The notes beneath the pieces are model-generated. The model ran no database searches. It saw nothing but the letters and a program-made list of their open reading frames with translations, and was not told where the DNA came from. This document shows positions 1 to 35,025 of a DNA stretch of 35,025 nt, one piece after another (position 1 is the first letter of the stretch; every line of letters begins with the position of its first letter). This DNA comes from an uncultured Verrucomicrobiota bacterium (lineage in GTDB: Bacteria > Verrucomicrobiota > Verrucomicrobiia > Limisphaerales > UBA9464). The stretch is from positions 1 through 35,025 of the forward strand of contig CAIVQB010000075.1 of NCBI GenBank assembly GCA_903907925.1, given 5' to 3'. The position numbers and the translations under genes were made by a program.

Positions 1-3000
1 ACTCAGACACAAGCCGCCGACTAGTCGAGCCCGCCGGCGTGCTGAGAGCAGAAAGCTCGCGCCGACGGGCGGGTGGACTCCCCATTCCTCGAATCACCCA
101 CACAAACTCATCAGGAGCCGAATTAAGGCGGTAGGTTCCTTTGCGAAACAGTAATTCTCCATGCTGCACATCGGATTCAACATTCACTAAGCAAAGACTC
201 TCAAAAAATCCAAGAACCCTCGAACAAATTGCCTTCGCGCGTAGGGCTTGGCCGACTGCGCTGACCGATTCGAAAACACGCACTGGCTCAACTGCTGGTT
301 TGCCTGCTTTGTCCAAGTAAACAAACTGCCCACGATGCTTCTGCTTGGTCGTGCGGAAGGCACCCCTGCCGTCTTTCGACATGTCTTTGAACTCCACCGG
401 TTCTTTGTCCAACGTCTGGGTCACCCGGGAAATACGCGCGCCGGGTGAGCCATCCCCGCGCAATTGCCCGAAACCCGCGCAGAAGCTTTTCCACCGAGTC
501 TCATCTGGTTCGGTCACCAGCAGCTCACCAAGCCGTCGTCGGATGGTTTCATCGCGGATGCTCTTCACCTGGTCACGAGCATACGTAAGGTCGAACTTCG
601 ACTTCTGCGGTCCGATAGCTTTCTGCGCCAGCGCCGCCACTTCAACCCGCTGCACGATGACCTTGCCACCCTTACCTTCCCGTGCTCCGTAGAGAGTATC
701 CGCGAGGACCGGGCGCTCGTAAGCTAAATTGCGGGGCATGACCTTCGCCACCTCTCTTCGAAAATGTTCTCGGATGCGTCCGTAGTCCTCCCGGTCGGTG
801 GGGTCGCGGAACTCGGACGGAAAGCGGAAGAAGCCTTCCTTGCCAGGGTCGCGCGCCCATTGCGGGATGAAGGTGAGCACCATTGCGTCAAGCGCGTGAT
901 GGCGGTCGTCGTCGCGGTTCTTGGTTTTCTTTTCCAAGATTTCCGGGTCGGTGACATCGGAGTATAGCAGTCGGTCGAGTCCGTACTTCCGTCGCACGCG
1001 GGCGGTGAGGCCGCCGGAAACGTCGCTGACACGCTTGATTTTATTTCCGTTCACAATTTCGCAGCCGTTTTCCCAGCCGAAGCGGAGGTTGACGATGGTC
1101 TGCGCGAGTTTGGAGACCCATGCAGTCTCGGCTAGGGCGGTGTAGCGTGAAACAAGTTCCCGTGCATCCTCTCGCGTGAGGAGTTGGACCTTCTTGTTGC
1201 GAAGCGTTGTCGTGCGGTTGTTCACGCGCTTCACGTAGGCGTCCCAGTCGAAGTCGGGAAGACTGTGCAGCCACTCGAAGGGCGTGCGGTCTCCTTTTGC
1301 TTGGTTGGTTTCGTGGGTGGTCAACACGTAGTTGACCATCGCATCGGGGCCGTCTTGGGCGCGCGGCACTATGTGATCGATGACGTAGTCGTCGAGTCGA
1401 GTCAGAGGCAGGGCTGTCTCGCGGTAGAGGCATGCGGACTTGGAACCGCCCGACTCGTTGAAAATCTCCTTTCCGTAGAGGCATTCGCCACCCTGTGCCT
1501 TCCACAATTGATACTTGAGCGATGAAAGCCCGGACGCAGCACCGGCGGCGGAAGCCATTTCCTTGGCTTCCTTGCGCTCCTCCTCCCGCCGCTTCTGAAA
1601 GGTGAATAACTGGCGCTTTGCTTCATCCCCCATGAAGTCCTCGCGCACAAACTCCAACACGATGCTATCGGGCACGCCGAAGCCGGGGAGTCCGTCCTTC
1701 CCGTCACCAAGCTGAAGCTTCTTCAACCGCTCGGAGAACACGCCGAGACGGTGGCGCACGATCGGATCATTTATGGTGCCGAGCAGGTCTCGGATGGCGG
1801 CTTCGGAGTCCAACTTGCCGTCTTCCGTGTGACGGCCCTTGAGCGCGTCGAGAGTCTGCGAAGGAACGAACAGATTTTCCCATGAGTCGGGATTGTTGTC
1901 GTCCTTCCGCATCTGGAGCAGGAAATGAAGTTCGGAGACAAGGACGCCGCGCTTCTGGTTCTCGGTGTTTTCCCGGTTCCGCTCATCTTCGTCCTTTGCT
2001 GCGGAGTTGGTCACCATGACGAGTGGCTTCTCGAGAGCGGAACCGAGTTTGCCGAGCAAATCTTCCTCACGTCGGAGCACGCGGGCATGGAAAGCGGAAG
2101 GTGCTTCACCTGAGAGAACCAGCTCCTTGAGGATGCGAAGGGCTACCCGAGAATAGGCGCTACGACCAGAGGTCTTGGGCGCTTTCACTTCCTCGTGTCC
2201 TGGCAATGGCCGCAATTCCAGTTCGGCCAAACCCTTCTTTCTTCCCCATTCGGACTTCGTGAGGGCGAAGCAGTCGGCAACTTTGTCTGGCCAACTCTTG
2301 GTGGGTTCACCGTCCGGACTGACAAGTTTGGCGGCTTTGAGTTTTTGGTGCGCGTAGGCGAATATGGCGCGAATTTCCTCCGGCGTGAGTTTGCACTGCC
2401 CCTTCTCGGCATCCGCCACAAGCAGGTTCTTCAGCTTGAGCAGAAAGGTAACTTCGGTTGCCAACAACGACTCGGGAACAGGCTGCCCGCTTTTCGTGTC
2501 GAGTCGCACGTCCACCTTGCACACGTGGAAGCGGGGGATGAGCACGCAGTCGTTGAGGATGCGGTTGTCGAATTTCGGCGTCTTCTGACCGAGCGCGGCC
2601 ATCCATTCCTCAAACGAGCCGATGCGAAGGCCGGCGTCACTTCGCTGTTTGAGGAACGCCTGGAAGGAGGTCTCATCCGGCGTGCCCGCAGGCCCGTCGC
2701 AAAGGAATTCACCGAATGTCTTTGCCCGAATCGAATAGGTGCGGGCGGCTCCGGTGACGGGATGCGTGTAGGTCCAACCATCGCGTTGCCATCGAGCGAA
2801 AGCGTCGCGCACCGCCGGAAGAATCCGCGCCGCTTCGTCTCCGAGTTTGATGAGTTCGCGGCGCACATCGTTCCGGTCAAAGCGAACATTGCGAGTACTG
2901 CCCGATAGATGGTCCACGCGGGTTGCGTGCTTGTTCGGTTCTGCCGGATTCCATAGCCCCATCTTCCAGGCGTCGAAATAACAGGGGAACCGAAACTCTT

Positions 3001-3616
3001 GAGTTGTCGCGCGCTTGAACTCCGGCCACTTGTCGACGGCCTCGCTGTAACGTTCGTCTGCCTGTTGTAGCTTCTTCTCCTGTTCATCCTCCATCTCTTG
3101 CGGCGTCTTGCCTTGTTTGACGGCTTCCTTCGCCGCCCACGGCACTCGTCCATAGCCGCGCCGTTGGAGTGCCGAACGCAAAGCCTTATAGATTTGCCAT
3201 TCTTCGAGGGATCCGTCGCCCAGCAACAGACGAATTCGCAAGAGGCAGGATGTATAGCAGGTCTTGTCGCCCTTGGCCGCGAACTCCTGCTCCAATTGCC
3301 AGTCAGCAGCGGCAACCTGCTGCCAGTGTTCATTCACCCTCGCGACTTGTCGCCCTCGCAACGGCGTCAGGCCAGCCGCCGTCCACACCGTTTCCAGCCA
3401 GCGTTCGCGGGCCTGGTGTGCTTCCCGGGTTTTGAGCGCGCGGTATTTGTTGGCGGGTGAGCCAGAAGCGGTAGCCGGCCCGCGTCGGGCCAGGTCCGGC
3501 GGAATCAGCAGCGACTCAACGTGTGGAAAGGAATGGGTGCGTAGGTCGCGCACAGCCTCGCCAATGGAGGCTTTACCAAGGTCGAACGCCCAAATCGTTC
3601 CGGAATTGGATTCCAT
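1..3616 (-). CDS. cas9: Cas9 endonuclease, type II CRISPR effector (3' end outside window)
   Basis: RNA-guided DNA endonuclease. The frame begins at ATG 3616 and reads without a stop for 1205 codons to the window edge, so the C-terminus is not visible. RuvC-I is AFDLGKASIGEAV with Asp12. A basic, Arg/Lys-containing segment at about residues 50-80 fits the bridge helix. RuvC-II is IVLEFVRED with Glu655. The HNH core is YVIDHIVPR with Asp747 and His748, then Asn762 and Asn771. These lie 14 and 23 residues after the His, the same spacing as N854 and N863 after H840 in SpCas9. RuvC-III is DRHHALDAM with His907 and Asp910. About 295 residues follow for the PAM-interacting region. The RuvC-I motif has Glu where most Cas9s have Trp. 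At 1205 residues or more it is longer than most II-C proteins, so the subtype is left open. AAGGAG at 3630-3635 is a possible ribosome site, though 13 bases from the start. No cas1, cas2 or array is visible; they may lie to the left. Confidence 0.95.
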   Translation of the reverse strand, partial: MESNSGTIWAFDLGKASIGEAVRDLRTHSFPHVESLLIPPDLARRGPATASGSPANKYRALKTREAHQARERWLETVWTAAGLTPLRGRQVARVNEHWQQVAAADWQLEQEFAAKGDKTCYTSCLLRIRLLLGDGSLEEWQIYKALRSALQRRGYGRVPWAAKEAVKQGKTPQEMEDEQEKKLQQADERYSEAVDKWPEFKRATTQEFRFPCYFDAWKMGLWNPAEPNKHATRVDHLSGSTRNVRFDRNDVRRELIKLGDEAARILPAVRDAFARWQRDGWTYTHPVTGAARTYSIRAKTFGEFLCDGPAGTPDETSFQAFLKQRSDAGLRIGSFEEWMAALGQKTPKFDNRILNDCVLIPRFHVCKVDVRLDTKSGQPVPESLLATEVTFLLKLKNLLVADAEKGQCKLTPEEIRAIFAYAHQKLKAAKLVSPDGEPTKSWPDKVADCFALTKSEWGRKKGLAELELRPLPGHEEVKAPKTSGRSAYSRVALRILKELVLSGEAPSAFHARVLRREEDLLGKLGSALEKPLVMVTNSAAKDEDERNRENTENQKRGVLVSELHFLLQMRKDDNNPDSWENLFVPSQTLDALKGRHTEDGKLDSEAAIRDLLGTINDPIVRHRLGVFSERLKKLQLGDGKDGLPGFGVPDSIVLEFVREDFMGDEAKRQLFTFQKRREEERKEAKEMASAAGAASGLSSLKYQLWKAQGGECLYGKEIFNESGGSKSACLYRETALPLTRLDDYVIDHIVPRAQDGPDAMVNYVLTTHETNQAKGDRTPFEWLHSLPDFDWDAYVKRVNNRTTTLRNKKVQLLTREDARELVSRYTALAETAWVSKLAQTIVNLRFGWENGCEIVNGNKIKRVSDVSGGLTARVRRKYGLDRLLYSDVTDPEILEKKTKNRDDDRHHALDAMVLTFIPQWARDPGKEGFFRFPSEFRDPTDREDYGRIREHFRREVAKVMPRNLAYERPVLADTLYGAREGKGGKVIVQRVEVAALAQKAIGPQKSKFDLTYARDQVKSIRDETIRRRLGELLVTEPDETRWKSFCAGFGQLRGDGSPGARISRVTQTLDKEPVEFKDMSKDGRGAFRTTKQKHRGQFVYLDKAGKPAVEPVRVFESVSAVGQALRAKAICSRVLGFFESLCLVNVESDVQHGELLFRKGTYRLNSAPDEFVWVIRGMGSPPARRRELSALSTPAGSTSRRLVSE

Positions 3617-3833
3617 AAAAGGTACTGTGCTCCTTGTGCCCAAGATGGTGCTGAAACAGGGGCTCGCTAACGATCTTCCCTCGATTTCGTCCGAAAATGA
3701 TAGTTTTTCCTTCACCAGGAACGGAAACCACGAAAAACCCTGCTCCTGGGCAGCAAATCATTCCATTTTATCCTCGGAAGCCAACTATCCCGGACTTGTC
3801 CCTGACCCAGTCCCGGGTCACTCTTCAAAACAC
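3617..3833. promoter_or_regulatory. Divergent intergenic region between cas9 and a lipoprotein gene
   Basis: This 217-base gap must hold the promoters of two divergent genes. Seen here: TGACCC (3803-3808) and GGGTCA (3815-3820) form a 6-bp hairpin. Reading the minus strand, CTGC and GCAG around a 6-base loop are followed by GGTTTTT at about 3733-3750, which resembles a weak intrinsic terminator. GTTTTTC (3703-3709) and GAAAAAC (3732-3738) form a 7-bp inverted repeat. A small minus-strand RNA such as a tracrRNA is possible here but cannot be tested without the CRISPR repeat sequence. Confidence 0.3.
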
Positions 3834-4346
3834 ATGCTTCAAACCCTCCGTCCCCTGCTCCGTTTCGGCTGGCCGTTGATGCTGCTCGGCTGGCTGATGG
3901 CCGGGTGCGCGTCGATGCAGGATGATACGGATTTCGATGTGACCCTAGTGAATGTAAATTCCACCCATGGATCGGAAGGTGAGGTTGAGTTTGTGTTCAA
4001 TGTCCGGCTTCAGAATGCCACGCCGGAGCCCGTTGTTCTCACCGGTGCGGCCCACAAGATCTACCTCGATGGGGTCTATATCGGGCAGGGCTTGAACGGG
4101 GATACCGTCGAAGTGCCACGGCTCGGAACCGTGACCCAGCAGGTCACTGTTCATCTCAGCACCTTCCGTCTCGCGCGTGCTGCGTTTCGTATCTACTCGT
4201 CGCATCAGGTCAGCTACAAGATCAACAGCACGCTCTATGGCGGTGGCGGCGGACTCGGACGAACGCGGCGGATTTCCAAGGAAGGCTCGGTCGATTTGAA
4301 CACGCTGGTGCCGCCTCCCGGAACGCCGGCTCCCGGCTCGAACTGA
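3834..4346 (+). CDS. LEA14-like lipoprotein
   Basis: A 170-residue predicted lipoprotein. A hydrophobic N-terminal segment ends in the lipobox LMAGC with the lipidated Cys at position 25, so ATG 3834 is the sensible start although the frame is open far upstream. The mature part (alternating hydrophobic pattern VTLVNVNS, VEFVFNVRLQNATPEPV, GAAHKIYLDGVYIGQG) resembles the LEA14/WHy beta-sandwich found in bacterial lipoproteins of unknown role. A Gly-rich stretch (YGGGGGLG) lies near the end and the C-terminus is Pro-rich. No Shine-Dalgarno sequence is apparent. It is divergent from cas9 and convergent with the downstream membrane-protein gene. Family assignment is from sequence pattern; the function is unknown. 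Confidence 0.82.
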   Translation: MLQTLRPLLRFGWPLMLLGWLMAGCASMQDDTDFDVTLVNVNSTHGSEGEVEFVFNVRLQNATPEPVVLTGAAHKIYLDGVYIGQGLNGDTVEVPRLGTVTQQVTVHLSTFRLARAAFRIYSSHQVSYKINSTLYGGGGGLGRTRRISKEGSVDLNTLVPPPGTPAPGSN

Positions 4347-4374
4347 TTTTCAGCAGAGCTCGGGGTCAATTGCT

Positions 4375-4484
4375 GGGAGCGCTGGCATCCTGCCGGCGAG
4401 GGGATCCACGAATCAGCGTGAGTGGCATACGGGCCGGCAATGCCGGCGCTCCCTGTGGACGTGGGTTCCCGGCGAAAGCCGGAA
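4375..4484. repeat. Imperfect palindrome and hairpin between convergent genes
   Basis: The left arm at 4375-4397 (GGGAGCGCTGGCAT, then CC, then TGCCGGC) pairs with the right arm at 4431-4453, whose complement is GGGAGCGCCGGCAT then TGCCGGC, over a spacer of about 33 bases. A second hairpin follows at 4466-4484: CCGGC, a GAAA loop, GCCGG, extended by TTC/GAA with one bulged C. Both lie between convergent genes and could act as a two-way terminator. The first looks like a dispersed repeat. Confidence 0.6.
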
Positions 4485-4494
4485 CACCATCTGA

Positions 4495-5004
4495 TCACTT
4501 GGAACGATCAACGGCGGTCCGATACCGGATCCACCACAAAATCCCGACCCCGGCGCATACCACTGCGCCGAGCCATCGCAATGGGCCGTGCGGAAACACC
4601 ACGGCGGCGTTGAACCACATGAACAGAAAGAAGCCGCGCACCCATCCCGGCCGGCGCAGGCTGTTCATCCAATCGGTCGCGGCGAGCCAGGAGCGGACCG
4701 CATCTCCGATCCAGACCGCGGCCATCCAGTAGTTGAACCAGACTCCGCCGCCCCACCGGATTCTGAACACTTCATACGTCTGGCGTGCCGTTTCCTGAAC
4801 CGCCGACGTGTGGCTCCAGCCGTGACGGAAGTGCATCGCCAGTGCGACATGAATCGAGAAAACGACCGCTCCGAGTGTCCAGCTCCAGCGAGCCCAGCGG
4901 CCTCGTTCCGGATGACGGCAGGAAAACGTTCGAAACCCCTCGGTCGCCCCCCAAAGGATCAACGCGATCCAGGCGGTCAGGCGGATCCAATCGACCGCTT
5001 CCAT
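4495..5004 (-). CDS. Five-helix integral membrane protein of unknown function
   Basis: A 169-residue hydrophobic protein with about five membrane segments, near LTAWIALILWGATEGF, LGAVVFSIHVALAMHF, FNYWMAAVWIGDAV, FFLFMWFNAAVVF and LGAVVCAGVGILWWI. The chosen start is ATG 5004, which overlaps the lnt stop codon as TGATG, a classical coupling arrangement. A longer frame upstream would run 32 residues into lnt and is less likely. It is the distal gene of an lnt operon. The Trp-rich composition and the motif HFRHGWSH are visible, but I recognise no family, so no function is assigned. Confidence 0.82.
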   Translation of the reverse strand: MEAVDWIRLTAWIALILWGATEGFRTFSCRHPERGRWARWSWTLGAVVFSIHVALAMHFRHGWSHTSAVQETARQTYEVFRIRWGGGVWFNYWMAAVWIGDAVRSWLAATDWMNSLRRPGWVRGFFLFMWFNAAVVFPHGPLRWLGAVVCAGVGILWWIRYRTAVDRSK

Positions 5005-6731
5005 CAGGATCCTTTCGCCGCGGGAGTTGTCGGATTGGCTGGATTTGCCCGAAGGGTGGGCTTCTCCACCCGACGGAACCGCGACCGGATGGCACGCCAT
5101 GACGCCAGGGCCAGGCAGGTCCAGCCGAACACATCACCGTGCCGAAAATACCAGGTCCGCGGATGCCCCTCTTCCACCGGCGGCAACGCCACGGCGATCC
5201 TCAGAAACCCGGCGCCATACACATTCCCGTCCGCGCCACCCGCCACATCGCGCAATCGGCCGAAGGCATCGATCCAGCAACTGATGCCGTTGTTCGAACA
5301 ACGCACCAATGGAACACCGTTCTCCACCGCTCGAAACGAGGCGTTGGCGCAGTGTTGCCATTGGGCGCCGCTCTCGCCGAACCAGCCGTCATTGGTCATT
5401 TCCAACAACAGATCGGTGTCGGGAACAATCTGATCCCGGGTGTGGTGCGGGAAAATATCCTCAAAACAGATCACCGGTGACAGGACGACCGACAGTCCCG
5501 GCTGTTGAATCCGGAACGGCACCGGCCCCGAACCCGCGGCGAAACCATCACCGATCGGGATCAGCGATTTCAGGAAGGGAAGCCTCGACGCAAAGGGGAT
5601 GTATTCACCGAAGAGGACCAGATGCCGCTTGCGATAGACCTGCGCGAAACGGCCGCCGGGCGACGAAAGTATCGCGGCGTTGTAGTCGTTGGTGTGGCCA
5701 TTCGCGGCACGATCGGAATCATCCGCTCCGAACACCCACCACGCCCCGGCATCGCCGACCAACCGGGTCATTGCCATCAACTGGCTGTCGGTGAATCCCG
5801 GCAGGAATCCCTCCGGCCACACCAGCACGTCCGGCCGCGTCGCGAGCGCCTGCGCGGAAAGCCGGCGTGCCTTTTCGAACCGTTCCGGGCTGGCGGCATC
5901 ATTCCAAATCAGTTGCTGGGGAATGCTCGGTTGCACCAGCGCCAGCGTCAGCGAACGCCCCGCTCCAGCGTCCGACACGGGTCGCATCATCCGGTTGAAT
6001 CCCCAGCCAACGAGAATGAGTAGCACCACCAGCGGCAGCCGTCCCTCGGCCATCCAGGCAAAGCGCAGGGCCGGCCGAAACACCACCAGCACCGCCGCCG
6101 AAGCCAGCGCGAGCGAACACCAGCAGACGACAAAGGAAACTCCATAGACCCCAGCCAACGATGCCACCTGGATCAACGGACCGTTGCGCCATTGGGTCAC
6201 TCCAAGAAAGTTCCACGGAAACCCGGTCAACAACCGGGCCTGCACCATTTCCACCGCCACCCAGGCTGCCGACGCCGCCAGGATCCATCCCGCGCGCCGA
6301 AACCATCCCCGGTCGGAAAACGCCTCCAGAGTTTTCCGCCATGAAGTAGTGCCATCACTTCCGGCGACCGGCCGAAGGGTCATGGCGATCCAGACACACC
6401 ACGCACCGGTGAAGAGACCGAGGTAGGCCGACAACGCGAGCCAGCCGGCAACCGCTCCCGCCGGGAACGGAATGTGCAACAGCCAGCGCAAGGCAATCAG
6501 CGATTCGATCACTCCGGCGGCCGATCCAATCCAAAAGGCACGCCGCGGTGAACAGCCCACGACCGCGATCCACAACATCCCGGGAACCAGCCACGCCAAT
6601 CCGGTCCACGCGGGAAAGGGATGACATAAGGCGAGCAGGATTCCGGCAGCCGCGGCGAGCACCCAGCGGAGCCGACGGTCGTCCAGCCCCAGGCGACGGA
6701 TCACCGATTCGAACACGGAAGGTTCCGGCAT
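5004..6731 (-). CDS. lnt: Apolipoprotein N-acyltransferase
   Basis: Lnt transfers an acyl chain from phospholipid to the free amino group of the diacylglyceryl-modified Cys of apolipoproteins, the last step of lipoprotein maturation in the inner membrane. The 575-residue protein has an N-terminal block of membrane helices (about residues 20-245) and a C-terminal nitrilase-like domain (about 260-515). The catalytic triad is visible: Glu307 in VWPEGFLPGF, Lys368 in YRKRHLVLFGEYIP and Cys422 in VICFEDIFP. A last helix near residues 530-548 follows. Length is slightly above the 512 residues of E. coli Lnt. It is coupled to a downstream membrane-protein gene by a 1-base overlap. Its pathway partner lgt lies separately in this window at 32831-33625. 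Confidence 0.96.
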   Translation of the reverse strand: MPEPSVFESVIRRLGLDDRRLRWVLAAAAGILLALCHPFPAWTGLAWLVPGMLWIAVVGCSPRRAFWIGSAAGVIESLIALRWLLHIPFPAGAVAGWLALSAYLGLFTGAWCVWIAMTLRPVAGSDGTTSWRKTLEAFSDRGWFRRAGWILAASAAWVAVEMVQARLLTGFPWNFLGVTQWRNGPLIQVASLAGVYGVSFVVCWCSLALASAAVLVVFRPALRFAWMAEGRLPLVVLLILVGWGFNRMMRPVSDAGAGRSLTLALVQPSIPQQLIWNDAASPERFEKARRLSAQALATRPDVLVWPEGFLPGFTDSQLMAMTRLVGDAGAWWVFGADDSDRAANGHTNDYNAAILSSPGGRFAQVYRKRHLVLFGEYIPFASRLPFLKSLIPIGDGFAAGSGPVPFRIQQPGLSVVLSPVICFEDIFPHHTRDQIVPDTDLLLEMTNDGWFGESGAQWQHCANASFRAVENGVPLVRCSNNGISCWIDAFGRLRDVAGGADGNVYGAGFLRIAVALPPVEEGHPRTWYFRHGDVFGWTCLALASWRAIRSRFRRVEKPTLRANPANPTTPAAKGS

Positions 6732-7029
6732 CAGGAGGCAATGGGTTCAGGGTCCTTACGAAGACTCCCCGGACGTCCTTCCACCGAGAAACGGACGGCG
6801 CCGGCAGCGATGGGGCTGGGTTCGGACATGACTTCGAGTTGGGCTTCGGGATGGGACTTCGGCGACCGCGGCACCGGCGGAACTGACTTCAATGGGCCGC
6901 CCCCAGCTTCGCCCGATCGGAGAACGAATGCAAAGAACAGGCTGCACGTCGGCGCGATCGATCCGGTTCTCCATTGAGCCCGGGCTGCCGGTTCGGCTAG
7001 CCTTCGGTGGTTCCCCAACCTCAGACTGC

Positions 7030-7803
7030 ATGACCTCCCATCCTGCCCCCTCGTTTTCATTGCAGGGCCGCGTCGCCCTGGTCACCGGCAGCAGCACCGG
7101 TCTCGGCCGTGCCGTCGCCACCGCCCTCGGCCAGGCCGGAGCCCGGGTGGCCTTTAACTACTGCAACAACGCCACCCGCGCCGAACGCGCCTTCGCCGAA
7201 TACCAGGCTTCCGGGGGCGAGGGCGGCCTCTTCCGCGCCGATGTCACCTGCGAAAAGGACGTGGCCCGGTTGGTGGCCGAGATTGAGGACAGTTTGGGTC
7301 CGGTGGACATCCTCGTCCCCAACGCCACCTGCGACCAACCCCACAAATCGATCGAGGACTACGACTGGGCGTTCTACCAGTCGATGCTCGATTTCTTCAT
7401 CAAGAGCCCGTTTCTCCTCACCCGCGCCTGCCTGCCCCACATGAAGCAGCAGCGCTGGGGTCGAATCATCAACATCGGATCGGAGGTTGTTCAACGGGGC
7501 GTGCCGAATTTCACCGCCTACGTTGCGGCGAAGGGCGGCCAGAACGGGTTCCACCGCAGCCTCGCCACCGAACTCGCGCCCTTCGGCATCACGGTGAACA
7601 TGATCGCGCCCGGCTGGATTCCGGTCGAACGACACGTGAACGACCCGCAGTCGGAAAAGGACGGCTACCTTTCACTGATTCCCGCCGGACGCTGGGGTCT
7701 CCCGTCGGATGTCGGCGGAACGGCCGTCTTCCTCGCCAGCGAAGCCGCGGCCTTCGTCGTCGGCCAAAACATCGCCGTCAACGGAGGGATGACTCTCCAA
7801 TAA
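7030..7803 (+). CDS. Short-chain dehydrogenase/reductase
   Basis: A 257-residue classical SDR, an NAD(P)-dependent oxidoreductase with a Rossmann fold. The nucleotide-binding motif TGSSTGLG is at residues 19-26. Ser151 (INIGSEV), Tyr164 and Lys168 (YVAAK) form the catalytic set with normal spacing. The usual NNAG motif reads PNAT (residues 97-100), which departs from the family. A typical PG-containing segment (IAPGWIPVE) follows. ATG 7030 begins just before the SDR core; an in-frame extension to 6892 adds atypical sequence. It is the first gene of an apparent operon, with rbsB-type, rbsA-type and rbsC-type genes following after a 32-base gap. That suggests the enzyme oxidises or reduces the imported sugar or polyol. 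The substrate cannot be read from the sequence. Confidence 0.92.
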   Translation: MTSHPAPSFSLQGRVALVTGSSTGLGRAVATALGQAGARVAFNYCNNATRAERAFAEYQASGGEGGLFRADVTCEKDVARLVAEIEDSLGPVDILVPNATCDQPHKSIEDYDWAFYQSMLDFFIKSPFLLTRACLPHMKQQRWGRIINIGSEVVQRGVPNFTAYVAAKGGQNGFHRSLATELAPFGITVNMIAPGWIPVERHVNDPQSEKDGYLSLIPAGRWGLPSDVGGTAVFLASEAAAFVVGQNIAVNGGMTLQ

Positions 7804-7835
7804 ATCTTTTCTCCCGCCGCAACCTGTTTCCCCTC

Positions 7836-8903
7836 ATGAACGTTTCCTTTCCCCTTCGTACCCTGCTCGCTGCCGCCCTCCTTTGGGTGCCTCTGAGCGG
7901 CTGCAAACAATCCACTGAATCCACCGCGCCCGCCGCCGATGCCGCCGGTGGAACGCCCAAGGCGGGCAGAAAAAAAATCGCCTACGTCACCAACGGCGTC
8001 GACCCGTTCTGGAACACCGCCACCGCCGGGGTCCGCGCCGCGGAAAAGGAGTTCGGCGTCGACTGCGAGGTGCTGATGCCGCCCAAGGGAATCGGGGATC
8101 AGAAGCGCATGGTCGAAGGATTGCTGGCCCGTGGGATCGACGGAATCGCCATCAGCCCGATCGACGCCAAGAACCAGGTCGGCCTGATCAATCAGATCGC
8201 CGAGCGTTGCCCGGTGATCACCCACGACAGCGACGCACCGGACAGCCGCCGGCTCTGCTTTGTCGGAATGGACAATTACAACGCCGGCCGCGCCGCCGGA
8301 CGTCTGGTGAAGGAAGCCATTCCCAACGGCGGAAAAGTGATGCTCTTCGTGGGTCGATTGGAACAATTGAACGCCCAACAACGTCGACAAGGTGTCATCG
8401 ATGAACTCCTTTCGAGACCAGTGCCGGCGGCCGGCACGATTGCCTACGATCCTCCCGGCAAGAGCCTCACCGCGGGGAAGTACACCATCGTCGACACCCG
8501 GACCGACAACTTCGACTACGCCCGCGCCAAGGCCAACGCCCAGGACGCCATGGCCAGCAATCCGGATCTCGATTGCATGGTCGGACTCTTCGCGTACAAC
8601 GCCCCGCAATGCCTCGAAGCCGCGCGCGAAGCCGGCAAGCTCGGCCGGATCAAGATCGTCAGTTTCGACGAAGCCAACGCCGTGCTCCAGGGCATCATCG
8701 ACGGGAATGTTCACGGAACCATCAGCCAGCAGCCCTACTACTACGGCTATCAATCGGTCCGCATTCTCAAGGGTTTGGCGAACGGCGACAAATCCGTGCT
8801 GCCGCCCGGTGGATTTCTGGAGATCCCGACTGTCGAAGTGCGCAAGGCGAACGTGGAAAAGTTCTGGGCCGATCTGAAGCAAATGCAGGCGGCCGGGAAA
8901 TGA
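7836..8903 (+). CDS. Ribose-type ABC transporter substrate-binding lipoprotein
   Basis: A 355-residue periplasmic-binding protein of the RbsB/LacI-like type 1 fold. The signal peptide ends in a lipobox (VPLSGC) with Cys23, so the mature protein would be lipid-anchored. It is followed by a low-complexity Ala/Thr linker up to about residue 45. The binding domain starts at KKIAYVTNGVDPFWNTATAGV, characteristic of sugar binders, with GIDGIAISPID, VITHDSDAP and FVGMDNYNAGRAAGR further on. The C-terminal half has KIVSFDEANAVLQGIIDG and QQPYYYGYQSV, both typical of the family. It overlaps the next gene by 4 bases (ATGA). The ligand is probably a monosaccharide or polyol; its identity is not evident. 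Confidence 0.95.
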   Translation: MNVSFPLRTLLAAALLWVPLSGCKQSTESTAPAADAAGGTPKAGRKKIAYVTNGVDPFWNTATAGVRAAEKEFGVDCEVLMPPKGIGDQKRMVEGLLARGIDGIAISPIDAKNQVGLINQIAERCPVITHDSDAPDSRRLCFVGMDNYNAGRAAGRLVKEAIPNGGKVMLFVGRLEQLNAQQRRQGVIDELLSRPVPAAGTIAYDPPGKSLTAGKYTIVDTRTDNFDYARAKANAQDAMASNPDLDCMVGLFAYNAPQCLEAAREAGKLGRIKIVSFDEANAVLQGIIDGNVHGTISQQPYYYGYQSVRILKGLANGDKSVLPPGGFLEIPTVEVRKANVEKFWADLKQMQAAGK

Positions 8904-10411
8904 ATCCGCCCGCACCGGTCGCCGCCGCGTCCCCGTTGCTGGAAGTCCGCAACGTTTCCAAAAGCTTTCCCGGAGTCCGCGCGCTCCGCGGGGTGAGCCT
9001 GTCGCTCCAGGCGGGCGAGGTCCTGGCGGTCATTGGCGAAAACGGTGCCGGTAAAAGCACGCTGATGAAGATCCTGGCCGGGGTCCAATCAGCGGATTCC
9101 GGAGAGATCCTCGTCGACGGTCGAACCGTCACTCTCGACAACGTCCGGGCGGCCCAAAGCTTGGGCATCGCCCTGATCCACCAGGAGCTTTGCCTCGCTG
9201 ACAATCTGGACGTCGGTTCCAATCTGTTCCTCGGCCGCGAGCCGCATCGCGGAATCTTCCTCAACCCGGCCCGCCAACGGCGCGAAGCCACTGCCGCTCT
9301 GGCCCGCGTCGGTCTCGATTGCCGGCCCGAAACACCCATCGCCTCGCTGTCCCTCGGCCGTCAACAATTGGTCGAGATCGCCCGCGCTCTCAGTTCTGGC
9401 GCGCGGGTGATCATCATGGACGAACCCACTTCCAGCCTGAGCCAGGGGGAAACGGATCGGCTTTACACCGTGGTCCGCGAATTGAAGAGCCGCGGCGTGG
9501 GCATCATTTATATCAGTCACCGGTTGGGCGAGGTCACCGCGCTCGCTGATCGCGTGACCGTGTTGCGCGATGGTCGGAACGCCGGCGAACTCCAGCGGCA
9601 CGAGATCAATCACGAAGCCATGGTCCGGTTGATGGTCGGCCGCGATCTCGTCCGGCATCATCGGCAGGCTTCCGGCCACGGTGAACCAGTCCTGCAGGTC
9701 CGCGGACTTCGAACTGAGACCCATCCCACCCGCCAGGTCGATTTCGAGGTCCTTCCGGGAGAAATCATCGGCATCGCGGGTTTGGTGGGTGCCGGCCGGA
9801 CCGAGGTCCTGCGGGCCATCTTCGGAATCGATCGTCCGCTCGCGGGCGACGTTCGAGTTGGCGGAGTGACGGTGAAACCGGGCTCACCGACGGATGCCAT
9901 TGCCTGCGGGCTGGGCCTTGTCCCGGAAGACCGCAAGCATCAGGGCGTCTTTCTCGAAATGGCGGTGGGTGCCAACACCACGCTGGCGAGCCTCGGCCGG
10001 AGATCGCGTTGGGGACTCATCCGCCGGAAGACCGAGCGCGCACTGGCGACTGAACTGGTCCGAAGGCTGGACGTCCGGCCACCCGCGCTCGATCAGACGG
10101 CGCAGTTTCTTTCCGGTGGCAATCAACAGAAGGTGGTCCTCGCCAAATGGCTGGCTCTCGACCCGCGTGTCCTGCTGCTGGACGAACCGACGCGGGGCGT
10201 GGACGTCGGCGCCAAGCAGGAAATCTACCGCTTGATGGAAGACCTCGCCGGACGCGGTGTCGCGATTCTGTTTGTGAGCAGCGAACTGGAGGAAGTCCTC
10301 CGCATGAGCGATCGGGCCCTGGTGATGCATGAGGGCCGGATCGGTGGCGAACTCGCGCGCGAGGCGTTGAGCGAGGAAGCGGTGATGCATCTGGCAACGG
10401 GCGGTTCCTGA
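8900..10411 (+). CDS. Ribose-type sugar ABC transporter, duplicated ATPase subunit
   Basis: A 503-residue RbsA/MglA-type protein with two fused nucleotide-binding domains that energises sugar import. The first domain has Walker A GENGAGKST (Lys52), signature LSLGRQQLVEIARAL and Walker B VIIMDEPTSS (Asp174). In the second, the Walker A region is GLVGAGRTE with Arg300 in place of Lys, the normal degeneracy for this family, while LSGGNQQKVVLAKWLA and VLLLDEPTRGVDVGAK are intact. The ATG at 8900 overlaps the stop of the binding-protein gene as ATGA, which fixes the start; the open frame extending upstream to 8573 lies within the preceding gene. The permease follows after 9 bases. Confidence 0.96.
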   Translation: MNPPAPVAAASPLLEVRNVSKSFPGVRALRGVSLSLQAGEVLAVIGENGAGKSTLMKILAGVQSADSGEILVDGRTVTLDNVRAAQSLGIALIHQELCLADNLDVGSNLFLGREPHRGIFLNPARQRREATAALARVGLDCRPETPIASLSLGRQQLVEIARALSSGARVIIMDEPTSSLSQGETDRLYTVVRELKSRGVGIIYISHRLGEVTALADRVTVLRDGRNAGELQRHEINHEAMVRLMVGRDLVRHHRQASGHGEPVLQVRGLRTETHPTRQVDFEVLPGEIIGIAGLVGAGRTEVLRAIFGIDRPLAGDVRVGGVTVKPGSPTDAIACGLGLVPEDRKHQGVFLEMAVGANTTLASLGRRSRWGLIRRKTERALATELVRRLDVRPPALDQTAQFLSGGNQQKVVLAKWLALDPRVLLLDEPTRGVDVGAKQEIYRLMEDLAGRGVAILFVSSELEEVLRMSDRALVMHEGRIGGELAREALSEEAVMHLATGGS

Positions 10412-10420
10412 TCGGGCGAT

Positions 10421-11404
10421 ATGAAGAAACTCCTCGGCATCTTTGGTCTGTTCGTGGCGGTGTTCACGGTGACGTCGTTGATCAATCCGCAGTTCGTCAG
10501 CGCCTACAACCTCCAAAACCTGATCCGCTGGACCTCGTTGTTCGGGATCATCAGCCTGGGGGCGGCCTTCGTGATCATTACCGGCGGCATTGATCTCTCC
10601 ATCGGCTCGGTCATCGGTCTGGTCGGCTCGATGATGGCCTGGCTGCTGACCCAAAAGGGATGGAGCGTCGGCGCGACCCTGGCGATGGTGATGGCCGTTT
10701 CGCTGGGGATTGGCCTAGCGCACGGCCTTCTCATCACCAAGGTCCGACTGCAACCCTTCGTGGTCACTCTCTGCGGCCTGTTGCTCTACCGCGGCATGGC
10801 CCGTTTCATCACCGACGATCAAAGTCAGGGATTCGGGAACACCCACGAAGGGCTCCGCCAACTCGCGATCGGACGGGTCTCCTTGTCATCGGCGTTCGCC
10901 ATTCCAGTCCCGCTCTTCATCTTGTTGGGCATCGCGGTGTTGTCGGCCGTTTTCCTCAATCTGACTGTCGCCGGACGCCATTTGCTGGCCCTCGGACGCA
11001 ACGAGACGGCGGCCCGATTCAGCGGCATTCGAACCGACGCGTTGAAGATCACCGCCTATGTCCTGTGTTCCGGACTCGCGGGTGTCGGTGGCATTCTGTT
11101 TTCACTCGACCTGAATTCCATCCAACCGTCCGGCCTGGGGGAATTCTACGAACTCTACGCCATTGCCGCGGCGGTTCTCGGCGGCTGCAGTTTGCGCGGC
11201 GGCGAAGGAACCATCACCGGCGTAATCATCGGCACCGCCGTGATGAGGGTGCTCTACAACGCGATCAACATCCTCGGCATTCCCACCCACCTCGAATTCG
11301 CCATCATCGGTGCCGTCATCCTGACCGGCGTGGTGGCCGATGAAATGGTGAAACGCGTCGCCGCCCGGCGCCGCGCCGCGCGCGACCGGGCGGATGCCGG
11401 TTGA
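10421..11404 (+). CDS. Ribose-type sugar ABC transporter permease
   Basis: A 327-residue RbsC-type inner-membrane permease with about eight to ten hydrophobic segments. Family landmarks are GIDLSIGSVIGLVG near residues 54-67, GRHLLALGRNETAARFSGI near 185-205 (the conserved cytoplasmic loop that contacts the ATPase) and YELYAIAAAVLGGCSLRGGEGT near 245-265. It is the last of four closely spaced plus-strand genes (dehydrogenase, binding protein, ATPase, permease). No Shine-Dalgarno sequence is visible before the ATG. The C-terminus is Arg/Ala-rich and cytoplasmic. Confidence 0.95.
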   Translation: MKKLLGIFGLFVAVFTVTSLINPQFVSAYNLQNLIRWTSLFGIISLGAAFVIITGGIDLSIGSVIGLVGSMMAWLLTQKGWSVGATLAMVMAVSLGIGLAHGLLITKVRLQPFVVTLCGLLLYRGMARFITDDQSQGFGNTHEGLRQLAIGRVSLSSAFAIPVPLFILLGIAVLSAVFLNLTVAGRHLLALGRNETAARFSGIRTDALKITAYVLCSGLAGVGGILFSLDLNSIQPSGLGEFYELYAIAAAVLGGCSLRGGEGTITGVIIGTAVMRVLYNAINILGIPTHLEFAIIGAVILTGVVADEMVKRVAARRRAARDRADAG

Positions 11405-11442
11405 TCCGCTCGTAAACTGGATCTTTGCAGAAGGAGTCGAGA

Positions 11443-11469
11443 GGACACTGATTTCACGGATTCACATGG
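11443..11469. repeat. Single arm of a dispersed intergenic repeat
   Basis: GGACACTGATTTCACGGATT followed by CACATGG matches one arm of the palindromic element seen at 32654-32751 (GGACACGGAT..CACGGATT). It lies directly downstream of the permease gene. A relative, with arms of the TCTGTGTTTATCTGTGG type, is at 25480-25508. Confidence 0.5.
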
Positions 11470-11556
11470 TTTCATAGCGTTCTGGAGTCAGCTGACCATT
11501 CGGACACTCCGAGAGAATATGAGTTCGTTCGGACGAAGTGATTTAAGCAGCGTCTG

Positions 11557-11781
11557 CTATGTCACATGGGGTGGGTGAACGGCACCCCAACACCAGACAC
11601 CCCCTCCTCTCTTCACCCAGGCCACTACCACCGCCGGATCGAATCGGACCGTTCGCCGTCCCAAGAGCACGCACGGTAGTCCCTGGGTCACCAGGTCGTC
11701 GTTCGTCCGCTTGGAGAGGCCCAAGAGTTCAGCGAACTCCGTTCGGTCCATAGTACCAGGCAAGGCACTAGTGGCGTTCAT
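11557..11781 (-). CDS. Small excisionase-like HTH DNA-binding protein
   Basis: A 74-residue protein whose middle part (RTEFAELLGLSKRTNDDLV, then LPCVLLGRRTVRFDP, VVVAWVKR) has the layout of the MerR-like/AlpA/excisionase winged-helix family: HTH, a short wing with Arg residues, and a terminal helix with Trp. An unusually good Shine-Dalgarno GGAGG sits about 6 bases before ATG 11781, in contrast to most genes of the window. It is isolated on the minus strand between the sugar operon and the sigma-factor gene. No integrase or other mobile-element gene is next to it, so it may be a remnant of an integrated element or a stand-alone regulator. The C-terminal tail after residue 58 is Gly/Trp/Pro-rich and unlike the family. 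Confidence 0.72.
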   Translation of the reverse strand: MNATSALPGTMDRTEFAELLGLSKRTNDDLVTQGLPCVLLGRRTVRFDPAVVVAWVKRGGGVWCWGAVHPPHVT

Positions 11782-11949
11782 CGGAACCTCCGGTTCTCTA
11801 AAACCAGGGCAAAGTGCGACTTCAGGCCGGTGTTGAGCGCTGCGAAGTCACTCAACCGGGTGCAGTTTGGCGAGACCACGTCACCGGGAGCGACGACTGG
11901 AAAACGGTTTCAGGCTGGAGCCGGCTGCCCTGCTGGATACCCTACCCGC

Positions 11950-12690
11950 ATGCTTCGTCGTGAGCAGGAATCCTCACCGCCCCCGCACGATTTCCGCACC
12001 ACCCACTGGTCGATGGTGCTGGAGGCCGGCACAGGCACCGAGGGCGGGCGCACGGCGCTGGAAACGCTGTGCCGTAACTACTGGTATCCGCTCTACGCCT
12101 TTGTCCGGCGCAGCGGCTACGGTCCCGACGAGTCGGGTGATCTCACTCAGGAGTTTTTTGCGCGCTTCCTCGAATCCGACTCGCTGGGGGGAGTTCACCC
12201 GGACCGGGGCCGATTCCGCTCCTACCTGCTCGCCGCGCTGAAGAATTTTCTGGCAAAGGAATGGCGCGATGCGAACCGCCTCAAGCGCGGCGGAGGCAAG
12301 GAGATCATCGCCTGGGATCAGTTCGATCCCGAGGAGCGTTACCACCTGGAACCGGTGGGCGATGTTTCCCCCGAAGTGCTGTTCGACCGCCGCTGGGCGC
12401 ACCTGCTCGTCGCGCGGGTGCTGGAGCGGCTCGAAGCCGAACTCGTCCGCGAAGGCTTTGCCGAACGCTTCCAGATGCTGGCGCCCTTCCTGCAGGGCGC
12501 CGCCGAAGGGCTGCCCTATGTCGAAGTCGGGGCACGGCTGGGCTTGTCGGAGGCGGCGGTGAAGGTCGCGGTGTTCCGTCTGCGCCGGCGCTACGGCGAA
12601 CTCATCCGCGAGGAGATTGCCGCGACGGTGTCCTCCCCGGACGAAGTGCAGGCAGAACTCCACCACCTCATCGAGATCCTGGCGGGGTAA
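11950..12690 (+). CDS. ECF-type RNA polymerase sigma factor
   Basis: A 246-residue sigma-70 family protein of the ECF kind. Region 2 spans about residues 40-105: LCRNYWYPLYAFVRRSGYGPDESGDLTQEFFARFLE is the conserved core-binding helix pair. Region 4 spans about 155-225, with YVEVGARLGLSEAAVKVAVFRLRRRYGELIREEI forming the promoter-binding HTH. ATG 11950 starts just before the conserved part; the frame is open upstream to 11830 without homologous-looking sequence. The next gene downstream encodes a Ser/Thr kinase with WD40 repeats. This sigma-kinase pairing is known from Planctomycetes and Verrucomicrobia, where kinase control of the sigma factor is proposed. No classical anti-sigma gene is adjacent. 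Confidence 0.93.
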   Translation: MLRREQESSPPPHDFRTTHWSMVLEAGTGTEGGRTALETLCRNYWYPLYAFVRRSGYGPDESGDLTQEFFARFLESDSLGGVHPDRGRFRSYLLAALKNFLAKEWRDANRLKRGGGKEIIAWDQFDPEERYHLEPVGDVSPEVLFDRRWAHLLVARVLERLEAELVREGFAERFQMLAPFLQGAAEGLPYVEVGARLGLSEAAVKVAVFRLRRRYGELIREEIAATVSSPDEVQAELHHLIEILAG

Positions 12691-12746
12691 GATTCGCGAT
12701 GAAGCCAGGATTCACAGGGACAGGCCAATGGCCTGAGACATCACAG

Positions 12747-12900
12747 CCCGGGGCAACGCCCCGGGTGCTGGACAGGAATGTGGTCAGCCCTGAAGGGGCG
12801 GCACAGACAAGCCGATACCGTTTGTCCCGCCCCTTCAGGGCTGGCTCTGTTTCTTACGATGCACCCAAGGCGTTTCCCTGGGCTGCGATGTCCCGCCCCT
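12747..12900. repeat. REP-like palindromes between sigma-factor and kinase genes
   Basis: CCCGGGGC AAC GCCCCGGG at 12747-12765 is a perfect 8-bp hairpin. CAGCCCTGAAGGGGCGG (12785-12801) and its exact 17-base complement (12827-12843) form a second, larger inverted repeat with a 25-base loop. A partial third copy (CCCTGGGC, TCCCGCCCCTTC) reaches 12900. These are the same boxes as in the repeats around the transposase at 16605-17051. The block fills most of the 286 bases between the two genes and could attenuate transcription into the kinase gene. Confidence 0.85.
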
Positions 12901-12976
12901 TCGGAGCTTCAACTTGGAGATTCCGGAGCAGCGCCGTGTAACCTTGGCTGGCAAACGGGTCTGGAACACTCGGAAG

Positions 12977-15900
12977 ATGGATAAGGCCAACGGCACCGAA
13001 CTGCCCGCGTCACGCTGTCCGACCTGCGGAGCCGGACTGGACAACCGTGCCCGCTGCACCCGCTGCCTACTGCTGGGCGCGCTGGAAACCTGGACCGGTG
13101 CGGCGGCGGAGGCCGAGGAACTCGCCGCGCCCGTCATGCTGCTGCGGCAGACGCAGTTCGCCGGCTATGAATTGCTGGGCGAACTCGGTCGCGGCGGCAT
13201 GGGCGTGGTGTTCAAGGCCCGGCAGAAGCAGCCCGCGCGCGACGTGGCACTGAAGGTCATTGCGGGGGGCGAACTCGCCTCGCCCCGTGCCGTCCAACGC
13301 TTCCACACCGAGGCCAAAGCCGCCGCCGCGCTGCATCATCCGAACATTGTTTCCATTCACGAGGTCGGTGAGGACCAGGGCTGGCACTATTTTTCGATGC
13401 GGCTGGTCGAGGGCAGCACGCTGGCCGACGCCCTGCGCGACGGCCCGCTGCCGGGCGAGGCCGCCGCACGCCTGATGGTGAAGCTCGCCCGCGCCGTTCA
13501 CTACGCGCACCAGCGTGGCATTCTGCACCGCGACCTCAAGCCGACCAACATCCTGCTCGACACGCAGGGTGAGCCCCATCTCACCGACTTCGGCCTGGCC
13601 AAGGTCGCCAGCGACGACAGCAGTCTCACGCTGAGCCACGCCGTGCTCGGTACTCCGGCCTACATGGCCCCGGAACAGGCCACCGGCGGCACGCGCGATG
13701 TGACTGTCGCGGCCGACGTGTACGGACTGGGTGCGATTCTCTACGAGGTGCTGGCCGGCCGGCCGCCGTTCACCGCTGAGAGCACGCCCGCGCTGCTGCG
13801 AAAAATCGTGGAAGAGGAGCCACAGCCCATCACCAGGGACGAATTGCGAAGGTCGAATGCCGGGCAACCCGCTGCTTCACCCGCCACTCGAAATTCGAAA
13901 TTTGAAACCCGGAATTCCCAAGACCTCTCGGTCATCTGTTTCAAGTGCCTGGAGAAGGAACCGTCGAGGCGCTACGCGTCGTCGTCGGACCTGGCGGACG
14001 ATCTGGAACGGTGGCTGCGGCACGAGCCGATCCTGGCGCGCCCGAGCACGGCCTGGGAACGGACGGCGAAGTGGGTGCGGCGCAATCGGACGATCTTCAC
14101 GGCCCTTGCCGCGGTGGCGTTGCTGCTGGTGGCCGGCACCGCCGTCAGCACCTGGCAGGCAGTGCGCGCCACCCGGGCTGAACGCGAGCAGAACCGCCTG
14201 CGGGCCGTCGAACAGGCGGCCAAAACCAACGAGGAACGACTGCGTCGCGAGGCCGAGGCCCGCAGCTACGCCGCCGACATCAACCTCGCGCAACAGGCGC
14301 TGTCCGCGAACAATGTGGGCCGCGCCCGGGCGCTGTTGAAATCCCACTGGCTGACGGAGGAGAAGGCCGGCCGAACGGCTGCGCCCTCCGCTTCACAGGC
14401 CCCTCACCCCTCGCCCCTCGTCACCGACCTCCGCGGCTGGGAATGGCGCTATCTCTGGCAACAGGCGCAGAATGACGCCGAATACCGGTTCGCAACGGTT
14501 TCGAACTCCGTCAGCTCTCTCTCCGTGTCGGCGGACGGACACTGGCTGGCGGTGGGTCAGGCCGATGGCGGTGGCCTGGTGGTCTATGACCTGCGGAGCC
14601 GCGCCGAGGTGGCTCGTTTTGAGAGCCGGTTTCAACGCGTAATGACGGCCTTTTCCCCGATGGAACCACTGCTCGCCTATTCCTTCATGGCCGGTTCCCA
14701 GGATGCGGAGCAGCGTTACTCGGTCCGGTTCTGGAACGCAGCGACCCGGGAGTTCGTCGGCGAGATTTCCACGCCCGGCCGTTGCGAACGGCTCCAGTTC
14801 TCCGCCGATGGCCGGACGCTGTTGCTGGGCATCGTCGCGGCGGAGAGCCGGCTCATGCTCTGGCGCGTGGCCGACCGCACCCTGCTCCGGAGCGTGCCTT
14901 CCAACCCCGAACCGGGCGCACACTTCGCCGGCGCGGAGGACCTGAGCGCTGCGGCGGAAGCGGTGGTGGGCGGCGGCCTGCGGTGGGTGGATTTTCGGAC
15001 CGGGCAGACGCGCTGGACGGTGCCGGCCGCCGACGAGCGGGTGATGGTTGTGGCCGTATCGCCCGACCGATCGCTGGTGGCCACTGGGGCCGGCTTTGCG
15101 GAATCGACCATCCGGCTCTGGGCCGCCGATTCCGGCCGCGAACTCGGCCGCCTGTATGGTCACGTCGGCTACGTGCGCGACCTGCGCTTTCTGTCGGACG
15201 GAAAGACTCTGCTTTCCGCCAGTTCCGACCAAACGATCCGTCTGTGGGATGTCGCGGGCCGCCGTTCTTTGGCCGTGCTGCGCGGTCACCCGCAGGAGGT
15301 CTGGTCGCTGGCGCTGCTTCCGGATCAGCGCACGCTGCTGAGCGGGGCCAAGGACGGCTCGGTCCTGGTCTGGGATCTCGAACGCATGCGCCGGCCGCGC
15401 AACCGCCTCACGTTACCGGCGCCGGCGCGGGGTTGGGCGTTCGGTTCGGGTGGAAAAACCGTACTGCTGGCGGAAAACTCCGGTGCAATTTCGGAATGGT
15501 CGGGGCCGGACTTCCAGAAAAGTCGCGTGCTTCATGATTTCGGCGCGGCGATCACGCGCGCGTGCTTCACGGACGATGGCCGGCGAGCGGCGGTGGAACT
15601 GCCGGGGCGCCGGGCCGTGGTGTGGGATTTACCGGCCCAGCACGGGGTTGCGGAGTTTTCCCTGCCACCCGGCCAGTCGCATCCGAAGGAATTTTCTGCC
15701 TCCGGGGACCGGCTGTGCCTGGATGACAACGACAGTGACGCCGCCGATTTCCACGAATGGGACCTGAAGGAAAACCGGCCCGTTCAGGACTGGCTGGTGC
15801 CGGGGCCGGCCGTGGTCTCCGGCGGCTATTCGCCGGATGAGCAGTGGCGGATCGCGCTGAACATCTTCGGGGCGGGCGTCGCGCGGGATCTCCTCGCGCA

Positions 15901-16318
15901 CACCAACCGACCGTTCACGGTCCGGATCACCCAGGCCGATTCCGCCACGCTTTCGCCCGACGGGAAGCTCCTGGCCGTGACCAGCGTGTTTGGTTACGTC
16001 GGCCTCTGGGAATGGCCGTCCCTCCGCGAGGCCGGCACGCTGCTTGGATTTCTCCAGGGCGCCCACTCGGTCCGGTTCTCGCCGGACGGCCGCCGGTTGG
16101 CCGCCGGCAGTAATGGCCGGGAGGCGGTAAAACTCTGGGACCTGGCCACCCAACGCGAGCTGATCACCCTCGAAGGAGAGGGCTCGATCTTCTCCCGGCT
16201 GCGCTTCTCCCCGGATGGCAACGTGTTCGGCGCCCGCAACGCCGCCGGCATCGTCCACCTCTGGCGCGCGCCGTCCTTCGAGGAGATCACAGCGGCGGAA
16301 CTAGCGGCGGGGAAGTAG
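12977..16318 (+). CDS. Membrane Ser/Thr protein kinase with C-terminal WD40 repeats
   Basis: A 1113-residue PknB-type kinase. A small zinc-ribbon-like motif (CPTCGAG..CTRC) lies near residues 14-30. The kinase domain starts at about residue 65 with the Gly loop GRGGMG (71-76), Lys93, HRDLKPTN (catalytic Asp186), DFG (Asp204) and GTPAYMAPEQ. One predicted membrane helix (about 373-393) follows, then a charged coil region and the motif DLRGWEWRYLW. The rest, to the C-terminus, is WD40-like (repeats such as HVGYVRDLRFLSDGKTLLSA, DQTIRLWD), probably a periplasmic or surface propeller. Residues about 304-315 (TRNSKFETRNSQ) derive from a low-complexity repeat within the kinase domain. The preferred start is ATG 12977; a TTG at 12914 is an alternative. 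It probably works with the upstream sigma factor. Confidence 0.93.
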   Translation: MDKANGTELPASRCPTCGAGLDNRARCTRCLLLGALETWTGAAAEAEELAAPVMLLRQTQFAGYELLGELGRGGMGVVFKARQKQPARDVALKVIAGGELASPRAVQRFHTEAKAAAALHHPNIVSIHEVGEDQGWHYFSMRLVEGSTLADALRDGPLPGEAAARLMVKLARAVHYAHQRGILHRDLKPTNILLDTQGEPHLTDFGLAKVASDDSSLTLSHAVLGTPAYMAPEQATGGTRDVTVAADVYGLGAILYEVLAGRPPFTAESTPALLRKIVEEEPQPITRDELRRSNAGQPAASPATRNSKFETRNSQDLSVICFKCLEKEPSRRYASSSDLADDLERWLRHEPILARPSTAWERTAKWVRRNRTIFTALAAVALLLVAGTAVSTWQAVRATRAEREQNRLRAVEQAAKTNEERLRREAEARSYAADINLAQQALSANNVGRARALLKSHWLTEEKAGRTAAPSASQAPHPSPLVTDLRGWEWRYLWQQAQNDAEYRFATVSNSVSSLSVSADGHWLAVGQADGGGLVVYDLRSRAEVARFESRFQRVMTAFSPMEPLLAYSFMAGSQDAEQRYSVRFWNAATREFVGEISTPGRCERLQFSADGRTLLLGIVAAESRLMLWRVADRTLLRSVPSNPEPGAHFAGAEDLSAAAEAVVGGGLRWVDFRTGQTRWTVPAADERVMVVAVSPDRSLVATGAGFAESTIRLWAADSGRELGRLYGHVGYVRDLRFLSDGKTLLSASSDQTIRLWDVAGRRSLAVLRGHPQEVWSLALLPDQRTLLSGAKDGSVLVWDLERMRRPRNRLTLPAPARGWAFGSGGKTVLLAENSGAISEWSGPDFQKSRVLHDFGAAITRACFTDDGRRAAVELPGRRAVVWDLPAQHGVAEFSLPPGQSHPKEFSASGDRLCLDDNDSDAADFHEWDLKENRPVQDWLVPGPAVVSGGYSPDEQWRIALNIFGAGVARDLLAHTNRPFTVRITQADSATLSPDGKLLAVTSVFGYVGLWEWPSLREAGTLLGFLQGAHSVRFSPDGRRLAAGSNGREAVKLWDLATQRELITLEGEGSIFSRLRFSPDGNVFGARNAAGIVHLWRAPSFEEITAAELAAGK
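13886..13920 (+). repeat. Dispersed AAATTCGAAATT-type repeat inside the kinase gene
   Basis: The 35-base stretch (CTCGAAATTCGAAATTTGAAA, then CCCGGAATTCCCA) is AT-rich and internally repetitive, unlike the surrounding GC-rich codons. It is translated in frame as TRNSKFETRNSQ, in the loop before the last kinase helices (DLSVICFKCLEKEP). Similar repetitive text lies between genes at 30121-30158. Confidence 0.6.
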
Positions 16319-16338
16319 CGGAAGCGTGTGTTTTGTTG

Positions 16339-16588
16339 TGCCCCAACGGGGCAAGACAACAAAGCCCAGGGCAACGCCCTGGGCTCAATGCCAACATGCC
16401 GCAAGCCCTGAAAGGGCGGGACAAAACGGCAATGCATGCAGGTTGGTTCCCCGATTGTATCAATGCGATGGCGTCGTCGAATTGAAATGACCGGACGGAC
16501 GGTTTCGCCCCTTCAGGGCTGGCCACATTTTTCCTTCTATGCCCTGGGCGTTGCCCCGGGCTTTGTTGTCTCGGCCCTTTGGGGCATC
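16339..16588. repeat. Pair of inverted REP-like units downstream of the kinase gene
   Basis: The unit at 16339-16422 reads GCCCCAACGGGGC, then the leader GACAACAAAG with hairpin CCCAGGGC AAC GCCCTGGG (16355-16383), then GCCCTGAAAGGGCGGGAC. A second unit in opposite orientation at 16505-16588 has the same boxes in reverse order (CGCCCCTTCAGGGCTGG, then CCCTGGGC GTT GCCCCGGG with TTTGTTGTC at 16542-16570, then GCCCTTTGGGGC). About 80 bases separate them. The head-to-head layout resembles BIME pairs of REP elements. Confidence 0.88.
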
Positions 16589-16604
16589 GCTTTCACACCC
16601 ACCC

Positions 16605-17051
16605 TCAATCCCACACATACGCCTCGTCGAACTCGACTTGGTACCGCCGCAACAATTCGCGGAACTCCTCCTGAAACGTCCGCCGCCGGTGATGCTGTTC
16701 CTGATTGCGGATGTATTCCGTCACGGCCTCCGCCTGCGCCGCTCCGATGGAAAACGCGCCGTAGCCCGCCTGCCATCCGAACTCGCGGACTCCTTGTTCC
16801 TTCATCCACTTGGATGACTCGACCTTGAGTTCCTTGACGGCGTCGGACAGCGCCCGGTTCTTCGACAAACGGAAGAGGATGTGGACATGGTCCGTCACGC
16901 CGCCAACCAGTAGCGCGGGGCATTCAATCGCCTGGCCGGCACCGGCGAGATAAGCGTGCAGACGCGGGGCGTCCTCCGCCGGAATCAGCGGCACCCGGCC
17001 CTTGGTAGAAAAAACGAGGTGAACGTAGATTTGGGCGAGAGACTGGGGCAT
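16605..17051 (-). CDS. REP-associated tyrosine transposase (RAYT, IS200/IS605 Y1-like)
   Basis: A 148-residue single-strand HUH nuclease of the TnpA_REP family. The HUH motif is HVH (His55 and His57 in DHVHILFRL). The nucleophile is probably Tyr113 in EYIRNQEQHH, with Gln117 four residues later as in IS200 enzymes. The N-terminus (YVHLVFSTKGR) and the C-terminal end (DEAYVWD) are hallmarks of RAYTs. ATG 17051 gives the normal N-terminus (MPQSLAQIYVHLVF); an in-frame start at 17075 adds eight residues. No partner tnpB and no IS ends are seen. Instead the gene is flanked on both sides by palindromic repeats sharing a GAYAACAAAG leader, the expected association of a domesticated, REP-processing enzyme. 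Confidence 0.93.
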   Translation of the reverse strand: MPQSLAQIYVHLVFSTKGRVPLIPAEDAPRLHAYLAGAGQAIECPALLVGGVTDHVHILFRLSKNRALSDAVKELKVESSKWMKEQGVREFGWQAGYGAFSIGAAQAEAVTEYIRNQEQHHRRRTFQEEFRELLRRYQVEFDEAYVWD

Positions 17052-17079
17052 GGCGAAAGGCTGTGAACAGGGCACGGAT

Positions 17080-17482
17080 TGTCACGCCCTTTCAGGGCTG
17101 GCTCCGCTTGTGCCTTCAACCCAAGGCTGCGCCTTGGGCTTTGTTGTCACGCCCCGTTGGGGCGAAGACAGACGCGCAAGAGCACGCAGGCGCGAAAGAG
17201 AACACGCCAACGGTTCGGCGTGACGCCACAACCACCACACCGCGGCCCGTGCCCTGAAAGGGCGGGATAACAAAGCCCAGGGCAACGCCCTGGGTTTGCG
17301 TCGCCAACGTCTCCAGCCCTGAAGGGGCGAGACAACTGCGGCAAGGCTTTGCCATCAGTCGCCAGCGGGGGACAGAACGCGGATTCGGATGTCCATGTGT
17401 CCCGCCCTTTCAGGGCTGGGTGGTTCTCGGGCCGTTCACCCAGGGCGTTACCCTGGGCTTTGTTGTCTTGCCCCTTTGGGGC
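17080..17482. repeat. Cluster of three REP-like units upstream of the transposase gene
   Basis: Unit one is at 17080-17165: CGCCCTTTCAGGGCTGG, then CCCAAGGC TGC GCCTTGGG plus CTTTGTTGTC (17120-17148), then GCCCCGTTGGGGC. Unit two, opposite, is at about 17250-17335: CCCTGAAAGGGCGG, GATAACAAAG with CCCAGGGC AAC GCCCTGGG (17266-17294), then CAGCCCTGAAGGGGCG. Unit three is at 17398-17482: CCGCCCTTTCAGGGCTGG, then CCCAGGGC GTT ACCCTGGG plus CTTTGTTGTC (17439-17467), then GCCCCTTTGGGGC. These fill most of the 549 bases between the transposase gene and the large secreted-protein gene; no gene is seen here. Confidence 0.88.
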
Positions 17483-17600
17483 GTGAACCGCGCCACCGCC
17501 ATCCTCCTGCCTTCCGGCTTTCCAAATTCTTCCCTCTCTCCGCAAAAAAATTCGCCGCCCCCGGTAACCCGCCCCTCTGAACGGGTCTGGAACGGGTGGA

Positions 17601-20600
17601 ATGAAAAACCCATCGCCTTCGGACTCCACGAACGCCGGCCGCGCCACCCGGTCTTTTGCCTCGCTCCGCTCCGCCTGGAACCGGCTGCCTGCCCTGCTGC
17701 TCGCCGCCCTCGGACTGCTCGCCCCGGCCGCCTTGCACGCCGGGCAATACTTCCAGGACTTTTCCTCGTCCACCGTCGGCGCGACGACGTTCAGTGACGG
17801 CTCGGACCTGTCCAGCGACCGGCCCGGGACGGTGGCGATGGTGCAGGATGCCACCCTCAAGGAACTCGCCCTGACCGCCAGCGGCACCGTCAACACCCAC
17901 AGCGCCTTCCGGCTGCCCGACCTCGACCCCGGCACGCCGGTCTATGCGTTCTCCGCGCGATGGAACTCGCAGGTCAACGGCGATTTCGAGAACGCCGCCG
18001 ACGGCTTCTCGTTCAACTTCGGCCAACTGGGCGCGCTCGACCTCGTCAATGCCACGGCGACGCAGGAGGCCGGCTACGGCACCGGCCTTACGTTCGGAGT
18101 GCAAACCTACCTGGGCGGCAATCCTGGCTTCGATCTGCGCGTCAACGGCAGCGTCGTCGCCACCGTCACCAACGACCCCGGGCTGCAGTGGGGCGTCTCC
18201 AGCGGCACCCGCCATCTGTTCGAGGTGGACTGGAATTACCTCACCGGCCTTACGGTGCGCCTGGACGGCAACCCGGTCTTCACCAACGTCGCCACGCCGG
18301 GCTTCACCCCGCAGGCCGGCGACCGCTTCGTGTGGGCGGCGCGCTGCGGCGGCGGGTTCGCCGAGGAGGTGCGGCTGGACAACGTCCTCGTGCTGACCGG
18401 CGGCAACCTGGTGCGCGTCGCGACGACCGCCCCGTATTTCAAGGACGGCGAGAATTCCCCCAGCCAGACCGCCGACAAGGCCTTCGACGGGAACATCGCC
18501 ACCAAATGGCTGACCTTCAATCACCCCGCCGGCTTCGTGGGCGCGACCGTCTCGGGCAATCACTCGGTGCGCGCCTATGCACTGAGTTCGGCCGAGGATT
18601 TTTCGGTGCGCGACCCGCTGACGTGGACGCTGGAGGGCAGCGGCGACGGCGGCTCGAGCTGGTCTTCCGCCGGGAGCGGTGGCGGCCATTTCGCGAACCG
18701 CAACGAGACGCGGTTCTGGGCCGGCACCAGCGCGTCCACCTTCGGCGCGTTCCGGTTGAACATCGCCGCGAACAACGGCGGAACTGAAATCCAGCTCGCG
18801 GAAATGGCGCTCTATGAGTTCAGCCCCGTGCGGCTCGTCACCGTGGCCGACGAGGCCGGCCTCCGCGCCGCGCTGACCGGTCAGCAGGCCGGCGACACCA
18901 TCCGCTTTGCCAACGACATCACGCTGACCACGGGCGACCTGCCGGCGGTGCAGCAGGGCATCACGATTGACGGCAACGGCCACACGCTGGATGGGAACAA
19001 CCAGTTCCGCGGCCTCTTCGTGGTCTCCTTCGTGCCTGGCACGGCGACCTTCCAGAATGTCAGCGTGGCCATCCAGAACCTCACCATCCAACACGCCAAG
19101 GCCAGGGGCGGCAATGGCTATGCCAACGCCGGCGGTGGCGCGGGCCTGGGCGGGGCGCTGTTCGTCGGCAACCTCGCGAGCGTGACCGTGCAGAATGTCC
19201 AACTGACGGCCAACCAGGCGGTGGGTGGCACGGGCGGCGGCAACACCGGCTTCGGCGCAGGTGGCGGGATGGGTGGTCATGGCGCCAACGGTGATGGTGG
19301 CGGAGGCGGCATCGGCGTGGGTGCGGACGGCAGATTTAATGGGAATGGCGGCGCGGGCATCGTTTTGGGCGCGGCCAGCGGCGGAAGTGCTGCTGCGCCT
19401 GACGGCAACGGCGGTCCAGGCGGCGGCGGCGGTGGCAGCGGTCACGGAACCTCCTCGGTCGGGGCCGGCGGTGGTGTTGGCGGGGGCAATTCCCCATCCC
19501 TTCCGGGCGGCACTGGGCTGGGCGGCTTTGGTGGCGGTGGCGGTGGCGGCGTTCCGGGCGCTGCCGGAGGTTTTGGCGGCGGCGGCGGATTTTCCAAAAG
19601 CGGCGGCTTCGGCGGCGGCGGCGGGAGCTCCAACGGGAGCGGTGGCTTTGGCGGCGGCAATGGTGGGAGCATCGGCGGCGGCGGCGCGGGCCTGGGCGGC
19701 GCACTCTTTGTCCAGCAAGGCGGCAGCCTGACGTTGGCCGGCCCGCTCACGCTCAATGGCAATTCCGTCACTGGCGGTGCCGTTGCCGGCAGCGGCGCAC
19801 CCGGCTCGGCCTTCGGCAGCGGCCTCTTTTTCGAGGGCAACAACACCGTGACCTTCGCGCCGGGGGCGGGCGAGACCCAGACCGTTGCCGACGTCATCGG
19901 CGACAAGAGCGGCAACGGTGGCACGGGCGGCCCCGGCGACTCCGTCAGTGTCATCAAGGCCGGTGCGGGCACGCTCGTGCTTTCCGCAGCGAACACCTAC
20001 GTCGGCGACACCACGGTCCAGGAAGGCGCGTTGCTCGTGAACGGTTCGCTCGCCTCTTTCCCGGGGAACTCCGGCACCGAGGTCACGGTCGCCAGCGGCG
20101 CGACGCTCGGCGGGACGGGCACCATCGGCGCACGGACGACCGTGAACGGCACGCTGTCGCCGGGCGCATCCATCGGCACGCTGACCTTCAATAATGCGCT
20201 CACGCTGGGCGCGGGCAGCACGACGTTCATCGAGCTGGACAAATCCGTGCCGGCCCACGACGTGGCGCGCTCGCTCTCGATTGTGACCTATGGCGGCGCG
20301 CTCGTGGTGACCAACCTCGGCGGCACGCTCGCCGCGGGCGACAGCTTCAAGATTTTCGACGCGGCCAGCTATGCCGGCACGTTCAGCAGCCTCACCCTCC
20401 CCGCGCTGCCGCCGGGGCTGTCGTGGAGCACCGCCGGCCTCGCGTTGGACGGGACGCTGCATGTCGTGTCGCCGCTCTACCTCGTGAACGACGAGGCGGG
20501 CCTCCGCACGGCGACCCTCTGCGCGGTCGCTGGCGACACCATCCGCTTCGCCAGCGACGTCACGCTCACCACCGGCGACCTGTATGCCCTGCAGCAGAGC

Positions 20601-23600
20601 GTCACCATCGAGGGCGACGGCCACACGCTGGACGGCAACAACCAGTTCCGCGGCTTCTTCGTGGTGTCCTTCGTGCCCGGCACGGCGACGTTCCAGAGCG
20701 TCAACGTGACGATTCGGAACCTGACCCTCCAGCACACGCGGGCCAGGGGCGGCACTGGCGGAGCCAACGGCGGTGGCGGCGCGGGCCTGGGCGGCGCGCT
20801 GTTCGTGGGCAACCTCGCGACAGTGAACGTGGACAACCTGCAAATCCGCACGAACAGCGCCACCGGCGGAAACGGCGGCGGCACCACCGGCACGGGCGGG
20901 GGAGGCGGCCTGGGCGGCAACGGCAGCATCAATGGCGGCGGCGGCGGCGTGGGGGTGGGAGCGGATGGTGGAGATGCCACCGTCAGCGGTGCTCCGGGAA
21001 TCGTCGTGGGTGCGGCTCCGGGTGGTGACGGCAATGTTGGCAGCCTTGGCGTCGTTGGGGGCATTGGTGGCATCAACGGTGGCGGCGGCGGCGGCAGGGA
21101 CGCCGGCGGCGGCGGCGGCGGCGGTGTCGGCGGATTCAACTTCAGCGGAACTCCACACAATAAGGACGGCGGTTTCGGCGGCGGCGGCGGCGGCGGTTTT
21201 CCCGGCGGCAATGGCGGCTTCGGTGGCGGTGCTGCAAATGGGAACGGTAAAACCGGCGGTTTCGGCGGTGGTGGTGGTTCAGGTACACTATCAGCCAGCG
21301 GTGGTTTCGGCGGTGGCAACGGCGGCGGCGGCAGTTTTGGCGGCGGCGGTGGCGGTGGCCTGGGCGGCGCGATTTTCGTCATGCAGGGCGGCGTGCTGAA
21401 TGTGTCCGGCCCGCTGTCCCTTCACGACAGCACGGTGGCCGCCGGTGCGGCGGGCGGCGGCGCGGCCTTGCCCGGCTCGGCCTTCGGCAGCGGCATCTTC
21501 ATCAACGGCACGGGCGCCCTGACTTTCGCGCCCGCCACCGGCGAGATCGCGACGGTGAGCGATGAAATCGCCGACCAGTCCGGCAACGGCGGCACGGGCG
21601 GCAACGCGGGCACCGCCTCGTTGATCAAGAACGGCGCGGGCACGCTCATCCTGAGTGCCGCGAATACCTACACCGGCACGACCACGGTCAACGCCGGCAC
21701 ACTGCGCGTAAACGGCTCGCTGGCGTCCGGCGCGGTCACGGTCGCGAACGGCACGACGCTTGGCGGCACCGGCACCGTCGGCGGCACGGCGACCATCGAC
21801 GGCACCCTGGCACCGGGAAATTCCATCGGCACGATGACCTTCGGCACCGACCTCACGCTTCCGGCGGACAGCACGACGGCCATCGAGCTGAGCGCGTCGC
21901 TGCACACCAACGACGTGGTGCAGGTGCTGGGGACAGTGACCTACGGCGGCACGCTGGTGGTGTCGAACCTCGGCGGCACGTTCGCCGTCGGCGACAGCTT
22001 CCAGATCTTCAATGCGACCGGCTACGCGGGCGCGTTCGACACGATCACTCTGCCTGCGCTGCCGGCGACGCTGCGCTGGAACACCAACAGCCTCGCGATC
22101 GACGGGACGCTGCGATTGGTGAGCACGACCCAGACCGTGACCGACGAGGCCACCCTGCGTGACGCGCTGGCCACGGTCGTGGACGGCGACACCATCCGCT
22201 TCGCGAACGACATCACCCTGGCCAGTGGCGACCTGCCCATCGTGCAGAAGAGCATCACCATCGCCGGTGCCGGCCACACCCTGGACGGTGGCGACCAGTA
22301 TCGCGGTCTCTTCGTGGTGGCCTTCGTGCCCGGCACGGCAACGTTCACCAACGTCACTGTGGCGATTGAGAATCTCACCATTCAAAACGCGAAAGCCCAG
22401 GGCGGCTCCGGTGGCTACAATGCCGGCGGCGGTGCGGGTCTGGGTGGTGCGCTGTTCGTCGGCAACCTGGCGACGGTGAGCGCGAGCAACCTGCAGATCG
22501 TCACGAACCGCGCCACCGGTGGTGACGGCGGTGCAGCGCTCGGTTTCGGTGGTGGCGGTGGCATGGGCGGAAACGGCGGCACGTCCGGTAACTTCACCGG
22601 CGGCGGCGGCCTGGGCTCGGGGGCGAACGGTGGCACTTTCAGCGACGGTGCTCCCGGCATCGCCCTGGGCGCGGCTCCGGGCGGTCTGGGCATTGCGGGC
22701 GTGGGTCACCTCGGTGGCATCAACGGCGGCGGCGGCGCGGGGGACTCCCTCGGCGGCGGTGGCGGTGGTGTCGGCGGCCAGAACGGCGATGACGGCTTCG
22801 CGGGCGGCTTTGGCGGCGGCGGCGGCGGACAACCTCTCGTCGGTCCGGGCGCGCCCGTCAGTGGCAGCGGCGGATTCGGCGGTGGTGGCGGCGACTTGCA
22901 ACCCGGCGGGTTCGGCGGCGGCGGCGGCGTGGCCAACATCGGCGGTTTCGGTGGCGGCGACGGCGCGGGTGCGGGCGGCGGCGGGGGTGGCGGTGCGGGT
23001 CTGGGCGGCGCGATCTTTGTGATGGAAGGGGGCAGCCTGACTCTGTCCGGGTCGCTGGCCCTTCACGACAGCACGGTAGCGGGTGGCGCAGAGGCCGGGG
23101 TCTCGGCGTTTCCCGGTTCAGCCTTCGGCAGCGGTTTGTTCCTCCAGGGCAATGGCTCGGTGACCTTCTCGCCCGACACCGGGGAGACGCAGACCGTGGC
23201 CAATGACATTGCCGACCAGTCGGGCAGCGGCGGCACCGGTGGCAACGCGGGCGTGGGTGGCATCATCAAGACCGGCGCGGGCACGCTCGTTCTTTCCGGT
23301 GCGAACACCTACACCGGCACCACAGTGGTCAGCACCGGCCTGCTGCAGGTGGACGGCTCCATCGGCACGGGCGCGGTGGACGTCACCGACGACGGAGTGC
23401 TGGGCGGCAGCGGCACCATCGGCGGCCCGGTCACCATGGGGGGCATCCTTTCGCCCGGTGCGGGCATCGGCACCCTGACCTTCAGCGTCGCGCCGTCTCT
23501 GACGCCAGACGCCCTGACCTATCTCGAACTGAAACGGTTGCCGCACACCAACGACGTGGTGCGCGTGCTCGGGCCGATGACCTACGGCGGCGTGCTGTCG

Positions 23601-24308
23601 GTGGTCAACCTCGGCGGCACGCTCGCGGCCGGCGACAGCTTCAAGCTCTTCGATGCCACCGGTTACGCCGGCGTGTTCAGCAGTTTCGACCTGCCCGCGC
23701 TGCCGCCGGGCCGTGCCTGGGACACCAGCCACCTGACCCTCGACGGGACCCTGCGGGTGATGAAGACGAATACCGACCCGATCGCCGGCCCCGACACGCT
23801 GACCTGCGCTCCAGGGCGCAGCGTGAAGGTGGCGTTGTCCGCCCTGCTGGCAAACGACACCGACAGCGACGGGCCCTCCGCGCTCAGCATCACGACGGTC
23901 GCTTCGCTCTCGGCGAATGGAGCGACGGTGCGGGTGGTGAGTGGCACCGTAATCTACGAGGCCGGAACGGCCGGCGGGACCGACAGCTTCACCTACACGG
24001 TGAGTGATGGCGCGGACACGGTGACTGGCACCGTCACCGTGACCGTGACCGAGCCGGGAACGCCGACGCAGAACGTCACCGGCACCCTGCTCACCGGCGC
24101 GCCCGGTTCCGAGCAGATGCAGGTCGGGGCGGCGGGCATCCCCGGCCGGAGCTACCGGTTGCAGATCACCAGCAGCCTCACGTCGCCCATCACCTGGACC
24201 GACCTGGGCACCGTCCAGACCGCACCGGCCAACGGCCAGTTGCAGTTCAACGATCCATCGCCCGTGTCCCCGCGCTTCTATCGCGTGATGGAAACCGCCG
24301 GCCACTGA
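17601..24308 (+). CDS. Giant secreted Gly-rich protein with three tandem modules and autotransporter-associated repeats
   Basis: A 2235-residue exported protein. The signal peptide (LPALLLAALGLLAPAALHA) ends near residue 48. A legume-lectin-like domain (about 50-270) and a discoidin/F5-8C-like domain (about 275-410) follow. Three tandem modules of about 550 residues start near residues 416, 964 and 1515. Each has a DEAxLR..GDTIRFANDITL segment, a parallel-beta-helix-like segment (GHTLDGNNQFRG, ENLTIQ), a long Gly-rich stretch, and an autotransporter-associated beta-strand repeat (KTGAGTLVLSGANTYTGTT). The last part holds a cadherin-like repeat (SALLANDTDSDGP..DSFTYTVSDG) and a beta-rich end (SYRLQITSSLTSPITWTDLG). 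No outer-membrane barrel or PEP-CTERM tail is visible, so the export route is unclear. An adhesin or matrix role is inferred. Confidence 0.9.
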   Translation: MKNPSPSDSTNAGRATRSFASLRSAWNRLPALLLAALGLLAPAALHAGQYFQDFSSSTVGATTFSDGSDLSSDRPGTVAMVQDATLKELALTASGTVNTHSAFRLPDLDPGTPVYAFSARWNSQVNGDFENAADGFSFNFGQLGALDLVNATATQEAGYGTGLTFGVQTYLGGNPGFDLRVNGSVVATVTNDPGLQWGVSSGTRHLFEVDWNYLTGLTVRLDGNPVFTNVATPGFTPQAGDRFVWAARCGGGFAEEVRLDNVLVLTGGNLVRVATTAPYFKDGENSPSQTADKAFDGNIATKWLTFNHPAGFVGATVSGNHSVRAYALSSAEDFSVRDPLTWTLEGSGDGGSSWSSAGSGGGHFANRNETRFWAGTSASTFGAFRLNIAANNGGTEIQLAEMALYEFSPVRLVTVADEAGLRAALTGQQAGDTIRFANDITLTTGDLPAVQQGITIDGNGHTLDGNNQFRGLFVVSFVPGTATFQNVSVAIQNLTIQHAKARGGNGYANAGGGAGLGGALFVGNLASVTVQNVQLTANQAVGGTGGGNTGFGAGGGMGGHGANGDGGGGGIGVGADGRFNGNGGAGIVLGAASGGSAAAPDGNGGPGGGGGGSGHGTSSVGAGGGVGGGNSPSLPGGTGLGGFGGGGGGGVPGAAGGFGGGGGFSKSGGFGGGGGSSNGSGGFGGGNGGSIGGGGAGLGGALFVQQGGSLTLAGPLTLNGNSVTGGAVAGSGAPGSAFGSGLFFEGNNTVTFAPGAGETQTVADVIGDKSGNGGTGGPGDSVSVIKAGAGTLVLSAANTYVGDTTVQEGALLVNGSLASFPGNSGTEVTVASGATLGGTGTIGARTTVNGTLSPGASIGTLTFNNALTLGAGSTTFIELDKSVPAHDVARSLSIVTYGGALVVTNLGGTLAAGDSFKIFDAASYAGTFSSLTLPALPPGLSWSTAGLALDGTLHVVSPLYLVNDEAGLRTATLCAVAGDTIRFASDVTLTTGDLYALQQSVTIEGDGHTLDGNNQFRGFFVVSFVPGTATFQSVNVTIRNLTLQHTRARGGTGGANGGGGAGLGGALFVGNLATVNVDNLQIRTNSATGGNGGGTTGTGGGGGLGGNGSINGGGGGVGVGADGGDATVSGAPGIVVGAAPGGDGNVGSLGVVGGIGGINGGGGGGRDAGGGGGGGVGGFNFSGTPHNKDGGFGGGGGGGFPGGNGGFGGGAANGNGKTGGFGGGGGSGTLSASGGFGGGNGGGGSFGGGGGGGLGGAIFVMQGGVLNVSGPLSLHDSTVAAGAAGGGAALPGSAFGSGIFINGTGALTFAPATGEIATVSDEIADQSGNGGTGGNAGTASLIKNGAGTLILSAANTYTGTTTVNAGTLRVNGSLASGAVTVANGTTLGGTGTVGGTATIDGTLAPGNSIGTMTFGTDLTLPADSTTAIELSASLHTNDVVQVLGTVTYGGTLVVSNLGGTFAVGDSFQIFNATGYAGAFDTITLPALPATLRWNTNSLAIDGTLRLVSTTQTVTDEATLRDALATVVDGDTIRFANDITLASGDLPIVQKSITIAGAGHTLDGGDQYRGLFVVAFVPGTATFTNVTVAIENLTIQNAKAQGGSGGYNAGGGAGLGGALFVGNLATVSASNLQIVTNRATGGDGGAALGFGGGGGMGGNGGTSGNFTGGGGLGSGANGGTFSDGAPGIALGAAPGGLGIAGVGHLGGINGGGGAGDSLGGGGGGVGGQNGDDGFAGGFGGGGGGQPLVGPGAPVSGSGGFGGGGGDLQPGGFGGGGGVANIGGFGGGDGAGAGGGGGGGAGLGGAIFVMEGGSLTLSGSLALHDSTVAGGAEAGVSAFPGSAFGSGLFLQGNGSVTFSPDTGETQTVANDIADQSGSGGTGGNAGVGGIIKTGAGTLVLSGANTYTGTTVVSTGLLQVDGSIGTGAVDVTDDGVLGGSGTIGGPVTMGGILSPGAGIGTLTFSVAPSLTPDALTYLELKRLPHTNDVVRVLGPMTYGGVLSVVNLGGTLAAGDSFKLFDATGYAGVFSSFDLPALPPGRAWDTSHLTLDGTLRVMKTNTDPIAGPDTLTCAPGRSVKVALSALLANDTDSDGPSALSITTVASLSANGATVRVVSGTVIYEAGTAGGTDSFTYTVSDGADTVTGTVTVTVTEPGTPTQNVTGTLLTGAPGSEQMQVGAAGIPGRSYRLQITSSLTSPITWTDLGTVQTAPANGQLQFNDPSPVSPRFYRVMETAGH
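18848..23760 (+). repeat. Three tandem 1.65-kb coding modules
   Basis: The segment starting GACGAGGC recurs at 18848, 20490 and 22143, giving periods of 1642 and 1653 bases. Long blocks such as the one coding for FRGLFVVSFVPGTATF and GGGAGLGGALFVGN are near-identical in the three copies, while the Gly-rich parts differ in length. This points to internal duplication within the gene. Confidence 0.9.
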
Positions 24309-24326
24309 ACAGAAAAACTTCTCCCC

Positions 24327-25070
24327 ATGAGAAACCTCAGCCTCCGAACAGGTCTGGAATCAGTGATGAAAACCAACTGTCTCCTTCGTCTGGCCACGCT
24401 GCTCAGCCTCGCCGGTGTCACCGCCCAGGCCGCGGTCATCATCACCTCCGACTCTCCCAACAGCGTCATTCCCGACGATAGCGCCACCGGCCTCACCTCC
24501 ACGGTGCACGTCACCGAGTCGCAGACGATTTCGTCGGTGAGCGTCTCGCTGGACCTCAGCGTGCCATCCGGTCTGAACGGCTGGATCGGCGATCTTTACG
24601 CCTACGTCCAGCATGGCTCCGACCTGGCCGTGCTCCTGAATCGTCCCGGGCGCACCGACAGCACTCCCGATGGCTACAATGACGGGCAGAACGCCTCGCT
24701 CACCTTCACCGACGGAGCGGTCAACGGGGACATCCATGACTACCGATTCACGCTGTTCGGCAACGAGATCACGCCGCTGACGAGTACGCTGGGCGGGATC
24801 TGGGCTCCCGACGGACGCGTTGCCGACCCTGCCACGGTGACAGCCGCCAGTCCGCGCAGCGCGACCCTGAGCCAGTTTACCGGCGGGAGTTCTGACGGCA
24901 GCTGGACCCTCTTCATCGCGGACCTATCCGGTGGCGGGCAATACCGGCTCGACAGTTGGAGCCTCACCGTCAACGAATTCACCCCGGTACCTGAGCCTGC
25001 TTCGATGACGGTGCTTACGGCGGTCAGCCTCGGTGGCTGGCTTCTGTTCCGAAGGGCGTGCCGACGGTGA
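24327..25070 (+). CDS. PEP-CTERM sorting-signal protein with P-domain-like region
   Basis: A 247-residue exported protein. The C-terminus VPEPASMTVLTAVSLGGWLL followed by FRRACRR has the full PEP-CTERM layout: the PEP motif, a membrane helix and a basic tail, the target of exosortase. The middle (TISSVSVSLDLSVPSGLNGW, IGDLYAYVQHGSDLAVLLNR, SWTLFIADLSGGGQYRLDSWSL) resembles the P-domain found after subtilisin-like proprotein convertases, here without a protease. The signal peptide is MKTNCLLRLATLLSLAGVTA followed by QA, which favours the ATG at 24366; ATG 24327 adds 13 residues. It lies 18 bases after the giant-protein gene and is probably co-transcribed. No exosortase gene is in the window. 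Confidence 0.88.
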   Translation: MRNLSLRTGLESVMKTNCLLRLATLLSLAGVTAQAAVIITSDSPNSVIPDDSATGLTSTVHVTESQTISSVSVSLDLSVPSGLNGWIGDLYAYVQHGSDLAVLLNRPGRTDSTPDGYNDGQNASLTFTDGAVNGDIHDYRFTLFGNEITPLTSTLGGIWAPDGRVADPATVTAASPRSATLSQFTGGSSDGSWTLFIADLSGGGQYRLDSWSLTVNEFTPVPEPASMTVLTAVSLGGWLLFRRACRR

Positions 25071-25633
25071 CCAAACAAGCTGGTGTAGAAGCCAGTTGAG
25101 AATTACGGCGGGGCACCTTTTTGCTCCCTTTCGACCGCGCAGCCGAGCGGAAAAAACGTTGGCTGTTACGGAACACAATGGAGCATCTGTTTTTGCGCTA
25201 TTGTACGCTCTTCCGTGTAGTGGCCTTGTTTTTAACAAGTGCAGAGGAACCAATAAGGACGGCCTCAAGATCGTATTGTGACGCAGGATAACGACAGCCA
25301 TTTCGAGGATTCCAAAACCGCCGATCGCATTCGATTCGTCCTGTCTGAATCATTACTCATGGGTGGCATCCACTTCCTGCCTTCGTGATCGCAGCCGAAG
25401 GATCAACACGTTTGGGTTCAAACGACGAAACTGGATCCACCCTTCTGTGAACAGAACACCCGGTGCCAGACGCAGTCAGAATTTGTGTCCGTCTGTGTTT
25501 ATCTGTGGTGGACGCCCTCTTCTCCTGTATCAATCCGGTTTAGAGCCCGTCCGAACCCAGAAAACGACTGGCCTCCATCGACGATTCGCTGGAAGGTGAG
25601 CGGATCACCCGTCGCCGTCCGACCTCCATCCTT
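25071..25633. other. 563-base gene-free region
   Basis: No convincing gene is seen; short open frames here lack start context and recognisable sequence. The region has lower GC than its neighbours by eye. It contains a small hairpin, CTTGTT TTT AACAAG (25225-25239). It also contains a repeat-like stretch at 25480-25508 (AATTTGTGTCCGTCTGTG, TTTATCTGTGG) of a type that recurs in other intergenic spaces here. The promoter of the downstream propeller gene is presumably inside. Confidence 0.5.
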
Positions 25634-26599
25634 ATGAGCACTCTTTCGTCCCAGGTTCCTGCGTTTCCGATCCTCGCCGTTCTTCTCGCTGGCGCGCTTT
25701 TTCCGTTGAGCGGCATTGCGGAACAAACCGGCACTCCGCGCCGTATCCTGGCCGCCGATGATTCGACCCATCGCCTCGCCATCGTGGGGCCGCAGGGAAC
25801 GGTGGAATGGGAATTGCCGGTGACCGCCATTCACGACGCCTGGATCCTGCCCAACGGCAACGTCCTCACCCAACAGGGCTGGCAGCACGTCGTGGAAGTG
25901 GATCGCGACCACAAGACGGTCTGGGAATACGACGCCGGCACCATGAACGGCAACCAGGGCAAGCACGTGGAGGTGCACGCGTTTCAACGGCTGGACAACG
26001 GATTGACGATGATCGTTGAGTCCGGCACCGCACGGATCATCGAGGTCGACCGGATGGGTCGCATCCAGCATGAAACTCCGCTCAAGACCGATCATCCCAG
26101 TGCCCACAGCGACACCCGTCTTGCCCGGAAACTTTCCAACGGTCACTACCTCGTCGCGCACGAAGCCGACGGTTTCGTGCGCGAATACGACGCCCGCGGC
26201 AAGGTGGTCTGGGATTTTGAAGTCCCTCTCTTCGGTCAGGAAAAGAAGGGCGGACACGGCCCCGAGGCGTTCGGGAATTCGGTCTTTTACGCGACCCGGC
26301 TCAAGAACGGGAACACGCTCATCGGCACTGGCAACGGTCACAGCGTGCTGGAAGTGACGCCGGGAAAGAAAATCGTCTGGCAGGTCAGCCAGCATGATCT
26401 GGCCGGCATCACGCTCGCCTGGGTCACGCGGGTGGAACGGTTGCCGAACGGAAACACCCTGATCGGCAATTGCCACGCCGGACCGGAAAACCCGCAATTC
26501 ATCGAAGTGACCCCTGCGAAACAGGTGGTTTGGACCTTCAAGGATTTCAAGAACTTCGGGAACTCGACGCCGGTGACGATGGCTGTCAGCGGCCGTTGA
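25634..26599 (+). CDS. Exported beta-propeller (PQQ-like repeat) protein
   Basis: A 321-residue protein with an N-terminal signal peptide (FPILAVLLAGALFPLSGIAE) and repeated blades of the form LPNGNVLTQ..VVEVDRDHKTVWEYD, LSNGHYLVAHEADGFVREYD, LKNGNTLIGTGNGHSVLEV and LPNGNTLIGNCHAGPENPQF. This pattern (NGNTLI followed by EV.p..kiVW) is typical of PQQ-like or arylsulfotransferase-like six-bladed propellers. No catalytic residues can be named with confidence, so it may be a binding or structural propeller. It ends 10 bases from the convergent phosphoesterase gene. Confidence 0.85.
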   Translation: MSTLSSQVPAFPILAVLLAGALFPLSGIAEQTGTPRRILAADDSTHRLAIVGPQGTVEWELPVTAIHDAWILPNGNVLTQQGWQHVVEVDRDHKTVWEYDAGTMNGNQGKHVEVHAFQRLDNGLTMIVESGTARIIEVDRMGRIQHETPLKTDHPSAHSDTRLARKLSNGHYLVAHEADGFVREYDARGKVVWDFEVPLFGQEKKGGHGPEAFGNSVFYATRLKNGNTLIGTGNGHSVLEVTPGKKIVWQVSQHDLAGITLAWVTRVERLPNGNTLIGNCHAGPENPQFIEVTPAKQVVWTFKDFKNFGNSTPVTMAVSGR

Positions 26600-26609
26600 T
26601 CGGCCCGGA

Positions 26610-27581
26610 TCAAGCTCGGGTCCACGGCAGCCGGACCCGTTCGAAGCGCACCGGGTTGACGCCCGAGGGATCGAGTTCGGCCCGCAGGTAGCCGCCGTCC
26701 TTCAGCAATTGGCAGCCGGACGGCGATGGACACAACGTCACTTTGAAGGCGTTCCAACAGGCCGCCTCGCGCAGTGCGGTCGTGTAACGCCGGGCCGTCA
26801 CCCCCATCCACTGAATCCGCGGAATCCCGGCCAAACGCCGGGCCAGATTCAGGATCAACGGCGTGTGGAGATGGCCGATGACGGTGGCTTCGACGTCCGC
26901 CATTCGCGCCTGCATCGCGGGTTCATCGCGAAGAAACGACAGCGCCGTCGGGTCGTGAACGAACAGGATCAAACGTCGCCCGGGAGCCAGGCCGCCGATC
27001 GCTTCACCGAAGAACTGGAGTTGCCGTTCGCGGGCCACTTCCCATGCCGGGAGTTCGGCCGGAATGATTTCGTCCCGAAACACCGGCAACGCGAGCAGGG
27101 TCGAAGTGAGTCCCAGCAATCGATAGACGCCGAAATCCAGACTCCACGCCGGTGAAAGACCCAGCGTCGTCGTGCAGTGCTCGAAACTCGCGAACCGAGG
27201 TCCACCCGCCCCGCCAAACAGGCTCATCTTTCCCAGGTCATGGTCCCCAATGGTGCCGTGAAAACGGTCTCCATAGGCCCCACGCAACTGTTCCACGGCG
27301 ATTCGTGCACTTTCCAGCGCCGCCGAGTCCGACACGCCGACAAACGCGGAATCGATTGTGAAATCACCGTTCGCAATCACCAGGTCTGGATCGGGATTCT
27401 GACGAACAATTGCGTCCAGAAGGTGGTTGTGCGCGCACGGGTTCCGCAGCCAAATGGCGGTCCGCCACAGATGGGCGGCATTGCGCAACAGCGGATTGCC
27501 GATGACCCGCGCCTCATGTCCGGCCCGGGCTTTTTCGGCGTCGCTTGCGTAGTGAACGTCCGACAGCACCAACAGCTTCAT
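26610..27581 (-). CDS. Calcineurin-like metallophosphoesterase
   Basis: A 323-residue protein with the dinuclear-metal phosphoesterase motifs in order: SDVHY (DxH, residues 8-10), NGDFT (GD), IGDHD (in place of the usual GNHD), FVHD and GHLHTP (GHxH). ATG 27581 is preferred over an upstream frame because AAGGA lies 5 bases before it and the conserved MKLLVLSDVH start follows at once. The GNHD Asn being replaced by Asp (GDHD) is a conservative departure worth noting. The substrate (nucleotide, lipid or phosphoprotein) cannot be told. It is divergent from the amidohydrolase gene, with 101 bases between them. Confidence 0.9.
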   Translation of the reverse strand: MKLLVLSDVHYASDAEKARAGHEARVIGNPLLRNAAHLWRTAIWLRNPCAHNHLLDAIVRQNPDPDLVIANGDFTIDSAFVGVSDSAALESARIAVEQLRGAYGDRFHGTIGDHDLGKMSLFGGAGGPRFASFEHCTTTLGLSPAWSLDFGVYRLLGLTSTLLALPVFRDEIIPAELPAWEVARERQLQFFGEAIGGLAPGRRLILFVHDPTALSFLRDEPAMQARMADVEATVIGHLHTPLILNLARRLAGIPRIQWMGVTARRYTTALREAACWNAFKVTLCPSPSGCQLLKDGGYLRAELDPSGVNPVRFERVRLPWTRA

Positions 27582-27682
27582 CAATTCCTTGAGTCTGACC
27601 CCGTCCGCCGGCACGAGGCGATCTTGATCGGTTGGATTCAAACCCTGTTGAGTCGCCGGGTCTGCGACGGCATCGTCACGCC

Positions 27683-28645
27683 ATGTCCACCGCCGTGTCG
27701 AATCGCCGCCACTTCCTGGTCGCCGGAGGAACAGCCCTGGCCGGCTGGACCGCCGGATGCGCCACGGTATCGGCCGCTGGTCAGGCCATCCTCGATACCC
27801 ACACGCATTTCTACGATCCGCGCCGACCGCAGGGCGTTCCCTGGCCGGCGCCGACGGATCGCCTGTTGTATCGGCCCGTCCTGCCTCCGGACTACAATGC
27901 CCTGGCGGAACCCCTTGGCATCCGGGGAACCATCGTCGTCGAAGCCAGCCCCTGGCCCGAGGACAACCAGTGGATTTTGGACCTGGCCGCCAACGATCCG
28001 TTCATCGTGGGTTTCATCGGGAACCTGCGGCCGGGTTCCGAGGAATTCGGTCGGTTGTTGAAACGCTTCGCCGCCAATCCGCTGTTCCGCGGCATCCGGA
28101 TCGGCGAACCCACCGTCGGCGCCGCCCTGCGCGACGCCGCCGTGCGCAAGGATCTCGAACAACTCGGCGCGCTCCGACTGGTGGTCGACGTTCTGGTTGG
28201 TCCCGACACACTCCCCGACGTTGCCACGCTCGCCGACCGGATACGGTCCGTGCCCTTCATCGTGGATCACCTGTCCAACGTCCCGATAACCCCGCCGCCG
28301 CACCCGAACCGCTGGGTTTCTGGAATGGCCGCGTGCCATTACGTCGACAACGTGTTCATGAAGTTCTCCGGCTACGTCGAGGGAACCGGACGCCGCGGTG
28401 GCACCGCTCCGACGGACCTCAACCCCTACCGTCCGGTGCTCGACACCGCATGGCGGATCTTCGGTGCGGATCGCCTGATCTTCGGCAGCAACTGGCCGGT
28501 CAGCGCCGAATTCGCCTCCCTGCCGGTGGTGGTCGGACTCGCTCGTACGTTTCTCGAGGAACGCGGAGCGGCGGCGACCCGCAAGGTGCTTCACGACACC
28601 GCGGTCCGGGTCTATCGACCGGTCCATCGCCGGGCGGTTGTCTGA
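27683..28645 (+). CDS. Tat-exported amidohydrolase (TIM-barrel metal-dependent hydrolase)
   Basis: A 320-residue protein of the amidohydrolase_2 family (2-pyrone-4,6-dicarboxylate lactonase-like). The N-terminus SNRRHFLVAGGTALAGWTAG with Cys26 combines a twin-arginine motif and a lipobox, so a periplasmic lipoprotein is likely. Metal-binding DTHTHF is at residues 38-43. Later landmarks are GFIGNLRPG, PFIVDHLSNVP and the end motif FGSNWPVS, all usual for the family. ATG 27683 is chosen because it gives the Tat signal; an in-frame start at 27632 adds 17 residues. It lies 117 bases upstream of a Gfo/Idh/MocA gene, which fits a carbohydrate or lactone catabolic context. The substrate is unknown. 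Confidence 0.9.
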   Translation: MSTAVSNRRHFLVAGGTALAGWTAGCATVSAAGQAILDTHTHFYDPRRPQGVPWPAPTDRLLYRPVLPPDYNALAEPLGIRGTIVVEASPWPEDNQWILDLAANDPFIVGFIGNLRPGSEEFGRLLKRFAANPLFRGIRIGEPTVGAALRDAAVRKDLEQLGALRLVVDVLVGPDTLPDVATLADRIRSVPFIVDHLSNVPITPPPHPNRWVSGMAACHYVDNVFMKFSGYVEGTGRRGGTAPTDLNPYRPVLDTAWRIFGADRLIFGSNWPVSAEFASLPVVVGLARTFLEERGAAATRKVLHDTAVRVYRPVHRRAVV

Positions 28646-28762
28646 AATTCGGCCGATTCCAAAGTTTCAAGCCGCCTTCATCGGGAAAAGATTGATCGAA
28701 ACCGCCTCCTCCCGCCAACGTCCCGAAGGCGATCTCATCGCCGTTTCCATCTCCTTTTTCTC

Positions 28763-29800
28763 ATGAGCAAACCCACCTTCAATGTCGGTGTCATCGGCCA
28801 TGGCTGGGTCGCCAGCGCTCACATCCCCGCCATCAATGCGACCGGGAAGGCCCGCGTGACAGCGGTCTACAGCGCCCGACCGCTGACCGACGCCGAATTG
28901 ACGGCCCGGTATGGCTACCCGGTGAAGGCGTACTCGGACCTCGGAGCGATGCTGGCGGACAAGGATCTCGATGTGATCGACATCTGCTCTTTTCCAAAGG
29001 ATCACCCGAAACAATTCATCGCCGCCGCGAAGGCCGGGAAGCATGTGATCATCGAGAAACCACTGGCCCTCGCAGCGAAGGACCTGGTCGCGATGGCTGC
29101 CGCCGCCAAATCGAAGCGGATCAAGACCTGCGTCTGCTTCGAGGTCCGGTACTCCTCCCAATTCCGCAGCATCAAGAGCGTTCTCGATGCCGGGTTGTTG
29201 GGCGACGTTCATTTCGCCGAGGTGGATTATTACCACGGCGTCGGACCGTGGTACGGACAGTTCCGTTGGAGCCACAAGAAGGCCGAGGCGGGGTCAAGCC
29301 TGCTCAGTGCCGGCTGTCATGCGATGGACGCATTGCTGATGATCTTTAGCGGGGCCGAAGCCGCCGAGGTCACTTCCTACAGCACATCGTCGAAGAGTGA
29401 ATACTTCGCTCCCTACGACTTTCCGACCACCCAGATCAGCATCGTAAAGTTCAAGGATGGCAGGATCGGAAAGACCACCTCCTGCCTCGATTGCCTTCAG
29501 CCGTACTATTTCCACACCCACGTCGTGGGCAGCCACGGCTCGCTGCTCGATGACAAGTTCCACAGCACCAAGCTCGGGGCACTCAACAAGTCAAAGTGGA
29601 GTCAGCTTTCCTGTGGCCTGGTCGATTCCGGCGACGTGAAGGATCACCCCTACGAATCCCAGTTCCATGCCTTCTTCGATGCATTGACGGAAGGACAGGA
29701 CATGCCGCTGACGTCGTTCCGCGACGCCGAACGAACCCACCAATTGATCTACGCCGCCGACAAATCCGCCGCGACCGGACGACCGGTCAAGCTGGCGTAG
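28763..29800 (+). CDS. Gfo/Idh/MocA family oxidoreductase
   Basis: A 345-residue NAD(P)-dependent sugar or inositol dehydrogenase-type protein. The Rossmann start VGVIGHGWVASAHIPAI has the glycine motif GHGWVA. The catalytic EKP motif is at residues 98-100 with Lys99, and His186/Asp189 sit in SAGCHAMDALLM, equivalent to the HxxD motif of the C-terminal domain. The length is normal. No secretion signal is seen, so it is cytoplasmic. It is in the same direction as the upstream amidohydrolase gene. Substrate not determined. Confidence 0.93.
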   Translation: MSKPTFNVGVIGHGWVASAHIPAINATGKARVTAVYSARPLTDAELTARYGYPVKAYSDLGAMLADKDLDVIDICSFPKDHPKQFIAAAKAGKHVIIEKPLALAAKDLVAMAAAAKSKRIKTCVCFEVRYSSQFRSIKSVLDAGLLGDVHFAEVDYYHGVGPWYGQFRWSHKKAEAGSSLLSAGCHAMDALLMIFSGAEAAEVTSYSTSSKSEYFAPYDFPTTQISIVKFKDGRIGKTTSCLDCLQPYYFHTHVVGSHGSLLDDKFHSTKLGALNKSKWSQLSCGLVDSGDVKDHPYESQFHAFFDALTEGQDMPLTSFRDAERTHQLIYAADKSAATGRPVKLA

Positions 29801-29831
29801 CGGATCGGTTGGGGTCCGCGTCCAACCGGAA

Positions 29832-30059
29832 TCAACGCCGTCGCAGCGCGGCGACCAATGCGGCGACGCCGCCGACCACCACCAGCAGGCGCATCACCCG
29901 GAACAGGCTGATGACCCAGACGATTCCAATGCCGAGCGCCGGCCATTTCACCCACCAATGATGGGGATCGGTCATCGCGTTGATCACCACCAGCAGCAAA
30001 AGGATCGCGGGTCCAACAAACAGGAACCGCACCGCCCGGGCTGTCTTTCTCAAAAACAT
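29832..30059 (-). CDS. Small 2TM-domain membrane protein
   Basis: A 75-residue protein with two hydrophobic helices (FVGPAILLLLVVINAM and WPALGIGIVWVISLFRVM) joined by a short loop DPHHWWVK, then a third apolar stretch and an Arg tail. The TDPHHWWVKWPALGIGI pattern is that of the 2TM domain found in small bacterial membrane proteins. The function is unknown. It is convergent with the oxidoreductase gene, 31 bases apart. Confidence 0.75.
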   Translation of the reverse strand: MFLRKTARAVRFLFVGPAILLLLVVINAMTDPHHWWVKWPALGIGIVWVISLFRVMRLLVVVGGVAALVAALRRR

Positions 30060-30120
30060 GTCAGGTCCTCATCATTGTGCCGTCCCGGAAGAACCCTCCG
30101 GTCGCGGCCGTTTCCAAACC

Positions 30121-30158
30121 TCAGATCCAAGATCCCAAATTCTAGATCCCAGATTTCA
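30121..30158. repeat. Short degenerate tandem repeat of AGATCCCA type
   Basis: TCAGATCCAAGATCCCAAAT, then TCTAGATCCCAGATTTCA, is built from about four loose copies of an AGATCC(C)A unit. It lies in the 193-base gap between two minus-strand genes, where no gene is seen. Confidence 0.5.
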
Positions 30159-30252
30159 GCTCCCGTTTTATCCCCGGCCGGCGAAATCCTGTCAGATGGA
30201 ATTTCGGGGTGTTGTTTCCGATGCCCCCTTCCGCGTGGTGATCGCGGCAGGC

Positions 30253-30852
30253 TCAGACCCCGTCCCAAGTAGCGCGATACACTTTGCGGACCGGTGACGC
30301 GACCGGGAATCCACGGGGCAGATTCCTGCGTCGGATCAGTTCAATGACATCGGCAAGATCCTGGCCGGCTCCGGGAAGGCCAACGCGATACCGATCCAGC
30401 TTCAACGAAATCAGATCTGGCAACGAAACGATGCGCGGTTCCTCTGAAATTTCGGTGGGCTTGGGAAACGGCACTTGGCAGCCGTTACGGAGGACCGCGC
30501 CGGCCGGCAGTAGATCGACGGCGATATGGAAGCGGGTATCCAACAGTCGATCGGGCGTCCCCAGTGCCCGTTGGAACCGTCCGGCGAACAGGGTGGTCAA
30601 GAGTTCTGCCGCTTCCAACACGTCGGGAACAATCACATCCACATCCGGGGTTGGACGTGGATAGCCGTGTTCCTGCACCGCGAGTCCGCCGGCGATGAGA
30701 TGCGGAATGTTTTCGCGGGCGAGGGTTTCAGCGACCTTCCGGGCGACCTGGACCAGGCCGTGTCCGTCGGTGTTTTCGCGAAGCAACCAAGCGTCCCGGT
30801 CCCCAAACGCGACCGTTCCGCGGATCACCGAAGTTGTCGGCGCTGCATTCAC
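30253..30852 (-). CDS. Nucleotidyltransferase-fold protein (AbiEii/MNT-like)
   Basis: About 199 residues if the GTG at 30852 is used. The core LIAGGLAVQEHGYPRPTPDVDVIVPD matches the nucleotidyltransferase pattern hGGxAxxxHGxxRxTxDxD, where the two Asp residues bind metal. Further on, DLLPAGAV and IVSLPDLISLKLDRY fit the helical second half of these proteins. Upstream in-frame starts would overlap the divergent deacetylase gene and give atypical Arg/Pro-rich sequence; TTG or GTG codons nearer the core are also possible, so the start is uncertain. No HEPN or abortive-infection partner is adjacent, so a toxin-antitoxin role is not supported by context. Confidence 0.75.
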   Translation of the reverse strand: MNAAPTTSVIRGTVAFGDRDAWLLRENTDGHGLVQVARKVAETLARENIPHLIAGGLAVQEHGYPRPTPDVDVIVPDVLEAAELLTTLFAGRFQRALGTPDRLLDTRFHIAVDLLPAGAVLRNGCQVPFPKPTEISEEPRIVSLPDLISLKLDRYRVGLPGAGQDLADVIELIRRRNLPRGFPVASPVRKVYRATWDGV

Positions 30853-30896
30853 GATTCGACTTCTACCAGTCGCTTCTGCTTTTGTCGTGGCGCAAA

Positions 30897-31673
30897 ATGC
30901 CCCCCACCGCCATCGCCATCGCCGCCCATCCGGATGACATCGAATTCCGCATGGCGGGAACGCTGCTCCTGCTCCGCGCCGCCGGCTGGAAGGTCCACTA
31001 TCTGAACCTGTCGGCAGGCAACTGCGGCAGCGCCCAGTACGGCCCGGCGGAAACGGCCCGGCGCCGACGGGTCGAGGCCAAGCAGGCGGCCGGAATTCTG
31101 GGCGCAACCTGGCATCCACCGTTCTGTCGTGACCTGGAAATCATCTACTCCATTCCCACCCTGCGACGGGTGGCCGCTGTCATCCGCGAGGTTCAACCGT
31201 CCATCGTCCTCACTCATCCCCCGGTGGACTACATGGAGGACCACACGGCGACCTGCCGTCTGGCGGTGACGGCCGCCTTCTCCCGCGGGATGCCAAATTT
31301 CAAGACGGTACCCGCCCGGCCGGTGTTTGCCGGCGACGTCACGGTGTACCATTGCACCGCGCATGGTTTGGTGGATCCGTTGAACCGGCCGATGAATCCG
31401 CCGATCTTCGTCAACACCACGGCGGTCCACGCCAAAAAACTCGAAGCCCTCGCCGCTCACGCGAGTCAGCAGGATTGGCTGGACCGCAGCCAGGGCATGA
31501 ATAGTTATCTGCAGGCCGCCGAGGATGAATCCCGCCTCGTCGGAAAAGCCTCCGGCAAATTCAAGCACGCCGAAGGCTGGTGGCGACACTCCCCAATCGG
31601 CTTCTGCACCGTGGACGCAGATCCACTGCGCGCGACACTCGGAAACTCCGCCCTCCCCATTTTTCATTTTTAA
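30897..31673 (+). CDS. PIG-L/LmbE family N-acetylglucosaminyl deacetylase
   Basis: A 258-residue zinc-dependent deacetylase. AAHPDDIEF supplies His11, Asp13 and Asp14, and [13 protein letters not shown] supplies His116; together these are the expected zinc ligands and catalytic Asp. ATG 30897 begins right before the conserved strand ([11 protein letters not shown]); an in-frame start at 30834 is less likely. Members remove acetyl groups from GlcNAc-containing glycans, glycolipids or thiol precursors. The next gene, 26 bases downstream, encodes a glucosamine-6-phosphate-deaminase-like protein, so amino-sugar breakdown is a reasonable inference. Confidence 0.93.
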
Positions 31674-31699
31674 TTTTTCCCTTTTCCTTCCCTCACCCC

Positions 31700-32638
31700 A
31701 TGTCGCGCAAACTCTCCGCCATCGCCCCGGACTGGTGGGATTACACCACTCTCGATTCGAGTCTGATCGCCGATGCCGCGGCGCTGACGCCGGAACGGCT
31801 CCGACGCCTCGCGCGGCCCGGATTTCAGATCTCGTTTTACGATACGCTGGAGGATTTCTATCTCGCCGAGGCGCTGGAATACATCGACGCCTGGCGACGC
31901 AGCACCCCGGACAACCCGGTCGGCATCTGTGGTCCGATCGGCCCCACCGAACAACTCCCGCTGGTCGCCCGGCTCGTCAATTCGCTCGGACTGCAACTCG
32001 GTTCGGCCCATTTCTGGGGCATGGACGAGTGGTTCGACACCGCCACCGAGCGTGAAGTCCCGGTCACACATCCGCTCTCGTTCGAACGCGCGGATCGCGA
32101 GATGTGCTTCAATCGCATCGACAAGAAGCTCCGGCCGCCCGACGCAAACCTGCATTTTCCCAAAGGCGACACCGCGGCCTATCGCGCTTCCTGGGATGCC
32201 GGTGTTCGCTGTGCCGTGATGCAGGGCGGCCAGGGCGACATCAAGCATTGGGCGTTCAACGATCCCCTGCCCCGGCGCGGAAAATGGAAGCATCAACCGC
32301 CGTCACCCGCTGAATATCGGAAGCTGACCACCCGCGTGGTGGACCTGCACCCGCTGACCCTCGCCCAGAACGCCCGTACCAGCGGCGGCGGCAACATCAC
32401 CCTCGTGCCCGCCAAGGCGATCACGGTCGGCCCGGTGGAAACCTGGAAGGCGGACAAGGTGTCGATCTGGCACGCCGGCATGCACGACAACCCGCTCGGA
32501 CAACGTCTGACCGCGCTCATGATCTCCAAGGGAATTGTCGATTCCTCGGTGCCGATGTCCCTGCTGGCCGATCATCCCAACGTTCAGTTCCACTATTTCC
32601 GCGGCGGCCTGGGAACCTGCGCCATCGAGATGCATTGA
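31700..32638 (+). CDS. Glucosamine-6-phosphate isomerase/deaminase (NagB)-like protein
   Basis: A 312-residue NagB-fold protein. FWGMDEWF has Asp109, equivalent to the general base Asp72 of E. coli NagB (MDEY). [14 protein letters not shown] has Asp180, His183 and Asp188 where E. coli has Asp141, His143 and Glu148 (NDGHIAFNEP). It therefore has one extra residue between Asp and His, and Asp in place of Glu. The C-terminal part ([33 protein letters not shown]) resembles the sugar-phosphate isomerase end. The altered active site means the substrate could differ from glucosamine 6-phosphate. It is transcribed with the upstream PIG-L deacetylase gene. Confidence 0.85.
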
Positions 32639-32653
32639 AGCGGCCTTGGAGAG

Positions 32654-32751
32654 GGACACGGATGGCACGGATTTTCACGAATTCCGGAAGCTTCGAAACC
32701 CGATCCAATCGGCTCTTCAAGAATCCGTGTGAATTCGTGAAATTCGTGTCC
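32654..32751. repeat. Imperfect palindromic intergenic element
   Basis: The left arm GGACACGGATGGCACGGATT continues with TTCACGAATTC; the right arm at 32722-32751 (AATCCGTGTGAATTCGTGAA, then ATTCGTGTCC) is its imperfect complement over a spacer of about 38 bases. Each arm is itself a loose repeat of a CACGGATTT unit. Single arms of similar type occur at 11443-11469. It lies between the NagB-like gene and lgt. Confidence 0.75.
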
Positions 32752-32830
32752 TCGGTATCTCCTCCGCTCAATACATCCAAACCGGGATCTACTTTCCTCG
32801 GACCGTTCAACCGCTAGATTCCCGGCGACT

Positions 32831-33625
32831 TTGAAACCCATCTTGTTTCATCTGGGCCGCTTTGATCTGCATACCTTTGGGTTGCTGGTCGCCCTCGGAT
32901 TCATTTTCGGCCTCTGGGCGGCTTCGCGCAACGCCCGGGTTGCCGGCCTGAATCCCGAGCTGCCCTACGATCTCGCCCCATGGTTGATCGGCGGCGGGCT
33001 CATTGGTGCGCGCTTCCTGTATGTGGTTTCCTACTGGCAACGGGATTTTGCCGGGCAACCTTTTTCCGAGGTTTTTGCGATTTGGAAGGGCGGGCTGGTG
33101 TTTTATGGAGGGCTGATCGGTGCCACCGTGGCCGGCATCATCGCCGTGCGCCGTCGCGGACTTCCAATCTGGAAGGTCGCCGATTGCCTCGCCCCCGGCA
33201 TCGCGCTTGGCCATGTCTTCGGGCGATTCGGATGCCTGTTCAACGGCTGTTGCTTCGGAAGCCCATCCACCCTGCCTTGGGCCATCCAGTTTCCCCACGA
33301 TCACACGACCTATCCGGCTCACGTCCATCCGGCGCAGGTCTACGAATCGCTGATGAACCTCGCCTTCTTCGCCGGACTCACCTGGATGCATCGGCGGCGG
33401 CGGTTCGATGGCCAGATCTTTGCCGTGTATCTCCTCGGATATGCCGTCATCCGGTCGATCGCCGAGGCGTTCCGGGGGGATTATTCGGTTCTTTCGAATC
33501 CCGCCGCCGGTGTGTTCACGCCCGGCCAAGTCACCAGCGTGTTCATCCTGGCAGGTGGAGCGATACTGTACGGAATGCTGCGGAACCGACCGCTGACCGG
33601 TTCTGCCGGCCCAAAACCGGGATGA
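32831..33625 (+). CDS. lgt: Prolipoprotein diacylglyceryl transferase
   Basis: Lgt attaches diacylglycerol from phosphatidylglycerol to the lipobox Cys of prolipoproteins in the inner membrane. The 264-residue protein has about seven membrane helices. The signature GRFGCLFNGCCFG (Arg132, Asn138) and the HPAQVYES motif are present. In KGGLVFYGG, a Tyr (92) takes the place of the His103 of E. coli Lgt. The first codon is TTG at 32831, giving MKPILFHLGRFDLHTFG, the right N-terminus for the family; no upstream ATG gives a better fit. Lnt is also in this window, and several lipobox proteins here (3834-4346, 7836-8903, 27683-28645) are likely clients. It ends 11 bases from convergent aroC. Confidence 0.95.
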   Translation: MKPILFHLGRFDLHTFGLLVALGFIFGLWAASRNARVAGLNPELPYDLAPWLIGGGLIGARFLYVVSYWQRDFAGQPFSEVFAIWKGGLVFYGGLIGATVAGIIAVRRRGLPIWKVADCLAPGIALGHVFGRFGCLFNGCCFGSPSTLPWAIQFPHDHTTYPAHVHPAQVYESLMNLAFFAGLTWMHRRRRFDGQIFAVYLLGYAVIRSIAEAFRGDYSVLSNPAAGVFTPGQVTSVFILAGGAILYGMLRNRPLTGSAGPKPG

Positions 33626-33636
33626 TCTGAACCGCT

Positions 33637-34719
33637 CTACCGGCCGCACTGCGCTTCGTGCCGGAGGGCGTGATCGACGAGGACCAGCGCCGTCATCGCC
33701 TCCACCATCGGCACCGCCCGCGGCAGGACACAGGCATCGTGCCGTCCCCGCGGCTTGAGGGTCGTGTTCTCACCGTGGATATCGACGGTCTCCTGTTCGT
33801 GGAAAACCGTCGCGGTGGGCTTGAAGGCGACGTTGAAGTAGATCGTTTCGCCGTTGGAAATGCCGCCCTGGACGCCGCCACTGCGGTTGCTGGTGGTGCG
33901 GATCTTTCCATCAATGTTGCGGAAGGGATCGTTGTGTTCCCGGCCGGTCAGGCGAACGCCACCGAAGCCGGAGCCGATCTCGAATCCCTTGGTGGCCGGC
34001 AGCGACAACATCGCCTTGCCCAAATCCGCCTCCAATCGGTCGAACACCGGATCACCCCAGCCCACCGGAACGCCACGTGCCACTCCGAGAATGATGCCCC
34101 CAACGCTGTCACCCGCCGATCGGGTCGCCTCGATCAATTGGATCATCTGTTCCGCCACTGCAGGATCCGGACAACGAATCAGATTGGCCTCGATCTGTTC
34201 CAGGGTGAATTGGTTTGGGTCGACGACCGCCGCGACGTCCTTCACCCGGGTCACGCAGGCCAGAACTTCGACGCCCCAACGTTCACGCAGGAGTTTCTTC
34301 GCCACCGCACCCGCGGCGACGCGACCGATGGTCTCCCGCGCGCTGGTGCGCCCGCCGCCCGGCCAGGCGCGAATGCCGTACTTGGCCTGGTAGGTGTAAT
34401 CGGCGTGGGAGGGACGGAACTTCTCCGCCATCTCCGAATAGGCTTCCGAGCGTTGATCCTCGTTCTTCACCCACATCGAAATGGGAGTGCCGAGGGTCCG
34501 GCCCTCGAAGGTGCCGGATAGAATCTGGATGGTGTCCGATTCCTTGCGCGGCGTGACGATCTTCGACTGACCGGGACGACGCCGATCCAGGTCCGGCTGG
34601 ATGTCCGCCTCAGTCAGGGCCAACCGTGGCGGGCAACCGTCAAGAACGACCCCAACCCCACCGCCATGGGATTCTCCCCAGGTGGTGATGCGGAACAGTT
34701 GACCAAAGGAATTGCCCAT
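33637..34719 (-). CDS. aroC: Chorismate synthase
   Basis: AroC converts 5-enolpyruvylshikimate 3-phosphate to chorismate, the last step of the common aromatic pathway, using reduced FMN. The 360-residue length matches the family (361 in E. coli). Conserved blocks are all visible: [12 protein letters not shown] near residue 12, [16 protein letters not shown] near 105, [18 protein letters not shown] near 122, and [18 protein letters not shown] near 290. ATG 34719 gives the standard start [19 protein letters not shown]. No other shikimate gene is adjacent. Confidence 0.97.
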
Positions 34720-34734
34720 GAACCCGGTCAGAAT

Positions 34735-34889
34735 GCCTCAATGCCAATCGCGGAGAAAGATGGAAACGAGGAGGGATAATCTGGAAAGCATGAAAGCAGG
34801 AAGAGAGGGAGGGAGTGGGCAAGTCGGCCAGTGAGTGAGTAAGGGCGGCCTTTCCGCGATGGGGCGCGAGGCTTCTCTCTCCCATCCTT
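34735..34889. other. Purine-rich spacer between aroC and the transposase remnant
   Basis: No gene is seen. The stretch near 34795-34850 is purine-rich and repetitive (GAAAGCATGAAAGCAGGAAG, GAGTGAGTAAGG). It must contain the aroC promoter and possibly an insertion-sequence end. Confidence 0.4.
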
Positions 34890-35025
34890 CTAAGAAACTG
34901 CGAGTGTGGATGGCGGTTGGGGAGTAAGCATGAAGCCGAGATTGGCGGCGGTTTTGTTGAGGTGATGGAGCATTCTTTCGCGGTATTTGCGCTCGTAGTC
35001 TTCGAGGCCTTGCCTGACGTAGAGT
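34890..35025 (-). CDS. C-terminal end of a probable transposase (5' end outside window)
   Basis: A minus-strand frame enters from the right edge and ends at TAG 34892-34890 after 44 codons. The peptide LYVRQGLEDYERKYRERMLH then HLNKTAANLGFMLTPQ resembles the tail of IS transposases (a G..xYExxYRxR helix followed by AxxLGFxLxP). Only the last residues are visible, so the IS family is not named. If an IS is present, its terminal inverted repeat should lie in 34735-34890. Confidence 0.6.
   Translation of the reverse strand, partial: LYVRQGLEDYERKYRERMLHHLNKTAANLGFMLTPQPPSTLAVS

Follow-up and report, generated by a model that had tools for sequence, protein, structure and literature searches.

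In the 35,025-nt stretch of DNA analysed here (the window), which belongs to a 4.6-Mb draft genome of an uncultured Verrucomicrobiota bacterium, the gene tnpA and the palindromic repeats around it very probably form a REPtron-like locus of TnpA_Y1 subclass 1.2, whose two-hairpin repeat has been mistaken for an RNA. The comparison with homologous loci further suggests, with good though somewhat lower confidence, a separate and widespread class of single-stranded DNA (ssDNA) transposition, in which TnpA enzymes of subclass 1.2 would recognise units composed of hairpin A, a linker ending in AG and hairpin B, and would mobilise inverted pairs of these units in many phyla, Acido-Lenti-1 being that DNA element. 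Both readings draw on the anatomy of the units, their cognate variation, dispersal, pairing and co-occurrence with the gene, all of which are established at the level of sequence.

The tnpA locus

The gene tnpA lies at positions 16605-17051 on the minus strand of contig C75, between the repeat units U2 and U3, and encodes 148 aa matching PF01797 (Y1_Tnp, E=4e-23). The features of the window are listed below with their scores against the Rfam covariance model RF01687 and against R1, a model of 39 units obtained from 43 d=28 units minus four reverse or stray hairpins.

16605..17051, minus strand: tnpA, HUH/tyrosine transposase of 148 aa (D54-H55-V-H57, W93-Q94, Y113---Q117--H120-H121; PF01797)
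16340..16383, plus strand: U1, A-linker-B (29-base core 16355-16383; whole unit 16339-16424); R1 57.3 bits, ssDNA folding
16405..16417, plus strand: second A box (A') of U1, palindrome
16542..16585, minus strand: U2, A-linker-B with imperfect stems (core 16542-16570; whole unit 16501-16586); R1 38.1 bits, RF01687 19.3 bits, ssDNA folding
16507..16519, minus strand: second A box (A') of U2, palindrome with one stem mismatch
17120..17163, minus strand: U3, nearest unit upstream of tnpA, in gene orientation (core 17120-17148; whole unit 17079-17163); R1 56.1 bits, RF01687 31.9 bits, ssDNA folding
17086..17098, minus strand: second A box (A') of U3, palindrome
17251..17294, plus strand: U4, sole unit over the RF01687 gathering score (core 17266-17294; whole unit 17249-17335); R1 54.7 bits, RF01687 39.9 vs 37 bits, ssDNA folding
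17316..17328, plus strand: second A box (A') of U4, palindrome
17439..17482, minus strand: U5, A-linker-B (core 17439-17467; whole unit 17398-17483); R1 53.4 bits, ssDNA folding
17404..17416, minus strand: second A box (A') of U5, palindrome
~12719-12907, both strands: degenerate inverted pair (~12722-12765 plus, ~12864-12907 minus); R1 53.5 and 35.2 bits, similarity to the five units

The five units around tnpA are about 85 nt long, occur in both orientations and share the order of three palindromic boxes A-B-A'. Hairpin A (5-6 bp with a 3-nt loop) is followed by a ~12-nt linker with AAAG at its end, then by hairpin B (8-9 bp), 20-22 nt and A'. The original prediction of at least five 29-base cores in both orientations, with three palindromic boxes per unit, was confirmed for all five positions named, 16355 (+), 16542 (-), 17120 (-), 17266 (+) and 17439 (-), and its claim that the transposase is embedded in its own palindromic repeat family was upheld in a REPtron-like form. 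When folded as ssDNA, the 46-47 nt A-B pieces of all five units yield hairpins A and B (z -3.2 to -5.5), and for each unit only 0 or 1 of 200 shuffles folds as well. In the U2 piece (16541-16586), hairpin A has only 4 bp and hairpin B contains one mismatched pair. The degenerate inverted pair is located about 3.4 kb from the tnpA locus, between a sigma-like gene and a kinase-WD40 gene.

As to the surrounding genes, positions 12914-16318 (+) encode a 1134-aa Ser/Thr kinase fused to WD40 repeats, beside a sigma-70-like gene (11830-12690). On the other side, positions 17601-24308 (+) encode a 2235-aa protein with pectate-lyase-like and cadherin domains, which starts about 120 nt beyond the last unit. 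No tnpB was found among the neighbouring genes scanned around tnpA.

The window TnpA carries the motifs DHVH, WQ and YIRNQEQHH. Two alignments, of 57 and 45 homologues, were made; in the larger one H55, H57, W93, Q94, Y113, Q117 and H121 are invariant, while D54 and H120 are nearly so. The available text of Quentin et al. 2018 (PMC6006769) gives DH[IV]H, WQ, Y---Q--HH and a median of 148 aa as the signature of subclass 1.2. All of these are found in the window TnpA, which, judged by motifs and length and not by a tree of the published subclasses, is a TnpA_Y1 of subclass 1.2. The enzyme had been predicted to be of the TnpA_REP type, which did not hold: its motif is Y---Q--HH and not Y---NP, it fails the NCBIfam model REP_Tyr_transpos (19.2 bits vs a cut-off of 80) and just passes the IS200 model (56.5 bits vs 55). 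In agreement with this, a profile search of the PDB returned eight sequences, all IS200-type or unnamed transposases, including the TnpA of ISDra2 and IS608. Comparison of the fold, using an AlphaFold model (mean pLDDT 90, pTM 0.76), likewise placed ISDra2 and IS608 TnpA first (E from 4e-8 on), with a weaker match to the REP-bound TnpA (RAYT) 4er8 (E 2e-4). Furthermore, the GT[AG]G foot 5′ of a single hairpin is absent; the foot here is mostly NAG and lies at the end of the ~12-nt linker between the two hairpins. A classical RAYT (class 2) is thus ruled out by the missing Y---NP motif, the REP_Tyr_transpos score below cut-off and the missing GT[AG]G foot.

The two-hairpin architecture beside homologous genes

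A homologue of TnpA (E<=1e-10) was found in 81 of the 387 genomes of the phylum. The flanks of 170 homologue loci were surveyed, 90 from phylum genomes (mostly the better-scoring ones among the matches listed) and 80 from named records. Within 1 kb of the 90 phylum homologues, the spacing of A and B, measured from loop centre to loop centre, peaks sharply at 28-30 nt (111, 34 and 19 pairs vs 0.4-0.5 per bin in shuffles), and a second peak at 37-40 nt stems from A'. At least one hairpin pair with this spacing, some of them stray, is present in 60 of these 90 loci, and at least two in 45. The 80 named loci gave the same result: the sequence up to 600 nt from the gene (91.5 kb in all) contains 80 pairs spaced by 28 nt and 32 spaced by 29 nt, compared with 7 and 2 pairs in 165 kb of control region 1.3-2.5 kb away.

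A foot-bearing unit lies within 500 nt of the gene in 100 of the 170 loci; the other 70 have no unit that passes the filters within this distance, and in a sample of 12 of them several showed other paired hairpins and others nothing. Within the same 500 nt, the foot-bearing unit closest to the gene on the upstream side has the orientation of the gene in 58 of 80 loci (median 69 nt), and the closest one downstream is inverted in 61 of 73 (median 59 nt). Hence, at loci with units, the sequences show that the usual arrangement is one two-hairpin unit (hairpin A, a linker with an AG foot, hairpin B) on each side of the gene, the two being inverted relative to each other. U2, the nearest unit downstream of the window tnpA, has an unusual orientation.

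The original prediction also described GAYAACAAAG as the leader of the repeat. This sequence is present in the window, but across homologues it is the AG at the base of hairpin B, and not the whole leader, that is best kept. Of 78 units tallied without a filter on the foot, 72 have AG in front of hairpin B, while foot frequencies in the 170-locus survey are conditional, as it admits only AG-like or AA feet. The loop of A is GAA, AAC or AAA in 84 of 100 units of the homologue survey.

By record title, the hosts of foot-bearing units are Verrucomicrobia, Planctomycetes, Acidobacteria, Bacteroidetes, Fibrobacteres, Calditrichota and Chloroflexi, many of them MAGs. By comparison, the available text of Quentin et al. 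2018 places subclass 1.2 mostly in Cyanobacteria and Bacteroidetes and enters "no" in its REP column (PMC6006769). The signature and length of the enzymes are alike in both studies, but the published absence of REPs nearby is contradicted by the two-hairpin units flanking 100 of 170 genes. Among the Y1 genes of nearest relatives, a strict search detected units at 5 of 13 Y---Q--HH loci, one of which is doubtful; none of three genes with an NP motif has units and one further Y---Q gene has six. It was also observed that one homologue locus (L029, genome G189) contains 15 units in tandem, all facing the same way and repeating every ~69 nt, five upstream and ten downstream of the transposase gene.

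The hairpins are GC-rich, and an open-frame test of unit positions in the window's own genome, which is GC-rich and full of spurious frames, leans weakly towards non-coding positions (p 0.04). Both would suit stems that terminate transcription in both directions or stabilise mRNA, and that selection has made recurrent. However, the set spacing of 28-30 nt, the unpaired AG foot, the lineage-specific linkers and the enrichment beside one gene family are not features of terminators, which makes this explanation hardly credible.

The sequence of the units follows that of the enzyme: stems and linkers mostly agree around one gene and vary among transposase lineages. Unit similarity correlates with protein identity for the linker (Mantel r 0.20), the A stem (0.29) and the B stem (0.29; p 0.001 with 999 permutations), whereas the 12 nt after hairpin B do not track protein identity (r 0.008, p 0.37). 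At least two flanked TnpA that are 40-55% identical are present in each of 11 genomes, and the linkers clearly differ in 10 of these. The exception is G186, whose paralogues share the final seven bases of the linker and differ only in the stems. Two genes of G268 that are 90% identical have a common unit type.

Allowing at most one mismatch, the window linker plus B stem occurs in 3 of 387 genomes, namely its own (G000), G187 and G199; two mismatches add weaker matches in two more genomes. This pattern catches four of the five window cores, the stem at 17120 being too divergent. In the window's own genome it is found in four places, all within the window, in G199 once, and in G187 once beside the TnpA gene and twice elsewhere. 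The G187 TnpA is 70% identical to that of the window and has the same linker and B stem, and because G187 belongs to another family, the sequences suggest joint transfer of gene and units between families.

Dispersed copies in the genome

Whether the repeat is absent elsewhere in the genome, which the original prediction named as evidence against it, has a divided answer. The B-box pattern with up to three mismatches occurs in only four places of the genome, all in the window locus, so that the exact sequence does not occur outside the window. However, about 100 units built on the same plan, but differing in their linkers and stems, are scattered through the genome. R1 gave at least 118 matches at E<=1, a few of them partial, which is a lower bound because 150 of 1712 candidates were scored. 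The 104 matches with E<1e-3 form 70 clusters and include 17 plus-minus pairs 80-160 nt apart. In the 60 stretches that were read, which leave out four clusters on C133, C137 and C143, a linker resembling CATACCAG is present in 69 of 87 foot-bearing units. Units with this type of linker also flank the second transposase gene of the genome (C47:26983-27432), which is interrupted by a premature TAG and is 51% identical to the first.

The genome thus contains genes flanked by their own repeat type and repeats dispersed without the gene, which is the organisation of a REPtron. The exact version found in the window is dispersed only as two further copies in G187 and one in G199; its confinement to its own locus would suggest that it was recently acquired or is inefficient.

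One inverted pair (L214, ~1000-1194) lies between flanks that are conserved in congeners. The matching gap in G387, G392 and G393 is 46, 39 and 82 nt long, vs ~350 nt, and contains no unit. At this one site, with approximate boundaries, three of seven congeners are informative; the other four are silent because the two flanks fall on different contigs. On sequence grounds, the difference could be either a gain in G000 or a loss in the congeners. An empty site for the window cassette was not found in the genus, in which the alignable parts of the window region are limited to repeats and short stretches.

These distributions also bear on the possibility of an ordinary IS200-type insertion sequence, in which the gene and its flanking hairpins move as one and the outer units were left behind by successive insertions. 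The best sequence and fold matches of the enzyme are IS200/IS605 TnpA (the TnpA of IS608 and ISDra2 are its nearest relatives with solved structures), its Y---Q motif is as in class 1, one unit stands on each side of the gene at a narrow distance, and several genomes have up to six protein matches among the matches listed. However, the closest upstream and downstream units mostly face in opposite directions instead of forming same-strand ends, no tnpB was seen beside it, and in the window's genome two gene copies stand against many gene-less units. Near-identical gene-bearing copies in one genome and same-strand end hairpins, as expected of IS200/IS605, were not found for the window's system; one other genome, G268, has two genes that are 90% identical. 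In addition, the available text of Quentin et al. 2018 describes subclass 1.2 as low in copy number and without IS properties (PMC6006769). An ordinary insertion sequence is therefore unlikely, and a REPtron-like organisation is preferred.

In about 20 of 40 own-genome units with the B stem CCTTGGGC, the unit is found within a longer repeat of ~180 nt that extends ~130 nt beyond hairpin B (e.g., L179, L183, L185, L187 and L213). This longer repeat looks like a separate dispersed element that captured, or arose from, a unit.

Acido-Lenti-1, related systems and a proposed mechanism

On the opposite strand, all five window units align with the RF01687 model ("Acido-Lenti-1 RNA"), each covering all 46 positions of the model. 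One scores 39.9 bits, above the gathering score of 37, and the other four score 31.9, 27.0, 26.4 and 19.3 bits (E 1e-4 to 0.27). In 20 homologue loci, RF01687 was the sole Rfam family above its gathering score, with 34 matches in 10 loci.

Scoring the best 15-16 candidates per genome, RF01687 was detected in 68 of the 81 genomes that have the gene and in 40 of the 306 that do not (OR 35). The repeat being equally common in genomes that lack the transposase, the other outcome held to count against the original prediction, is therefore not what was found, although gene-less genomes with many units exist. The association persists when stratified, at family level only (Mantel-Haenszel OR 36, p 3e-14, 16 informative families), and RF01687 is absent from 14 control genomes, though five of them have other Y1 transposases. 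With R1 and the same number of candidates, matches occur in 69 of 81 gene-positive and 44 of 306 gene-negative genomes (family-stratified OR 34), but this co-occurrence is partly built in because R1, unlike RF01687, was built from units beside the gene in these very genomes. Of 12 named genomes, 10 have R1 matches, among them Flavipsychrobacter stenotrophus with 32 and Algoriphagus ratkowskyi with 18, and two have the gene without matches.

Among the 44 genomes with R1 matches and no TnpA match, 22 have at least five matches. A profile search of these 22 revealed a clear relative in two, a weak one in two and none in 18, and units therefore persist without a detectable gene, through loss or through drafts broken at repeats. 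It was also noted that G359, G201 and others contain many R1 matches and no detectable subclass 1.2 gene, which could be orphan populations or assembly gaps. In G405 (the record of L106, Verrucomicrobium sp. BvORR034), many of the 79 R1 matches are 61 nt long and not 44, so that there may be a variant unit whose linker or loop is longer.

In the available text of Weinberg et al. 2010 (PMC2864571), Acido-Lenti-1 is a likely RNA of Acidobacteria and Lentisphaerae, and a table marks it "y" for RNA and "n" for cis-regulatory. The accessible parts of later reports propose that it may regulate proteases in Tannerella (a 2026 paper, PMC13298647) and record it in Vibrio, annotated as ncRNA (PMC10059132). 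In the open-access literature naming the motif, as far as its accessible text goes, no link to a transposase was found. Similarly, no prior description of two-hairpin units was found in the accessible open-access text, and the open-access literature yielded no mention of the A-box sequence.

RF01687 is a curated Rfam family, to which five units match at full length and one above the cut-off, as would be expected if Acido-Lenti-1 were a true non-coding RNA and the transposase a passenger inserting nearby. However, the units occur in both orientations, in inverted pairs and in tandem arrays, and bracket one type of enzyme at narrow distances; moreover, their stems and linkers track the enzyme lineage and differ between paralogues in one genome, which is unexpected of a conserved RNA. 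A non-coding RNA is thus very unlikely. Because the same two-hairpin repeat, read on the other strand, surrounds a DNA-cutting enzyme, Acido-Lenti-1 is probably to be re-assigned, on sequence evidence, from RNA to mobile DNA element.

As to known systems, the locus had been likened to REP/RAYT. The likeness holds for the organisation, and the repeat sequence differs as predicted, but it does not extend to the class of the enzyme or to the foot. In common with TnpA_REP/RAYT and REP/REPIN (the REPtrons of E. coli, Pseudomonas and Stenotrophomonas), an HUH/Y1 enzyme stands among copies of a palindromic repeat of its own that face either way, with inverted pairs, dispersed gene-less copies and an unpaired foot ending in AG beside a hairpin. 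In contrast, the enzyme has Y---Q--HH and not Y---NP, the GT[AG]G foot is missing, and each unit has two hairpins, a linker of near-fixed length and a third box. In class 3 TnpA_Y1, according to the accessible text of Quentin et al. 2018, "atypical" non-GTAG structures likewise flank the gene, with ~600 copies in Solibacter usitatus, but this is another class, with a Y----Q motif one residue longer and a CnGA foot.

These comparisons suggest a mechanism in which the protein would bind the unit as ssDNA, for example on the lagging-strand template, and recognise the shape of the hairpins, their loops and the linker. We infer both this single-strand recognition and cleavage by Tyr113. The AG foot would act as a guide selecting a CT-type cleavage site. 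The accessible text of PMC8266576 connects the final two bases of GTAG with the choice of a CT site, as in the guides of IS608, and a CT-type cut is predicted here because the AG foot occupies the same place relative to hairpin B as the end of GTAG in REPs. A 5′-phosphotyrosine intermediate at Tyr113 would then allow inverted pairs to be excised and re-inserted in a REPIN-like manner, whereas the gene would stay put or be passed on horizontally together with its cognate units. As a guess, A and B could each sit on one protomer of a dimer.

If correct, this reading provides a substrate and a likely job for a transposase subclass that was described in 2018 without one, and adds a two-hairpin type to the known types of REP. 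It also offers a testable identity for a motif that was filed as RNA in 2010 and, in the accessible texts cited above, is still annotated as ncRNA. Enzyme/unit pairs with different linkers in one genome make the recognition rules directly testable. Finally, an A immediately precedes hairpin A in all 69 own-genome units with the CATACCAG-like linker and in 57 of 100 units across homologues, and this A may mark a position of cleavage or recognition.
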